A DNA stretch of 64,000 bases from Paractinoplanes abujensis. GTDB lineage: Bacteria > Actinomycetota > Actinomycetes > Mycobacteriales > Micromonosporaceae. This document shows, in pieces, positions 1 to 64,000 of the stretch. Location of the stretch: the NCBI RefSeq assembly GCF_014204895.1, contig NZ_JACHMF010000001.1, positions 5,952,001 to 6,016,000 of the forward strand, read 5' to 3'. Below the pieces are notes generated by a model that made no database searches, was not told the origin of the DNA, and worked only from the letters and a program-made list of their open reading frames with translations. The position numbers and the translations under genes are program-made. Within the stretch, counting starts at the first letter, position 1. The number at the start of each line of letters is the position of its first letter.

Positions 1-537
1 CTGGAGCAGGCCGAGCGCCTGGTCCTTGGTCACCCCGACCGGGGCGGTGATCAGCGGCATCTTGGTCATGACGTCGCGCACCTGCGCGTTCTCGTCGGTG
101 ACGAAGCGCATGTCGCGGTTGGTCACGATGCCGACCAGGGTGCCGTCGGCGTCGGTGACCGGCACGCCCGAGATGCGGTAACGGCCGCAGAGCTGGTCGA
201 CCTCGCGCAGCGTGTCGTCGGGGCTGCAGGTGACCGGGTTGGTGATCATGCCCGACTCGGACCGCTTGACCAGGTCGACCTGGGCCGCCTGGTCCTCCGC
301 GGAGAGGTTGCGGTGCAGCACGCCGATGCCACCCTCACGGGCCATGGCGATCGCCATGCGGGCCTCGGTGACGGTGTCCATCGCGGCCGACAGCAGCGGG
401 ATGGTCAAGCTGATGTTGCGGGTGAGCCGCGTGTTCGTGTTGACCCGGCTCGGCACGATGTCCGATTCGCCGGGCTGGAGAAGCACATCGTCGAAGGTCA
501 GACCGAGCGGAACCGTACGGGCCGAGTCAGTTTCCAC
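1..537 (-). CDS. guaB: IMP dehydrogenase, N-terminal part (3' end outside window)
   Basis: Inosine-5'-monophosphate dehydrogenase oxidises IMP to XMP with NAD+, the committed step of GTP synthesis, in the cytosol. The 179 visible codons, read on the minus strand, contain the family start LTFDDVLLQP (about residues 13-22), AAMDTVTEARMAIAMA and GGIGVLHRN of the barrel. The first CBS (Bateman) domain follows, with YRISGVPVTD and GIVTNRDMRF. The C-terminal half with the catalytic Cys loop lies beyond position 1. GTG is chosen as start because an in-frame TAG lies four codons upstream and AGGGA precedes it at suitable spacing. It is divergent from the DUF5319 gene. guaB near bldM and whiD matches the Streptomyces order as I remember it. 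Confidence 0.95.
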   Translation of the reverse strand, partial: METDSARTVPLGLTFDDVLLQPGESDIVPSRVNTNTRLTRNISLTIPLLSAAMDTVTEARMAIAMAREGGIGVLHRNLSAEDQAAQVDLVKRSESGMITNPVTCSPDDTLREVDQLCGRYRISGVPVTDADGTLVGIVTNRDMRFVTDENAQVRDVMTKMPLITAPVGVTKDQALGLLQ

Positions 538-555
538 GGAGCATCCCTAAAGCCG

Positions 556-589
556 GAAGACGGATGGTTCATCGTACCCATCCGTCTTC
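556..589. promoter_or_regulatory. Perfect 12-bp inverted repeat upstream of guaB
   Basis: The arms 556-567 and 578-589 are perfect inverted repeats (GAAGACGGATGG and its complement) around a 10-nt loop. They lie 18 nt upstream of the guaB GTG and about 45-70 nt upstream of the divergent DUF5319 gene. The position suits an operator or a 5'-leader hairpin on the guaB transcript. The function is inferred from position only. Confidence 0.5.
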
Positions 590-658
590 GGCAACCTCGG
601 GGGACGGACAGGACGTGCGGGCCAGCACACATCCGTGGAGGGTGAGTACGGTAAGGGG

Positions 659-1060
659 GTGCAAGAAGAGCCGATCGACCCGTTCAACGGCGACCCCGCC
701 GACCCGGCCGCCGGTCTCGACGACGTCAGCGACGACGCCGAGTCCGAGCCGCTGACCGACGCCGAACGGCAGGACGTCCTCGAGGATCTCTCCGACCTGG
801 AGATCTATCAGGCGCTCCTGAGCCCGACCGGCATCCGCGGCCTGGTCATCGAGTGTGAGGACTGCCACGAGCCGCACTACTTCGACTGGGATCTGCTGCG
901 GGGCAACTTGCGGCATCTGCTGAGCAGCGGGCGTCCCCGAGTGCACGAGCCGGCCTACGATCCCGATCCCGACCACTACGTCACGTGGGAGTACGCGCGC
1001 GGTTACGCCGACGGCGTTCACGACACGCTGACCGAGGGCAACGAGGACGACAAGGAATAA
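659..1060 (+). CDS. DUF5319 family protein
   Basis: This is a small acidic cytosolic protein of the actinobacterial DUF5319 family, function unknown. After a Asp/Glu-rich N-terminus beginning EEPIDPFNGDP it has a core with a CxxC-like pair and aromatic block (ECEDCHEPHYFDWDLLRGNLRH) and an acidic C-terminus; the Cys/His cluster could bind metal, but this is inference. The GTG at 659 is chosen because homologues, as remembered, begin close to the EPIDPF block. An in-frame GTG at 635 would add eight residues, and the GGAGGGTGAG at 637-646 could serve the later start at long spacing. It is divergent from guaB and convergent with the bldM-like gene. Confidence 0.8.
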   Translation: MQEEPIDPFNGDPADPAAGLDDVSDDAESEPLTDAERQDVLEDLSDLEIYQALLSPTGIRGLVIECEDCHEPHYFDWDLLRGNLRHLLSSGRPRVHEPAYDPDPDHYVTWEYARGYADGVHDTLTEGNEDDKE

Positions 1061-1103
1061 AGGAACGGGGGCCTGAGTCTGATGGCTCCGCTTCGCTCCG
1101 CGT

Positions 1104-1204
1104 GGCAATCGCCTTGTAACCGGTGAGATGGCAGGCGATTTCCGCCACCCGCAAACCCCGCGGGCGTCGAAAAACCGACTGCCATCTCACCGGCGGCGAT
1201 CGCC
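1104..1204. repeat. Long imperfect palindrome with 15-bp perfect arms between convergent genes
   Basis: The arms 1120-1134 and 1179-1193 are exact inverted repeats (CCGGTGAGATGGCAG and complement) separated by 44 nt. The flanks extend the symmetry imperfectly (GGCAATCGCC on the left, GGCGATCGCC on the right). It sits in the 157-bp gap between the convergent DUF5319 and bldM-like genes. It may be a bidirectional terminator or a REP/BIME-like element, and the long loop is unusual for a simple terminator. Confidence 0.6.
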
Positions 1205-1217
1205 GGAAGTGTGACTG

Positions 1218-2069
1218 TTAAGCCACCAGCCCGGCCCGGAAGCCGGCCGCGACCGCGTGGGCGCGGTCCCGGGCCCCGAGCTTCCGGAAGAGCCGCCGGG
1301 CGTGGGTCTTGACGGTGTCCTCCGAGACGAAGAGCTCGCGGCCGATCTCGGCGTTGCTCTTGCCGTCGGCCATCCCCCGCAGCACCTGCAGCTCGCGCTC
1401 GGTGAGCGTCAGCCGCCGGCCCGCGGGCGCCGGGTCGGCCACCCCGACCTGGGTCTCGTTGCCGGGCCAGGCCACCATCGGCCGGCCGGTGGCGGGATCG
1501 ATCGGGGCGTCGCCACGCTGCGACGGCACCATGGGCGCGTTGGGACCGAGCACGGCCGGCACGGCCGCCGCGTTCGGCGCCCCTACGGACAGACCGTTCT
1601 GGTAGGCCGCCCGGGCCGCCGTCGAGTTGTTGTTGCGGGCTCCGCCGGCGACTGCCGCCGGCTGGGCGTTCGCCCCGTTGATCGGCATGCCCTGCGGGCG
1701 CACCGGGAGCAGCAGCAGGAGCAGTGCCTTGGCCACGACGCTGACCAGGTCGTGCTCGACGCCGCGGATGACGCCGCGGGCACCGGCGGCGACGGCCGCC
1801 GCGGCCACCCGCGGGTCCTCGGCGCCGAAGAGCACCACCTGCGCCTGGGGCGCACGGGCAAGGACGCGCCGGGTGAAACCGACGCTGTCGGGACGAGTCA
1901 CGGCGGTGTCAGCCAGGACCACTTCAGCCGGCCGTTCAGCCAGGCGGATCATGGCCTCGGTCTCGCTGACCGCGGTCCGGACGACGCCGGTCATGCCGAG
2001 CCGGGCCGCGGTGGACGCGACGGTCTGGGCCGCCAGCGGGGTACGGACGCACACGAGGACGGTACGCAC
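1218..2069 (-). CDS. bldM: BldM-like orphan response regulator (atypical receiver, LuxR/NarL HTH)
   Basis: A 283-aa DNA-binding regulator. The C-terminal 65 residues (LTLTERELQVLRGM...SNAEIGRELFVSEDTVKTH...) form a NarL/LuxR helix-turn-helix that closely matches remembered Streptomyces BldM, including a C-terminus near GFRAGLV. Residues 1-115 form an atypical receiver. The phosphoacceptor-position Asp is kept in VVLADTAV, but the N-terminal acidic pair is absent (CVRTP) and the usual conserved Lys is Arg. A roughly 90-residue linker rich in Ala, Asn and Pro joins the two, making the protein about 80 aa longer than BldM (about 200 aa). BldM controls aerial growth and spore genes. Divergent whiD and nearby guaB and groES/EL support orthology; paralogy remains possible. 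Confidence 0.75.
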   Translation of the reverse strand: MRTVLVCVRTPLAAQTVASTAARLGMTGVVRTAVSETEAMIRLAERPAEVVLADTAVTRPDSVGFTRRVLARAPQAQVVLFGAEDPRVAAAAVAAGARGVIRGVEHDLVSVVAKALLLLLLPVRPQGMPINGANAQPAAVAGGARNNNSTAARAAYQNGLSVGAPNAAAVPAVLGPNAPMVPSQRGDAPIDPATGRPMVAWPGNETQVGVADPAPAGRRLTLTERELQVLRGMADGKSNAEIGRELFVSEDTVKTHARRLFRKLGARDRAHAVAAGFRAGLVA

Positions 2070-2300
2070 AGTGATCCTCCTTCTCTCTCAGAGGAGATCA
2101 CGCGAGGGCCGCAGCATTACGCGCTTTAGATGGAAAAAATGGGAAAGATCGGTATCAGTAGCTTGCCCGATGCCATGCGGCTTCAGAAGACATCGACATG
2201 TTGCGTGTGAGCCTGGGATCACCGGGGTAACACCGCGGCAGGCCTGAGCAAGGGCCCTCGTGACGACACTCCGCGGTGCCGCGCGGGAGGAGGGTGTTAC
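2070..2300. other. Divergent intergenic region between bldM-like gene and whiD
   Basis: The 231 bp must hold the promoters of both developmental regulators. The whiD side ends with a strong Shine-Dalgarno (GGGAGGAGGG at about 2285-2294). No clear -10/-35 pair or long inverted repeat stood out by eye. The stretch from 2130 to 2200 is less GC-rich than the surrounding genes. Confidence 0.6.
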
Positions 2301-2690
2301 ATGTCGAACGTTCGCAGACTGCCCGGGCCCATCGCCGACCTGTGGGACTGGCAGCGACTTGGTCTGTGCCGAGGCCGGGACAGCGCTCAATTCTTCCACC
2401 CGGACGGCGAACGCGGTTCGTCCCGCAACCGCCGGGAAGCCAAAGCCAAGAGCATGTGTGGCGCGTGCCCCGTCCGGGCCGAGTGCGCCGCGCACGCCCT
2501 CGCGGTTCGCGAGCCGTACGGGGTCTGGGGCGGCCTCACCGAAGCGGAGCGGCTGCGGCTGCTCGCCGTCGGTTGGGAGGACACCGCCGACCGCCATCAC
2601 GGACGAGTCGACCTGGCCCGGCTGGAGGCCCGGCTCGGCCGGCCCCACAAGTCAGCCGTTCCCGCGCAGCGGCAGGCCCCGGCGGCCTGA
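2301..2690 (+). CDS. whiD: WhiB-family iron-sulfur regulator WhiD (WhiB3 orthologue)
   Basis: A 129-aa Wbl protein that binds a redox- and NO-sensitive [4Fe-4S] cluster and works with the primary sigma factor. Cluster ligands are Cys23, Cys53, Cys56 and Cys62 (LCRG, then MCGACPVRAEC). The sigma-contact turn GVWGGLTEAER follows. The N-terminus (LPGPIADLWDWQ) and the FFHPDGERG segment match remembered M. tuberculosis WhiB3 and Streptomyces WhiD. WhiD is needed for spore septation and maturation. The C-terminal 40 residues are Arg/His/Ala-rich and variable in the family. A strong GGAGG precedes the ATG. It is divergent from the bldM-like gene, as whiD and bldM are neighbours in Streptomyces. Confidence 0.92.
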   Translation: MSNVRRLPGPIADLWDWQRLGLCRGRDSAQFFHPDGERGSSRNRREAKAKSMCGACPVRAECAAHALAVREPYGVWGGLTEAERLRLLAVGWEDTADRHHGRVDLARLEARLGRPHKSAVPAQRQAPAA

Positions 2691-2872
2691 CGCCGCACCC
2701 TAGGCATCACCATGACGATCCGGTCCCCGTTCGGGGGCCGGGTCGAGTTGTTCGACGGCTCTTCATCAACCGCATTGGTGGACATGCAAGCCACCGTATG
2801 AGCGACTTGCGCACCGGCGACGGACCGCAGGTGCGGCCTTCAAGTAACCGGCACCTTCGCGTTCCGCTGATG

Positions 2873-4540
2873 TCAGTTCTCGATGCCCACCCGGATCTGA
2901 TGCCACCCGGACGCCCCGTCGGGCGCGGGCGGAGCCGGAGTGCTCGTCTGCGTCACCCCTTGGCCGTCGGTCGCCCGCACCCGGAGTGAGTGCTCCCCCG
3001 GGGTAGCCGGCCACGACCAGCTCCACTGACGCCACGTGTCGCTCGAAACCGTCGCGGCCAGAGTCGCCTCGGCCCATTCGCCGTCGTCGACCTGAACCTC
3101 GACCTTCGTGATCCCGCGATGCTGGGCCCATGCCACGCCGCCCACCACGACCGGCCCGGCCGGGCGTTTGCCCCCGTCGCGCGGCGTGTCGATCCGGGCC
3201 GCGGTCTTGATCGGGGCCTGCGCCGCCCAGCCTCGGGGCACCCAGTAGGCGTCGAAGTCGGAGAAACGGCTGAGCTCGATCTCGGTGATCCACTTGCAGG
3301 CGCTGACGTAGCCGTACAGACCGGGCACCACCATCCGTACGGGGAAACCGTGGCTGACCGGCAGCGGCTCGCCGTTCATGCCGACCGCGAGCAGCGCGTC
3401 CCGCCCGTCCATCAGCACCGAGGTCGGGCTGCCGCAGGTCCAGCCGTCGACCGACCGCTGCACCACCTGGTCGGCGCCGGGCAGTGGCCCCGCCTCCTCC
3501 AGCAGCTCGCGGATCGGCGTGCCGAGCCAGAGCGCGTTGCCGATCAGATCGCCCCCGACCTCGTTGGAGACGCAGGCCAGCGTCACGTAGCGCTCGATCA
3601 TCGGCCGTTGCAGCAGCTGCTCCCAGGTGATGGTGATCGGGTTACGCACCATCCCGTGAATCCGCAACTGCCAGTTCGCCGGGTCGATCCGCGGCGGGAT
3701 GAGCGCCGTGTCGATCCGGTAGAAGTCCTTGTTGGGCGAGATGTACGGCGTCGCCCCCGGCACCTGCGCTCCGGCGGGCACCGGCGGCGCGTTCTGCCGG
3801 GCCGCCGGCAGCACCACCTGGCTGCGGGCCGTGGTCACCGCCTGCCGCGACGTCCACCAGCGCCCGGCCAGCCCCGACACGGCCGCCGCCCCCGCGGCCA
3901 GCCCCAGACTCTTCAGGAAACCCCGGCGACCTTCCCCGTACGGGTCCCGACCGGCCTCGGCGCCTTCGCGCGCCGGGTCGTCCGCCCGCTGCGGGATGGC
4001 CCCGGTGGTGGCGCCGGGGCCCACCCCGGCCCCGGCCCGGACCGCCGCCGGGACCGTGGTGCGTTCCCCGGCCCGGACACGGTGGCCGGCCCGCAGGGTC
4101 AATGCCGCCGCGGGCACCCCGGCCTGTTCCAGCAGCTGCCGCAGCACCCACACGGCCAGCGCAGCCCCGGCCACCGTGGGCAGCCAGGCGAACACCCCGG
4201 CGTCGTGCCGGGTCATCGCGGCCAGCACGCCGACCAGTGCGAACAGCCCGATCCCGCCCACCGCGAGCCGCCACGACCGCAGCGCGGCCACACCCACCCC
4301 GTACGCGTAGGCCGCCAGCAGGATCGACGTGCCCACGATCAGGGCCGTCTTGTCGTGCACGCCGAAGACCCGTACGCCGAAGTCCTTGACCGGCGCGGGC
4401 ACGTTGTCGACCACCACGCCACCCACGGCGATCAGCGGCGCCGACAACGGGCCGGTCAGAACGGCGACCACCTCGGCGGCCCCCACGGCAACCGCGGCCG
4501 CCGCCACACCGGACAACCCGGCGCGTACCGAAAGCTTCAC
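2873..4540 (-). CDS. Membrane-anchored molybdopterin-dependent oxidoreductase (sulfite oxidase family, Tat motif)
   Basis: A 555-aa molybdoenzyme of the sulfite oxidase/YedY superfamily, predicted to act on the outer face of the membrane. Residues about 5-135 hold four hydrophobic segments. An internal twin-arginine motif RRGFLK (205-210) and a hydrophobic stretch follow. The molybdopterin domain runs from about 265 to 445, with the Mo-ligating Cys323 in TLACVSNEVGG. The C-terminal 90 residues resemble the Ig-like Mo-co dimerisation domain. The substrate is unknown; sulfite or an S- or N-oxide are family possibilities. GTG at 4540 is chosen because it begins the first hydrophobic segment and follows GGGAT. 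The open frame continues upstream without support. It lies downstream of the ROK gene beyond a hairpin. Confidence 0.85.
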   Translation of the reverse strand: MKLSVRAGLSGVAAAAVAVGAAEVVAVLTGPLSAPLIAVGGVVVDNVPAPVKDFGVRVFGVHDKTALIVGTSILLAAYAYGVGVAALRSWRLAVGGIGLFALVGVLAAMTRHDAGVFAWLPTVAGAALAVWVLRQLLEQAGVPAAALTLRAGHRVRAGERTTVPAAVRAGAGVGPGATTGAIPQRADDPAREGAEAGRDPYGEGRRGFLKSLGLAAGAAAVSGLAGRWWTSRQAVTTARSQVVLPAARQNAPPVPAGAQVPGATPYISPNKDFYRIDTALIPPRIDPANWQLRIHGMVRNPITITWEQLLQRPMIERYVTLACVSNEVGGDLIGNALWLGTPIRELLEEAGPLPGADQVVQRSVDGWTCGSPTSVLMDGRDALLAVGMNGEPLPVSHGFPVRMVVPGLYGYVSACKWITEIELSRFSDFDAYWVPRGWAAQAPIKTAARIDTPRDGGKRPAGPVVVGGVAWAQHRGITKVEVQVDDGEWAEATLAATVSSDTWRQWSWSWPATPGEHSLRVRATDGQGVTQTSTPAPPAPDGASGWHQIRVGIEN

Positions 4541-4610
4541 GATCCCATCGTGCTCCGCGCCGGGCCGAACGACGACGGCCCGGGCCGTGCCGTAAGGAAG
4601 CCGTAACCGG

Positions 4611-4649
4611 CGACGAGGCCGTTCCGCGGCGGCGGGAACGGCCTCGTCG
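4611..4649 (-). terminator. Hairpin terminator after the ROK/ABC sugar operon
   Basis: The perfect 15-bp arms 4611-4625 and 4635-4649 (CGACGAGGCCGTTCC and complement) surround a 9-nt loop, 35 bp beyond the ROK stop. There is no T-run, which is common in high-GC actinobacteria. It probably separates the sugar operon from the molybdoenzyme gene. Confidence 0.7.
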
Positions 4650-4683
4650 GCAGTCGTGGGCGGGCTGGCCCTCGTACGGGAAG

Positions 4684-5862
4684 TCAGTTGATCAGGGGGT
4701 CTTTCAGGAGGTGCTCGAAGGCCAGCTCGCCCGCGCCGATCAGGGCCGCGTCGTCGCCCAGTTCCGGGGTGCGCAGGCGGATGTGCTCGCGGCACGCCGG
4801 CAGGCCGATCGCGTTCAGGCGGCTGCGGATCTGCGCCGCGGCCACCAGGTACACGTCGCGCAGGGTGCCGCCGAAGATCACGGCCTCGGGGTTGAAGATG
4901 TTGACCAGGTTGCCGACGCCGAAGCCGATCCACTCGCCGACCTGACGCACGGCGAACTGGGCCTGGCTGTCGCCACGCATGGCCGCGTCAACGACGCCCA
5001 GCACCGCCTCGCGCCCGCTCTGATCGCCCCGCCCGGCGTGCTTGAGCAGGGCGTACTCGCCGATCTCGGTCTCCCAGCAGCCGCGCGAGCCGCAACTGCA
5101 CTCGCGGCCGTACGGGTTGACGACCATATGACCGACCTCGCCGCCGTACCCGCCGTGCCCGGCCACCCGGCGGCCGTCGGCGATGATGCCGGCGCCCACC
5201 CCGACGTCGCCGTACAGGTAGATGACGTTGTCGCAGCCCGCGGCCGCGCCCCGGCTGTGTTCGACCAGGGCCGACACGTCGGCGTGGTTGCCCAGGGTGA
5301 GCCGGCCGGCGTCACCGAGTTCGGCGCGGAGCGCTGCGCCTACCGGCTCCTCGACCCAGCCGATGGTGGGGGCCAGGCGCACCACGCCGTCGGCGCGGCG
5401 CACCATTCCCGCGACCGCCACGCCGGTGCCGACGTAACGGGTGTCGTCGGGCACGCCGGCCCGCATCTCGTGGACGAACTCCGCCAGCGGCTGCACCGCG
5501 TCGAGCACCTGCATGCCGCGCGGCCGGTCGGTCTCACGGCGGTCCAGGATGCGCCCGCCCAGCCCGACACGAGCCGCCCGCAGGCGGTCCACCTCGATGC
5601 TCAGGGCCCACGAATACACCCGGGACGACTCGGGCCGGACGACCAGCGACGGTCGTCCGGCCCGGCCGGTCTCTCGTGGTGCCGCCTCGCTGACCAGCCC
5701 TGCGGTGGTCAGGTCGGCGGTCAGGGCCCCGATGGTGCTCCGGTTCAGACCGAGCCGGTTGGTGAGTTCGGCCCGCGACGTCGCCCCGTGTACGTGTACG
5801 TACCGGAGCAGCGTCCCGAGATTGTGCCGGCGCACCTCCTCCTGGCTGGGGCCGGCCCGCAT
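4684..5862 (-). CDS. ROK-family transcriptional repressor
   Basis: A 392-aa sugar-responsive repressor of the NagC/XylR ROK type. Residues 10-60 form an N-terminal winged helix (TSRAELTNRLGLNRSTIGALTADL). A sugar-kinase-like fold follows, with a phosphate-loop-like segment around YGDVGVGAGI. The ROK zinc motif has His245, Cys255, Cys257 and Cys262 (GHMVVNPYGRECSCGSRGCWE). It is the last gene of a minus-strand cluster, 34 bp after the permease of a xylose-type ABC transporter, so it very probably represses that operon and is released by the transported sugar. The operator has not been identified; a palindrome at 9361-9401 is a candidate. Confidence 0.92.
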   Translation of the reverse strand: MRAGPSQEEVRRHNLGTLLRYVHVHGATSRAELTNRLGLNRSTIGALTADLTTAGLVSEAAPRETGRAGRPSLVVRPESSRVYSWALSIEVDRLRAARVGLGGRILDRRETDRPRGMQVLDAVQPLAEFVHEMRAGVPDDTRYVGTGVAVAGMVRRADGVVRLAPTIGWVEEPVGAALRAELGDAGRLTLGNHADVSALVEHSRGAAAGCDNVIYLYGDVGVGAGIIADGRRVAGHGGYGGEVGHMVVNPYGRECSCGSRGCWETEIGEYALLKHAGRGDQSGREAVLGVVDAAMRGDSQAQFAVRQVGEWIGFGVGNLVNIFNPEAVIFGGTLRDVYLVAAAQIRSRLNAIGLPACREHIRLRTPELGDDAALIGAGELAFEHLLKDPLIN

Positions 5863-5896
5863 CAGCGTGCCGTCCCCGGTTCCAGGCGGATCGTGT

Positions 5897-7153
5897 TCAT
5901 CGGTTGCCGGTAGCGGCCGCTCTGCGCCGGGCCAAGGCGTCGACGCTCGCGGCGACCAGCAGGATCAGACCGGTCACGATGAACTTGGTGCCGGAGTTGA
6001 AGCCCATCAGCGTCATGCCGTTGTCGATCACGGCGATCACCGCGCCGCCGATCACCGCGTTGATCACCTTGCCCTTGCCACCGAAGAGGCTGGTGCCACC
6101 GATGACGGCCGCGCCCACCGAGTACAGCAGGATGTTGCTGCCACCGGTGTTCGGGTCGACCGAGCTGGCCCGGCTGACGGCCATGATGCCGCCGATCGCG
6201 GCCATGAACGAGCCGATGACGAAGACCGAGATGCGGATCCGGTCGACCGGGATACCGGCGCGACGGGCCGCCTCGGTGTTGCCACCGACCGCGTAGACGT
6301 GCCGGCCGTAGCTGGTGCGGCCCAGGACGAAGGTCCACAGCACCAGGAAGAAGCCGATGATCGGGACGACGATCGGCACGCCCTTGAGCGAGTTGATCGC
6401 CGGGTTGATCGCGCGCTCCTGGCAGAGGATCGCGGTCGCCACCAGCAGCAGCACCGCCAGACCGCCGATGCGCAGCAGCACGATGCCCAGAGGGTCGGTG
6501 ACCAGGCCCCGCTTGGCCCGGCTCCGCATCTGGTTGAACTGCACCGCGGCGTAACCGACGACGGCGAGGATGGCCAGCAGCCAGCTCCACGTCACCGACA
6601 GGTTGTTGTTGTTGAGCGCGTTGAAGAACTCGTTACGGGTCGAGATGTTGGTGCCGCCGCCGAGCAGGACGAGCAGAACGCCCTGGAAGGCGAGGAACGC
6701 CGCCAGGGTGACCACGAACGACGGAATGCCCAGCTTGGCCACCAGGAAGCCCAGCACGAAGCCGATGACGATGCCGGTGACCAGCGCGACCGGGATGGCG
6801 GTGTACCAGTCCCAGCCGTGGTTGGTCAGCAGGATCGCGACGACCGCGCCGCACACACCGGAGGCGAAACCGGCGGAGAGGTCGATCTCGCCCAGCAGCA
6901 GGACGAAGATCAGGCCCATCGCGATGAAGACGACCTGCGCGCTCTGGTTGAACAGGTTCGCGAAGTTGAGGCCGCTGAAGAACGTGTCCCGGGCGATGCC
7001 GAAGATCAGGCTCAGGACGATCAGGCCCAGGATGGCGGGCAGGGTGCCGAGGTCGCCGCCGCGCACCCGGGCCCAGTAGTCGTTGATGTAGCTGGCGACG
7101 GTCGGCTTGACGACCTTGACGCCGCCGGCCGTGGTGGTCGTGGTGGTGGTCAC
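5897..7153 (-). CDS. Sugar ABC transporter permease (XylH-like)
   Basis: A 418-aa integral membrane subunit of a carbohydrate-uptake (CUT2) ABC importer. After a Thr-rich cytosolic N-terminus it shows about ten hydrophobic segments. It carries the CUT2 permease signatures LLLGEIDLSAGF and GRHVYAVGGNTEAARRAGI (the loop that contacts the ATPase) plus GGTSLFGGKGKV near the C-terminus. Its ATG overlaps the stop of the upstream ATPase gene by 4 nt, implying translational coupling. It forms one transporter with the ATPase at 7150-7968 and the binding lipoprotein at 8134-9246. Xylose is the most likely substrate by resemblance to XylH; other pentoses or hexoses are possible. Confidence 0.92.
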   Translation of the reverse strand: MTTTTTTTAGGVKVVKPTVASYINDYWARVRGGDLGTLPAILGLIVLSLIFGIARDTFFSGLNFANLFNQSAQVVFIAMGLIFVLLLGEIDLSAGFASGVCGAVVAILLTNHGWDWYTAIPVALVTGIVIGFVLGFLVAKLGIPSFVVTLAAFLAFQGVLLVLLGGGTNISTRNEFFNALNNNNLSVTWSWLLAILAVVGYAAVQFNQMRSRAKRGLVTDPLGIVLLRIGGLAVLLLVATAILCQERAINPAINSLKGVPIVVPIIGFFLVLWTFVLGRTSYGRHVYAVGGNTEAARRAGIPVDRIRISVFVIGSFMAAIGGIMAVSRASSVDPNTGGSNILLYSVGAAVIGGTSLFGGKGKVINAVIGGAVIAVIDNGMTLMGFNSGTKFIVTGLILLVAASVDALARRRAAATGNR

Positions 7154-7968
7154 TTGTCGCCTCCCGGCGTGATGTCGACGACGTCCCCGCCGAAGTCAGC
7201 TGCCGGCTTCTCGGGAGGCAGGCCGATGTTGCCGCTGCGGCCGCCGGTGATGAGCTCGACCACCTGCGAGTGGGTCACATCGGTGGTCTTGACCTGGGCC
7301 GCCATCCGGCCGAGGTAGAGCGCCGCGATCCGGTCGGAGACCGCGAACACGTCGTTCATGTTGTGCGAGATCAGCACGACGCCCAGGCCGTTGTCGGCCA
7401 GGCGGCGCACCAGCTCGAGCACCTGCGCGGTCTGCGCGACGCCGAGGGCGGCGGTCGGCTCGTCCAGGATCACGATCTTCGAGTTCCACAGCACGGCCTT
7501 GGCGATCGCCACGGTCTGTCGCTGCCCACCGGAAAGGCTGGCGACAAGCTGCCGCAGCGACTTCAAGGTGCGCACCGAGAGGCTGGCGAGGGCGTCGCCG
7601 GCCATCTGTTCCATGGTCGGCTCGTCGAGCACGATGCCGCGCTTCTTCTCGCGTCCGAGGAACATGTTCTGGACCACGTCCAGGTTGTCGCACAGTGCCA
7701 GGTCCTGGTAGACGACCTCGATGCCCAGCCCGGAGGCGTCGCTCGGGCTGTGGATCGCGACCTGGTTGCCTTCGAAGGTCACCGTGCCGGAGTCGATCTG
7801 ATAGATGCCACTGATGCATTTGACCAGCGTCGACTTGCCGGCGCCGTTGTCGCCGACGAGAGCAGTGACCTCGCCGGGGTAGACGCTCAGGCCGACGTCA
7901 TGCAGAACCTGAACGGGACCGAAGCCTTTGTTGATCCCGCTGAGTTCCAAGAGGGGTGTCGCGGCCAC
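7150..7968 (-). CDS. Sugar ABC transporter ATPase, single-domain
   Basis: A 272-aa nucleotide-binding subunit of the CUT2 importer. Walker A is GDNGAGKST (about residues 39-47), the Q-loop is in VVYQDLALCDNL, the signature is LSGGQRQ, Walker B is IVILDEPTAAL, and the switch His is in VLISHNM. Most CUT2 ATPases such as XylG and RbsA have two fused domains of about 500 aa; this one has a single domain and would act as a homodimer, an arrangement known in some actinobacterial xylose and fructose systems. It lies between the binding protein and the permease, overlapping the latter by 4 nt. A hairpin-rich 165-bp spacer separates it from the binding-protein gene. Confidence 0.93.
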   Translation of the reverse strand: MAATPLLELSGINKGFGPVQVLHDVGLSVYPGEVTALVGDNGAGKSTLVKCISGIYQIDSGTVTFEGNQVAIHSPSDASGLGIEVVYQDLALCDNLDVVQNMFLGREKKRGIVLDEPTMEQMAGDALASLSVRTLKSLRQLVASLSGGQRQTVAIAKAVLWNSKIVILDEPTAALGVAQTAQVLELVRRLADNGLGVVLISHNMNDVFAVSDRIAALYLGRMAAQVKTTDVTHSQVVELITGGRSGNIGLPPEKPAADFGGDVVDITPGGDK

Positions 7969-8003
7969 GGTGTTTCTCCTTCGCTAAGTGACCGGTTTGC
8001 CGC

Positions 8004-8093
8004 CCCCGGCGCGCGGCCGGGGACGGCAGGGTGGGGGGTAACCCAATTCCGGCGCCGCCCACGCCCCCGTTGACCAGGGGAATGAGCGGCGCC
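8004..8093 (-). promoter_or_regulatory. Two intra-operon hairpins between binding protein and ATPase genes
   Basis: One stem pairs 8051-8058 with 8086-8093 (GGCGCCGC and complement) and has an inner CCCC/GGGG stem (8065-8068 with 8077-8080). A second pairs 8004-8010 with 8016-8022 (CCCCGGC/GCCGGGG). Such spacers usually stabilise or partly terminate the upstream message, so that binding protein exceeds ATPase and permease. That role is inferred. Confidence 0.55.
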
Positions 8094-8133
8094 GTCGTCA
8101 GTTCGGGTCTAGCCCGTCATCAGTTGAGGATTC

Positions 8134-9246
8134 TCAGCTGATTCCCGCTTCGGTGCAGGCCTTGGCGAAGTCGGCGGTGCAGACCGCGTCCTTGGTCACG
8201 AAGCCGTCAGCGATGACGTCCTTGACGTTCTCCTTGGTGATCGACTGCGGGTCGAGCAGCACCGAGGGGACGTCCTTGCCCGACTCCGGGTCCTTGGTGG
8301 TACCGGTGGCCGTGGTCGGCTTCTGCTTCTTGGCCAGGGCGATCGCCAGCTCGGAAGCCGCGTCGGCCTCCTTCTTGATCGCCTTGTAGACCGTCATGCA
8401 CTGGTCGCCGGCGAGGATGTTCTGCAGACCCTGAACGGTCGCGTCCTGGCCGGTGACCGGGACCTGGCCGTTGAGCTTGTTCTTCTTCAGCACCGAGATG
8501 GCCGCGTTGCCGAGACCGTCGTTCGCCGCCAGAACGCCCTTGATGTTCTTGTTCGAGGTCAGCATCTGCTCGAAGATGGTGCCGGCCTGCGCGTTGTCCC
8601 AGTCCGGAACGTCCTGGTTCGGGCCCTTCTGGAAGGTGCCGTCGGCGTACTTGGGGTCGAGGACGCTGTCGTAGCCCTGGGCGAACAGGGTGGCGTTGTT
8701 GTCGGTCGGGGAGCCGTTGAGCTCGGCGACGACCGGCTTCTGGTACTTCTTGTCCTCGAGGCACTTGACCAGGCCCTCGCCCTGGAGCTGGCCGACCTTC
8801 ACGTTGTCGAAGGACACGTAGTAGTCGGCGCCGCCGCTCAGGGTCAGGCGGTCGTAGTCGATCGTCGCGATACCGGCCTTCTTGGCCTTCTCGAGGACGG
8901 CCTTACCGGTGCCGGAGTCCAGGTTGACGATCATGAGGACGCTGACGCCGCTCGAGATCATGCCGTCGGCGATGGTCTGGAACTGAGTCTTGTCACCCTG
9001 CGCGTTCTGGATCTCAACCTGAACGCCGGCCGCGTCGAACGCCGCCTTGAGGAACTTCGGGTCGTCGGTGCCCCACCGCTGCGAGCTCTTGGTGTCGGGC
9101 AGGATGATGCCGACCTTGCCCGCGGCGGAGTTGTCGCCGCTGGCGCCGCTGCCGGAGGGGGTGCCACTGTCGTCGCCGCCGCAGGCGGCGATGCTGCCGG
9201 TGGCCAGCAGGCTCACCGCGGCAAGGGCGAACATTCCCTTACGCAT
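8134..9246 (-). CDS. Sugar-binding lipoprotein (XylF/ChvE-like)
   Basis: A 370-aa solute receptor of the CUT2 importer, anchored outside the membrane. It has a lipoprotein signal peptide (MRKGMFALAAVSLLATG...) with lipobox IAAC at about residue 22 and a Ser/Gly/Asp-rich linker. The periplasmic-binding-protein type I fold follows, with XylF-like landmarks: KSSQRWGTDD, IDYDRLTLSGGADYYVSFDN and KVGQLQGEGLV. The ATG at 9246 is preferred over one 12 codons upstream because AAAGGA lies about 9 nt before it and the signal peptide then begins at once. It is the first gene of the operon with the ATPase, permease and ROK repressor. Confidence 0.93.
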   Translation of the reverse strand: MRKGMFALAAVSLLATGSIAACGGDDSGTPSGSGASGDNSAAGKVGIILPDTKSSQRWGTDDPKFLKAAFDAAGVQVEIQNAQGDKTQFQTIADGMISSGVSVLMIVNLDSGTGKAVLEKAKKAGIATIDYDRLTLSGGADYYVSFDNVKVGQLQGEGLVKCLEDKKYQKPVVAELNGSPTDNNATLFAQGYDSVLDPKYADGTFQKGPNQDVPDWDNAQAGTIFEQMLTSNKNIKGVLAANDGLGNAAISVLKKNKLNGQVPVTGQDATVQGLQNILAGDQCMTVYKAIKKEADAASELAIALAKKQKPTTATGTTKDPESGKDVPSVLLDPQSITKENVKDVIADGFVTKDAVCTADFAKACTEAGIS

Positions 9247-9623
9247 TCCTAGGTTTCCTTTCGGGTAAATCCGGGCCTTCATCGGATTTCGATGGTGTGC
9301 GCTGCGGGAGTGTCGCTCCCCGAGACGCCAGAGAGATCACATTGATCAGGAGCTAGTTTGTTGTGTCCGGCAACGTATTCCTGTTGCGGCCGGATACACA
9401 AGCGGTGTCACCGGCCGATCTCGTAACCCGGCATAACAATCCGGCAACACGGCAGTGATAGAGCGGGCTCGGCCGGGGTGGGCGGCCTGAATCGATCGCT
9501 GACGTGACTCACGTTGTGACGCTAAGTCAGGTAGCCGTCCGGTCTGCCCTCTTCTCGGGAGAAAGATCCCCGCGGCGCGTAACGTTGTCGTAACGGCTCG
9601 CAACCGATCGGAGATTTCTGACC
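9247..9623. other. 377-bp regulatory region upstream of the sugar ABC operon
   Basis: No gene is supported here. It lies between the binding-protein start and the stop of the YbaK gene, so it should hold the operon promoter and any readthrough stop for ybaK. It contains the imperfect palindrome at 9361-9401 (separate entry) and is less GC-rich than its surroundings. No -10/-35 pair could be fixed by eye. Confidence 0.6.
9361..9401. promoter_or_regulatory. Imperfect palindrome, candidate ROK operator
   Basis: TTGTGTCCGGC (9361-9371) faces GCCGGATACACAA (9389-9401), symmetric except for a 2-nt bulge. An inner CAAC/GTTG pair makes a possible hairpin. It lies about 115-155 bp upstream of the sugar-binding-protein start. 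Operator function is inferred from symmetry and position. Confidence 0.4.
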
Positions 9624-10109
9624 TTATGTCCGAATTGTCGCCGTAACCGCTTCCGTGAGGCGGATGAGGTCGGCCGGCGCGAGGGCCACCTGAAGCCCGC
9701 GACGGCCCGCCGAGACATACATCCGATCGAGAGCAACAGCCGAGTCGTCGACGACAGTGGGCAGTTTCCTACGCTGCCCGAGCGGGCTGATCCCGCCTCG
9801 CACGTAACCACTGCTGCGCTCCGCGGCCGCGCGATCAGCAAGGTTTGCCCGTTTACCCCCGGCGGCGTGCGCGAGCGCCTTCAGATCCAGGTCACCGGTC
9901 ACCGGCACGACGCCCACGACCAGCTCGCCGTCGACCTCCGCGATGAGCGTCTTGAAGACCCGCTCGGCCCCCACCCCGAGCGCCTCGGCCACGAGCGCGC
10001 CGTAGTTCGGCGCCTCCGGCGAGACCTCGTACGGATGCAGGGTGTGCTCCACCTTCTGTGCGGTGAGCAGCGCGGTGGCCGGGGTGCCGGCCGCGGCCTT
10101 CTTCGCCAT
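9624..10109 (-). CDS. ybaK: Cys-tRNA(Pro)/Cys-tRNA(Cys) deacylase, YbaK/EbsC family
   Basis: A 161-aa trans-editing protein that hydrolyses Cys mischarged on tRNA-Pro. The single YbaK/ProX fold shows HPYEVSPEAPNYGALVAEALG, VFKTLIAEVDGELVVGVVPV and the loop GGISPLGQRRKLPTVVDD, which is characteristic of YbaK. The invariant Lys is in VFKTL. ATG at 10109 (MAKKAAAG) is chosen; the frame extends 19 codons further with no ribosome-binding site. It stands alone on the minus strand, 105 bp after the methyltransferase gene. Length is normal for YbaK (about 160 aa). Confidence 0.9.
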   Translation of the reverse strand: MAKKAAAGTPATALLTAQKVEHTLHPYEVSPEAPNYGALVAEALGVGAERVFKTLIAEVDGELVVGVVPVTGDLDLKALAHAAGGKRANLADRAAAERSSGYVRGGISPLGQRRKLPTVVDDSAVALDRMYVSAGRRGLQVALAPADLIRLTEAVTATIRT

Positions 10110-10214
10110 GGCGCGCACGCTACTACCGCGCCCCGCTCCGCCTGCACCCTCCCGGCGCGTCCTCACCCCGGCCGGGCTTCACTCCGGCGCGCCTTCACTC
10201 CCGGCGCGTCGACC

Positions 10215-11396
10215 TCACGGCCGGCACAGGATCACCGTCGGGGCACCCGCCACCCGGGTCAGCACCATCGAAGCCGCCCCCGGGCCGGACAGTTTGAGAT
10301 CGCGACGCAGCTGATCCGGCTCCAGGGCCGAGCCGCGCTTGCGGATCTCGAGCCGGCCCACACCACGCTCCCGCAGCAGGGCGCGCAGCCGCTTGAGCGA
10401 GAACCCGAGCACGTCAGTGATTTCCAACCTTCTCCCGTACGGGGTCAGGCGCGCGTCATCGGTGTAGACGTACGCGATGTCGGGGTCGGCCAGCCGCCCG
10501 CCGATGCTCTCGGCGAACTCGGCCACCAGATGGGACCGCACCACAGCGGGGTCAGGGTCGTACAGGAAAGCGCCGACACCACCCACGGGCGCCCGCAGCG
10601 TCCCGCTCCCGGTCAGCTCGACACCCCGTGCGCCGGACATTGCGGCGCTACCCGGCAGTAAAGTCGCGCGGCGCGGCGTCGCGGCGAGCGGCCCGCACCA
10701 GAACGCGGCCTCCACCAGGTCACCGCCCACACTCACCCACTCCCCCTCCGCGCCCGGCGGCAGCAAGTCGTGATCGATCCCCGGAGCCAGCTTGAGCACC
10801 GTACGGGGCACCCGGGCGGCCAGGCCCACGACGAAATCCCACGGCGGCGAGTAGGACTTCGGGTCGAAAACGCGCCCACGCCCGGCCTTCCGGCGCGCCG
10901 GATCGGCGAAAACGGCGTCAAATCCTTCCACCCGTACGGTCGTCGCGTCCGCGCATTCCACCCGGACCCGATCGCCCAGCCCCAGCGCCTCGACGTTGGC
11001 CGCGGCGAGCTCGGCCGTGACCGGGTCGGCGTCGACGGCGTACACCTCGATCCCGGCCCGCGCCGCGGCGATCGCGTCGGAACCCAGCCCGCAGCCGAGG
11101 TCGGCCAAGGTCTGCACGCCCGCCGCGGCCAGCCGGGCCGCCCGCCGGTTCGACACCACCGCCCGGGTCGCCTGTTCGAGACCGGCCCGCGTGAAGAACA
11201 TCGACTCCGCGTCGGGGCCGAACTTGGCGGTCGCGCGGCGCCGCAGATCGACCTGCGTCAGCGCGGCCGCGGCCAGCTCGGGCGGCACCCCCCGCGAGCG
11301 CAGCGCGGACGCCGCGGCCAGCGGGTCCCCGGCGGCGATCTCGCTCGCCAGGGCCAGGGCGTTCACCCCTTCGGGGGTACGCAGTGAGGCGGTCAC
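10215..11396 (-). CDS. Class I SAM-dependent methyltransferase with THUMP-like C-terminal domain
   Basis: A 393-aa protein common in actinobacteria, often near groES. The N-terminal 85 residues are helical. A Rossmann methyltransferase core follows, with motif I LADLGCGLGSDA (about 96-107), motif II acidic VYAVDADP, and the post-motif FADPARR. The C-terminal 130 residues (YTDDARLTPYGRRLEITDVLGFSLKRLRALL and RLEIRKRGSAL) match the THUMP-like domain annotated in this family. The substrate is not established; an RNA target is suggested by the C-terminal domain. It is divergent from groES, and its start lies within 30 bp of the first CIRCE element. Confidence 0.85.
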   Translation of the reverse strand: MTASLRTPEGVNALALASEIAAGDPLAAASALRSRGVPPELAAAALTQVDLRRRATAKFGPDAESMFFTRAGLEQATRAVVSNRRAARLAAAGVQTLADLGCGLGSDAIAAARAGIEVYAVDADPVTAELAAANVEALGLGDRVRVECADATTVRVEGFDAVFADPARRKAGRGRVFDPKSYSPPWDFVVGLAARVPRTVLKLAPGIDHDLLPPGAEGEWVSVGGDLVEAAFWCGPLAATPRRATLLPGSAAMSGARGVELTGSGTLRAPVGGVGAFLYDPDPAVVRSHLVAEFAESIGGRLADPDIAYVYTDDARLTPYGRRLEITDVLGFSLKRLRALLRERGVGRLEIRKRGSALEPDQLRRDLKLSGPGAASMVLTRVAGAPTVILCRP

Positions 11397-11424
11397 GCAG
11401 GCATTCTCCCCGGCCCCGTTTTGG

Positions 11425-11453
11425 TTGGCACTCTGGTTGACGGAGTGCTAGTT
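11425..11453 (+). promoter_or_regulatory. CIRCE operator 1 overlapping the groES promoter
   Basis: TTGGCACTC (11425-11433), 9-nt spacer, GAGTGCTAG (11443-11451) matches the HrcA-binding CIRCE consensus with 9-nt arms. The same stretch reads as a promoter: -35 TTGGCA (11425-11430), 17-nt spacer, -10 CTAGTT (11448-11453), so bound HrcA would block RNA polymerase. Confidence 0.9.
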
Positions 11454-11469
11454 CCGGCCTAATCTCCGA

Positions 11470-11496
11470 TTAGCACTCTCAACATGAGGGTGCCAG
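11470..11496 (+). promoter_or_regulatory. CIRCE operator 2
   Basis: TTAGCACTC (11470-11478) is a perfect left arm. After a 9-nt spacer comes the degenerate right arm GGGTGCCAG (11488-11496). It lies 45 bp (centre to centre) downstream of CIRCE 1, in the 5' leader of groES. Confidence 0.8.
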
Positions 11497-11630
11497 CCGC
11501 GAGCCCATCCGGGCCTGCGGCTTGGCACCAGGCGGACCGGCACCCGCGACGACGGCCCCGCCCGGTGGCATGAGGCATCAGTCCGGCCAGGCTTTCTGGT
11601 CGGCAAACCTGTACCCAGGAGGGTATGCCC

Positions 11631-11939
11631 GTGACTACCGCGACCAAGGTTGCGATCAAGCCGCTCGAGGACCGCATCGTGGTCCAGGCGAACGAGGCTG
11701 AGACGACCACGGCGTCGGGCATCGTGATCCCCGACACCGCCAAGGAGAAGCCGCAGGAGGGCACCGTCCTCGCTGTCGGCCCCGGCCGCATCGACGACAA
11801 GGGCAACCGCATCCCGGTTGACGTCAAGGTCGGCGAGACGGTCCTCTACTCGAAGTACGGCGGCACCGAGGTCAAGTACGCCGGCGAGGAGTACCTGGTG
11901 CTCTCCGCCCGCGACGTCCTCGCGGTCATCGAGAAGTGA
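11631..11939 (+). CDS. groES: Co-chaperonin GroES
   Basis: The 10-kDa co-chaperonin forms the heptameric lid of GroEL. The sequence has [13 protein letters not shown], the mobile loop [20 protein letters not shown] and the C-terminal [25 protein letters not shown], all typical of actinobacterial GroES (102 aa from the chosen start). AGGAGGG at 11617-11623 fits the GTG at 11631 (about 7 nt) much better than the ATG at 11625, which is 1 nt away; many annotations would use 11625. Two CIRCE elements upstream indicate HrcA repression relieved by heat. groEL follows 71 bp downstream in the same direction. Confidence 0.97.
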
Positions 11940-11956
11940 CCTACTGACAGTGCTGA

Positions 11957-13660
<1,704 letters not shown>

Positions 13661-13674
13661 TTCACAGCCAGGAA

Positions 13675-13707
13675 GAAAGGCGCGTCCCCGTGCGGGGCGC
13701 GCCTTTC
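13675..13707 (+). terminator. groES-groEL1 terminator
   Basis: Perfect 10-bp arms GAAAGGCGCG (13675-13684) and complement (13698-13707) enclose a loop that itself contains a CCCC/GGGG stem. It begins 15 bp after the groEL stop. Confidence 0.88.
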
Positions 13708-13767
13708 CGCTGTCCGGTCTCTTTCCTGCCTCCTCGCACAGCCGCCCACCCCGCGGCCCTCACCCGC

Positions 13768-14020
13768 GCCGACTCGCAGCCCTCATCCCACGCCGACTCG
13801 CAGCCCTCATCCCACGTCGACTCACGGCCCCTCATCCCGCGCCGACTCACGGCCCCTCATCCCACGGCGACTCACGGCCCCTCATCCCATGCCGACTCAC
13901 GGCCCCTCATCCCACGGCGACTCACGGCCCCTCATCCCATGCCGACTCACGGCCCCTCATCCCACGGCGACTCACGGCCCCTCATCCCATGCCGACTCAC
14001 GGCCCTTATCCCACGTCGAC
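13768..14020. repeat. 25-bp direct tandem repeat array, about ten copies
   Basis: The unit CGACTCACGGCCCCTCATCC plus CACGG or CATGC is repeated head to tail at 24-25 bp spacing (starts near 13768, 13792, 13816, 13841, 13866, 13891, 13916, 13941, 13966, 13991). A degenerate copy may precede at about 13743. There are no spacers, so this is not CRISPR. The last position alternates ACGG/ATGC between neighbours, giving a 50-bp higher-order period. The period is not a multiple of three and no convincing gene covers it. Confidence 0.9.
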
Positions 14021-14115
14021 TCCGCCAGCCGTCCGGAGCGGACGTTCCGCGAGCGATGATTGCCCAGCACGACGTGCACCACCCCGGGGTCGCGTGGCGG
14101 CGGTAGAGTGCGGCC

Positions 14116-14400
14116 GTGGAAATCCGTGCTTCCGACGAAGATCGCGAGCGCACGGTGGCCGACCTCGAGCGGCACGCCGGCGCGGGCCGCCTCACGCTGG
14201 ACGAGTTCGCCGAGCGCGCGAAGGTCGCTCACGGCGCGCGCACCCTGGACGAGCTGGCCGCCGTCGTGCACGACCTGCCCGCCGAGTCGGGCGCCGCCGC
14301 CAACACTCAGGAACCGAGCCGCGACCTGCTGATCCTCCTGGCGGTGGCCGCCGCCACGCTTGTCCTGCTCGGCTTCTTGATCGCGCTGATCCGCTCCTGA
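14116..14400 (+). CDS. DUF1707 protein with C-terminal membrane anchor
   Basis: A 94-aa protein. Residues 1-55 form the actinobacterial DUF1707 domain (EIRASDEDRERTVADLERHAGAGRLTLDEFAERAKVAHGARTLDEL), and residues about 68-92 form one hydrophobic segment. DUF1707 is widespread in actinobacteria, of unknown function and often N-terminal to membrane segments. The GTG start is fixed by the domain's beginning. It is followed by a GC-rich repeat tract and then the convergent ABC exporter pair. Two further DUF1707 proteins lie at 58.7-59.8 kb. Confidence 0.85.
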   Translation: MEIRASDEDRERTVADLERHAGAGRLTLDEFAERAKVAHGARTLDELAAVVHDLPAESGAAANTQEPSRDLLILLAVAAATLVLLGFLIALIRS

Positions 14401-14660
14401 TCCGCTCCCGACCCGCACCCAGCGCCTCCCAGCGCCCGCGCCCCGCACCCCAGCGCCTCCCCGCGCCGCGGCCCCGCACCCAGCGCCGCGCCCGCGCCCC
14501 GTACCCCAGCGCCTCCCCGCGCCGCGGCCCCGCACCCAGCGCCGCGCCCGCGCCCCAGCGCGTCCCCGCGCCGCGGCCCCGCGCCCCAGCGCCGCGCCCG
14601 CGCCCGCGCCCCAGCGCCTCCCCGCGCCGCGCCTCCTGCCCGGCTACCCTCAGCGCCCGC
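14401..14660. repeat. GC-only degenerate tandem repeat, 49-56-bp period
   Basis: The block CCGCGCCGCGGCCCCGC recurs at 14461, 14517 and 14566, and partly at 14622, within units built of CCCAGCGCC, CGCGCCC and CCGCG modules. The tract is nearly free of A and T and strongly C-skewed on the plus strand. It lies between convergent genes, is not credible as coding sequence, and is prone to assembly error. Confidence 0.8.
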
Positions 14661-14670
14661 CTGCGGGATG

Positions 14671-16449
14671 TCAGCGGGTCGCCGGGGCCGGCTCGCCCGG
14701 GTCAGGGATGCGTTCGCCGTGCCAGGAGCGCCACAACGCCGCGTACGGGCCGTTGGCCGCCACCAGCTCGTCGTGCGAACCCAGCTCGGTGATGCGCCCG
14801 TCCTCGACCACCGCCACCCGGTCGGCGTCGTGGGCCGAGAACAGGCGGTGCGCGATCGCCACGACCGTGCGCCCGTGCAGCACGGCCGCCAGCGAACGTT
14901 CGAGATCGCGGGCGGCCCGCGGGTCGAGCAGCGACGTGGCCTCGTCGAGCACCAGCGTGTGCGGGTCGGCCAGCACCAGCCGGGCCAGCGCGAGCTGCTG
15001 CGCCTGCGCCGCCGTCAACGGGTGACCGCCCGCGCCGACGACCGTCTCGAGCCCCGCGGGCAGCGCGAGCGCCCACTCCAGCGCGTGCACGGCGGACAAC
15101 GCCGACCGCACCTCGTCCTCCGCGGCGCCGGGCCGCACCATCGCGATGTTGTCGCGGACCGTCCCTATGAACACGTGATGTTCCTGCGTCACCAGCGCCA
15201 CCTCGGTGCGCAGCCGGTCGAGCGGCAACTCGGGCAGCGGCACCCCGCCCACCGTGATCGTGCCGCCGGTCGGCTCATGCACGCCGGCCAACAGGCGGCC
15301 CAGTGTCGACTTGCCCGCGCCGGACGGCCCGACGACGGCGAGCCGCTCCCCCGGTTCGAGGGTCAGGTCGATGCCGTGCAGCACCTCCCGCCCGGCCACA
15401 TAGGAGAAGCGCAGGTCGCGGACCTCGATGCGAGCCCCCTTCGGCTCGGCGGCGGTCGCGGCCGGGGCCTCGTCGTCGGCGGCCACGCCGAGCAGCCGGG
15501 CCAGCGAGGCCGCGCCGATCTGCACCTCGTCGAGCCAGCCGAGCAGCCGGTCGAGCGGGTCGATCAGCAACTGCACATAGATCACCGCGGCCGTCAGCTG
15601 GCCCAGCGACACCGTGCCGTGCAGATAGAGCCAGCCGCCGACGAGCAGGGTCGCGACCACCGGCAGCACATAGCTCACCTCGATGACGGGGAACCACACC
15701 GTACGGAGGAAGAGTGTGTATTTCTCGGCGGCCCACGACACACGCAGGTCGGCGTCGGAGCGATCGATCCGCTGTTGTTGGCGGCGCAGCGCGTCGACCG
15801 TGCGGGCGCCCTCGACCGTCTCGGCCAGCCCGTCGGTCACAGTGGAGTAGACCGCGTTCTGCCGCAGATAGCCCGCGGGGGCCCGGCGCAGATACCACCG
15901 CGTGCCCACCACGATGATGGGCACGGCGATGAGCAGCGGCAACGCGAGCAGCGGTCCGGTCAGCACGAGCGCGCCGACCACCAGGGCCACGGTGATCAGC
16001 GCGATCATCGTCTCGGGCACCGCGAGCCGCACACATCGCGACAGCGCGTCGACATCCCGGGTGGTCCGGGTCAGCAGGTCTCCGGAGCCCGCGCGCTCCA
16101 CCGTGGACAACGGCAGTGCGAGCACCCGCTCGACGAACTCCTCGCGGAGCCGGGCCAGGATCCGCTCGCCGAGCTGGGCCGACGCCACATAGGCGAAGCG
16201 GACCAGCACCGCCTGCAGCACGACGAACCCGGCGATCATGGCGGCCAGCCGGTCGACCACGCCGATGCCCTCACCGTGCCGGATCGCCTCGACCAGATCG
16301 CCCAGCAGGCGCGGCCCGACCAGACCCGCGACGGCGGCCAGCACATGCAGCCCGATGGTCAGGCCGAGCGCTCGGGGATAGCGGCGCAGCAGGTCACGGG
16401 CGTAGCGCCGGACCTGGGCGGAGCCCGCGACGGGCAGCAAGGTGCTCAT
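14671..16449 (-). CDS. ABC exporter half-transporter, catalytic Walker motifs but degenerate signature
   Basis: A 592-aa fused membrane-ATPase subunit: six hydrophobic segments (about 25-300), then the nucleotide-binding domain. Walker A is GPSGAGKST (374-382), the Q-loop is VTQEHHVF, Walker B is TLVLDE (498-503), and the switch His is in VAIAHRL. The ABC signature is LTAAQ (478-482) instead of LSGGQ. It overlaps the preceding half-transporter gene by 4 nt, and their degenerate motifs are complementary, so the two form a heterodimer with one working ATP site. The exported substrate is unknown; relatives include multidrug, lipid and peptide exporters. Confidence 0.92.
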   Translation of the reverse strand: MSTLLPVAGSAQVRRYARDLLRRYPRALGLTIGLHVLAAVAGLVGPRLLGDLVEAIRHGEGIGVVDRLAAMIAGFVVLQAVLVRFAYVASAQLGERILARLREEFVERVLALPLSTVERAGSGDLLTRTTRDVDALSRCVRLAVPETMIALITVALVVGALVLTGPLLALPLLIAVPIIVVGTRWYLRRAPAGYLRQNAVYSTVTDGLAETVEGARTVDALRRQQQRIDRSDADLRVSWAAEKYTLFLRTVWFPVIEVSYVLPVVATLLVGGWLYLHGTVSLGQLTAAVIYVQLLIDPLDRLLGWLDEVQIGAASLARLLGVAADDEAPAATAAEPKGARIEVRDLRFSYVAGREVLHGIDLTLEPGERLAVVGPSGAGKSTLGRLLAGVHEPTGGTITVGGVPLPELPLDRLRTEVALVTQEHHVFIGTVRDNIAMVRPGAAEDEVRSALSAVHALEWALALPAGLETVVGAGGHPLTAAQAQQLALARLVLADPHTLVLDEATSLLDPRAARDLERSLAAVLHGRTVVAIAHRLFSAHDADRVAVVEDGRITELGSHDELVAANGPYAALWRSWHGERIPDPGEPAPATR

Positions 16450-18137
16450 GCCGTCTCCTCCCGCAGCACCGTGCGGGCGTAAAGGGGCTCGTCGTGGAGC
16501 AGGTCGCGGTGGGTGCCGACGGACACGACGCGGCCCTGGTCGACGAAGACGACCTGGTCGGTGCGGTCGAGCACGAGCGGGCTGGACGTGCAGATCACCG
16601 TCGTGCGGCCGGCCCGGGCGCTCACCAGCCGGTCGGCGATGCGGGCCTCGCTGTGGGCGTCGACCGCGCTCGTGGGCTCGACCAGGATCAGCGTCTCGGG
16701 GTCGGCCACCAGCGCCCGGGCCAGCCGCAGGCGTTGCTGCTGACCGCCGGAGAACGTGCGACCGCGCTCGGCCACTTCGCTGTCGAGGCCGTCGTGCAGC
16801 GCCTCGACGATGTCGGTGGCCGCCGCGGTGTGCAGCGCGTCAGGGAGACGGCCGGTGCCGCCTGGGTCGAGGTCGGCGAGCAGCGGCCCGGTGAACAAGC
16901 GGGCGTCGTTGTCGGCGACCAGAATCCGCTCGCGCACGGCGGCCAGCTCGAACGAGCCCAGCGGCACCCCGTCGGCCAGCGCGCCGTCGGCATACCGCCC
17001 CAGCCGGTCGGCGATCGCGGCGGCCTCGGCGGGCACGGTGGCGACGATTGCCGTCGTGCGGCCGGGCCGGATCGTCACCCCGGACGCCGGGTCGGTCAGC
17101 GGGCCGCGCAACCGGTCGGCGCCGACCGGGGCCGCGGGGTCGGGCAGGTCGGTGCGCGCGCGGAGCATCGACACCACCCGCCGGGCCGAGACGTGGCCGC
17201 GGGTCAGCTTGTCGATCGCCTCGGTGAGCTGCCGCAACGGCGTGACCAGGAAGGCCGCGTACGCGTAGAAGGAGACCAGCTGGCCCACGGTGATGTGCCC
17301 GTCGAGCGCGAACCTGGCCCCCAGCCACGTGACCAGCACCAGGAAGATGCCCGGCAGCAGCACCTGGGCCGCCTCGAGGAGCGACTCGACCCGCGCCGTG
17401 CGCACCCCGGCCGCACGCAGCACCTGCGACTCCTCGCGGTAGCGCTCGCCCATGACTGCCTCGCCACCCACGCCGCGGAGCACCCGCAGGCCGCCCACCA
17501 GATCGGCCGCGCGCCCGGTGAGCAGCCCCTGCTGCTCGCGGGTGGCCTGCTGACGGCCGTGCAGGGGCCGGATGAGCAGGGCGACGATCGACATCAGCAG
17601 CGGCACACCCAGCACCACGACGAGGCCGAGCGGCACCGACGTGGTGAGCAGGATGACGGCGACGGTGACGACGGCCAGCAACGACCCGGTGCCGCGGGCG
17701 GTGATGTCGATCGCGGCGCCGATCTGCCGGATGTCGGCCGTGCCGATCGCGACGACCTCGCCGGTGTCGAGCCGCCGGGACAGCGCCGACCCCAGCCGGC
17801 TCGCCTTGCGCACCGTGATCTGGACCGTGCTGAACATGCCGCCCACGAAGTTGACCACTGCGAACCGGTGCCGCCCGATGCCGAACGCGGCCTGCCCGAT
17901 GCCCGCCGCGAGCAGCGCCGAACTCCAGATGAGCAGGCCTCGGCGGTCGCTACCGGTGGCGGCGTCGATTGCCTTGCCGACGATGGCGGGAACGAAGGCC
18001 TGGCAGAGCATCCAGAGGATGGCCAGCACGATCGCCGCGTACACCGATCGCCGGTAACGGCTGATCAGCCAGCGTAGATATCGGACGGGTGAGCGGTCGT
18101 CGGGTGGGCCGGGATCGGCCTCGGGAAGGTTCCTCAT
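16446..18137 (-). CDS. ABC exporter half-transporter, degenerate Walker A/B but intact signature
   Basis: A 563-aa partner of the adjacent exporter half. Six hydrophobic segments lie between about 30 and 305. In the nucleotide-binding domain the Walker A position reads ATVPAEAAA (366-374) with no P-loop Lys. The Walker B Asp is replaced (LILVEP, Glu487 kept), and the switch His is replaced by Ser (VICTSSP). The signature FSGGQ (462-466) is intact and can complete the partner's ATP site. The ATG at 18137 (MRNLPEAD) is chosen; the longer open frame upstream has no ribosome-binding site and overlaps a likely real small gene. Confidence 0.92.
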   Translation of the reverse strand: MRNLPEADPGPPDDRSPVRYLRWLISRYRRSVYAAIVLAILWMLCQAFVPAIVGKAIDAATGSDRRGLLIWSSALLAAGIGQAAFGIGRHRFAVVNFVGGMFSTVQITVRKASRLGSALSRRLDTGEVVAIGTADIRQIGAAIDITARGTGSLLAVVTVAVILLTTSVPLGLVVVLGVPLLMSIVALLIRPLHGRQQATREQQGLLTGRAADLVGGLRVLRGVGGEAVMGERYREESQVLRAAGVRTARVESLLEAAQVLLPGIFLVLVTWLGARFALDGHITVGQLVSFYAYAAFLVTPLRQLTEAIDKLTRGHVSARRVVSMLRARTDLPDPAAPVGADRLRGPLTDPASGVTIRPGRTTAIVATVPAEAAAIADRLGRYADGALADGVPLGSFELAAVRERILVADNDARLFTGPLLADLDPGGTGRLPDALHTAAATDIVEALHDGLDSEVAERGRTFSGGQQQRLRLARALVADPETLILVEPTSAVDAHSEARIADRLVSARAGRTTVICTSSPLVLDRTDQVVFVDQGRVVSVGTHRDLLHDEPLYARTVLREETA

Positions 18138-18187
18138 CGCAGCCCCGACGTTACGACCGGGGTACGACAGTTTGCGACGCGTTTTCC

Positions 18188-18442
18188 TCAGCGGTCCACA
18201 GGTGTGAAGTCCCACACGTGGGGCGCGCGGGCGATCAGATGGGGCGGCGGCGCGGGCAGGTTTTCCGGGCTGTGGCGCCACTTCGAGATGACCACGATGC
18301 GGTTGTCGGTGGACGAGAACACGTCGCTCGACACGTGTTGCGGCAGCACTTCGACACGCGGCACCGCCACGTCGCACACCCACGACAGCAGCTCGTCGAA
18401 GCCGCTGAGCGAGGCGCGTATCTCCCACATCCGCGCGATCAT
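18188..18442 (-). CDS. Small conserved protein of unknown function downstream of tsaD
   Basis: An 84-aa protein, MIARMWEIRASLSGFDELLSW..., with a mix of strand-forming residues (RIVVISKW) and a His/Pro-rich C-terminus ending WDFTPVDR. The size and pattern recall small antibiotic-monooxygenase-like (ABM/EthD ferredoxin fold) proteins, but I cannot assign a function. It begins 9 bp after the tsaD stop with AGGAAG 6 nt before its ATG, and codon use matches its neighbours, so it is probably the last gene of the t6A operon. A similar protein is remembered from other actinobacteria in this position. Confidence 0.7.
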   Translation of the reverse strand: MIARMWEIRASLSGFDELLSWVCDVAVPRVEVLPQHVSSDVFSSTDNRIVVISKWRHSPENLPAPPPHLIARAPHVWDFTPVDR

Positions 18443-18451
18443 GTTGGCTTC

Positions 18452-19504
18452 CTACCCCGCCACGCTGACCGCGGTCAATGGCATCGCCGAGTCTGCAGGC
18501 AGATCGAGACGACTCGGCGCCACCCCGGCCGCCACGAGCCGTGAGCCGAGCGCCGCCACCATCGCGCCGTTGTCGGTGCAGAGCGCCGGCCGGGGCACCC
18601 GCACCTCGATGCCGTGCTTGGCCGCGCGCTCCTCAGCCAGCACCCGCAGCCGCGAGTTGGCCGCCACGCCACCGCCGATGACCAAGGTCTGTACGCCGTT
18701 GGTCCGGCACGCCTCGATCGCCTTCGCGGTGAGCACGTCACACACCGCCTCCTGGAACGAGGCCGAGACGTCGGCGATCGGCACCGGTTCGCCGGCGCGT
18801 TCGCGCGCCTCGACCCAGCGGGCCACAGCCGTCTTGAGCCCGGAGAACGAGAAGTCGAAGCGGTGGGCGGCGAGGTCCTTGGGTGCGGTGAGACCGCGAG
18901 GGAACGCGATCGACGCCGGGTCCCCTTCCCTGGCCGTACGGTCGATGATCGGCCCACCGGGGAAGCCGAGCCCGAGCAGGCGCGCCACCTTGTCGAACGC
19001 CTCGCCGGCGGCGTCGTCGATGGTGGCCCCCAGCGGCGTGACCCCGTTGGTGAGGTCGTCGACCAGGAGCAACGACGAGTGTCCACCCGAGACCAGCATG
19101 GCGATCGCGGGTTCGGGCAGCGGGCCGTGTTCGAGCGTGTCGACGGCCACGTGCGCCGCCAAGTGGTTGACGCCGTAGACCGGCTTGTCGGCGGCCAACG
19201 CGTACCCTTTGGCCGCGGCCACCCCGACGAGCAGGGCCCCGGCCAGACCCGGTCCGCTGGTGACGGCGATCGCGTCGATGTCGGCCAGGGTGACCTTGGC
19301 CTCGTCGAGCGCGCGTTGCATGGTCGGCACGATCGCCTCCAGGTGGGCCCGGCTGGCCACCTCGGGCACGACGCCGCCGAACCGGGCATGCTGGTCCACA
19401 CTGGACGCCAGCGCGTCGGCCAGCAGGGTGTGCCCGCGCACGATGCCGATGCCGGTCTCGTCGCAGGAGGTCTCGATCCCGAGGACCAGGGGCTCGTCAG
19501 CCAT
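18452..19504 (-). CDS. tsaD: tRNA N6-adenosine threonylcarbamoyltransferase TsaD
   Basis: A 350-aa enzyme that transfers the threonylcarbamoyl group to A37 of ANN-decoding tRNAs, in complex with TsaB and TsaE. It has the family start [11 protein letters not shown], the metal-binding HLAAH (about 117-121), [33 protein letters not shown] and the ASKHA-fold [13 protein letters not shown] and CTDNGAMVA. Length is normal (about 340 aa). Its start overlaps the rimI stop by 8 nt. It is encoded with tsaE, tsaB and rimI on the same strand, giving a nearly complete t6A module; tsaC is elsewhere. Confidence 0.97.
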
Positions 19505-19934
19505 TGCGCATCATCACCAGGGCGTCCGTGTTGCTCGGTTGGTAATAGCCGCGCCGGATGCCGACGGGCTCGAAATCGTACGTGGCGTAGAGACGCTGGG
19601 CCGGCTCGTTGTCGACCGCCACCTCGAGCAGGGTCTGCTTGATGCCGAGCCGGTGGGCCTCGTCGAGCAACGCCTCGAGCAGCCTGCGCCCGGTGCCGCG
19701 GCGCTGGCCGGACTTGCGGACGGCGATGTTCTGCACCCACGCCTCGTCCACGGTGGCGGCCAGCCCGCCGTAGCCGAGCACCTCGTCCTCGTCACCGAGC
19801 GCGACGACGTAGAAGTTGCGCTGGGCGAGCTCGTTCCAGAACATCGCCGCCGTCCACTTCTCGTCACCGAACAGGTCTCGTTCCAACGGGACCACCTCGG
19901 CGATGTGCCACCAGCGGAAACGCTCGACCCGCAT
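19497..19934 (-). CDS. rimI: Ribosomal protein S18-alanine N-acetyltransferase RimI
   Basis: A 145-aa GNAT acetyltransferase. The acetyl-CoA-binding motif A is [20 protein letters not shown] (about 66-85), with [30 protein letters not shown] covering motif B and the RimI-type C-terminus. RimI acetylates the N-terminal Ala of S18 and has broader N-terminal targets in actinobacteria. Gene order tsaB-rimI-tsaD is conserved in the phylum. It shares 1 nt with tsaB (TGATG) and 8 nt with tsaD, so translation is probably coupled. Confidence 0.95.
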
Positions 19935-20839
19935 CAGGTCAGCACCGGTTTGCGGCCGGCCGGTTCGACGGCGTCCGGGCGGCGCAGATAGAGCGGGGTC
20001 AGGGCCTCGGTGGGCGCGCCCGCGCGGATACGCTCGGCGGCCAGCGCGACCAGGGCGGCGCCGGGCGGATAGAGCAGGTGCTCCTCGACCGGCACATTGA
20101 ACAGGCCGCCGTACTTCAGGGCGCCCTCGCCCGCGGCCCGGTCGACCAGTCCGTCGACGCCCGCGGCCGGGGCCTCGGTCTGGCGGCCGGTCAGGTCGAC
20201 CCCGTCGTCGCGGGCGGTGGCCTGGCCGATCAGGTCGGCCGCCTCGGCCCGGGCCAGCGCGGCGGCGACCCGGGCCGCGTCCACGCCGACCAGCGAGATC
20301 GCGGCCTCCAGGGTCTCGGACTCGGCCAGGGCGGCGGCGTCGGTGGCGGCGCTGTTGCGGGCGCGGCTGCGGGTCGGGGTGCCGGCGCGGACGATCGCGG
20401 CGGCCACGTCACCCGGACGGGCGACGTCGGGCCCCAGCACCCGGACGCCGTCGAGGTAGGTCGCGAAGTAGACCTCACGCCGCCGGGCGTCAGTGGCGAT
20501 CAGTACCCGTCCCGGCCCGGCGGCCCGGCCCAGACCGTCGAGCGAGCAGACCCCGTACGTGGGGATGCCGAGCGCCTGCCCCATGCTCGCGGCCGTGACG
20601 AGGCCGACCCGCAGACCGGTGAACGGCCCCGGCCCGAGCCCGGCCACGATCGCGCCGAGGTCACGCGGGCCCACCCCCGACTCGGCCAGGGTGGCCTCGA
20701 TCTCGGGGGCCAGCTTCTCCCCGTGCGCGCGGGGGTCGACGGTGCGCCGCTCGGCGAGGCCGCGAAGACCGTCGGCGGTCACTTCCACCAGCGCCGCGGT
20801 CGACGCGGGCGTTGCGGTGTCCAGAGCCAGTACCAGCAC
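19934..20839 (-). CDS. tsaB: t6A complex subunit TsaB with an Ala-rich insertion
   Basis: A 301-aa dimerisation and scaffold subunit of the threonylcarbamoyl transferase complex. The N-terminal ASKHA half is typical: LALDTATPASTAAL, HGEKLAPEI, VAGLGPGPFTGLRVGL and ATDARRREVYFATY. The protein is about 70-80 aa longer than usual TsaB because of an Ala/Arg/Asp-rich, low-complexity stretch at about residues 152-235, before the conserved C-terminal strand (LFNVPVEEHLLYPPG, TPLYLRRPDA). It lies 9 bp after ung and shares 1 nt with rimI. Confidence 0.95.
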   Translation of the reverse strand: MLVLALDTATPASTAALVEVTADGLRGLAERRTVDPRAHGEKLAPEIEATLAESGVGPRDLGAIVAGLGPGPFTGLRVGLVTAASMGQALGIPTYGVCSLDGLGRAAGPGRVLIATDARRREVYFATYLDGVRVLGPDVARPGDVAAAIVRAGTPTRSRARNSAATDAAALAESETLEAAISLVGVDAARVAAALARAEAADLIGQATARDDGVDLTGRQTEAPAAGVDGLVDRAAGEGALKYGGLFNVPVEEHLLYPPGAALVALAAERIRAGAPTEALTPLYLRRPDAVEPAGRKPVLT

Positions 20840-20848
20840 GTTTCGACC

Positions 20849-21532
20849 CTAACCCGCGGTGCGCGGATCCCAGTTGATGACCGGACGACCGCCGTCGGCG
20901 AGGGCCTTGTTGGCCGCGCTGAACGGACGGGCGCCGCGGAAGCCTTCGCGGTTGAGCGGGCTCGGGTGCCCCGCCTCGAGCACGACGTGGGCCGGGTTGG
21001 TGATCAGTGCCGCCTTCTTGCGTGCGTAACCGCCCCAGAGCAGAAACACCACCCGGTCGTCGCGGGCGTCGAGGGCCCGGATCGTGGCGTCGGTGAACGC
21101 CTCCCAGCCCTTGCCCGCGTGCGATGCGGCTGCCCCCGCCCGCACGGTCAGCACCGCGTTGAGCAGCAGCACACCCTGCCGCGCCCAGCCGGTGAGGTCG
21201 CCCGTGGCCGGCGGCGCGACCGCGACGTCCTCGGCCAGCTCCTTGAACACGTTACGCAGCGACGGCGGGATCTTCACACCTTCGCGCACGCTGAAACTGA
21301 GCCCGTGGGCCTGGCCCGGGCCGTGATACGGGTCCTGCCCCAGGATCAGCACCCGGGTCTGCTCGGGCAGGCACAGCCGGTACGCCGAGAAGAGGTCCTC
21401 GATCGGCGGATAGATCGTGTGGGTCGCGTATTCCGAGGCCACGAACTCGCCCAGCGCGGCCGTGGCCTTCTCGTCGAGAAAACCGGCAAGCTCGGCTCGC
21501 CACTCGGCCGGCAGCAACTCCGCCAGATTCAA
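20849..21532 (-). CDS. ung: Uracil-DNA glycosylase, family 1
   Basis: A 227-aa enzyme that removes uracil from DNA as the first step of base-excision repair. The catalytic water-activating loop GQDPYHGPGQAHGLSFSV (about 66-83, catalytic Asp) is complete. LLLNAVLTV holds the uracil-reading Asn, and the minor-groove loop HPSPLNREGFRG includes the catalytic His and the intercalating region. Length is normal. It is placed between tsaE and tsaB, its ATG overlapping the tsaE stop by 4 nt, an insertion of a repair gene into the t6A module. Confidence 0.97.
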   Translation of the reverse strand: MNLAELLPAEWRAELAGFLDEKATAALGEFVASEYATHTIYPPIEDLFSAYRLCLPEQTRVLILGQDPYHGPGQAHGLSFSVREGVKIPPSLRNVFKELAEDVAVAPPATGDLTGWARQGVLLLNAVLTVRAGAAASHAGKGWEAFTDATIRALDARDDRVVFLLWGGYARKKAALITNPAHVVLEAGHPSPLNREGFRGARPFSAANKALADGGRPVINWDPRTAG

Positions 21533-21999
21533 GGTCTCTCCTCAAGTGTGTGCAGGCGCGCGATGCGCGCGGCCCAGTCTCCGCCGTACGGGATCAGCTC
21601 GGCCACCCGGGTGTCGTCCTCCAGGCGGTCGAGCCGCACCAGCAGATATTCGTCGTTGAGCTGCTCGACCAGGCCGGCGCCCCACTCGACGACGGTGACC
21701 GCGTCGTCGGCCGAGGCGTCCAGATCGAGGTCGTCGATCTCGGCCCGCGGGTCGGGGCTGTCACCCAGCCGGTACGCGTCGGCGTGCACCAGCGGGATCC
21801 GTCCTCGGTGGACGCGGGCGATCACGAAGGTCGGCGACGTGATCGCGTCGGTCACTCCGAGCCCGGCCCCGATGCCCTGCACCAGCGCGGTCTTGCCGGC
21901 ACCGAGCGGGCCGGTGAGCAGCAGCAGATCACCCGGGCGCAGGACGGAGGCGAGCCGCCGCCCGAACGCGCGGGTGTCGTCCACCGTGGGCAGCTTCAC
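21529..21999 (-). CDS. tsaE: t6A biosynthesis ATPase TsaE
   Basis: A 156-aa P-loop ATPase that resets the TsaB-TsaD complex during tRNA t6A37 synthesis. Walker A is GPLGAGKTALVQGIGAGLG (about 29-47). The family motifs TSPTFVIARVH and LVHADAYRLGD (Walker B-like) and VTVVEWGAGL follow. Its ATG overlaps the alpha/beta hydrolase stop and its stop overlaps ung, both by 4 nt, in an operon alr-hydrolase-tsaE-ung-tsaB-rimI-tsaD. The same order without ung is common in actinobacteria. Confidence 0.96.
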   Translation of the reverse strand: MKLPTVDDTRAFGRRLASVLRPGDLLLLTGPLGAGKTALVQGIGAGLGVTDAITSPTFVIARVHRGRIPLVHADAYRLGDSPDPRAEIDDLDLDASADDAVTVVEWGAGLVEQLNDEYLLVRLDRLEDDTRVAELIPYGGDWAARIARLHTLEERP

Positions 22000-23066
22000 G
22001 AGATCCGCTCCAGGAACGGCAGCAGCGCGGCGTTGACCTCGTCGGCCTTCTCCAGCATCACGACGTGACCGCTGTTGTCGACCTTGACGAGCTCGGCGTC
22101 GGGCAGGTGCCGCAGGATCTCCTCGGAATGGGTCACCGGGGTCAGATAGTCGCGTGTGCCCACGATCACCAGCACCGGGGTGCCGCGCAGGGCGGACAGG
22201 GCCGGGAAGCGGTTGTGAGTGTAGAGCGTGTGCAGGTATTTGGTCAGCGTCTCGACCGAGGTCTTGGAGTTCATGTTCTCCACGAAAGTGACCAACGACG
22301 GACTGGGCTTGGGTTCACCGAAGCCATACCGCCGGGTGAGCAGCCAGGCCAGGTCGGAGGAGACCACCCGGGCCCGGTCGATGGTGGTGCCGCCCAGATG
22401 GGCCGCCTTGCCCCAGAGCGGGAAGAACGGCGCGCTGGCCCGGGCCACCAGCGACGGCAGGCCCAGCTTGGTCTTGTCGATCAGACCGGCCGAGGTGGAC
22501 ATGAGCACCACACCGGTGACGCGCCGGCCGAACCACTCCGGATACTGCTCGGCGAACGCCATGATCGTCATGCCGCCCATGGAATGGCCGACCAGGATGA
22601 TGTGCCCCTCGGGACACGTGCGGTCGAGCACCGCGGCCAGCGACTTGCCCAGCGCGGCGATGTCGTAGTCGCCGGAGTTGAGCCGGCTCGACCGGCCGTG
22701 ACCGGGCTGGTCGCAGAAGACCAGACGGTGGTCGCCGCGTTCGGTGAGAGCTTTGCGCTGGAAGTAGAACGTGCCCATGTCGAGCGCGAAGCCGTGCACG
22801 AAGACGACCGTCGGCTTGTCGCTCTTCTCGCGCGGTTCGACGATCTCGACGTGCAGCTCGGTGCCGTCGGCCGCGGTGACGGTCACCTCCCGGTCGTACG
22901 GCTGGTCGCCGAACGGCTCGTCGGCGTGCGGGTCGCCGGGCGCGCTGATCGAGCGCCGCACCAGCACCCGCTCGACGGCGAACGCGGTGGCCAGGCCCGC
23001 GGCGAGCACACCGACGGCCGCGCCGGCGATGCCGACCTGCTTGGCTCGTTTGCCGGCCGGGCTCAC
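21996..23066 (-). CDS. Alpha/beta hydrolase with N-terminal membrane anchor
   Basis: A 356-aa serine hydrolase of unknown substrate. Residues about 11-33 form an uncleaved signal or membrane anchor. The alpha/beta core has the oxyanion loop HGFALDMGTF, the nucleophile elbow GHSMGG (Ser near 164), the acid Asp in GTRDYLTP and the base His in NSGHVVMLE. It is encoded between alr and tsaE with 4-nt overlaps on both sides, a location conserved in actinobacteria. The neighbours give no substrate clue. A non-haem haloperoxidase-like esterase is one possibility. Confidence 0.9.
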   Translation of the reverse strand: MSPAGKRAKQVGIAGAAVGVLAAGLATAFAVERVLVRRSISAPGDPHADEPFGDQPYDREVTVTAADGTELHVEIVEPREKSDKPTVVFVHGFALDMGTFYFQRKALTERGDHRLVFCDQPGHGRSSRLNSGDYDIAALGKSLAAVLDRTCPEGHIILVGHSMGGMTIMAFAEQYPEWFGRRVTGVVLMSTSAGLIDKTKLGLPSLVARASAPFFPLWGKAAHLGGTTIDRARVVSSDLAWLLTRRYGFGEPKPSPSLVTFVENMNSKTSVETLTKYLHTLYTHNRFPALSALRGTPVLVIVGTRDYLTPVTHSEEILRHLPDAELVKVDNSGHVVMLEKADEVNAALLPFLERIS

Positions 23067-24181
23067 GCGGCACCTCCGTCGTAGACCCGCGGGACCCGGG
23101 TGCTGCCGAACCGGGTCACGATCTCGTAGTTGATCGTGCCGACGACCTCGGCCCAGTCGTCGGCCGTGGGCCCGCCGTCGTCGCCCGGCCCGAACAGCGT
23201 GGCCACGTCACCGGACACCACCGGGTCGTCGCCGACGTCGAGGACGATCTGATCCATGCAGACCCGGCCGGCCACCGTACGCCGTCTGCCGCCGAGCTGC
23301 ACCGGACCCGCGTTGGAGGCCGCGCGGGGCACCCCGTCGGCGTAGCCCAGCGGCACCAGCGCCAGGGTCGTCTCGCGCTCGGTGAAATAAGTGTGGCCGT
23401 AGGAGACGCCCTGGCCCGCCGGCACCCGCTTGGTCAGCGCGACCCGCGCCCGCGCCGTCATGGCCGGGCGCAACCCGAAGGTCTCACCGGCCACCGGGGA
23501 CAGGCCGTAGACCGCGATGCCGGGACGCACCAGGTCGTAATGCGAGTCGGGGCGGGTCAGCGTGGCCGCCGAGTTGGCGATGTGCCGATAGCGCGGGGCG
23601 ATGCCGAAACGCTCGGCGGTGGCCAGCCCTTCGGCGAAAACGGCCAACTGGTGGTCGATGGTCTCGTGACCGGGCTCGTCGGCGTAGACGAAGTGACTCC
23701 AGACGCCGACCACCTCGATGTCGCCGTCGGCCTGAGCCTTCGCGGCCGCCTCGAGCAGCGCGGGCCACTCGGCCGGGGTGGCGCCGCCACGGGACAGCCC
23801 CGTGTCGAGCTTGAGGTGGACCCGGGCCGTGCGCTCGGCGCGCCGGGCCGCCGTGACCAGCTCACCGAGCAGCTCGAGGCTGCCCGCGTTGAGGTCGATG
23901 CCGGCCGCCACGCCCTCGTGCAACGGCTGCCCGGGCGAATGCAACCAGGCCAGCACGGGCACCTCGAACCCGGCCCGGCGCAACGCCAGGCCCTCCTCGA
24001 GCGTCGCCACGCCCAGCCACGTCGCCCCGCCGGCGAGGGCGGCCCGCGCCGAGGGCAGCATGCCGTGCCCGTAGCCGTCGCCCTTGACGACGGCCATGAC
24101 CTCGGCGGTCGTCCTGGCGCGCAGCAACGCGACGTTGTCCCGGATGGCGTCCAGATCGATCCGGACCTCGGCCTGCCACAT
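23063..24181 (-). CDS. alr: Alanine racemase
   Basis: A 372-aa PLP enzyme that makes D-alanine for peptidoglycan. The N-terminal barrel carries the Schiff-base Lys33 in AVVKGDGYGHG; the C-terminal domain carries the second catalytic residue Tyr in VSYGHTYF. HLKLDTGLSRGG and GRVCMDQIVLDVG are further family blocks. The ATG sits 10 bp after the nnr stop. It overlaps the hydrolase gene by 4 nt. The nnr-alr-tsaE order is typical of actinobacteria. Confidence 0.97.
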   Translation of the reverse strand: MWQAEVRIDLDAIRDNVALLRARTTAEVMAVVKGDGYGHGMLPSARAALAGGATWLGVATLEEGLALRRAGFEVPVLAWLHSPGQPLHEGVAAGIDLNAGSLELLGELVTAARRAERTARVHLKLDTGLSRGGATPAEWPALLEAAAKAQADGDIEVVGVWSHFVYADEPGHETIDHQLAVFAEGLATAERFGIAPRYRHIANSAATLTRPDSHYDLVRPGIAVYGLSPVAGETFGLRPAMTARARVALTKRVPAGQGVSYGHTYFTERETTLALVPLGYADGVPRAASNAGPVQLGGRRRTVAGRVCMDQIVLDVGDDPVVSGDVATLFGPGDDGGPTADDWAEVVGTINYEIVTRFGSTRVPRVYDGGAA

Positions 24182-24191
24182 GAATCCCAGC

Positions 24192-25646
24192 CTACTGACT
24201 GGTCAGGTCACGAACGGTGGGACGCAGAGCGGCGGCTATGTCGGGGGCGCTCACCGGGCCGTCCTGCGCGGCGCGGCGGCCGGCCAGACCGTGCGCGTAC
24301 GCCGCCGCGACCGCGGCCCGCTCGGCCGGCAGCCCACCGGCCAGCAGCGACCCCAGCAGACCGGCCAGCACGTCGCCGCTGCCCGCCGTGGCCAGCGCGG
24401 ACGTGCCCGTCGGATTGGCCCAGACCGCGCCGGCCGGGGTGGCCACGATCGTCCGGTCGCCCTTGAGCAGCACCACCGCGTTCATCCAGGAGGCCAGTTT
24501 GAGCGCCGCGCCGGCCCGGTCCGAACCGGGCGCCTCGCCGGCCAGCCGCTTGAACTCGCCGTCGTGCGGCGTGACCACCACCGGGGCGTCGCGGCGCAGA
24601 TCCGTGGCGTGCTTGCCGTCGACCAGCAGGGTCAGCGCGTCGGCGTCGAGCACCACGGGCAGCGCGGTGGCCAGGACGCTGCGCAAGGTCGTGCGGGCCT
24701 GCTCGTCGGTGCCCAGGCCGGAACCGCACACCCAGGCCTGCACCCGCCCCGCGTTGGCCAGGCGAGGCACGGCCACCACCGAGGGATGCGCCCGCACCAC
24801 CTCCTCATGGGCGCTGCCCACATAGCGCACCATGCCGGTCGGGCCGGCCAGGGCGCCGCCCACGCCGAGCAGGGCGGCCCCCGGGTAGGTCGCCGAGCCG
24901 GTGGCGATGCCGACCACGCCGCGGGTGTACTTGTCGGAAGTGGGGCCGGGATGCGGCCACCAGGCAGCGATGTCGGCGGAGCCGGGCACCGAGACGGCCG
25001 GATCGGCCCGCAGCACCGGCCCGAGACCGATGTCGACCAGCTCGACCTGGCCGCAGCGCACCGAGGCGGGGCCGACCACGTGGGCCGGCTTGAGGCAGCC
25101 GAAGGTGACCGTGACGTCGGCCGTGACCGCCGCCCCCGGCACATCGCCGGTGTCGACGGCCACCCCGCTCGGCACATCGACCGCCACCACCGCGGGCCGC
25201 GCCCCGTCGCGGCCGCGCAGCTCGCCCAGCCGCTCGGCCACAGCCGCCGCGGGCTTGCGCAGGCCACCGCTGGCCCCGATGCCGACGATGCCGTCGAGCA
25301 CGAGGTCGGCCCGGTCGGGCAGCTCACGGACGGTGAAACCGCCCGCCGCACGCAGCGCCCGCAAACCCGCCAGGTGGACCCGGTCGGGCCGCATCAGCAG
25401 GGCCCGCACCTGGGCGCCGCGACGGGCCAGAGCCGCCCCGGCCAGCAGCGTGTCGCCACCGTTGTCGCCGCTGCCCACGAGCAGCACCACGCGCGCGCCG
25501 TAGACGCCGCCCGTGTCCTGCAGCAGCAACGCGCAACGGCGGGCCAGGCCCGCGGCGGCCCGCTGCATCAGCGTGCCCTCGGGCAGCGTCGCCATGAGAG
25601 CTTTCTCGGCCGCGCGCACATCCGCGACCCGCCATGCCTGCCGCAT
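24192..25646 (-). CDS. nnr: Bifunctional NAD(P)HX epimerase/dehydratase
   Basis: A 484-aa repair enzyme. The N-terminal YjeF_N domain (about 1-205) epimerises hydrated NAD(P)HX, with VLLVGSGDNGGDTLLAG and VAVDVPSGVAVDTG. The C-terminal ribokinase-like domain (about 225-480) dehydrates S-NAD(P)HX using ADP or ATP, with VVVTPHDGEFKRL, VVLLKGDRTIV and the anion-hole motif ATAGSGDVLAGLLGSLL. The ATG at 25646 (MRQAWRV) has GGAGG just upstream and is preferred to one five codons earlier. It lies between acpS and alr on the same strand. Confidence 0.95.
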   Translation of the reverse strand: MRQAWRVADVRAAEKALMATLPEGTLMQRAAAGLARRCALLLQDTGGVYGARVVLLVGSGDNGGDTLLAGAALARRGAQVRALLMRPDRVHLAGLRALRAAGGFTVRELPDRADLVLDGIVGIGASGGLRKPAAAVAERLGELRGRDGARPAVVAVDVPSGVAVDTGDVPGAAVTADVTVTFGCLKPAHVVGPASVRCGQVELVDIGLGPVLRADPAVSVPGSADIAAWWPHPGPTSDKYTRGVVGIATGSATYPGAALLGVGGALAGPTGMVRYVGSAHEEVVRAHPSVVAVPRLANAGRVQAWVCGSGLGTDEQARTTLRSVLATALPVVLDADALTLLVDGKHATDLRRDAPVVVTPHDGEFKRLAGEAPGSDRAGAALKLASWMNAVVLLKGDRTIVATPAGAVWANPTGTSALATAGSGDVLAGLLGSLLAGGLPAERAAVAAAYAHGLAGRRAAQDGPVSAPDIAAALRPTVRDLTSQ

Positions 25647-25831
25647 CGGTCCTCCACCCATCTCGTGTTGCCGACGGTTCTAGCGCAAGGCTGCGACATT
25701 TTCACGCCCGCCACCGCCGCGCCGCGCTCCGACTCCGCCCGGCGCCCGCCCACACATGCCCGGCGACCCACCCACGCATGCCGGCCGCGTCAGGATCCGG
25801 CGGCCACCCCCGCACAGGCCGGGGGCACGCG

Positions 25832-26200
25832 TCACGTTTCGGCGACCACCATGGCCGAGGCGATGCCGCCGTCGTGCGAGAGCGACAAATGCCACCGATT
25901 GACCCCGCGCTCGGCGGCGACCGCGGCGACCGTGCCCGAGACGGTCAGCCAGGGACGGCCGTCGGGGTCGGCGACGATCTCACAGTCGTGCCACAGCATG
26001 CCCGCGGGCGCGCCCAGCGCCTTGGCCACCGCTTCCTTGGCCGCGAACCGGGCGGCCAGCGACTCGGCCGACCGCGGATTGCCGGTGGAGCTCAGCCGCT
26101 CGCCCTCGGTGAAGAGCCGGGTCGCCAGCAGCGGCGTCCGCTCGAGAGCGCGGGCGAAGCGCTCCACCAGGACCACATCGATGCCGACAGCCACGATCAC
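25832..26200 (-). CDS. acpS: Holo-[acyl-carrier-protein] synthase
   Basis: A 122-aa phosphopantetheinyl transferase that moves 4'-phosphopantetheine from CoA to acyl carrier proteins. The Mg-binding motifs are [16 protein letters not shown] (Asp near 8) and [18 protein letters not shown] (Glu near 56). The C-terminal [16 protein letters not shown] completes the small trimeric AcpS fold. It is upstream of nnr on the same strand, with 185 bp between them that contain only short degenerate repeats. Length is normal for AcpS. Confidence 0.96.
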
Positions 26201-26236
26201 CGCCCAACCCTATCGGTAGTCAGCGCTCGTCATCCG

Positions 26237-26271
26237 GGCCTGTGGACAACCGCGGACGTTGTCCACAGGCC
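26237..26271. promoter_or_regulatory. 14-bp perfect palindrome made of two inverted DnaA-box sequences
   Basis: GGCCTGTGGACAAC (26237-26250) and its exact complement (26258-26271) flank a 7-nt loop. Each arm contains the actinobacterial DnaA box TTGTCCACA (26259-26267 directly, 26241-26249 inverted). It lies in the 135-bp divergent gap between acpS and the WXG100-like gene. It could be a DnaA regulatory or titration site, or a hairpin that happens to contain the boxes. Confidence 0.6.
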
Positions 26272-26335
26272 ACCCCACGGCGGCCTTGCGGCCCCTAAGT
26301 TCGTCGCATCCGTTCGCCCCTCCGGGAGGTTGCTG

Positions 26336-26623
26336 ATGAATCCTGATCTCGAAGCCGACATCGAGGCCCTGCGCCGTGCGGCATCAGGCGTGGCGGCCAC
26401 CGGCGACCGGGTGAGCGCCGCGGCCGCCGACGACCCGGCGCCGCCACAGGTGCCGCGCTGGGCCACCGTCGAGGCGGCCCAGCTGGCCGGCGAGGCCGCC
26501 TCGCGCCAGCTGGCGCTGATCGGCGCCGAGATCGAGGAGACGGCCCGCCGCATCAGCGTGGCCGCGGAGGCTTACGAGCTGGCCGACGCCCGCGCCGTCA
26601 CCCGCCTGCGGCTGACCCGATGA
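26336..26623 (+). CDS. WXG100/ESX-like small helical protein
   Basis: A 95-aa Ala-rich helical protein, MNPDLEADIEALRRAASGVAATGDRV..., in two predicted helices joined near Pro40-Trp45 (PPQVPRWATVEA). The size, helical hairpin shape and following gene suggest a WXG100- or DUF2580-like type VII secretion substrate or partner. The exact WXG motif is absent, so this is inference. GGAGG precedes the ATG by 6 nt. It is followed after 46 bp by a DUF1023 hydrolase that also begins with an ESX-like helical domain, and the two are likely co-expressed. Confidence 0.7.
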   Translation: MNPDLEADIEALRRAASGVAATGDRVSAAAADDPAPPQVPRWATVEAAQLAGEAASRQLALIGAEIEETARRISVAAEAYELADARAVTRLRLTR

Positions 26624-26669
26624 CCGGCGCCACGACGGCCGGTCCGGCTGCCCGCCGGAGGCCGGCCCG

Positions 26670-28148
26670 ATGACCAGCGCCGTTCAAGCGCGTCTGCAGG
26701 CCACCGATCCGGCCCGGTGGCGAGCGCTGGCCCTTTCCTGGCGCCGCTGGGCCGAGCTGACCGGTCACCTGATCGCCGAGCTGGTCTCCCGGCTGGCCGC
26801 CCTGCCGCCCGTGTGGCGCGGCACCGCAGCTACGGCCGCCGCCCACCGGCTGGAGGAGCTGCGCCGCCGCCTGGTCCTGTTCCGCCTGCACTGCTGGCGG
26901 GCCGACCAGACGGCCGGCGAGTTCGCGGCCGCCCTGGCCCGGGCCAGGGCGCTGCTGTCGCGCCCGCTCACGGGCGGCGAGCCGGCCGTGGCGCTCGCGT
27001 TGGCGGCCCGGGCCGACGCCGAGGCGACCGAGCGCCTGCACAGCCTGGCCGACATGATCAGTGCCCCGGCCGCGCCGCCCGGCCCCGCCCTCGGTCGACC
27101 CGACTGCACCGCTTCGCCCGCCGAGGTGCGGCGCTGGTGGGCCGGGCTCCCCCGCGACCAGCGCAACTGGCTGCTCGCGACCGAGGCGTCCGGGCTGGCC
27201 CGGCTCGACGGGCTGCCCGCGGCCGACCGCGACATCGCGAACCGTCTCCTGCTCGACGACCGGCTGGCCGAGCTCGACCGGGCGATCGCCAGGGCCACCG
27301 GGCGGGAGCGCGAGCGGCTGCGTGAGGTCCGCAACGGCTTGTTCGCGCTCGACCATCGGCTGGCCGACGATTCCGGGCCGCGGGCCTATCTGCTCCGGCT
27401 CGACGTGGCCGAGGAGGGCCGCGCGGTGGTGGCGCTGGGCGATCCGGACCGAGCCGACAATGTGCTCACCCATGTGCCCGGCATGACGGCCGATCTGGCC
27501 TCGTTCGGGGGCGAGCTGGCCCGGGCCGAACGCGTCGCCGTGCGGGCCGCCGAGGTCGGACCGGCCGTCGCGACCAGCGCCGTGATGTGGCTCGACTACG
27601 ACGCGCCCGATTTCGTCGACGAGGCGGCGAGCGCCCGCCGGGCCGAGGCCGGGGCGCCCGCGTTGCGGCACTTCCAGGAGGGGCTGCGGGCCGCGCATGA
27701 GGGCCCGCCCGGTCGGCAGGTGCTGCTCGGGCACAGCTACGGCTCGCTGGTGGTCGGCACGGCAGCCGCCGCCGGTGGTCTCGACGCCGACAGTGTGGTG
27801 TTCGTCGGCTCGCCCGGGGTCGGGGTGGATTCGGCCCGCGATCTGCGGGTGCCCTCGGGCGAGGTGTGGTCGAGCACCGCCCGCAACGACGTCGTGCAGT
27901 ACGCGGCGGTCTCCCCCGGCAGCCTGGTGCGCGATCTGGGCACGGCCGGCGCCGTGCCCGGGCTCGGCGCGCTGCTGGCCTTCGGCCGGCCCGAGCGCGA
28001 CCTGTGGTTCGGCCACAATCCGAGCGATGAGGCCTTCGGCGCCCACGTCTTCACCAGCGCACCCGGCGGTGGCCACGTCGGCTACTGGGAGCCCGGCTCC
28101 CCGTCCCTGGAAACGCTGACGGCGATCACCCTGGGGACGGCCCGGTAG
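26670..28148 (+). CDS. DUF1023 alpha/beta hydrolase with N-terminal helical (WXG100-like) domain
   Basis: A 492-aa protein. Residues 1-120 are helical and Ala/Arg-rich, with VWRGTAATAAAHRLEEL resembling the WXG turn of ESX proteins. Residues about 215-470 are the actinobacterial DUF1023 alpha/beta hydrolase: VLTHVPGMTADL, AVMWLDYDAPD, nucleophile LLGHSYGSLVVG, and a late His in GGGHVGYWEPGSP. No signal peptide is visible. In actinobacteria such fusions are often next to small ESX-like proteins, as here. Substrate and export route are unknown; a secreted or envelope-acting esterase is possible. Confidence 0.85.
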   Translation: MTSAVQARLQATDPARWRALALSWRRWAELTGHLIAELVSRLAALPPVWRGTAATAAAHRLEELRRRLVLFRLHCWRADQTAGEFAAALARARALLSRPLTGGEPAVALALAARADAEATERLHSLADMISAPAAPPGPALGRPDCTASPAEVRRWWAGLPRDQRNWLLATEASGLARLDGLPAADRDIANRLLLDDRLAELDRAIARATGRERERLREVRNGLFALDHRLADDSGPRAYLLRLDVAEEGRAVVALGDPDRADNVLTHVPGMTADLASFGGELARAERVAVRAAEVGPAVATSAVMWLDYDAPDFVDEAASARRAEAGAPALRHFQEGLRAAHEGPPGRQVLLGHSYGSLVVGTAAAAGGLDADSVVFVGSPGVGVDSARDLRVPSGEVWSSTARNDVVQYAAVSPGSLVRDLGTAGAVPGLGALLAFGRPERDLWFGHNPSDEAFGAHVFTSAPGGGHVGYWEPGSPSLETLTAITLGTAR

Positions 28149-28172
28149 GGGGGTCGACGGGAGGCAGCCCGG

Positions 28173-28300
28173 CCGGCGGACAACCAAGGAGCCGACGGGG
28201 CCACGGCCCAGCCGGCGGACAACCAAGGAGCCGACGGGGCCACGGCCCGGCCGGCGGACAGCCAAGGAGCCGGCGAGGAGGGCGGCCCAGCCGGCGGCCG
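28173..28300. repeat. 39-bp tandem repeat, about three copies
   Basis: Units beginning GCCGGCGGACAACCAAGGAG recur at 28173, 28212 and 28251, with a partial diverged copy at 28291. The spacing is 39-40 bp. The region lies between the DUF1023 gene and the glmS terminator, on no supported gene. Confidence 0.85.
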
Positions 28301-28339
28301 GCCCGGACAGCGGACGTGCCGGTGGGCGGGAACGCGAAC

Positions 28340-28374
28340 GGCCGTCACCGCGCGGGGGCAGCGCGGTGACGGCC
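28340..28374 (-). terminator. glmS terminator, 14-bp perfect stem
   Basis: GGCCGTCACCGCGC (28340-28353) and its exact complement (28361-28374) enclose a 7-nt loop, 20 bp beyond the glmS stop. It can serve both strands and so may also stop transcripts from the convergent DUF1023 gene. Confidence 0.85.
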
Positions 28375-28394
28375 GGGCACAGCAGGCCGGTGGG

Positions 28395-30278
28395 CTATTC
28401 CACGGTGACGGACTTGGCCAGGTTGCGGGGCTGGTCGACGTCGTGACCGCGGGCGGCCGCGATCTCGCACGCCAGCACCTGCAACGGCACGGTGGTCATC
28501 AGCGGGGCCAGCAGGGTCGGGGTGGCGGGCACCGGGATCAGGTGGTCGGCGAAGGCACGCACGTCCTCGTCGCCCTCTTCGGCGATCACGATCGTCCGGG
28601 CGCCGCGGGCGCGGACCTCCTGGATGTTGGAGACGACCTTGTCGCGCATGACGCCACGGCCGGCCGGCGAGGGCACCACGCAGACGACCGGTGTGCCCTC
28701 GTCGATCAGGGCGATCGGCCCGTGCTTGAGCTCACCGGCGGCGAAGCCCTCGGCGTGCATGTAGGCCAGTTCCTTGAGCTTGAGCGCGCCTTCCAGGGCC
28801 ACCGGGTAGCCCACGTGCCGGCCGATGAACAGCACGGTCGACGCCGTCTTGAGGTCGCGGGCGAGTTCGCGCACCTCCTCCATGCGGCCCAGCAGTGTGC
28901 GCAGGCTGTCCGGCGTCTGCTGCAGCTTCTCGACCACGGCGGACACCTCGTCGGCGTACATGACGCCGCGGATCTGGGCCAGGTGCAGCCCGATCAGGTA
29001 GCAGGCGACGAGCTGGGTCAGGAACGCCTTGGTCGACGCGACAGCGATCTCGGGCCCGCCGTGGGTGTAGAGCACCGCGTCCGACTCGCGGGGGATCGTC
29101 GAGCCGTTGGTGTTGCAGATCGCCAGCACGCGGGCTTTCTGCTCCTTGGCGTGGCGCAACGCCATCAGCGTGTCCATCGACTCGCCGGACTGGCTGATCG
29201 CCACGACCAGGGTGGAGCGGTCGAGGATCGGGTCGCGGTAGCGGAACTCGCTGGCCAGTTCGACCTCGCACGGGATGCGCACCCAGTGCTCGATGGCGTA
29301 CTTGGCCACCATGCCCGCGTGGTAGGACGTGCCGCAGGCCACGATGAAGATCTTATCGACGTCGCGCAGGTCCTGGTCGGTCAGGCGCACCTCGTCGAGC
29401 ACGATCTCGCCGCGTTCGGAGAGGCGGCCGAGCAGGGTGTCGGCGATCGCCTGGGGCTGCTCGGCGATCTCCTTGAGCATGAAGTAGTCGTGTCCGCCCT
29501 TCTCGGCGGCCGAGGCGTCCCAGCTGACGTGGTATTCCTTGCCCTCCTGGGGCGAGCCGTCGAACCCGGTGATCTCGATGCCGGCCGGGGTGATCAGCAC
29601 GACTTGGTCCTGGCCCAGCTCAATCGCCTGGCGGGTGTGCTCGATGAACGCCGACACGTCGCTGGCCAGGAAGTTCTCGCCTTCGCCGCGGCCCACGACC
29701 AGCGGCGAGTTGCGCCGGGCGGCGACGACCGCGCCGGGCACGTCGACGTCGACGGCGAGCAGGGTGAACGCGCCTTCGAGCCGGCGAACCGTGCGGCGCA
29801 TGCCTTCGGCCAGCAGCTGCGGGCCCTCGAGCAGGCCGGCTTCGCGGAGCTGGCGCACCTCGGCCGCGAGCAGGTGGGCGGCGCATTCGGTGTCGGTGTC
29901 GCTGGTGAATTCGACGCCGGTCGCCTCGAGCTCGGCGCGCAGGCGGGCGAAGTTCTCGATGATGCCGTTGTGGATGACCGCGACCCGGCCGTCCTGCGAG
30001 ACGTGCGGGTGGGCGTTGCGGTCGGTCGGGCCGCCGTGCGTCGCCCAGCGGGTGTGCCCGATGCCGGTGAGCCCGGCCGCGATCCGCGATTCGCCGGACT
30101 CGGCCAGCGCCTTTTCCAGGTTGGCCAGCTTGCCGGCCTTCTTCTCGGTCAGGACGGCGCCGTCGTCGACGACCGCCACACCGGCGGAGTCGTATCCGCG
30201 GTATTCCAGCCTGCGCAGTCCGTCAAGAACGATGCTGAGCGCCGGACGACCGCCGACGTACCCCACGATGCCACACAT
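28395..30278 (-). CDS. glmS: Glucosamine-fructose-6-phosphate aminotransferase
   Basis: A 627-aa enzyme that makes glucosamine-6-phosphate from fructose-6-phosphate and glutamine, the first step to UDP-GlcNAc. The start MCGIVGYVGG puts the catalytic Cys at position 2 after Met removal; an upstream in-frame ATG is therefore rejected. The glutaminase domain has GHTRWATHGGPTDRNAHPH. Two SIS domains follow, with ACGTSYHAGMVAKY, SQSGESMDTL and the C-terminal RNLAKSVTVE. It is divergent from the MmpS-like gene. GlmM is encoded about 2.3 kb away, so two steps of the same pathway are close. Confidence 0.97.
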   Translation of the reverse strand: MCGIVGYVGGRPALSIVLDGLRRLEYRGYDSAGVAVVDDGAVLTEKKAGKLANLEKALAESGESRIAAGLTGIGHTRWATHGGPTDRNAHPHVSQDGRVAVIHNGIIENFARLRAELEATGVEFTSDTDTECAAHLLAAEVRQLREAGLLEGPQLLAEGMRRTVRRLEGAFTLLAVDVDVPGAVVAARRNSPLVVGRGEGENFLASDVSAFIEHTRQAIELGQDQVVLITPAGIEITGFDGSPQEGKEYHVSWDASAAEKGGHDYFMLKEIAEQPQAIADTLLGRLSERGEIVLDEVRLTDQDLRDVDKIFIVACGTSYHAGMVAKYAIEHWVRIPCEVELASEFRYRDPILDRSTLVVAISQSGESMDTLMALRHAKEQKARVLAICNTNGSTIPRESDAVLYTHGGPEIAVASTKAFLTQLVACYLIGLHLAQIRGVMYADEVSAVVEKLQQTPDSLRTLLGRMEEVRELARDLKTASTVLFIGRHVGYPVALEGALKLKELAYMHAEGFAAGELKHGPIALIDEGTPVVCVVPSPAGRGVMRDKVVSNIQEVRARGARTIVIAEEGDEDVRAFADHLIPVPATPTLLAPLMTTVPLQVLACEIAAARGHDVDQPRNLAKSVTVE

Positions 30279-30448
30279 GGCCGTGACTCTAGCGGACTTC
30301 CGCTCACCCGTCATGCGCGAGAGGCACCCTTTCGAGCACACCGTCTGCGCAAAACAGACCGAACGGCCGACCGGCCCATCCCACGGCTGGCGCCGTTGGC
30401 GTACCGTCGGCTACCGCGCCACAACAGCGCGCACGCACCGGGAGAAAC

Positions 30449-31396
30449 ATGAGCAATCAGCCGGACAATCGGCCGTCGGACGGCACGACTGAGCCTTTCG
30501 TGCCGCAGCCGCCCGCGCCGCCGACCTTCCAACCCGGGTACGCGTCGTTGCCGCAGCCACCCAACCCCGACTACCCGCCGACGTCGGAGTTCCCGGCCGC
30601 GCCGACGGAGCAGTATCGGGTGCAGTCCTACGAGCCGCCGCCCGGCTACGGGCCGCCCCCGGGACACGGGACTGAGCCGCCGCCCGGCTACGGGCCGCCC
30701 CCCGGACACGGGACTGAGCCGCCGCCCGGCTACGGGCCGCCCCCCGGACACGGGACTGAGCCGCCGCCCGGCTACGGGCCGCCCCCGGGTTACGGAGCGC
30801 CGCCCCCGGGTTACGGGCCGCCGCCGGCGTACGGTCCGCCTCCGGGCTACGGCCCGCCCGGCTATCAACAACCGCCGCGGCCGCCGCGCAAGAGCAAGAC
30901 GCCGATGGTCCTGCTCGTGATCGCGGTCACCCTTCTGCTGTGCGGCGGCGTGGCCACCGCGGGCGTGATGTTCGTGCGCAACGTGACCGACAAGGCCAAG
31001 GAGGCGCTGCCCGAGCTGCCGCAGCTGCCCTCGGCCGCACCGCAGATCCCCGATCTGCCGACCGATCTGCCCAGCGTCCCGGGGAACGCGCCGGACGTGA
31101 CCGGCCGCAAGATCACGGTGACGTACGAGGTGAGTGGCGAGGGTCAGGCCTCCCAGATCCTGTATGTGGAGAAGCTCGGCGAGACGCCCAAGCGGCTGCA
31201 GAACGTCAACCTGCCGTGGAAGTTCACGACCGAGATGGAGACGCCCGCCCTGGTGTCGGTGGTCGCCATGCGGGTCGGCACGTCGGAGGGCACGATCGCC
31301 TGCCGGGCCCTCGTCGACGGGGCCGAGGTCAAGCAGCGCACCTCGAGCTCGTCGACTGTGGCCACCGCGTCGTGCACGCATTTCGCCATCGAGTGA
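30449..31396 (+). CDS. Membrane protein with PPPGYG-type repeats and MmpS-like extracellular domain
   Basis: A 315-aa protein. Residues 1-145 are Pro/Gly/Tyr-rich and disordered, with three perfect 14-aa repeats (PPPGYGPPPGHGTE, encoded by 42-bp DNA repeats at about 30634-30760) and further PPPGYG units. A single TM segment (about 152-178) is preceded by RKSK, so the repeats are cytosolic. The external C-terminal domain (about 218-315: ITVTYEVSGEGQASQILYV, LPWKFTTEM, IACRALVDGAEV) resembles the MmpS accessory-protein fold with one Cys pair. No MmpL neighbour is present. GGGAG precedes the ATG; it is divergent from glmS. Confidence 0.82.
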   Translation: MSNQPDNRPSDGTTEPFVPQPPAPPTFQPGYASLPQPPNPDYPPTSEFPAAPTEQYRVQSYEPPPGYGPPPGHGTEPPPGYGPPPGHGTEPPPGYGPPPGHGTEPPPGYGPPPGYGAPPPGYGPPPAYGPPPGYGPPGYQQPPRPPRKSKTPMVLLVIAVTLLLCGGVATAGVMFVRNVTDKAKEALPELPQLPSAAPQIPDLPTDLPSVPGNAPDVTGRKITVTYEVSGEGQASQILYVEKLGETPKRLQNVNLPWKFTTEMETPALVSVVAMRVGTSEGTIACRALVDGAEVKQRTSSSSTVATASCTHFAIE

Positions 31397-31406
31397 GAAT
31401 CCTCCA

Positions 31407-32585
31407 GTGACGAGTGACCCGCTGGTCGAACGGATGCGCCCGTTCGGCACCACGATCTTCACCGAGATGTCGGCCCTGGCCGCCCGCACCGGCTCGATCA
31501 ATCTGGGCCAGGGCTTCCCCGACACCGACGGCCCGGCCGAAATGCTCGACGCCGCCGCCCGGGCCCTGCGCGAGGGGGCCAACCAATACCCGCCGCTGCC
31601 CGGCATCCCCGCCCTGCGCGCCGCCATCGCGGAGCACGAGCAGCGCTTCTGGGCCCTGCCCCGCGACCCCGGCACCGAGGTGGTCGTGACGGCGGGCGCG
31701 ACCGAGGCGATCGCCGCGGCGATCCTGGCGTTGTGCGAGCGCGGCGACGAGGTCGTTACGTTCGAGCCTTACTACGACTCGTACGCGGCCTCGATCACGC
31801 TGGCCGGCGCCGTCCGGCGGCCCGTCACGCTGCGCCCCGGCCCCGACGGGCGTTACACGTTCGACGAGGGTGAGCTGCGGGCGGCGTTCGGTCCGCGCAC
31901 CCGGCTGGTGCTGCTCAACTCGCCGCACAACCCGACCGGCAAGGTCTTCACCAGCGCCGAGCTGAGCCTGATCGCGGGCCTGTGCCAGGAGTTCGACACG
32001 TACGCCGTGACCGACGAGGTCTACGAGCACCTGGCCTTCACCGACGCCGCCGAGCCGCACGTCCCGCTGGCGAGCCTGCCCGGCATGCACGAGCGCACAC
32101 TGCGGATCTCGTCGGCCGGCAAGACCTTTTCCTGTACGGGGTGGAAGGTGGGCTGGGCGACCGGCCCGGCCCGGCTGGTCTCGGCCGTGACCCGGGTCAA
32201 GCAGTTCCTCACGTTCGTCAACGCGGGGCCGTTGCAGCCCGCCGTGGCCGTGGCGCTGGGCCTGCCCGAGGCGTATTTCACCGGTTTCCGCGACGAGTTG
32301 CAGGCTCGTCGCGACCACCTGACCGCCGGGCTGACCGCGGCCGGGTTCGCCGTGCAGCCGTCCGAGGGCACGTATTTCGTGACGGCCGACATCACCCCGC
32401 TGGGCGGCACGGACGGCATCGAGTTCTGCCGGGAGCTGCCCGAGCGCTGCGGGGTGGTGGCGGTGCCGACGCAGGTCTTCTACGACGATCGCGACGCGGG
32501 CCGGCACCTGATCCGGTTCGCCTTCTGCAAGCGCGAGTCCGTGATCGAGGAAGCAGCCCAGCGTCTGTCGAAGCTGGGCCGCTGA
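31407..32585 (+). CDS. PLP-dependent aminotransferase, DapC-like
   Basis: A 392-aa class I aminotransferase. PLP Lys is in ISSAGKTFSCTGWKVGW, the cofactor-binding NSPHNPTGKVF and TDEVYEHL are intact, and the N-terminus has SINLGQGFPDTDGPAEML. The whole sequence strongly resembles remembered M. tuberculosis Rv0858c (DapC, N-succinyl-LL-diaminopimelate aminotransferase), so a role in lysine and peptidoglycan precursor supply is likely. Kynurenine or methionine aminotransferase activity is the alternative for this subfamily. GTG at 31407 is used; an ATG nine codons later is possible. It lies 10 bp after the MmpS-like gene and converges on glmM. Confidence 0.85.
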   Translation: MTSDPLVERMRPFGTTIFTEMSALAARTGSINLGQGFPDTDGPAEMLDAAARALREGANQYPPLPGIPALRAAIAEHEQRFWALPRDPGTEVVVTAGATEAIAAAILALCERGDEVVTFEPYYDSYAASITLAGAVRRPVTLRPGPDGRYTFDEGELRAAFGPRTRLVLLNSPHNPTGKVFTSAELSLIAGLCQEFDTYAVTDEVYEHLAFTDAAEPHVPLASLPGMHERTLRISSAGKTFSCTGWKVGWATGPARLVSAVTRVKQFLTFVNAGPLQPAVAVALGLPEAYFTGFRDELQARRDHLTAGLTAAGFAVQPSEGTYFVTADITPLGGTDGIEFCRELPERCGVVAVPTQVFYDDRDAGRHLIRFAFCKRESVIEEAAQRLSKLGR

Positions 32586-32591
32586 TCCAGG

Positions 32592-33944
32592 TCAGGCGGG
32601 AGAAGCGGAGCGCACCTCGTCGGCGATCCGCTCGGCCACCGACCTGGCCTGCTCCTCGGTGGCGGCCTCGACCATCACCCGTACGAGGGGCTCGGTGCCC
32701 GACGGACGCAGCAGCACGCGGCCGGTCTCGCCCAGCTCGTTCTCGGCCAGCGCCACCGCGGCCTGCACGCCGGGGGCCGACGCACCGGCGTCCCGGTCGC
32801 CGACGCGCACGTTGATCAGCACCTGCGGCAGCGGGTGCACCACCGCGGCCAGGTCGGCCAGCGACTTGCCGCTCGCCGCGATCTGGGCCATCAGGTGCAG
32901 GCCGGTCAGCACGCCGTCGCCGGTGGTGGCGAAGGCCGGCATCACGATGTGCCCGCTCTGCTCGCCGCCCAGCGCCAGCCCGCCCGCGTTGAGCTCCTCG
33001 AGCACGTAACGGTCGCCGACCTTGGTCTCGATCAGCTTGATGCCTGACTGCTTCATGGCGATCCGCAGGCCGAGGTTGCTCATCACGGTCGCGACCAGCG
33101 TGTCGTCGGTCAGCGTGCCCGCGTCGCGCATCGCCAGGGCCAGGATCGCCATGATCTGGTCGCCGTCGACGACGTCGCCCGCGGCGGTCACCGCGAGGCA
33201 GCGGTCGGCGTCACCGTCGTGGGCCAGGCCCAGGTCGGCCCCTTCGGCCAGCACGGCCTCGCGCACCTTGTCGAGGTGGGTCGAGCCGCACTCGTCGTTG
33301 ATGTTCAGGCCGTCCGGATCGGCGTGGATCGCGATGACCTCGGCCCCGGCCTCCTCGTAGGCCACCGGGCCGACCTCGCTGGCCGCGCCGTTCGCGCAGT
33401 CGACCACGACCTTGACGCCGGAAAGGCTGTGCGGCGTTGCCCCGACCAGGTGCTTCACGTAGTGCTCGGCCCCGTCCAGCAGGTCGTGCACACGGCCGAT
33501 GCCGGCGCCGGTGGGGCGGCCGATCAGCCCGTGCCCGTCCTCGATGGCCTTCTCGATGCGCTCCTCCAGCTCGTCCGGCAGTTTGGTGCCGCCGGCCGCG
33601 AAGAGCTTGATGCCGTTGTCGGGCATCGGGTTGTGCGAGGCCGAAAGCATCACGCCGAGGTCGGCGTTGGTCTGCCCGACCAGGAACGCCACCGCGGGGG
33701 TGGGCAGCACGCCGACCCGCACCACGTTGGCGCCCGCACTGGTCAGCCCGGCGACGACGGCCGCCTCCAGCATTTCGCCGCTGGCCCGCGGGTCACGCCC
33801 GACGATCGCCAGCGGCTGGTGGCTGCTGTCGCTCTCGACCAGGACGCGCGCGGCCGCGACCGCCACTTTGAGGGCCAGTTCCGGGGTGAGCAGCTCGCCG
33901 TTCGCGAGCCCCCGGACGCCGTCGGTGCCGAACAGTCGACCCAT
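32592..33944 (-). CDS. glmM: Phosphoglucosamine mutase
   Basis: A 450-aa enzyme that converts glucosamine-6-phosphate to glucosamine-1-phosphate. The phosphoserine loop is [16 protein letters not shown] (about 97-112), the Mg site is [12 protein letters not shown], the sugar loop is [10 protein letters not shown] and the C-terminal phosphate site is [26 protein letters not shown] marks the start. It lies downstream of rplM-rpsI on the same strand, the common actinobacterial order, with a hairpin between rpsI and glmM. Confidence 0.97.
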
Positions 33945-33991
33945 GCGGATTCCTTTGCGTGCGTTGCATCGATAAAAGGGGAGGGAACGCA

Positions 33992-34039
33992 AACGGCCGG
34001 GCGTGCCCCCGGGAAACCCAGGAGCACAACCCGGCCGTT
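33992..34039 (-). terminator. Hairpin between rpsI and glmM
   Basis: AACGGCCGGG (33992-34001) pairs perfectly with 34030-34039, with an additional inner GTGC/GCAC pairing. It lies 19 bp past the rpsI stop. On the minus strand a pyrimidine-rich tail follows. It may terminate the ribosomal-protein transcript or attenuate glmM. Confidence 0.6.
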
Positions 34040-34057
34040 GTCAGACTCGGCGCAAAA

Positions 34058-34585
34058 TCAGCGCTTCGAGTACTGCGGAGCCTTACGGGCCTTCTTGAGG
34101 CCGTACTTCTTGCTCTCCTTGACGCGGGCGTCCCGGGTGAGGAAGCCGGCCTTCTTGAGAGCGGGGCGGTCGTCGGGCTCGTTCGTGATCAGCGCCCGCG
34201 CGATGCCGAGGCGCAGCGCACCGGCCTGGCCGGTGATGCCGCCGCCGCGCAGGTTCGCGATCACGTCGAACTGCTCTTCCTTCTCCGCGGTGACGAGCGG
34301 CTCGCGGATGAGCTGCTGGTGCACCTTGCTGGGGAAGTAGGCCTCGAGGTCGCGGCCGTTGCAGGTGATCTTGCCGGTGCCGGGCACGAGACGCACCCGG
34401 ACGATGGCCTCCTTGCGGCGGCCGACGGTCTGGATCGGACGGTCACCGGGGCGCGGGGCGCGGACCGGGGCCGGCGCGGGCGTCTCGACGACGACCACGG
34501 TCTCTTCGGCGGGCGTCTCGACAACGACCGTGCCGGCGGGCTCCTCGACGGTCTCGACGACCTCGGGCTCGATAACGTCGGACAT
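34058..34585 (-). CDS. rpsI: 30S ribosomal protein S9
   Basis: A 175-aa S9. The conserved domain begins near residue 48 ([23 protein letters not shown]) and ends in the universally conserved tail [11 protein letters not shown], whose last residues reach the P-site tRNA. The N-terminal 45 residues are an acidic Val/Glu/Pro-rich extension ([11 protein letters not shown]), a feature seen in actinobacterial S9. It follows rplM by 20 bp on the minus strand, forming the usual L13-S9 operon. Confidence 0.97.
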
Positions 34586-34605
34586 GCTGCTGCCTTCTCC
34601 CGCGC

Positions 34606-35049
34606 TCACTGCGCGATCTGGGTGATTTCGAACGGCTGGGGCTGCTGGGCCGCGTGCGGGTGCTCGGCGCCCGGGTAGACCTTCAGCTTCTTGATGATCT
34701 GCCGCGCGAGCTTGTTGTGCGGGAGCATGCCCTTGACGGCCAGCTCGATCGCCTTCTCGGGGCGCTTGCTCAGCAGCTCCTCGTAGCCGACCTGCTTGAG
34801 ACCGCCCGGGTAGCCGGAGTGGCGGTAGGCGACCTTGGTCTGCCGCTTGTTGCCGGTCAGGGCAACCTTGCCGGCGTTGATGATCACTACGAAGTCGCCG
34901 GTGTCGACGTGCGGCGCGAAGGTCGGCTTGTGCTTGCCACGCAGCAGGTTCGCGGTGTGGGTGGCCAGGCGACCCAGAACGACGTCAGAAGCGTCGATAA
35001 TGTGCCACTGACGCTCGATCTCACCCGGCTTCGGGCTGTACGTACGCAC
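34606..35049 (-). CDS. rplM: 50S ribosomal protein L13
   Basis: A 147-aa L13, an early 23S rRNA-binding assembly protein. It begins [29 protein letters not shown] and carries [24 protein letters not shown] and [22 protein letters not shown]. The start is GTG, preceded by AAGGTAATTCT. It is the first gene of rplM-rpsI, behind a gene-free region of about 650 bp that should contain the operon promoter. Confidence 0.97.
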
Positions 35050-35700
35050 AGAATTACCTTGTCTTGTCGTCGGTCTGGGGTCGCGCGCTGGTCGCGGAGA
35101 ACGCGAACACCGAGCCTACCCGGAGGGGCGGGCTCGCAGCTGTCGCACAACAGCAGGCAACAATACCCGGCTGCACGGCGCGTGGTCAAAACGTGCAAGG
35201 GTCCACACGATCGGTGGTCCCGCCCAGCACGCGGACGCGACCTCCAAAAATAACCATCTGCCAGCATACCCGCTCCCGTGACGCGCCCGGCAGCGGGATC
35301 CATGGTCAAGAACTTCCGGCCCGTACGCGTAGCGAAGGTCACAGGTCGATGCCTCTTAGCAGGCTCGAAACAAACGGGACGCAAGGGCGAAATTCCGCAC
35401 CGGCACGCTTCGGGGCATGAGCAATGGCGCCGACTCCTTCACGACGCAGGCCCGGCGTGGCCCGCGCGTGCGGAGAGGACGCACTATTGAGAAGCCACCG
35501 TCAGGGTTGAGGACGGACCTGACGGTGACCGCTGGATCGGCTTCCCGGTCCGGCGAAGAGGAGTCGTGGCGCGCGCCGGCCGGAGGTACGGCGGAGAACG
35601 CAGGCGTGACATGGGAGCGGGTCGACGCTGAGGACGGCGGGATCCGAGCGTGCCCTTCGGTGGACCGGACGGCCGCGCCACGACTTCTTGAACAGCTGCG
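35050..35700. other. 650-bp region between rplM and hemD without a convincing gene
   Basis: It must carry the divergent promoters of rplM-rpsI (minus strand) and hemD (plus strand). The rplM-proximal part is relatively AT-rich around 35240-35275. A perfect 10-bp inverted repeat lies at 35496-35505/35518-35527 (CACCGTCAGG and complement, 12-nt loop), possibly an operator or leader hairpin for hemD. An open frame at 35417-35704 ends in a 4-nt overlap with the hemD ATG, but its codon use is not that of the neighbours. Confidence 0.6.
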
Positions 35701-36846
35701 ATGACCGACCGCACGGGGGGAACGCGCCGGACGGTGATCACGGCGGCCGCGCTGGCCGAGCCGGCCGCGTCGCTGTCCGGATACACGATCGGGGTCACCG
35801 CGGACCGCCGCCGGGACGAGCTGGCCACCCTGCTGGAGGGCCGCGGGGCCCGCGTGGTGCTGGCCCCCGCGCTGCGGATCGTCCCGATCGCCGACGACGC
35901 CGAGCTGCGCGCCGCCACCCGGGCCTGCCTCGACAATCCGCCCGACATCGTGCTGGTCAACACCGGTATCGGCATGCGCGGCTGGCTGGAGGCGGCCGAG
36001 GGCTGGGGGCTGGCCGAGCCGCTGCGGGGCGTGCTGTCGCACGCCTACCTGGTCGCTCGCGGGCCCAAGGCACGCGCCGCGGTGCGGTCGGCCGGGCTGC
36101 ACGACCAATGGTCCCCCGAAGGGGAGAGCTACGACGAGGTGATCGACCACCTCAGGGCCCGCGGCATAGCCGGCTTGACCGTCGCGATGCAGCTGCACGG
36201 TGAGAGCCAGCCCGAATACACCGAGGCGCTGGAGCAGGCGGGCGCCCGGGTGGTCGAGGTACCGGTCTACCGCTGGGCCGCGCCGACCGACCCGGCTCCC
36301 CTGCACCGCCTGGTCGACCTGATCACGGCCCGTCTGGTCGACGCGGTCACGTTCACCGCGGCCCCGGCCGTGCAGGCGTTGCTGCGCGCAGCCGGCCCCA
36401 GCTCCGAAGCCGTGCTCGACGCCCTGCGCGGCGACGTGCTGGCGGCCTGCGTGGGTCCGGTCACGGCCGCTCCGCTGCGCCGCCACAACGTGCCGGTGGT
36501 GGCCCCGGCCCGGGCCCGGCTGAGCGCCCTGGTCCGCACCATCGTCGACGAGTTGCCCCAGCGCGCCGTCTCGCTCGAGGTGGCCGGGCACTCGCTCACC
36601 CTGCGGGGCCACGCCGCGATAGTCGACGGCGAACTACGCCCTCTGGCCCCGGCCCCGATGGCCGTGCTGCGGGCCCTCGCCGCCGTGCCGGGCCGCGTGC
36701 TCTCCCGCGCCGCCTTGCTGCACGCCCTCCCCCGGGGCGCCGACGAACACGCCGTGGAAATGGCCGTGGCCCGCCTCCGGGCCGGCCTGAGCGCCCCCGG
36801 CGTCATCCAGACAGTCGTCAAACGGGGCTACCGGCTGCCGGTGTAA
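35701..36846 (+). CDS. hemD: Uroporphyrinogen-III synthase fused to a winged-helix DNA-binding domain
   Basis: A 381-aa two-domain protein. Residues about 25-275 are the HemD fold (YTIGVTADRRRDELATLLEGRGARVVLAP, VNTGIGMRGWLEAAEGW, VEVPVYRWAAPTDPAPL, AVTFTAAPAVQALL), which closes hydroxymethylbilane to uroporphyrinogen III. Residues about 295-381 are an OmpR/PhoB-type winged helix (LAPAPMAVLRALAAVPGRVLSRAALLHAL, then DEHAVEMAVARLRAGL, IQTVVKRGYRLPV). This fusion is known in actinobacteria and suggests an enzyme-derived regulator, possibly linked to tetrapyrrole or nitrogen metabolism. No other haem gene is nearby, so it may be a regulator more than the housekeeping HemD. Confidence 0.88.
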   Translation: MTDRTGGTRRTVITAAALAEPAASLSGYTIGVTADRRRDELATLLEGRGARVVLAPALRIVPIADDAELRAATRACLDNPPDIVLVNTGIGMRGWLEAAEGWGLAEPLRGVLSHAYLVARGPKARAAVRSAGLHDQWSPEGESYDEVIDHLRARGIAGLTVAMQLHGESQPEYTEALEQAGARVVEVPVYRWAAPTDPAPLHRLVDLITARLVDAVTFTAAPAVQALLRAAGPSSEAVLDALRGDVLAACVGPVTAAPLRRHNVPVVAPARARLSALVRTIVDELPQRAVSLEVAGHSLTLRGHAAIVDGELRPLAPAPMAVLRALAAVPGRVLSRAALLHALPRGADEHAVEMAVARLRAGLSAPGVIQTVVKRGYRLPV

Positions 36847-36918
36847 CCCGCGCGCGGAAAAGATCAGCGCGGCCGGTCAACGGTTCTGGTTTTCGGGCGC
36901 AACCATTTACGCAGGTCG

Positions 36919-36972
36919 CCCGGGCGGGTTGAGCGTTCTGGGCGCGCCAGCGCCCTGCTCAGCCCGCCCGGG
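36919..36972. terminator. Large hairpin between convergent hemD and conservon genes
   Basis: CCCGGGCGGGTTGAGC (36919-36934) pairs with 36957-36972 over 16 bp with one G-T pair. The loop contains a second perfect stem (GGGCGC, 36940-36945 with 36950-36955). It is a likely bidirectional terminator for hemD and cvnD. Confidence 0.75.
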
Positions 36973-37042
36973 CCCCCGCGGGAGCGACGGCCCGTACCCC
37001 CACCCCGCGAGGACCAAAGGAATTTGATCTTGAGGCCGCGAA

Positions 37043-37660
37043 TCAGCCGACGGGTGCCGGATATCCGCCCTGTTCGCTGATCAGCGTGGCCATGGCGTGC
37101 TCCACGACGGCCACCAGCACCTGCTTGACCGAGTCGCGGTGGCGGGCGTCGCACATCACCAGCGGCACGTGCGGCGGGATGGCCAGCGCCTCCCGCACCT
37201 CGTCGGGCTCGTAGCGCGGCGCGCCGTCGAAGCAGTTCAGGGCGACCAAGTAGGGCAGGTGCCGATTCTCGAAGTAGTCGAGCGGGGCGAACGCGTCGGC
37301 GATCCGGCGCGTGTCGACCAGCACGGCCGCGCCGACCGCGCCCCGGATGAGCTCGTCCCACATGAACCAGAACCGGGTCTGCCCGGGCGTGCCGAAAAGG
37401 TAGAGGATCAGGTCGTCGGCCATCGTGATGCGGCCGAAGTCCATCGCCACCGTGGTGGTCCCCTTGCCGGGCACCTTGGAGGCGTCGTCGACCCCTTGAC
37501 CGGCCGAGGTCATCACGGCCTCGGTGGTCAGCGGCTCGATCTCGGAGACCGCCCCGACCAGCGTCGTCTTGCCCACGCCGAATCCCCCGGCGACGACAAT
37601 TTTCGCTGAGGTGATCTCTTTGGGTTGCGCCCCCGCTCGCTCAGAGCTTGCGAAGTCCAC
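37043..37660 (-). CDS. cvnD: Conservon Ras-like GTPase (CvnD)
   Basis: A 205-aa small G protein of the actinobacterial conservon. The P-loop is GGFGVGKTT (about 25-33). The G3-like DLILYLFGTPGQTRF and a guanine-specificity loop near ALNCFDG follow, resembling MglA/Rag-type GTPases. Conservons act as membrane-linked G-protein-like signalling complexes in Streptomyces development. It is the last gene of the cvnABCD cluster; its GTG start lies inside the 3' end of the DUF742 gene (20-nt overlap). Confidence 0.93.
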   Translation of the reverse strand: MDFASSERAGAQPKEITSAKIVVAGGFGVGKTTLVGAVSEIEPLTTEAVMTSAGQGVDDASKVPGKGTTTVAMDFGRITMADDLILYLFGTPGQTRFWFMWDELIRGAVGAAVLVDTRRIADAFAPLDYFENRHLPYLVALNCFDGAPRYEPDEVREALAIPPHVPLVMCDARHRDSVKQVLVAVVEHAMATLISEQGGYPAPVG

Positions 37661-38003
37661 TCAACACCCTTTCCAGCAGGTTCATCCGCTCCGAGAACCC
37701 AGTTTTGGGAGCGGCGCTGTGCAACGAGAGCAGTCCGTCGGCCACCATGTCAGCGACCAGGACTCGCGCCACACCGAGCGGTAGCCCGGTGAGCGCCGAG
37801 AGCTCGGCCAGCGATTGCGCCTTCGCCTCGCACAGCACGGCGATGCGGTACTTGTCATGCCCGGCGAACCGGGCCTCTTGCAGACCGGCCTGGCTGGCGA
37901 CCAGGACCGCCTCGATCGGGATGTCCCGGCGCGGTTCGGTGCGTCCACGGGTGACCGCGTACGGACGCACCAGGTTGCCTCTCGGATCCTGCGGCTGGCC
38001 CAT
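37641..38003 (-). CDS. cvnC: Conservon DUF742 protein (CvnC)
   Basis: A 120-aa DUF742 protein with a winged-helix-like fold. It begins MGQPQDPRGNLVRPYAVTRGRTEP and has the family core EAKAQSLAELSALTGLPLGVARVLVADMVADGLL. ATG at 38003 is chosen because of the GGGGG-containing leader and family N-termini; an ATG seven codons upstream is possible. DUF742 proteins are invariably between the roadblock and GTPase genes in conservons, as here, and are thought to bridge the GTPase and other components. Confidence 0.92.
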   Translation of the reverse strand: MGQPQDPRGNLVRPYAVTRGRTEPRRDIPIEAVLVASQAGLQEARFAGHDKYRIAVLCEAKAQSLAELSALTGLPLGVARVLVADMVADGLLSLHSAAPKTGFSERMNLLERVLSGLRKL

Positions 38004-38035
38004 CGCGCGATCACCCCCTTCCATCGAACCGGCGA

Positions 38036-38443
38036 CTAGTGATTGACAGTTTCCCGAGGGGCCGGCGACAGCGACGCGCCGACCCGCTCGACCAGCAGCG
38101 CCATCTCGTAGCCGACCTGACCGACGTCGCAGCTGCGCGCGGCCAGCACGGCCATCGAGGAGCCGTCGCTGATCGTCATGAGGAACAGATAGCCGGAGTC
38201 CATCTCGATGATCGTCTGCTGGACCTCGCCCGCGTTGAACATGCGCGACGCGCCCTCGGTCAGGCTGACCACACCGGACGTGATGGCCGCGAGCTGGTCG
38301 GCCCGGTCGGCCGGCAGGTCACGCGACGCGGCGAGCAGGATGCCGTCCGCGGAGACCGCCACGACGTGGGCGATACCGGCCACGCTGTTGGCGAAGTTGT
38401 TGAGCAGCCAGCCCATGTCCTGCATGGTGGGGGGCCTGGTCAC
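38036..38443 (-). CDS. cvnB: Conservon roadblock/LC7 protein (CvnB)
   Basis: A 135-aa roadblock/LC7-domain protein (MGWLLNNFANSVAGIAHVVAVSADGILLAAS, LTSGVVSLTEGASRMF-like central helix, SDGSSMAVLAARSCDVGQVGYEMALLVERVG). Such proteins act as GAP-like or scaffolding partners for MglA-type GTPases. The GTG start is supported by AAGGAGA 7 nt upstream and by a 4-nt overlap with the kinase gene. It is the second gene of the conservon. Confidence 0.93.
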   Translation of the reverse strand: MTRPPTMQDMGWLLNNFANSVAGIAHVVAVSADGILLAASRDLPADRADQLAAITSGVVSLTEGASRMFNAGEVQQTIIEMDSGYLFLMTISDGSSMAVLAARSCDVGQVGYEMALLVERVGASLSPAPRETVNH

Positions 38444-41373
38444 GGTTGGTTCTCCTTAGCCTGGGAGGTGGCGGACTCGGCAGTGCCGTCCGTCCGCCCT
38501 CGTTGCACTCCCCGGTGATACGCAGAAAGTAGTCCGCGGACCTCATCAGGACTGCGACGGTTTTGGGTTTTGGGCCCGGACTGCACGCCCCCGGGCACGA
38601 GCTGCGCCTGGGGAACGCGCTTGGGCAGACCGGACCGCGTCGTGCCGGCGTCGACCGGCTCGGCCGCTGCCATCGCCTTCTGCCACCCCTCGTCGGCCGT
38701 CGTCTTCCACCGGTCCTCGGCCGCGGCACGCGGCTTGGGCACGGACGGTCCATTGTGCCCGGTCGCCGGGGCGGCCGACGGCGGGGGCGGCGCCGGTGCG
38801 GCCGCGGGGGCCGCGGCGGGCGCGGGAGCGGGAGACGTCGGCTTCGTCGCTCCGTTCGGCGGCGGGGCGTAGCCGGCGGTCGGCATGCCCCACTCCTCCT
38901 GGCTCGCGTTGTCGTGGTTGCGGAACCAGCTCTGCTGCATCTGCACGAAGATCGGCGCGTCGTTGCGCTCCTCGGCCGACGGGACGACCGGCGGCGGAGG
39001 CGCCGGCGGCATCGCGGCCAGGGCGGCACCCCACCCGTTGCCCGTGGGGGCCGGCGGGCCCGACACCACCGGGGGCGCCGAGACGACCGGCGGGGCCGGG
39101 GTGGCCGCGGCGAAACCGTTCATTGTGGACGACGAGTTCGTCGCGTCGATGGTCTTCGTCACCCGGGTCGGCAGCGGGGGCCGGTTGGGTGTGGGACGCG
39201 TCTCCGGCTCGGACGGCGGGCGCTGCGACGGGAACATCGGCAGCTGCGGGTGCGCAGCCGGCGGCGGCGGGGTCGGCTCGCGCCACGCCGGTTCGGGCGC
39301 GGATGCGGGCGAGATGGTCGGCAGCGTCGCGGTGGCGGCCCGGGAGGACCGGGCGTCCCAGCCACCCCCGTACGGCGCAGTGCCCAGCTCCTGCGGCCGG
39401 ACCGGCGCGTCGAGGCGGCGGCTCGGCAGCACGACGATGCTGCTCGGCAGCGTGACCTGGGCGACCGTGCCGCCCTCCAGGTTGGCCCGCAGCTCGACGC
39501 GGATGCCGTAGCGGGAGGCCAGGCGGCCCACCACGGCCAGACCCATCAGGCGGAAGGCGGCCACGTCGACGCCCGGCGGTTCGGCCAGGCGCCGGTTGAG
39601 CTGGTCCATCTGCTCCTCGGACATGCCGAGGCCCCGGTCCTCGACCTGGATCACGACGTAGTCGCGGATCCGCCGGCCGTCGGCGACCACGATGGTGGTC
39701 GGCGGCGAGAACCGGGTGGCGTTGTCGAGCAGCTCGGCGACGAGTCGCACCACGTCGTTGACGGCGAGCGCGGCGATCGAGATGTCGGTGTCGACCGTGC
39801 CGAACTCGATGCGGTTGTACAGCTCCACTTCGGACTGCGCGGCGCGCAGCGCGTCGACCAGGAGCGCGTCCTCCCGGCGGGGGGCGCTGGAGTCGGCGCC
39901 CGCCAGCACGAGCAGGTTCTCGTCGTTGCGGCGCATCCGGGTGGCCAGGTGGTCGAGCTCGAACAGCTGGGCCAGACGCTTCGGGTCCTCCTCGGTGCGC
40001 TCGATCATGTCGAGCTCGCCGATCATCCGGTCGACCAGCGACTGACTGCGCCGGGCCAGGTTGAGGAACATCGTCGAGACGCTGGTGCGCAGGGCGGCCT
40101 GCTCGGCAGCGATGCGGACCGCCTCGCGGTGGACCACGTTGAACGCCTGGGCGACCTGGCCGACCTCGTCCTTGTTGGGCAGGTTGATCGGGTCGCGGAC
40201 CTGGCGGACCAGCTCGTCAGCGCCGCCCTCGCCCAGGTTGCGGGCGTCGCGCAGCTTGGCCACGGCGTCGGGCAGGTCGCGGTTGGCCACCGCCAGGGCG
40301 CCCTCCCGCAGCCGCCGCAGCGACATGTTCAGCGAGCGGGCCAGGATCACGGCCAGCGTGATGGCGATGATCAGCACGAGCAGGACCAGGGCGGCCTCGA
40401 TCGCGGTCTGCCGGACGACGCTGTCGCGCTCGGAGGAGGCCTGGTCGACCACGTCGGACTCGAGCTCCTGCTCGGCCCAGCGCATCAGGTCGACCACGGC
40501 CCCGAAGGACTGGGTGACCTCGTCGGCGTCGACGACCTGGCCGTTGGCGACCCGGCCGAGCTGCGCGGTGACGCCGTCGACCAGGTTGACCGCGTCGCCC
40601 GAGACCACGTTGTCGACCAGGGCGGCCTGCTCCGGGCTGGCCACCAGCTGGAACGCCAGCAGCGCCTCCTGCTGGGCGGTCTGGGTGGCGATGAACGTGA
40701 CGCGCTGCTCGGCGCTGAGGTCACGAGTGACGGCGGCCGCGTAGGACACGGCCTCCTGCTCGGCGGTGCCCGCCTTGGCCCGGGCGAACGCGGCGATCGC
40801 GCGCAGCCGGTCGGCGATGTCGCCGTCGCCCGCGAACTGGCTGACCGCCTCGCCGTACGAGACCAGGTCGGTGATCACGACGCTGTAGCGCGAGACGGCC
40901 TCGGCGACGGCGATGCCGTTGCGGTCGCCCACCGCCGTGCGGGTGGCGTCCATCGTGTTCAGGTGGTCGTCGATGCGGGTGAGCCGGTCGAGCACGGTGG
41001 CCGGCGGCTCGCCGATCTCCTCGCGGTTCGCGCGGTAGACCTGGATCTGCGCGTCGCTGGCCCGGACGGCGGCCCGGTAGGCGTCGGTGCGCGCGTCGAG
41101 CACGGGATTGCCGAGATACGCGGCGGCGGCCATCCGCTCGACGTGCAGCAGCTGAGTGAGTGCGGAGACGTCGGTCTCCAGCTTGGTCAGTTCCTCGACC
41201 TGCCCGGCGTCGGCGGCACGCTGCCCGACGTCGACCAGACGCGTGGTCGCCAGGGCGATGACCGCGACCAGAGGAACGACCAGAATGAGAGCCAGTTTGG
41301 CGCGGATCCGGGCGTCTCGCAGGCGGGGGAAGACACCACGGCGCGTCACCTGGGTCGAAGATCCGGTGCTCAC
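38440..41373 (-). CDS. cvnA: Conservon sensor histidine kinase (CvnA) with nitrate/nitrite-sensing-like domain
   Basis: A 977-aa membrane sensor. It has TM1 (about 26-44), a large extracellular all-helical NIT-like domain (about 50-325), TM2 (about 330-355) and HAMP (SLRRLREGALAVANRDLP). A cytosolic helix block with LDHLATRMRRNDENLL replaces a normal H-box. The ATPase domain has N-box ELLDNATRFSPP and G-box EDRGLGMS. The last 250 residues are Pro/Ala-rich and disordered. CvnA-type kinases start the conservon G-protein-like pathway. GTG at 41373 follows GGAGGAG. It is first in the operon and divergent from the lipoprotein/ATPase pair. Confidence 0.92.
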   Translation of the reverse strand: MSTGSSTQVTRRGVFPRLRDARIRAKLALILVVPLVAVIALATTRLVDVGQRAADAGQVEELTKLETDVSALTQLLHVERMAAAAYLGNPVLDARTDAYRAAVRASDAQIQVYRANREEIGEPPATVLDRLTRIDDHLNTMDATRTAVGDRNGIAVAEAVSRYSVVITDLVSYGEAVSQFAGDGDIADRLRAIAAFARAKAGTAEQEAVSYAAAVTRDLSAEQRVTFIATQTAQQEALLAFQLVASPEQAALVDNVVSGDAVNLVDGVTAQLGRVANGQVVDADEVTQSFGAVVDLMRWAEQELESDVVDQASSERDSVVRQTAIEAALVLLVLIIAITLAVILARSLNMSLRRLREGALAVANRDLPDAVAKLRDARNLGEGGADELVRQVRDPINLPNKDEVGQVAQAFNVVHREAVRIAAEQAALRTSVSTMFLNLARRSQSLVDRMIGELDMIERTEEDPKRLAQLFELDHLATRMRRNDENLLVLAGADSSAPRREDALLVDALRAAQSEVELYNRIEFGTVDTDISIAALAVNDVVRLVAELLDNATRFSPPTTIVVADGRRIRDYVVIQVEDRGLGMSEEQMDQLNRRLAEPPGVDVAAFRLMGLAVVGRLASRYGIRVELRANLEGGTVAQVTLPSSIVVLPSRRLDAPVRPQELGTAPYGGGWDARSSRAATATLPTISPASAPEPAWREPTPPPPAAHPQLPMFPSQRPPSEPETRPTPNRPPLPTRVTKTIDATNSSSTMNGFAAATPAPPVVSAPPVVSGPPAPTGNGWGAALAAMPPAPPPPVVPSAEERNDAPIFVQMQQSWFRNHDNASQEEWGMPTAGYAPPPNGATKPTSPAPAPAAAPAAAPAPPPPSAAPATGHNGPSVPKPRAAAEDRWKTTADEGWQKAMAAAEPVDAGTTRSGLPKRVPQAQLVPGGVQSGPKTQNRRSPDEVRGLLSAYHRGVQRGRTDGTAESATSQAKENQP

Positions 41374-41788
41374 GACTTCTCCTCCGTGGTCATCCCCGTG
41401 GCTCTTCGCCCGCAGAACCTCGCGCGGCCCGGGAATTTCATCAGAACGGACATCCCTTTGGGAAGCCAGGAAACACCCAGAAATGAACTTGGTGTCCGAG
41501 TGCAAGTTTTCCTGCCCGTTCTACATTCGACAAAGAATGCGCTTTGACGTGCGCGAATATCTCGCTCGACACATCGGGTGACGACACGGTCACGCTGAAC
41601 CCCCAAGATTCCAACCAGTATGTGAGACAACCGTCTCGATCCATCGATGGTGAGCCGCTTGACCAGGGGCCTTCACGTTGGCAAGGTTTGGCGCGATCGA
41701 ACGGACACATTGTCCGTGCCGGCGCGCCCGCCCATCGACCACGATGTCTTGGCGCCCCCGCCTTTCCGCCCCCATAGGAGGCACCGCA
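41374..41788. other. 415-bp divergent promoter region between conservon and binding-protein operons
   Basis: No gene is supported. It is notably AT-richer than its surroundings from 41440 to 41660. It contains small symmetric sites: ACGGACA/TGTCCGT (41701-41707, 41711-41717), GAGAC/GTCTC near 41622-41635, and the palindrome CCATCGATGG (41641-41650). It should carry both operon promoters. Confidence 0.6.
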
Positions 41789-42943
41789 GTGCGGCTCCCC
41801 CGCATCACCGCGGCCACCGCCGTGGCATCGATGCTTCTGGCCGGCGCGGCCGGTTGCACCTCCGACGACGACGCCCCCGACGGCGCCGAAGTCGTGGTCA
41901 TCGCGGCCGACCTCAACAACTCGTCGGTCGACACCGCGTACGCCCGGGCCCTGCAGCTGCGGGTCGACCAGATCAACGCCTCCGGGCAGCTGGGCGACCG
42001 TGAGCTGCGGCTGGTCACGAAGGACAACCGCAACGACCCGGCGGCGTCGATGCGCAACATCACCTCGTTCGCCGACGACCCGACCGTGGCCGCGGTCGTC
42101 AGCGGCTCGTGCGACGACTGCGTGGTGGGTGCGGCCAAGACGATCAACGACAAGGCCATCCCGACGATCGCCCTGTCCGCCTCGGACGCCGTCACGACGC
42201 CGGTGTCCGAGCGGCAGTACGTCTTCAAGCTCGGCCCGAACTCCAAGGACAGCACCGCCGCACTGGTCAACGAACTGGTCCGGCAGCGCATCCGGACGAT
42301 CTCGGTGCTCTACACGACCGATCTGTACGGACGCGGCGCGAACATCGCGCTCAACAACGCGCTCCCCGAGAGCATCACCGTGAAGGCGGTCCGCTCGGTC
42401 AAGCCCGGCGCCTCCGACATCGCGCAGTCCGTCGGCACGCTGACCGACGCCGCCCCGCAGGCGCTGGTCGTGCTCACGCCGCCCGACCTGGCCCAGCTGG
42501 CCGCCCGGGACGCGCGCGCGGCCGGCTTCAGCGGCCGCGTCTACCTGGACGCGGCGGCCGCGGGCGACCTGTTCATCCCGCGCGAGGCGGTCGCCGCCAC
42601 GAACAACGCCACGATGGTGTTCACCCAGATCCTGGCGATCGACGACGTGATCGCGACGACCCCGGCCAAGTCGTCCCGCAAGCAGTGGTTCCGCGACTAC
42701 ACGTCCCGCTACGGCAGCTACTCCGGCGTGGCCTCGTTCGCCGCCGACGCCGCCGACCTGATCGCCGACGCGGTGGCCCGGGTCGGCGCCGACCGGCCGC
42801 GGATCCGCGAGATCATCGAGACGTCACAGGTCGACGGTCTGTCCGGCCCGATCCGCCTGACCCCCGACAACCACTCCGGCCTGATGCCGCAGGCGCTTAC
42901 CCTGCTGGTGGCGCGCAGCGGCCGGTGGCGGCTCGCCTCATGA
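41789..42943 (+). CDS. Lipoprotein with branched-chain-amino-acid-type (Peripla_BP_6) receptor fold
   Basis: A 384-aa surface receptor. It has a lipoprotein signal with lipobox LAGAAGC (Cys near 22). The type I binding fold follows (VVVIAADLNNSSVDTAYARALQLRVDQINASGQLGDREL, VVSGSCDDCVVGA, ISVLYTTDLYGRG, GFSGRVYLDAAAAGD). It resembles LivJ/UrtA-like receptors, ligand unknown. GTG at 41789 follows GGAGG. Its stop overlaps the ATG of an ABC ATPase gene of a different importer class, and no permease is nearby. The conservon kinase is divergent, so a sensing role for this receptor is possible (inference). Confidence 0.88.
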   Translation: MRLPRITAATAVASMLLAGAAGCTSDDDAPDGAEVVVIAADLNNSSVDTAYARALQLRVDQINASGQLGDRELRLVTKDNRNDPAASMRNITSFADDPTVAAVVSGSCDDCVVGAAKTINDKAIPTIALSASDAVTTPVSERQYVFKLGPNSKDSTAALVNELVRQRIRTISVLYTTDLYGRGANIALNNALPESITVKAVRSVKPGASDIAQSVGTLTDAAPQALVVLTPPDLAQLAARDARAAGFSGRVYLDAAAAGDLFIPREAVAATNNATMVFTQILAIDDVIATTPAKSSRKQWFRDYTSRYGSYSGVASFAADAADLIADAVARVGADRPRIREIIETSQVDGLSGPIRLTPDNHSGLMPQALTLLVARSGRWRLAS

Positions 42944-43689
42944 TCAGGATCGACCAGGTGTCCCGCACCTTCACCGGCCGTTCGGGCACGGTCGAGGCTC
43001 TGCGCGACGTCAGCCTGCAGGTCGGCGACGGCGAGTTCGTGGCCGTGGTGGGCCGCTCCGGCTGCGGCAAGTCGACGCTGCTGCGCATGATCGCCGGGCT
43101 GCTGCCTCCGACCGGGGGCACGATCGAGGTCGGCGGGGTCGCGGTGGCCAAGCCCCGCCGCGACGTGTCGATGATGTTCCAGCGGCCGGCTCTACTGCCG
43201 TGGCGCTCGGTGCTCGACAACGTGCTGCTGCCGGTGCAGATCTTCGGCCGGCGCAAGGCCGACTTCACCGACCGCGCCCACCAGCTGCTCGAGCTGACCG
43301 GTCTGACCGGCTTCGAGAAACGACTGCCGCACGAGCTCTCCGGCGGCATGCAGCAGCGGGTGGCGCTGTGCCGCGCGCTGATCGCGCAGCCGCAGGTGAT
43401 GCTGATGGACGAGCCGTTCTCGGCGCTCGACCCGCTGATCCGCGAGGAGCTCTCCGTCGAGCTGCAGCGCATCCACATGGAGCAGCGGGCCACCACGGTC
43501 TTCGTCACCCACTCGATCGACGAGGCCGTGCTGCTGGCGGACCGCGTAGTCGTGCTCAGCCCGCGACCGGGCCGGGTCCGCGAGATCGTCGACGTCCGCA
43601 TCCCGCGTCCGCGCACCCTGGGCCGCACGGCCCACTCCGACGAGGTGGCCCGGGCCAGCGGCCTGCTGCACGATCTGCTGATGGCGTAG
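42940..43689 (+). CDS. ABC transporter ATPase, NitT/TauT (SsuB/TauB) type
   Basis: A 249-aa ATPase. Walker A is GRSGCGKST (about 39-47), the Q-loop is MMFQRPALLPWRSVLDNV (the TauB/SsuB/NrtC signature), the ABC signature is LSGGMQQRV, Walker B is VMLMDEPFSALD and the switch is VTHSIDEAVLLADRVVVLS. By sequence it belongs with nitrate/sulfonate/taurine importers, whose receptors are of another fold than the upstream lipoprotein. It overlaps that gene by 4 nt. No permease is encoded on either side; it may work with a permease encoded elsewhere. Confidence 0.92.
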   Translation: MIRIDQVSRTFTGRSGTVEALRDVSLQVGDGEFVAVVGRSGCGKSTLLRMIAGLLPPTGGTIEVGGVAVAKPRRDVSMMFQRPALLPWRSVLDNVLLPVQIFGRRKADFTDRAHQLLELTGLTGFEKRLPHELSGGMQQRVALCRALIAQPQVMLMDEPFSALDPLIREELSVELQRIHMEQRATTVFVTHSIDEAVLLADRVVVLSPRPGRVREIVDVRIPRPRTLGRTAHSDEVARASGLLHDLLMA

Positions 43690-43772
43690 CCCGTCACTCT
43701 TTGTATAAATATCTAAGCGGGATTTTAAGAATCGAGTCCCGCGGTTGAGCACGCAGGTGGGGAAACCGTAAC
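43690..43772. other. AT-rich intergenic island
   Basis: The 83 bp contain an A/T-rich core (43702-43730, including TATAAATAT) very unlike the surrounding sequence. They also contain a short GCGGGA/TCCCGC inverted repeat (about 43718-43743). The region may combine the ATPase-gene terminator with a promoter for the following membrane protein. Confidence 0.45.
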
Positions 43773-44954
43773 GTGCCGGGCATGGCTTTTCGGACATGGG
43801 TGAAGGTGGCAGGGGCCGCGTTCGGCGCCGCGGTGCTGGTCGGCGCGGGTCAGCTGGGTCTCGCCTACGGGCTGGGCATCCTCAGCTTCACCCGTGTCGT
43901 GGACGTAACCGCGCGTGATCAATGGACTCTTCAGCTGGGCTGGGTGGCGTGGTTCGCGATGACCGCGGCCGCCGCCGGTGGTCTGGCCGGCCGGGCCCGT
44001 CTGCCCCGGCCGGCCGGTGCGGGCACGCGGATGATCGGCGCCATCGCAGCCGGTCTGGGCGCGGCGGCGATCGTGCCGCTGACCATGCAGCCCGCTCGCG
44101 GCGCCCAGATCGCGGGTGTCGACGCCGTGTTCGTGATCGGCGCCTGCGCCGTGCTCGGCGCGGCCGCGGGCATCTTCGCCGCGTACGCCGCCCTGGGCCG
44201 TTCCGTGTCGCACCTGAGCCTGATCACAGTGGCCGCCGCGGCCTGGCTGGTGGCGCTGGTCTCGGTGGCGCCCGCCCTGATCGGGGGCAAGACCCTTCCC
44301 CCCGTACGGCTGGGCGTGCTCGACGCCGGCTTCGTCCCCGACGGCCTGATCGAGCGTTTCGCCCTGTTCACGATGCCGGCCATCGCGCTGGTCAGCGGCC
44401 TGCTCATCGGGCTCGCGGCCCGCCGCCGCAAGCTGTCCACGACGGCGATCGCCCTGGCCGGCCTGCCCGGTCCGGCCCTGCTCACGGTGGCCTACCTGGT
44501 CGCCGGTCCGGGCGCGAGCCGCTTCCAGGAGGTGCCCTACTGGGGCGCCATGACCGCGGCCGGCGCCGGTGTCTTCGGTTCGGTGCTCGCCGCGGTGCTG
44601 CGTCGCGGCCCGGTCGCGGAGCTCCCCGGCGCCACGCCCGGCGCCGCGCCCACCCCCGACCGCCCGCCCCTGCCGCAGCGCGACGCCCAGCCCGAGTCGG
44701 CCATCGCCAAGGCCGCGGCCGGTCCGCAGGCGGGCACGGCGGCCGTGAGGACCGCGAGCGGCCGGGCCTCGGTGGCCGCCCACGCCGCGGTGGCCGCTCA
44801 GCGCCCCGAGCACGAGTTGAAGCCGTCCGACACCGGGGTCATCACCATGCCCCCGTTCGACGGCTTCACCCCGCCGGCGCAGCAGCAGCGTTCCCATCAC
44901 CCGGCCGGCCCGGACGGCGAGATCGCGGACTGGGTGAGCGGCCTCGGCCGCTGA
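43773..44954 (+). CDS. Polytopic membrane protein of unknown function
   Basis: A 393-aa protein with about eight hydrophobic segments between residues 8 and 280, followed by a cytosolic Ala/Pro-rich tail (about 285-393) with a conserved-looking end (GEIADWVSGLGR). I do not recognise a family. GTG at 43773 is chosen because GGGGAAA lies 8 nt upstream; an ATG three codons later is possible. It stands alone between the conservon-linked ABC pair and the convergent thiC. Codon use is normal for the genome. Confidence 0.75.
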   Translation: MPGMAFRTWVKVAGAAFGAAVLVGAGQLGLAYGLGILSFTRVVDVTARDQWTLQLGWVAWFAMTAAAAGGLAGRARLPRPAGAGTRMIGAIAAGLGAAAIVPLTMQPARGAQIAGVDAVFVIGACAVLGAAAGIFAAYAALGRSVSHLSLITVAAAAWLVALVSVAPALIGGKTLPPVRLGVLDAGFVPDGLIERFALFTMPAIALVSGLLIGLAARRRKLSTTAIALAGLPGPALLTVAYLVAGPGASRFQEVPYWGAMTAAGAGVFGSVLAAVLRRGPVAELPGATPGAAPTPDRPPLPQRDAQPESAIAKAAAGPQAGTAAVRTASGRASVAAHAAVAAQRPEHELKPSDTGVITMPPFDGFTPPAQQQRSHHPAGPDGEIADWVSGLGR

Positions 44955-45020
44955 AAGGATTCCGTCGCCCCTGCCGGTGAATTCCAGGGAATCCGCAGGA
45001 AATGGCGCTCGGAATGGCTC

Positions 45021-49889
<4,869 letters not shown>

Positions 49890-49893
<4 letters not shown>

Positions 49894-50489
49894 GACAGCA
49901 CCTTCGGGCAGCCGGACAGCGCCTTCAGGAACTCGGCCGTCGCGCCGGCGGGGTCGGCCACGACGGCGGAAATGGCGGCCACCCCGTAGCAGTCGAGCTC
50001 GGCCACCCGGGGTGGTGTGATGCCCGCGATCGCGATCACCGGCGTCTCCGGCACGGCCCGGGTCACCGCCGCGACGCCCGCGGGCCCGATCGGCTCCGGC
50101 AACCCGGTCTTGCTGCTGGTGGCGAAGGCCGGCCCGACCCCGAGATACGTCGCCCCGTCGGCGACGGCCGCGCGTGCGGAGTCCGGATCGCGGCAGGTCG
50201 CGCCCACCACCGGGCCGGGCCCGAGCACCCGGCGGGCGGCCGCCACCGGCAGGTCGTCGGCGCCCACGTGCACGCCGTCGGCCCCGGCCGCGAGGGCCAC
50301 CCCGATCCGGTCGTCGACCAGGCACAGCGCCCCGGCCGCCCGGCACAGCTCGAGCGCGGCGGTCGTCAGGGCGTACGCCTCGCGGTCGTTGGTCTTGACT
50401 CTGATCTGGACGGCCACCGGGCCGTGGCCCAGCACGCCCCGGACGACGTCGAGCGAGTCGGTGACGATGTGCAAACGCGGCAACAACAA
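49890..50489 (-). CDS. thiE: Thiamine-phosphate synthase ThiE with TTG start
   Basis: A 199-aa TIM-barrel enzyme that couples HMP-PP with thiazole phosphate to give thiamine phosphate. It has LHIVTDS, QIRVKTND, LVDDRIGVALAAGADGVHVGADDLP, LGVGPAFATSSKTG and IAIAGITPPRVAEL, all ThiE features. No ATG or GTG suits: three tandem TTG codons (50489, 50486, 50483) follow the GGGAGG ribosome-binding site, which itself forms the 3' edge of the TPP riboswitch. It is the first gene of the operon. Confidence 0.93.
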
Positions 50490-50497
50490 CTGTCGCT

Positions 50498-50587
50498 CCT
50501 CCCTGCGCCGGCATGATCCGGATCAGGTTCGACGGTCGGGGGCCGCGTCAGCCCCCCTCTCAGCCCGGTGCACCGGACTCCCGTGGG
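50498..50587 (-). promoter_or_regulatory. TPP riboswitch (THI element) controlling the thiamine operon
   Basis: Read on the minus strand it contains the two conserved blocks CTGAGAGG and ACCTGATCCGGATCATGCC, preceded by CACGGGAGTCC and closed by GCGCAGGGAGG. The P3 arm is a GGGGGCTGACGCGGCCCCC hairpin. The 3' end overlaps the Shine-Dalgarno of thiE, which suggests translational control by sequestration when TPP is bound. Confidence 0.93.
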
Positions 50588-50629
50588 GTTGTGTTGCCTC
50601 GGACCATAACCCGGCCGAGGCCCAAAAAA

Positions 50630-52276
50630 CTAGCGCACGTCCCAGACCGGCTCCGGGGTCTCGACGACCTCGCCGTCGCCCTGGAACAGCACGAAGCGAT
50701 CGAAAGACCTGGTGAACCAGCGATCGTGGGTGACCGCGATCACCGTGCCCTCGAATTTGTTCAGCCCCTCCTCCAGCGCCTCGGCCGAGGCCAGGTCGAG
50801 GTTGTCGGTCGGCTCGTCGAGCAGCAGCACCGTCGCGCCCGACAACTCCAGCATCAGCACCAGGAAACGCGCCTGCTGACCGCCGGAGAGCGTGCCGAAC
50901 CGCTGGTCGCCCTGGGCCGACAACTCGTACCGGTTGAGGGCCTTCATCGCGCCCGCCCGGTCCATTCCGGACCGGTGGTCGTCGCCGCGCCACAGGATCT
51001 CGACCAGGGTGCGTTCGAGCAGCTCGGGCCGGTCGTGCGTCTGCGAGAAATGCCCGGGCCGCACCCGCGCGCCGAGCCGGGCCACCCCGTTGTGCGCCAC
51101 GTGGGCCAGGGGTGCGCCGTCGACCGGTTTGTTCTCGGCCTCGGGGTCGCTGCCACCGGCCGCCAGCAGCCGCAGGAAGTGCGACTTGCCGGTGCCGTTG
51201 GCGCCCAGCACGGCAACCCGGTCGCCGTACCAGATCTCCAGGTCGAACGGGAACGTCAGGTCTTCCATCTCGAGCTGCTCGCAGATCACCGCGCGCTTGG
51301 CCGTCCGCCCCCCGCGCAGGTTCATCCGCAGCGACTGCTCCTTGGGCGGTGTGGGCGGCGGACCGGCCTCCTCGAATTTGCGCAGCCGGGTCTGCGCGGC
51401 CTGATAGCGCGAGGCCATGCCGTCGTTGAAGGTCGCCTTCTGCTTGAGCGACAACACCAGGTCCTTGAGCTTCTGGTGTTCCTCGTCCCAGCGCCGGCGG
51501 TTCTCCTCCATCCGGTCGTGGCGATGCACGCGCGCTTCGTGCCACGAGGCGAACCCGCCCGGATGGGTCCAGGCCGTGCCGCCCTCGACGGCGACGACCC
51601 GGTCGGCCGTCTGGGCCAGCAGCTCCCGGTCGTGCGAGACGTAGAGCACGGATTTGGGCGACTCGCGCAGCCGCGCCTCGAGCCAGCGTTTGCCGGGCAC
51701 GTCGAGGAAGTTGTCGGGCTCGTCGAGCAGCAGCACCTCGTCGTCGCCGCGGAGCAGCAGGTCGAGCGCGAACCGCTTCTGCTGGCCGCCCGACAGTGTC
51801 CGCACCGGACGGTGGCGCACTTCGTCCCACGGCTTGGCCAGGATCGCGACGGCCACCGTGTCGAAAAGCACCTCGGTGTCGTAGCCGCCGATCTCACCCC
51901 AGTGGGCCAGAGCGTTCGCGTACGCCAGTTGGCTGCGCTCGGTCTCGTCGAGCGCGGCGGTGGCCCGGGCCAGGCGCTCACCGGCCGCCCCGAGCTCGGG
52001 CTTGACCAGCGACAGAGCCAGATCCTCCAGCGTACGGTCGTCGCCGATCATGCCGATGAACTGGCGCATCACGCCGAGGCCGCCGGAGCGCGCGATCGTG
52101 CCCTCGGGCAGCGCGAGATCGCCCGCGACCATGCGCAGCAGCGTCGTCTTGCCCGCGCCGTTCGGCCCGACCAGCGCGACCTTGGCCCCCTCGCCGACCC
52201 GGAAGGCGACGTCGGCGAAGAGCCGGCGCCCGTCGGGCAGCACAAAACCGGCTCCGGCGACATCCACGTAACCCAT
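50630..52276 (-). CDS. ABC-F family ATPase
   Basis: A 548-aa soluble protein with two ABC domains and no membrane segment, acting at the ribosome E site as a translation factor or antibiotic-protection protein. Domain 1 has Walker A GPNGAGKTT, signature LSGGQQKR and Walker B VLLLDEPDNFLD. The basic/charged linker (about 235-300) follows. Domain 2 has GANGTGKSHF, LSGGQQARF and VLLLDEPTDNLD. It is not a close match to EttA in the linker, so a resistance or housekeeping role cannot be chosen. ATG at 52276 (MGYVDVAG) is preferred over one four codons upstream. Confidence 0.92.
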   Translation of the reverse strand: MGYVDVAGAGFVLPDGRRLFADVAFRVGEGAKVALVGPNGAGKTTLLRMVAGDLALPEGTIARSGGLGVMRQFIGMIGDDRTLEDLALSLVKPELGAAGERLARATAALDETERSQLAYANALAHWGEIGGYDTEVLFDTVAVAILAKPWDEVRHRPVRTLSGGQQKRFALDLLLRGDDEVLLLDEPDNFLDVPGKRWLEARLRESPKSVLYVSHDRELLAQTADRVVAVEGGTAWTHPGGFASWHEARVHRHDRMEENRRRWDEEHQKLKDLVLSLKQKATFNDGMASRYQAAQTRLRKFEEAGPPPTPPKEQSLRMNLRGGRTAKRAVICEQLEMEDLTFPFDLEIWYGDRVAVLGANGTGKSHFLRLLAAGGSDPEAENKPVDGAPLAHVAHNGVARLGARVRPGHFSQTHDRPELLERTLVEILWRGDDHRSGMDRAGAMKALNRYELSAQGDQRFGTLSGGQQARFLVLMLELSGATVLLLDEPTDNLDLASAEALEEGLNKFEGTVIAVTHDRWFTRSFDRFVLFQGDGEVVETPEPVWDVR

Positions 52277-52308
52277 GGCGGCAATCATCCCGGCCCGGGC
52301 GGCGGTAG

Positions 52309-52923
52309 TCAGCCGGTTTTCCGGGTCACCTTGAGCACTCGGAAGCCCTTCTGGCTGGCCGTACGCTCCACTTCCCAGCCCTTCTCGACCAGCCAGGTGT
52401 GCAGCGAGTCACCACCGAGATTCCGGTTGATCACCAGCCAGGCCACACCCCCGTCGGCGAGGCGCGGCAGCCAGCGTTCCATCAGCGCCCGCAACTCGCT
52501 CTTGCCGACGTGGGTCGGCGGGTTGCTCCAGATCTGGTCGAACGTCACCCCGTCGGGCACCTCGTCGGGCTCGGTCACCCGCACCCGCGCCGACAGTCCG
52601 AGCGTCCCGGCGTTCAGCGCGGTCAGTTCGCGGGCCCGCGAGTTGACGTCGACCGCGTAGACGATCGCCGCCGGGGCCTCCGCGGCCAGCACGCAGGTGA
52701 TCGGGCCGTAGCCGCAGCCGAGGTCGAGAAAGGTCCCCCCGGCGTCGGCCGTGGGCAGGTCGCCCTTGCGCAGCAGCACGGCCGTGCCCGGGTCGAGCCG
52801 GCCCGCGCTGAAGACGCCGGCCGCGACGGCCAGCCGGTAGTCACGGCCGGCCGCGCTGAACTCGATCTCGCCGCGACGGTCGGGGGTGGCCGGCTCGGCG
52901 CTGAAGTAATGATCCGCGCTCAC
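52309..52923 (-). CDS. RsmC-like class I methyltransferase
   Basis: A 204-aa protein with a single MTS (RsmC/RsmD-like) methyltransferase domain. Motif I is TFLDLGCGYGPIT, the acidic residue is in VYAVDVNSRA, and the catalytic N6/N2-type motif is IWSNPPTH (NPP[TFY]). RsmC methylates G1207 of 16S rRNA, but the short actinobacterial forms lack its N-terminal half, so the exact target is uncertain. GTG at 52923 (SADHYFSAEP) is chosen from family N-termini; the ribosome-binding site is weak. It lies 32 bp before the ABC-F gene. Confidence 0.87.
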   Translation of the reverse strand: MSADHYFSAEPATPDRRGEIEFSAAGRDYRLAVAAGVFSAGRLDPGTAVLLRKGDLPTADAGGTFLDLGCGYGPITCVLAAEAPAAIVYAVDVNSRARELTALNAGTLGLSARVRVTEPDEVPDGVTFDQIWSNPPTHVGKSELRALMERWLPRLADGGVAWLVINRNLGGDSLHTWLVEKGWEVERTASQKGFRVLKVTRKTG

Positions 52924-53019
52924 CCGACCAGTCTGCCGCCGCACAACGCGCGAGCGCGCATCGGGGTGCCGCACATTCTGTGCGTTCATCGATCACCGTG
53001 CGCTTCTAGCCTGGTCGGC

Positions 53020-53808
53020 ATGCGGTACGGCACCCCTTCTCGACCAGCCCACCGCGCGACCGCCGACGGCGGCCTGGTGCTCCTGGTCCGCGGCATCGGA
53101 TCGGGCGGACAGCACCGGCCGCCGCCGGCGCCACTGATCCCGCGTGTCCCGGTTCAGCGCGGCCGGCGGCGGGCGGTGGTCGCGCTCCCCACCGTCGAAC
53201 CGCAACGGGCCGTGCAATGGCTGACCCAGGGCCTGGCCGGGGTCATCCTGCTCGGCCTGGTCATGATGGTCGGCCTGCTGGTGACGGGGTCCGACCGGCG
53301 GCAGCAGGAACCGGCCGGCGCGCAGCCGCCCGCGCTGGGCGACGTCTTCGGCCCGAGTGACGTGTTGCGACCGGCCGGCGCCGCGGGGGCCTACCGGATC
53401 GAGATGCGGCACTTCGGCCGGGACTGCGCCGACGCCACCACCGGCAACCTGGGCGGTCTGCTGGACCGCCACGGCTGCTCCGAGGTGGTGCGGGCCGGGC
53501 TGATCTCCCCGTACGAGGGATATCAGGTCACCGCCGGGGTGTTCGCGCTGGCCGACGCCGGGGCCGCCGCCGCTGTCAACGATCTGGTTCGCGAGCAGGT
53601 GGTGGGCGGGCTCGGCGGGTTCCGCACGCTGCCCGCGACCTCCGGCGACCCCGAGGCGGCCTCGGTGGGCTGGCACGTGCGGGACAACCTGCTGCTCTAC
53701 TGCGTGATCACCCGGCCCGACGGCGCACTCGTGCCCGACGACGACCCGTACGCGAAAAGGATCACCGCCGAGATCGTGGACAACCACCTCGGCGGGGCCG
53801 CCCTCTGA
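53020..53808 (+). CDS. Single-pass membrane protein of unknown function
   Basis: A 262-aa protein with a basic Arg/Pro-rich cytosolic N-terminus (about 70 residues), one TM segment (about 73-92), and an extracellular domain of about 165 residues. That domain holds three Cys (FGRDCADATTGN, RHGCSEVV, LLLYCVITR) and a mixed fold (AYRIEMRHFGRDC, YQVTAGVFALADA). I do not recognise the family; similar proteins of unknown function are frequent in Micromonosporaceae. It is divergent from the methyltransferase and converges on truA with only 6 bp between stops. Confidence 0.75.
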   Translation: MRYGTPSRPAHRATADGGLVLLVRGIGSGGQHRPPPAPLIPRVPVQRGRRRAVVALPTVEPQRAVQWLTQGLAGVILLGLVMMVGLLVTGSDRRQQEPAGAQPPALGDVFGPSDVLRPAGAAGAYRIEMRHFGRDCADATTGNLGGLLDRHGCSEVVRAGLISPYEGYQVTAGVFALADAGAAAAVNDLVREQVVGGLGGFRTLPATSGDPEAASVGWHVRDNLLLYCVITRPDGALVPDDDPYAKRITAEIVDNHLGGAAL

Positions 53809-53814
53809 GCCCGC

Positions 53815-54630
53815 TCAGGCCCGCAGCCGCCGGGTGGCCTCGGCCCGGCTCGCGTAGGCGTCCTCGGCCGGATAGCCCACCGCGATCAGCGTGAGCCCGT
53901 GGGCCGGGGCCACGGTGACCTCACTGGAGCGTTCCGTACGGGTGAGCAGCGTCGACGGCCAGCCCGGATCGCGGCGCCCGTCCCCCACCGCCAGCAGCGC
54001 CCCGACCAGGCTGCGCACCATCGACTGGCAGAACGCGTCGGCCTCCACGGTGGCCACGACCACCCCGTCGGGGTCGCGCCGCCAGTCGAACCGGGTGATC
54101 GCCCGCACCGTGGTCGCGTGCTCCTTGCGCTTGCAGTAGGCCGCGTAGTCATGCTCGCCGGTCAGCCCGGCCGCCGCCACGGTGAGCCGCCCCACGTCGA
54201 GCGGACGGACCCATCCGATCGTGTCGTGCCGCCGCAGCGGTTCGGGCCCCCACACGGTGTCGGCCACCCGGTACTCGTACCGCCTGAAGGTGGCCGAGAA
54301 GCGCGCGTCAAAAGTCTCCGGCACCGGCGTGATCGCCTTCACGCGGGCATCCGACGGCATCAGTGCGGCCAGCCTGCGCAACAGCGACCCCTCGAGCTCC
54401 GCATAGGCCTCGACGGGCAGGTCGATGTGGCACACCTGACCCGAGGCGTGCACCCCCGCATCCGTACGACCGGCGACCGTGAGGCCGAGCGGAGTGTCCG
54501 CACCCACCAGCCGTCCCAGTGCCTCGACCAGCACACCGGCGACCGTGCGCCGCCCCGGCTGGACCGCCCAGCCCGAGAAGTCCGCGCCGTCGTACGAGAC
54601 GTCCAGCCGCAAGCGGACGGTTCCGGTCAT
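53815..54630 (-). CDS. truA: tRNA pseudouridine(38-40) synthase TruA
   Basis: A 271-aa enzyme that makes pseudouridine at positions 38-40 of the tRNA anticodon arm. The catalytic Asp is in GRTDAGVHASGQV (about residue 57), with SYDGADFSGWAVQPG at the N-terminus and the C-terminal DAFCQSMVRSLVGALLAVGDGRR. Length is normal. It lies downstream of rplQ as in most actinobacteria, but a strong terminator (54656-54687) stands between them, so it is probably transcribed separately or by readthrough. Confidence 0.96.
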   Translation of the reverse strand: MTGTVRLRLDVSYDGADFSGWAVQPGRRTVAGVLVEALGRLVGADTPLGLTVAGRTDAGVHASGQVCHIDLPVEAYAELEGSLLRRLAALMPSDARVKAITPVPETFDARFSATFRRYEYRVADTVWGPEPLRRHDTIGWVRPLDVGRLTVAAAGLTGEHDYAAYCKRKEHATTVRAITRFDWRRDPDGVVVATVEADAFCQSMVRSLVGALLAVGDGRRDPGWPSTLLTRTERSSEVTVAPAHGLTLIAVGYPAEDAYASRAEATRRLRA

Positions 54631-54655
54631 CGTGGCGCTCCCTGAGAAAAGAAAA

Positions 54656-54687
54656 GGGCCCGGCTCCCCGTACGGGGTGCCGGGCCC
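54656..54687 (-). terminator. Intrinsic terminator of the alpha operon after rplQ
   Basis: GGGCCCGGC (54656-54664) pairs with 54679-54687 and an inner CCCCGTACGGGG palindrome extends the stem. On the minus strand it is followed by the T-rich run CCCTTTTCTTTTCTC. It begins 12 bp after the rplQ stop, a textbook rho-independent site and rare in this genome for its T-tract. Confidence 0.93.
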
Positions 54688-54699
54688 AATTTCGCAGAA

Positions 54700-55284
54700 C
54701 TACTTGGCGTCGGTGTCTTCGCCCTCGGCCTTGTCGCCGGGACCCTCGGCACCCTTGTCGCCGGAAGCGTTCACCGGCGGCTCGGCGTCCTGGTCGGCGG
54801 CGGTGTCGGCCTCGGTCGCGTTCGAAGCCGGCGTCTCGTCCTCGCGGGCCAGCGCCTCGACCTTGTCCTGCTGCGCGGCGGCCTTGCGGGCCGTCCGCTT
54901 GGCCGGGGCGGTGGTCGCCGCGACCTGCAGCTCCTCGACCAGCTCGATGACGGCCATGGGAGCGGCGTCACCCTTGCGCGGGCCGGTCTTGGTGATCCGG
55001 GTGTAGCCACCCGGCCGGTTGCCGTAACGCGGAGCGATCTGCTCGAACAGGGCGTACACGACGTCCTTGTCCTTCACCGTGGCCAGCACCCGGCGACGGT
55101 TGTGCAGGTCGCCGCGCTTGGCCTTGGTGATGAGCTGCTCAGCCAGGGGGCGCAGCCGGCGCGCCTTGGCCTCGGTGGTCTTGATCTTCCCGTGCCGGAA
55201 AAGCTCGGTGGCCAGGTTGGCCAGGATGAGCTTCTCGTGCGCCGGGCTGCCGCCGAGGCGGGCTCCCTTGGTGGGCGTGGGCAT
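54700..55284 (-). CDS. rplQ: 50S ribosomal protein L17 with acidic C-terminal extension
   Basis: A 194-aa L17. The conserved domain (1-118) has [44 protein letters not shown] and [27 protein letters not shown]. It is followed by an Ala/Lys then Asp/Glu-rich disordered tail of about 70 residues, as in other actinobacterial L17 proteins but long compared with the 120-130 aa of most bacteria. It is the last gene of the alpha operon, 36 bp after rpoA. Confidence 0.96.
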
Positions 55285-55320
55285 TTCCAATGCTCCTTGT
55301 AAAAGGCGTACCGGGGGCTC

Positions 55321-56343
55321 TTAGAGCTGCTCGGTCTCGCGGTAGTCGTCGGTGTCGTAGTCCACGTCGCCGAACGAGTCCACGACGTGCGCGGGGTCGA
55401 AGGACGGCGCGCTGTCCTTGAGGCCCAGGCCCATTCCGGCGAGCTTCATCTTGACCTCGTCGATGCTCTTCTGACCGAAATTCCTTATATCCAGAAGGTC
55501 GGCCTCCGTCCGCCCGATGAGTTCACCAACGCTGTTGATGCCCTCACGCTTGAGACAGTTGTACGACCGGACGGTCAGGTCGAGCTCCTCGATCGGCAGC
55601 GCCAGGTCGGCCGCGAGCTGCGCGTCCTGCGGCGACGGGCCGATGTCGATGCCCTCGGCGGTCTCGTCCAGCTCCCGGCACAGGCCGAACAGCTCGACGA
55701 GGGTCGAGCCGGCCGAGGCCAGCGCGGTGCGGGGCGAGATGGACGCCTTCGACTCGACGTCGATGATCAGGCGGTCGAAGTCGGTGCGCTGCTCGACACG
55801 GGTCGCCTCGACGCGGTAGGTCACCTTCATGACCGGCGAGTAGATCGAGTCGACCGGGATGCGGCCGATCTCGGCGCCGGCGCTCTTGTTCTGCGCCGCC
55901 GTGACGTAGCCACGGCCCCGCTCGACGGTGAGCTCCATGTCGAGCCGGCCCTTGCTGTTGAGCGTGGCCAGCTTGAGGTCGGGGTTGTGCACGGAGACAC
56001 CGGCCGGGGGCTGGATGTCGCCCGCGGTGACGTCGCCGGGGCCCTGCTTGCGCAGGTACATGCTGACCGGCTCGTCGTGCTCGGAGCTGACGGTGAGCTC
56101 CTTGACGTTCATGACCAGCTCGACCACGTCCTCCTTGACACCGGGGATCGTGGTGAACTCGTGCAGGACGCCGTCAATCTTGATGCTGGTGACCGCCGCA
56201 CCGGGGATGGACGACAGCAGGGTACGCCGCAGCGAGTTGCCGAGGGTGTACCCGAAACCCGGCTCCAGGGGCTCGATGGTGAACCGGGAGCGGGTCTCGC
56301 TGATCGACTCCTCGGAGAGGGTCGGCCGCTGGCTGATGAGCAC
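55321..56343 (-). CDS. rpoA: RNA polymerase alpha subunit
   Basis: A 340-aa subunit that dimerises to nucleate RNA polymerase assembly. The N-terminal domain has [37 protein letters not shown]. The C-terminal domain (about 240-310), which binds UP elements and activators, has [23 protein letters not shown] and [24 protein letters not shown]. The tail is acidic. The GTG at 56343 (VLISQRPTL) is fixed by family N-termini. It is in the rpsM-rpsK-rpsD-rpoA-rplQ operon. Confidence 0.98.
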
Positions 56344-56436
56344 GCAATTCTTCTTTCTGTCAGGCCACCCACTATTTGATGGCCGTCCGATGATGCAGCC
56401 CGGTGCCGACCACGCGGCCGGCACCGGGCAGAGCTG

Positions 56437-57063
56437 CTACTTGGAGTAGAGCTCGACGATCAGCTGCTCCTGGACCTGCGTGTCGATGACAGCGCGGGCC
56501 GGGAGCGAGTGAACGAGAACCTTCATCTCGCTCGGGATGGGCTCGAGCCACGCCGGCACGGGCCGCTGGCCGGCCTGCGCCTGGGCGACGACGAAGGGGG
56601 TCATCTCCTTCGACTTCTCCCGCGTGGTCACGATGTCGTGCTCCTTGACGCGGTACGACGGAACGTCGACCTTCACGCCGTTGACCAGGAAGTGGCCGTG
56701 CTTGACCAGCTGCCGGGCCATGTCCCGGGACTGCGCGAGGCCGGCCCGGTAAACGACGTTGTCCAGACGCGACTCGAGGATCTGCAGCAGCACCTCACCG
56801 GTCTTGCCGGGCTTGGTGACAGCCTCCTCGTAGTAACCGCGGAACTGCTTCTCGAGCACGCCGTAGACGCGACGGGCCTTCTGCTTCTCGCGGTGCTGGA
56901 GCAGGTACTCGGTCTCCTTGGTCCGGCCACGGCCGTGCTGGCCGGGCGGGAAGGGACGCGACTCGAACGGGCACTTGGGCCCGTCGCACTTGCTGCCCTT
57001 GAGGAACAGCTTCATCTTTTCGCGGCGGCAGCGCTTGCAGTCCGCACCTGTGTAACGAGCCAT
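56437..57063 (-). CDS. rpsD: 30S ribosomal protein S4 (zinc-binding form)
   Basis: A 208-aa primary 16S rRNA-binding protein and a translational repressor of the alpha operon in many bacteria. It begins MARYTGADCKRCRREKMKLFL and keeps a Cys9-Cys12-Cys26-Cys31 zinc site (C+ form). The S4 RNA-binding domain is near 95-155 (SRLDNVVYRAGLAQSRDMARQLVKHGHFLVNG). The C-terminus is ELYSK. It lies 16 bp after rpsK on the minus strand. Zn-independent paralogues may exist elsewhere in the genome. Confidence 0.97.
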   Translation of the reverse strand: MARYTGADCKRCRREKMKLFLKGSKCDGPKCPFESRPFPPGQHGRGRTKETEYLLQHREKQKARRVYGVLEKQFRGYYEEAVTKPGKTGEVLLQILESRLDNVVYRAGLAQSRDMARQLVKHGHFLVNGVKVDVPSYRVKEHDIVTTREKSKEMTPFVVAQAQAGQRPVPAWLEPIPSEMKVLVHSLPARAVIDTQVQEQLIVELYSK

Positions 57064-57079
57064 TGTCTCTGTCTCTCCC

Positions 57080-57487
57080 TCAGACCCGGCGGCGCTTCGG
57101 CGGGCGGCAACCGTTGTGCGGCTGCGGCGTGACGTCACTGATCTGCCCGACCTCGAGGCCGGCGGCCTGCAGCGAGCGGATCGCGGTCTCACGGCCGGAG
57201 CCGGGACCCTTGACGAAAACGTCGACCTTGCGCATGCCGTGCTCCATGGCCCGGCGCGCGGCGGCCTCGGCGGCCAGCTGCGCGGCGAACGGGGTCGACT
57301 TGCGCGAGCCCTTGAAACCCACCTGGCCGGAGGAGGCCCAGGAGATGACAGCACCGGTCGGGTCGGTGATCGACACGATGGTGTTGTTGAAGGTGCTCTT
57401 GATGTGCGCCTGCCCGTGGGCGACGTTCTTGCGTTCCTTGCGCCGGACCTTCTTGACTGCGGCCCCTGCGCGTGCCTTCGGTGGCAT
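57080..57487 (-). CDS. rpsK: 30S ribosomal protein S11
   Basis: A 135-aa S11, part of the platform of the small subunit. Blocks are [61 protein letters not shown] and the C-terminal [18 protein letters not shown]. Length is normal. It lies 17 bp after rpsM and 16 bp before rpsD. Confidence 0.98.
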
Positions 57488-57504
57488 AAGTCAGTGCGCT
57501 CCTA

Positions 57505-57885
57505 TTACTTCCGACCCGGCTTCTTCTTACCAGCGACCGTGCGCTTCGGGCCCTTGCGCGTACGCGCGTTGGTCCGGGTGCGCTGACCCCGCACGGGGAG
57601 ACCCCGGCGGTGGCGGATGCCGGCGTAGCAGCCGATCTCGACCTTGCGGCGGATGTCCGCGGCGACCTCGCGGCGCAGGTCACCTTCAACCTTGAAATTG
57701 CCCTCGATGTAGTCGCGGAGCTGGACCAGCTCCTCGTCCGTGAGGTCCTTGGCGCGCTTGTTCAGGTCGATCGCGGTGGCGGTCAGTGCCTCGACGGCAC
57801 GGGTGCGACCGATCCCGTAGATGTAGGTAAGCGCGATCTCCATCCGCTTCTCGCGGGGAAGATCGACGCCGACGAGTCGTGCCAT
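57505..57885 (-). CDS. rpsM: 30S ribosomal protein S13
   Basis: A 126-aa S13 from the small-subunit head. It has [26 protein letters not shown], the helix-two-turn-helix, and the C-terminal tRNA-contacting [28 protein letters not shown]. It lies 150 bp after rpmJ and opens the rpsM-rpsK-rpsD part of the alpha operon. The 150-bp gap has no gene and could hold a promoter or the S4-binding leader. Confidence 0.98.
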
Positions 57886-58035
57886 AAGTGGGCATGCTCC
57901 TCAGAATCGTTCGGAGGTCTGTGCCCCTCCCACCCCGTCTGCCCGGACGGGCCCCGGCCTCCGCACCGGGGGTGGCCACTCACGTGGCTGGGACGAGCTT
58001 GTTCAGATGCCGGATCTGGCAGCTGTACCGGGGAC

Positions 58036-58152
58036 TCAGCCCTGGCGCTGCTTGTGGCGCGCGTCGGTCTTGCAGATGACCATGACGCGACCGTGCCGCC
58101 GGATGACCCGGCAGTTGTTGCAGATCCGCTTGACGCTCGGCTTGACCTTCAC
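58036..58152 (-). CDS. rpmJ: 50S ribosomal protein L36
   Basis: A 38-aa zinc-ribbon protein, [23 protein letters not shown]..., ending ARHKQRQG. Zn ligands are Cys11, Cys14, Cys27 and His33 (C+ form). It has one residue more than the common 37-aa L36 ([10 protein letters not shown]). The start is GTG. It lies 51 bp after infA and is followed by rpsM, the standard order. Confidence 0.95.
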
Positions 58153-58203
58153 GGTTTGCCTTAACTCTCAGTCGGACGGGAACTCGGTTCTCCCCGCACC
58201 CGT

Positions 58204-58425
58204 TTACTTGTAGCGGTAGACGATTCGCCCACGGGTGAGGTCGTACGGCGAGAGCTCGACGACGACTCTGTCCTCGGGAAGGATGCGGATGTAGTGCTGC
58301 CGCATCTTGCCGGAGATGTGTGCAAGAACCTTGTGACCATTGGCGAGCTCAACGCGGAACATGGCGTTCGGCAGGGGCTCGATCACGCGGCCCTCGATCT
58401 CGATGGCTCCGTCTTTCTTAGGCAT
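58204..58425 (-). CDS. infA: Translation initiation factor IF-1
   Basis: A 73-aa OB-fold protein that occupies the ribosomal A site during initiation. The sequence [48 protein letters not shown] is near-identical to other actinobacterial IF-1. The ATG at 58425 is fixed by this N-terminus. It heads the infA-rpmJ-rpsM group. Usually map lies directly upstream; here two DUF1707 genes intervene. Confidence 0.98.
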
Positions 58426-58569
58426 GTCCTCCGCTACCTGACACTGGGGTTTGGGGCTGGCTGTGCAACGTCTTACCCGAGTACGTTGACGGACTCGGAC
58501 CAGCCGCGGCACCCGCGGTCTTCGAAGCGCTGAAGACATGCGGGAGTGGACGCTGCGCGCCAGCTAGCC

Positions 58570-58599
58570 AGTGTACGCGCGCCGCACGGGCCACGCCAA
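58570..58599 (-). promoter_or_regulatory. Candidate promoter for infA-rpmJ-rpsM
   Basis: On the minus strand TTGGCG (58594-58599) and TACACT (58570-58575) are separated by 18 nt, resembling an actinobacterial primary-sigma promoter. It lies about 145 bp upstream of infA in the gap after the DUF1707 genes. Identified by eye. Confidence 0.45.
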
Positions 58600-58665
58600 A
58601 CCGAGGTCGCCCTGACCCGAGGTCGGGTGTGTCGTGACCTTGGAAACCGGACGAAAGCCCCCAGA

Positions 58666-59298
58666 TCACTCGTCCGGGGTGGGCCGACGGGGCTTGGGTG
58701 GCAAATCACCACGCGAGATCGCCTCCGCGACGAACGCCTTGCGCTGCTCCTTGGTCGGCTTGGCGGGCAGCTCCCCGGCCGCGATCGCCCGGCGGTAGAG
58801 CGACTTGCGTTCCTGCTTGTGGGCGCGCAGGCGGCGCCGGTGCTCCAGCTCGACGGCGTGCTTGCGCGGCTCGCCGTGGGCCAGACCGGCCGCAGTCCGC
58901 AGCAGCAGCACGATTCCCCACGGCCCGAGCACCCAGACCGGCCAGTAGAAGACTCCGTCATTGCTGGCCAGGAAGGCGACGCCCCAGATCAGCGTGAGAA
59001 ACGCGGCCGTCCTGGCCCACGGCCCCCACACGTCGGCCAGCCACGCGCCGGTCGCCTTCTCCTCTACCTGCACCGGGCTGGGCTGCGGCGTGGCCGGCAC
59101 CACCGGTGCCGCATTGGGCAGGTCGGTCAGCAGCCGGTCGAGGTCGGCGTAGGTCTTGGCCGCGTAGGCACCCTGGACCCGTTCGTCGTACTCGTCGAGG
59201 TCGAGGCGGCCCTCCTCGAGCGCCAGCCGCAACTGCTCGGCGACCTTGCGGCGGTCCTCATCAGCCGCCCGCATCTGCTCCCGGCCCATGCCCTCCAT
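58666..59298 (-). CDS. DUF1707 protein with 2TM-like domain and charged tail
   Basis: A 210-aa protein. The DUF1707 domain (about 8-62: MRAADEDRRKVAEQLRLALEEGRLDLDEYDERVQGAYAAKTYADLDRLLTDLP) is followed by a Pro-rich linker. Two hydrophobic segments (about 95-135, with YWPVWVLGPWGIVLLL) and a long Arg/Lys/Glu-rich cytosolic tail follow. Function unknown. The start at 59298 has GAGGG 8 nt upstream. It is paralogous to the next gene upstream, and both sit between map and infA. Confidence 0.85.
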   Translation of the reverse strand: MEGMGREQMRAADEDRRKVAEQLRLALEEGRLDLDEYDERVQGAYAAKTYADLDRLLTDLPNAAPVVPATPQPSPVQVEEKATGAWLADVWGPWARTAAFLTLIWGVAFLASNDGVFYWPVWVLGPWGIVLLLRTAAGLAHGEPRKHAVELEHRRRLRAHKQERKSLYRRAIAAGELPAKPTKEQRKAFVAEAISRGDLPPKPRRPTPDE

Positions 59299-59328
59299 GG
59301 TGACAGCCCTCATCCAGTACGAGCGGGG

Positions 59329-59766
59329 TCAGCGCCCGCGCCCGAACCGCTGCCCGAAGAAGCCGAACACCAGCGGGATCAGCATCCACACGGGCCACGG
59401 GTAGATCCAGTGCTGCGACGCCACCATCGTGAACAGCCAGACGAGCACACAGACCGCCACCACGCCCGCGTAACCGCCCAGCCAGGGCCGGGCATTGTCC
59501 GGGGCGGGCGCCCCGGCGGCGACCGGTGCGGCCGGCGGGGCCAGGGGCTGGATCTGCGAATGCTGCACCGGGGTCGTGCCGGGCAGGTCGTCGAGCAACC
59601 CGTCGAGATCGCCGTAGGTTTTGGCCGCGTACGTCCGCTGCAACCGCTCGTCGTACTCGGTGAGGTCGAGACGCCCCTCGTCGAGCGCCGACTTCAACTG
59701 CTCCGCGACCTGTTTACGGTCTCCGTCGCCGGCCCGCATCTCTCCCCGTCCCATGCGTCCCAGCAT
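59329..59766 (-). CDS. DUF1707 protein with 2TM-like domain
   Basis: A 145-aa paralogue of the neighbouring gene. The DUF1707 domain is at about 9-63 (GEMRAGDGDRKQVAEQLKSALDEGRLDLTEYDERLQRTYAAKTYGDLDGLLDDLP). A Pro/Ala linker and two hydrophobic segments (about 92-112 and 120-135, WIYPWPVWMLIPLVFGFF) follow, ending in a short basic tail. ATG at 59766 is chosen by alignment to the paralogue's N-terminus; one at 59754 is also possible. The pair probably arose by tandem duplication. Function unknown. Confidence 0.83.
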   Translation of the reverse strand: MLGRMGRGEMRAGDGDRKQVAEQLKSALDEGRLDLTEYDERLQRTYAAKTYGDLDGLLDDLPGTTPVQHSQIQPLAPPAAPVAAGAPAPDNARPWLGGYAGVVAVCVLVWLFTMVASQHWIYPWPVWMLIPLVFGFFGQRFGRGR

Positions 59767-59791
59767 GCCCCAGGGAAACAGCCACCGGTAG

Positions 59792-60625
59792 TCAGGGCTG
59801 ACGCGAGGTGACCAGCTCGCCCAGCCGGCCCCGGCCACCGTCGACGGCCGTGGTCACCCAGACGCCGTCCTCGAGGAGGCACATGGTGTGCTCGACGTGC
59901 GCGGCCATCGAGTTGTCGCGGGTCACCACGGTCCAGCCGTCGGACAGCTCGGCCGTCCGGGGTGAGCCCATCGTGATCATCGGCTCGATCGCCAGGCACA
60001 GTCCGGGCTCCAGGCGCGGGCCCTTGCCGGGCTTGCCGTGGTTGAGCACGTGCGGGTCCTGGTGCATCTCGGTGCCGATGCCGTGTCCGCCGTAACCGTC
60101 GACGATGCCGTAGCGGCCCGCCTTACGGACGGTCTTCTCGACGTTGAACGAGACGTCGGTCAGCCGGCCCCGGCCGTTCGCGGCGCCGCGGGCCGCGGCC
60201 GCGATCCCGGCCCACATCGCGTCCTCGGCGACCTGCGCCATCTTGAGCAGCGCGGGATCGGTCTCGCCGACCCCGACGGTGATCGCCGAGTCGCCGTGCC
60301 AGCCGTCCAGGATCGCGCCGCAGTCGAGCGAGAGCAGATCGCCCTCGCGCAGCACCTGCTCAGCGCGAGGGATGCCGTGCACGACCTGCTCGTTGACCGA
60401 GGCGCAGATCGAGGCGGGGAAGCCGTGGTAGCCCTTGAACGACGGAACCGCGCCCGCGTCCCGGATGACCTTCTCGGCGATCGCATCGAGGTCGGCCGTC
60501 GAGACTCCGGGCGCCACCGCCTCCCGCATCGCGTCGAGCGCGGCGGCGACCACCAGGCCGGCGCCGCGCATCTTCTCGATCTGGTCGGGCGTCTTCAGCT
60601 GGATGTCCAGCTGCTGGCGGCGCAT
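59792..60625 (-). CDS. map: Methionine aminopeptidase, type I
   Basis: A 277-aa dimetal peptidase that removes the initiator Met. Metal ligands are visible in LLSLDCGAILDGWHGDSAITV (two Asp), GYGGHGIGTEMHQDPHVLNHG (His), LCLAIEPMI (Glu) and AAHVEHTMCL (Glu). Length is normal for actinobacterial MetAP I. It starts immediately after the adk stop (one base between) in the secY-adk-map operon. The C-terminal 30 residues are variable. Confidence 0.97.
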   Translation of the reverse strand: MRRQQLDIQLKTPDQIEKMRGAGLVVAAALDAMREAVAPGVSTADLDAIAEKVIRDAGAVPSFKGYHGFPASICASVNEQVVHGIPRAEQVLREGDLLSLDCGAILDGWHGDSAITVGVGETDPALLKMAQVAEDAMWAGIAAAARGAANGRGRLTDVSFNVEKTVRKAGRYGIVDGYGGHGIGTEMHQDPHVLNHGKPGKGPRLEPGLCLAIEPMITMGSPRTAELSDGWTVVTRDNSMAAHVEHTMCLLEDGVWVTTAVDGGRGRLGELVTSRQP

Positions 60626-60626
60626 G

Positions 60627-61280
60627 TCAGCCCCCGTACGACCGCAGGGCGTCGATGGCGCGCACCGTCACGTCCTCGACCGGTCCGGTCGCGTCGATCC
60701 CCACCAGCTTGCCCTGAGCGCCGTAGAAGTCGACCAGGGGTGCGGTCTTCTCCGCGTACTCCACCAGGCGATTGGCGATCGTCTCGGCCTTGTCGTCGTC
60801 CCGCTGGAACAGCTCCGACCCGCAGCGGTCGCAGATGTTCTCCTTGCTGGTCGGGTCGAACTCGACGTGCCAGATCTTGCCGCAGCCACGGCAGGTCCGC
60901 CGGCCCGAGAGCCGCCGGATGACCTCGTCGTCGTCGACCACGAGCTCCATGACCAGGTCGAGCGCGGTGCCCAGGTCGGCCAGCAGCTTGTCCAGCGCCG
61001 AGGCCTGCGGAACCGTCCGCGGGAAGCCGTCGAGCAGGAAGCCGTCACCGGCGTCCGGTTCGGCCAGCCGGTCCCGGACCATGTTGATGGTCACCTCGTC
61101 CGGAACCAGCTGCCCAGCATCCATGTAGCGCTTGGCCTCGACGCCCAGCGGCGTGCCCTGCGAGACGTTCGCCCGGAAGATGTCGCCGGTCGAGATCTTC
61201 GGTACGGCCAGATGGGCGGCGATGAACTCAGCCTGGGTCCCCTTGCCGGCCCCCGGAGGGCCCACCAGCACCAGCCGCAC
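60627..61280 (-). CDS. adk: Adenylate kinase with zinc LID
   Basis: A 217-aa kinase interconverting AMP, ADP and ATP. The P-loop is [10 protein letters not shown] (about 7-16), with [18 protein letters not shown] (AMP/LID hinge) and the LID domain bearing a four-Cys zinc site ([12 protein letters not shown] and CDRCG). GTG is the start. The gene lies 65 bp after secY and one base before map, the standard spc-operon tail. Confidence 0.98.
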
Positions 61281-61345
61281 CTACATCGCCTCGCTTAGGT
61301 GAATTGAGATCCTCGACGCAAGAGCCCCCCGGCTCCGCGGCGCCA

Positions 61346-62692
61346 CTACCGGAGGAACCCTTCGTAGTTGCGCTGCATGAGCTGGCTCTCGATCTGCTTC
61401 ACCGTCTCCAGACCCACACCCACCATGATCAGCACTGCCGTACCACCGAACGGGAAGTTCTGGTACTGCTGCGCATTCAGCCAGATGAAGAAGAAGTTCG
61501 GCAGAACCGAGATCAGACCAAGGTACAACGCGCCCGGCAGCGTGATCCGGCTGAGGATGAAGTCCAGGTAGTCGGCGGTGGGCTTACCCGGACGGATGCC
61601 CGGCACGAATCCACCGTACTTCTTCATGTTGTCCGCGACCTCGGTCGGGTTGAACGTGATCGAGACGTAGAAGTAGGTGAAGAAGATGATCAGCAGGAAG
61701 TAGACGCCGATGTACAGCGCGCTCGTCGGGTCGGCGAGCCACTTCTGGATCCAGAGCTGGTAGCCCTTGAGGTTGTTCGGGTCGAAGAACTGCAGGTACA
61801 GCTGCGGCAGGTACAGCAGCGACGAGCCGAAGATGACCGGGACGACACCGGCCTGGTTGACCTTGAGCGGGATGTAGGTCGACGTGCCGCCGTACATCCG
61901 GCGGCCGATCATGCGCTTGGCGTACTGCACGGGGATGCGCCGCTGCGCCTGCTCGATGAAGACCACCAGCGCGATGATGACCAGAACCAGAACGATGACG
62001 AGCGAGAACTTGCCCCAGTTGGTCGACTCCTTGATCGTCCAGCCCTCACCGGGGAGGCGGGCGGCGATCGAGGTGAAGATCAGGACGGACATGCCGTTGC
62101 CGACGCCGCGGTCGGTGATCAGCTCGCCGAGCCACATCACCATGCCGGTGCCGGCGGTCATCGTCAGCACCAGGACCGAGAGCGTGAGCCACATCGGCAG
62201 CCCGGTGTTCTCCGGGATGATCTGCAGCGTGGCGTCGTTCTGGTCGCAGGCGTTGCCGAACAGCTGACCGGTCCGCGCCAGGGCCACGAACGCCGAGGAC
62301 TGCAGGACCGCGAGGCCGAGCGTCAGGTACCGGGTGTACTGCGTGATCTTGGCCTGGCCGGACTGGCCTTCCTTGCGGAGCTGCTCGAGGCGGGGAATGA
62401 CCACGGTCAGCAGCTGCAAGATGATGGAGGCCGTGATGTACGGCATGATGCCGAGGGCGAACACCGAGAGCTGCAGCAGCGCGCCACCTGAGAACAGGTT
62501 CAGCAGGTTGAGCACGCCGTTGCCGGCGTCCTGGGAGTTCACGATGTCGATGCACCGCTGCACGTTGGTGTAGGACACACCCGGGCTGGGCAAGGTGGCG
62601 CCAAGCCGGTACAGCGCGATGATGAAGATCGTGAACAGCAGTTTTTTGCGCAGGTCAGGCGTCCGGAACGCACTAGTAAAGGCGGAGAGCAA
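61346..62692 (-). CDS. secY: Protein translocase subunit SecY, TTG start
   Basis: The 448-aa channel subunit of the Sec translocon. Ten TM segments are present, with TM2 plug region FSGGALLQLSVFALGIMPYITASII, cytosolic loops RLEQLRKEGQSGQ and RRIPVQYAKRMIGRRMYGG, and the C-terminal LMQRNYEGFLR. The start is a TTG (62692) with AGGAGGAAGAAG directly upstream; it gives MLSAFTSAFRTPDLRKKLL, aligned with known SecY N-termini. An extended open frame upstream is rejected. Unusually, rplO is not adjacent: about 1.1 kb and an opposing gene intervene. Confidence 0.97.
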   Translation of the reverse strand: MLSAFTSAFRTPDLRKKLLFTIFIIALYRLGATLPSPGVSYTNVQRCIDIVNSQDAGNGVLNLLNLFSGGALLQLSVFALGIMPYITASIILQLLTVVIPRLEQLRKEGQSGQAKITQYTRYLTLGLAVLQSSAFVALARTGQLFGNACDQNDATLQIIPENTGLPMWLTLSVLVLTMTAGTGMVMWLGELITDRGVGNGMSVLIFTSIAARLPGEGWTIKESTNWGKFSLVIVLVLVIIALVVFIEQAQRRIPVQYAKRMIGRRMYGGTSTYIPLKVNQAGVVPVIFGSSLLYLPQLYLQFFDPNNLKGYQLWIQKWLADPTSALYIGVYFLLIIFFTYFYVSITFNPTEVADNMKKYGGFVPGIRPGKPTADYLDFILSRITLPGALYLGLISVLPNFFFIWLNAQQYQNFPFGGTAVLIMVGVGLETVKQIESQLMQRNYEGFLR

Positions 62693-63290
62693 CTTCTTCC
62701 TCCTGCGCGAGGTTACCGCCGCAATCGGCGGATGGGGGAAGGCATCGGTCCGGACGACCGATATCCCTAGCTGGGAACGGACTCTAACAGTCTTGCGGGA
62801 GCGCGGTGTGTCACGGTAGCCGTCACCGCGCGTAGGCATCGACCAGGCCCGTAAAAGACCAGGTCAGACGCCACAAAGGGGATGCTGCCCGAGCTTCGCG
62901 TTCGCAGCGCCGGGAAGACACCCCCACGAGCTTGCGACTAAGCACCAGAGGCACTCTCGTCGCACAAGCTACCAGCGGAGGAGTGTATCAGTTACGCCCC
63001 GCTCGGCAACCAGCAGCCCGCGCGACTGAGCGCGGGGACAAAAATTTTCCGGGGCCCGGAGCGGCGCTCCCTCCCCTGTTAACGACGATCAACCCGGAAG
63101 CGCACTGAACCGGCACACCCGCAGGATCCGCATTGGTTGTGAACATTGACATGGCCGAATTGCTTTGCAAAACAAGCTCATTCCGAATAGAAATGTGCAC
63201 TCCCCATACGCATTGACCATCACTGAATGGCTGTGTTTGCCTTGGGCATCGGCGAACACGGGGTTGGCCGATGTTTACGGGAGGAATCAG
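62693..63290. other. 598-bp divergent region between secY and a secreted-protein gene
   Basis: No gene is supported. It contains a candidate secY promoter (62982-63009, separate entry) and a second -10-like TAGAGT (minus strand, 62781-62786). A leader inverted repeat relates about 62931-62940 to 62961-62972 (AGCTTGCGAC against GTCGCACAAGCT). Bases 63110-63240 are distinctly AT-rich and contain a consensus-like TTGACA (63146-63151) facing the secreted-protein gene. Confidence 0.6.
62982..63009 (-). promoter_or_regulatory. Candidate secY promoter
   Basis: On the minus strand TTGCCG (63004-63009), a 16-nt spacer and TACACT (62982-62987) with an extended TGA just before the -10. It lies about 290 bp upstream of the secY TTG. 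It is expected because rplO is followed by its own terminator. Found by eye only. Confidence 0.45.
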
Positions 63291-63698
63291 ATGCGTCACA
63301 GCATCAGGGCCGTTGCGGTCGTCGCAACCTTGGCCGCGTCCGGAATCGTATTCGCCAGCACTCCGGCCTCGGCCGACGCGCCGGTGGAAGCGTTCGCGTG
63401 TGCGATTTCCGTGACCGCTCCCCAGAAACTGGGCACCTCGACCATCCGGGTCACCGGGAATCGCAACACCGACTGCGGTACGGGTAACTCCACGCTGAAC
63501 CTGCAGCGTCAGCAGATCCCGGGGTTCTGGGAAACGGTCGCCAGCCGCACGCTCAGCGGCGGCGGATTCGGCTCCCTGGACTTCAACTGCAACGGGCGGG
63601 GAACACAGACCTATCGCGGCCAGCAGGTGGCGCGTCAGGTCGGCGGAACGACCCTCGTCAAGAATTCGAGCAACGTCCGCATCACCTGCTCGGGCTGA
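63291..63698 (+). CDS. Small secreted protein inserted between rplO and secY
   Basis: A 135-aa exported protein. It has a classical signal peptide (MRHSIRAVAVVATLAASGIVFASTPASA) with cleavage predicted after ASA (about residue 29). A mature domain of about 106 residues follows, Gly/Thr/Asn-rich and probably beta-structured (TIRVTGNRNTDCGTGNSTLNLQR...NVRITC). Its four Cys could form two disulfides. I recognise no family. GGGAGG lies 6 nt before the ATG. It runs against the ribosomal operon, and a 34-bp perfect palindrome follows its stop by about 28 bp. Function unknown. Confidence 0.85.
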   Translation: MRHSIRAVAVVATLAASGIVFASTPASADAPVEAFACAISVTAPQKLGTSTIRVTGNRNTDCGTGNSTLNLQRQQIPGFWETVASRTLSGGGFGSLDFNCNGRGTQTYRGQQVARQVGGTTLVKNSSNVRITCSG

Positions 63699-63726
63699 TT
63701 GCCGACGCCGGCTGACCGGTAACGGA

Positions 63727-63760
63727 AAGGGTGCCGCACGCGATCGCGTGCGGCACCCTT
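63727..63760 (+). terminator. 34-bp perfect palindrome after the secreted-protein gene
   Basis: The sequence is its own exact reverse complement (arms AAGGGTGCCGCACGCGA and complement, no loop required beyond ATCG). It begins 28 bp after the stop of the secreted-protein gene and can act on both strands. Confidence 0.85.
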
Positions 63761-63770
63761 CGCCATTGCC

Positions 63771-63806
63771 AAAAAGGGCGACCCGATTTCTCAGGCCGCC
63801 CTTTTT
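63771..63806 (-). terminator. Intrinsic terminator after rplO
   Basis: AAAAAGGGCG (63771-63780) pairs perfectly with 63797-63806. On the minus strand the stem ends in a T-run (CGCCCTTTTT), the classical intrinsic form. It starts 9 bp beyond the rplO stop and so cuts the spc operon before secY. Confidence 0.92.
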
Positions 63807-63815
63807 CAAGAAAAA

Positions 63816-64000
63816 CTACAGCTCGGTGACCGAACCACCGGCTGCGGCGATCTTCTCCTTGGCCGACTCGCTGAACGCGTGCGCCTTGATCGTCAGCGAC
63901 ACGCCGCCCAGCTCGCCCGAGCCGAGGACCTTGACGGGCTGGTTCTTGCGAACCGCGCCGGCCTCGAACAGCTCGTCCGGTCCGACCTCGCCGCCGTTCG
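63816..64000 (-). CDS. rplO: 50S ribosomal protein L15, C-terminal part (5' end outside window)
   Basis: The last 61 codons of L15 are visible on the minus strand: GGEVGPDELFEAGAVRKNQPVKVLG, then GELGGVSLTIKAHAFSESAKEKI and AAGGSVTEL before TAG. These match the C-terminal domain of actinobacterial L15, a 23S rRNA-binding protein of the spc operon. The gene is cut by the window end. Normally secY follows within a few bases; here an intrinsic terminator follows instead. Confidence 0.92.
   Translation of the reverse strand, partial: NGGEVGPDELFEAGAVRKNQPVKVLGSGELGGVSLTIKAHAFSESAKEKIAAAGGSVTEL

Follow-up and report, generated by a model that had tools for sequence, protein, structure and literature searches.

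A secreted-protein gene between rplO and secY of Paractinoplanes abujensis and the probable transcription boundary that holds it

The genes rplO and secY are among the best-kept gene pairs in bacteria. Three other genomes of the class, from two actinomycete lineages, in which genes stand between the two, provide the closest comparisons for the junction described here. Two of them, G302 and G348, which are Mycobacterium-like, belong to the same order and compare with the arrangement of M. tuberculosis, hold a Peptidase_S49 gene and LCM methyltransferase genes in rplO-secY intervals (L163, L164) of 8.8 and 6.3 kb. These inserted genes lie upstream of a promoter-like box (TGTTACTCT, TGTTANNNT) about 142 bp before secY. 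In the third, G308, an opposing gene of 180 aa from the Uma2 family of putative restriction endonucleases (PF05685, E 1.1e-27; L145:616-1155) is found upstream of TGTTAGAGT.

Here we describe the rplO-secY gap in the window, the whole 64,000-nucleotide stretch of Paractinoplanes abujensis DNA that was analysed, which comes from a genome assembled as a single contig of 9.33 Mb. The gap holds an opposing plus-strand gene for a 135-aa secreted protein, with a pair of hairpins between this gene and rplO. As in G302 and G348, rplO is parted from secY by inserted DNA, although the insert is one small secreted-protein gene rather than several genes over 6.3 and 8.8 kb; as in G308, a single opposing-strand gene stands on the rplO side of the TGTTAGAGT box that precedes secY, although the one in G308 belongs to the Uma2 family. 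The split in the window is real and rare, and it looks recent. Comparison across the genus and the family makes it probable that the inserted gene is a passenger in an old, insulated transcription boundary between rplO and secY, and the junction helps to explain how unrelated genes come to lie inside this pair.

The rplO end and the candidate secY promoters

On the minus strand of the window the 3' part of rplO (63816..64000; PF00828, E 8e-17) stops at 63816, the rest of the gene lying beyond the window up to what would be position 64265, and secY (61346..62692; PF00344, E 1.8e-114) begins at a TTG that is shared by 67/67 congeneric junctions. The secreted-protein gene is a plus-strand reading frame of 135 codons with four cysteines (63291..63698), and a divergent region of 598 bp (62693-63290) lies ahead of the secY TTG. 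Between the secreted gene and rplO stand a perfect 34-bp palindrome (63727..63760), with 17-bp arms that are 100% complementary and no spacer, and a hairpin set between A and T runs (63771..63806), with 16-bp arms that are 88% complementary. In all these particulars the layout agrees with the original prediction. The palindrome, whose T tail is short, is the likely terminator of the secreted gene, and the hairpin is the likely terminator of rplO, usable in both directions; its GC-rich stem is followed by TTTTT on the rplO-sense strand, as in an intrinsic terminator. A terminator scanner left out the 63771-63806 stem and reported another, at 63838-63818, which overlaps the stop of rplO.

A-type congeners, which are without the gene, have a long hairpin directly 3' of the rplO stop. 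The same hairpin is present in the window (62878..62925, minus strand), where the insert displaces it from rplO. Over the 90 nt that follow the rplO stop, folding was far stronger than in shuffled sequences: the mean z-score was -5.4 in the genus (z < -2 in 66/67 junctions), -4.3 in 60 junctions from other genera (53/60) and -4.4 in 20 class-level junctions (15/20), the last set having been chosen mainly for larger gaps and not at random. When the calculation was repeated for the genus with more shuffles, z fell below -2 in 67/67, the weakest congener reaching -2.4 and the window -10.1.

Past this hairpin, A-type congeners carry conserved DNA with TGTTAGAGTCC or TGTTAAAGTCC, and then a leader that runs to the Shine-Dalgarno sequence (SD) and the TTG. 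The candidate secY promoter of this kind in the window, P_A, has the extended -10 box TGTTAGAGT (62781..62789, minus strand), and its conservation was set against shuffles: TGTTAVAGT, the P_A type, occurs in 51/67 congeneric, 52/60 other-genus and 7/20 class-level junctions, at a median distance of 98, 102 and 103 bp from the start codon, compared with 1/3000 shuffled family gaps. Among the junctions in which the exact box is missing (8/60 in other genera, 13/20 at class level), seven of the eight from other genera have a variant (such as TTAGAGT, TGTTAGCAT or TGCTAGGCT) and one has none. A second candidate element, P_B (TGATACACTCCTCCGCTGG; 62972..62990, minus strand), gave a single match per genome, always at the rplO-secY junction, in 5/5 genomes searched. 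Sixteen congeners have P_B alone, with TGATACAGT inside a longer element replacing P_A, and a secY-proximal extended -10 box of one of the two types is present in 67/67 congeners.

TAGAGT (P_A) and TACACT (P_B) both match TAnnnT, which is the -10 consensus reported for Actinoplanes sp. SE50/110 (PMC7682106). For the -35 region, where an Actinoplanes primary-sigma promoter should have nTGACn at normal spacing, GTGACA was seen by eye 22 nt before TAGAGT in the window, and CTGACC at 18 nt in several congeners. A consensus promoter scan of 62400-64000 returned no sigma-70-like site, and among the open-licence papers listed in literature searches, judged by titles and abstract openings, none described an actinomycete secY promoter or secY leader RNA. 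From these sequence patterns we infer that P_A and P_B are promoters and the hairpins terminators. The earlier proposal that secY has a promoter of its own is probably right, given the box before secY in 67/67 congeners. In a continuous spc operon rplO and secY would be direct neighbours, unbroken by a terminator and a promoter; in the window the opposing gene lies between the two, and across the genus and the family the predicted folding and the box point to both kinds of element. The assumption that rplO and secY are normally co-transcribed is likewise not borne out by the sequences of this family, in that the 92-344 bp gaps of the 60/60 other-genus junctions mostly contain hairpin and box.

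Rarity of the insertion and nature of the secreted protein

SecY was found in 67/67 congeners, and all 67 junctions were measured. The gap is 213-277 bp in 47, 292-526 bp in 17, 967 bp in one, and 1123 and 1124 bp in two. Only these last two, the window genome and Paractinoplanes lichenicola LDG1-01 (G028), carry the secreted gene at rplO-secY (2/67), at 99% identity, and their junctions are the same (L013, L165). Misassembly was ruled out on this ground: because the independent assembly of P. lichenicola carries the gene too, it is strongly argued against. The A-type tree neighbours of the window have gaps of about 242 bp, so that the original description of the gene as an insertion relative to its relatives holds. 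In other genera of the family, rplO and secY are adjacent in 60/60 junctions, with gaps of 92-344 bp that leave no room for the gene; these junctions were picked from 95 non-congeneric genomes with a SecY match and cover all 43 other genera. Altogether the gene is missing from 125/127 family junctions examined. At class level, where gaps were read by hand from coordinates (60 genomes, 54 with an rplO match, 53 usable), the gap is 16-520 bp in 49/53 and exceeds 900 bp in four, namely the window's own genome, G308, G302 and G348; G303 was dropped, its two genes being on different contigs, and the gap of G350 was estimated, since its secY is cut by a contig end. The 967-bp junction of another congener (L063, in G047) is of the B type, about 500 bp larger, with reading frames unlike the secreted gene, and is possibly another, decayed insertion.

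The ATG of the secreted gene stands 6 nt after GGGAGG, and a longer in-frame reading frame exists from a TTG at 63165. The N-terminus of the protein resembles a signal peptide when read by eye, and its cysteines are C37, C62, C100 and C133. Between the window and P. lichenicola the protein is 99% identical and 18/20 nucleotide differences are synonymous (dN 0.0067, dS 0.191 by NG86; dN/dS 0.035 by NG86 and 0.023 by YN00). The gene is under purifying selection, with dN/dS of about 0.03, which rules out a chance reading frame.

The protein was modelled as an Ig-like beta-sandwich. Foldseek matches had TM-scores of about 0.5, and only four reached E 0.001 or better; the Ig-like domains matched (V-type, FNIII) and the RsgI4 sensor domain (7cg8, 7cg5) share only 5-16% identity with it. 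The modelled match would reflect a common fold and implies no function. All Pfam scores fell below the curated cut-offs, among them DUF3623 (18 of 27 bits, residues 3-68) and SEF14_adhesin (17.7 of 22.8 bits, residues 5-66), and no NCBIfam model matched; a sequence search of the PDB gave one match, at E 0.76, which was set aside as chance. Fifteen database proteins, the P. lichenicola protein included, match at E 1e-5 or better. The related proteins are small secreted four-Cys proteins of actinomycetes that have in common with the 135-aa protein an N-terminal signal-like stretch, conserved cysteines, a tryptophan and a CxGxGT-TYR-like motif; they are 24-63% identical in alignment, have no Pfam or NCBIfam model and, where checked in whole genomes, are located elsewhere than rplO-secY.

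Among 300 family genomes, seven have a match at E 1e-5: the window genome, P. lichenicola, G013 and four that belong to other genera. Seven further congeners gave only remote matches, with E at 0.01 or below, on other contigs or megabases away from secY. Neither rplO nor secY was found beside the remote homologues at 13 loci, nor within the 10 kb around the G167 homologue. One genome has two distant homologues on one strand, about 120 bp apart (L081 and L084, G107:C41:11659-12030 and 12150-12461), a possible tandem pair.

Cause of the split and origin of the insert

If the secreted gene is a passenger in an old boundary, the strong hairpin after rplO would end the ribosomal-protein transcript, and transcription of secY-adk-map would begin at a separate extended -10 promoter and open with a leader of roughly 85-90 nt. 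The small secreted gene with its predicted Ig-like product would have come into this boundary in the lineage shared by P. abujensis and P. lichenicola, oriented against its neighbours and placed after the rplO stop but ahead of the secY promoter elements. Convergent hairpins would separate it from rplO, making readthrough into either neighbour unlikely. The gap would tolerate insertions because both flanks are insulated, and the insertions before a similar box in G308, G302 and G348 support such tolerance. On this account the conserved secY box and the leader may offer a concrete control point for translocon supply in strong secretors.

The original prediction had been that the insertion itself cut secY-adk-map off from the transcription of the ribosomal-protein genes and supplied a new promoter. 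It is true that the insert adds two hairpins to the rplO-secY gap, and that the window lineage has an extra promoter-like P_B which its A-type neighbours do not have. However, the folding after rplO and P_A are found in congeners and other genera without the insert, and P_B is also present in the gene-less G007. Because the folding and the box exist in relatives that do not have the gene, the separation of secY would predate the insert; the claimed uncoupling is unsupported, and we consider it very unlikely that the insertion was the cause. The comparison suggests, rather, that the relatives share an old separation of secY from rplO and that a permissive gap accounts for the inserted gene, which did not cause the separation; this would correct the assumption that secY is co-transcribed with ribosomal-protein genes in these actinomycetes. 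A functional link, with the divergent region controlling an export substrate and the translocon together, would accord with the head-to-head arrangement and with the strong purifying selection on the secreted protein. It would also fit the spacer between P_B and the secreted gene (62991..63290), of which 63001-63290 is 93.8% identical between the window and P. lichenicola, more than the synonymous sites of the gene. Since it is this well kept despite a dS of about 0.19 in the gene, the spacer is constrained, and the sequence may carry shared regulatory sites; its part from 63101 to 63290 is AT-rich, at 52.6% GC compared with 71.0% for the window. Yet the arrangement occurs in only 2/67 congeners and 0/60 other-genus junctions, and the distant homologues stand apart from rplO and secY at all the loci inspected. 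Moreover, a script found no plus-strand TAnnnT ahead of the secreted gene in 62991-63290, and the candidate secY boxes are more than 300 bp from its start codon, at 502-510 bp (P_A) and 301-319 bp (P_B). We regard such a link as unlikely and infer that the secreted gene is a passenger uncoupled from secY.

How the passenger gene came to the boundary is a separate matter. In the window and P. lichenicola the insert sits between the rplO stop and P_B, leaving P_A, the old hairpin and the whole leader undisturbed. P_A and P_B stand in tandem in these two genomes and in G007, which has no secreted gene, suggesting a recombinant junction in the three species. One account, compatible with the main explanation, is import by homologous recombination from a B-type congener or relative, which would have delivered the rplO stop, the terminator and P_B together with the secreted gene, G007 later losing the gene. 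A tree built on about 3 kb of DNA upstream sets the trio within the A-only species as a clade of its own (0.947), with the 16 B-only species grouped apart. In its rplO stop codon the trio agrees with the B kind (TAG or TAA in 3/3 both-box and 16/16 B-only junctions; TGA in 46/48 A-only). Set against this, the likeness to B-type junctions extends over only about 24 bp around the box, no B-type congener has the secreted gene at high identity, G059 and G004 giving remote matches only, and support for the B group is only 0.58. The tree also places G007 beside the window genome, so that one must suppose either that G007 lost the gene or that it passed from one species to another. We hold import of part of the boundary by recombination to be plausible, and the full sequence of events just given to be possible but short of probable. 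Because G007 has both boxes without the gene, the boundary was also rebuilt in the lineage of the trio, and a regulatory change may have accompanied this rebuilding. A mobile element was rejected, no terminal repeats of such an element being seen in a list of inverted repeats of 62400-64000 whose arms stand no more than 100 bp from each other; elsewhere in the genome the spacer 63001-63290 finds a single match, 23 bp long. Identity between the window and P. lichenicola is 98.7% in rplO, 95.7% in the first 300 bp of secY and 77.8% in the terminator stretch; in the same place as 63727-63760, P. lichenicola has a diverged palindrome.

The secY leader

The more interesting part of the junction may be the secY leader, for which the support is mixed. 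The leader, with its SD (AGGAGG), lies at 62693..62780 on the minus strand, and the region 62693-62830 is identical between the window and P. lichenicola at 138/138 positions. Within 62693-62790 are two hairpins, hairpin 1 (TATCGGTC/GACCGATG; 62743..62763, minus strand) and hairpin 2 (CCGCCG/CGGCGG; 62716..62731, minus strand), and a CAGC box able to pair with the AGUUG start region. We tentatively suggest, while thinking it rather doubtful, that in the Micromonosporaceae the leader that follows P_A acts as an uncatalogued cis-regulatory RNA and adjusts SecY synthesis through a fold around the SD and UUG. Hairpins and box would fold around the SD and the UUG start, with feedback possible, and control would be independent of ribosomal-protein supply. 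If this were so, the boundary that takes up passenger genes would have arisen as a side effect of controlling the translocon separately.

The hairpins were counted in 91 leaders kept from the 127 junctions, after 16 B-only congeners, several other-genus loci without a box in range, and duplicates had been dropped; the set represents 37/44 genera. In an alignment-free count with one leader per genus, both hairpins with stems of at least 5 occur in 29/37 genera, compared with 10.5 expected from shuffles that take no account of relatedness. With stems of at least 6 the count is 17/37 (2.4 expected), and with at least 7 it is 3 (0.4 expected); hairpin 2 alone, with a stem of at least 7, occurs in 5 genera against 2.7 expected. 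Of the 91 leaders, 85 have hairpin 1 and 85 have hairpin 2, compared with 61.4 and 42.1 expected, respectively, and the sequences of the hairpin arms vary among junctions. RNAalifold, applied to a MAFFT alignment of 49 leaders in which hairpin 2, judged by eye, is misaligned, gave a weak consensus of 10 pairs, 3 of them changed on both sides. Folding energy is mildly low, with a mean z of -0.84 (n=91), or -1.5 in the genus (n=41) and -0.28 elsewhere (n=50), and the window leader alone gave z -1.40, with 17/200 shuffles as good. A search of 62693-62800 against the 4227 families of Rfam gave no match up to E 5. It is because the folding is only mildly unusual and the covariation in the alignment weak that we do not make a regulatory RNA our conclusion.

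We also considered the leader as an extension of the SecY coding sequence, the frame being open to an ATG at 62839. This was rejected because single-base insertions break the frame in L022 and L037 while the DNA stays conserved. The secY genes of two other genomes that belong to one genus (L166 in G153, L167 in G121) share a one-base deletion in the same place when compared with the secY of another species of that genus (L168). Given that the gene is essential, the deletion must be a long-read error common to both genomes or else a site of frameshifting; the error is favoured because the two assemblies are 89% and 93% complete.
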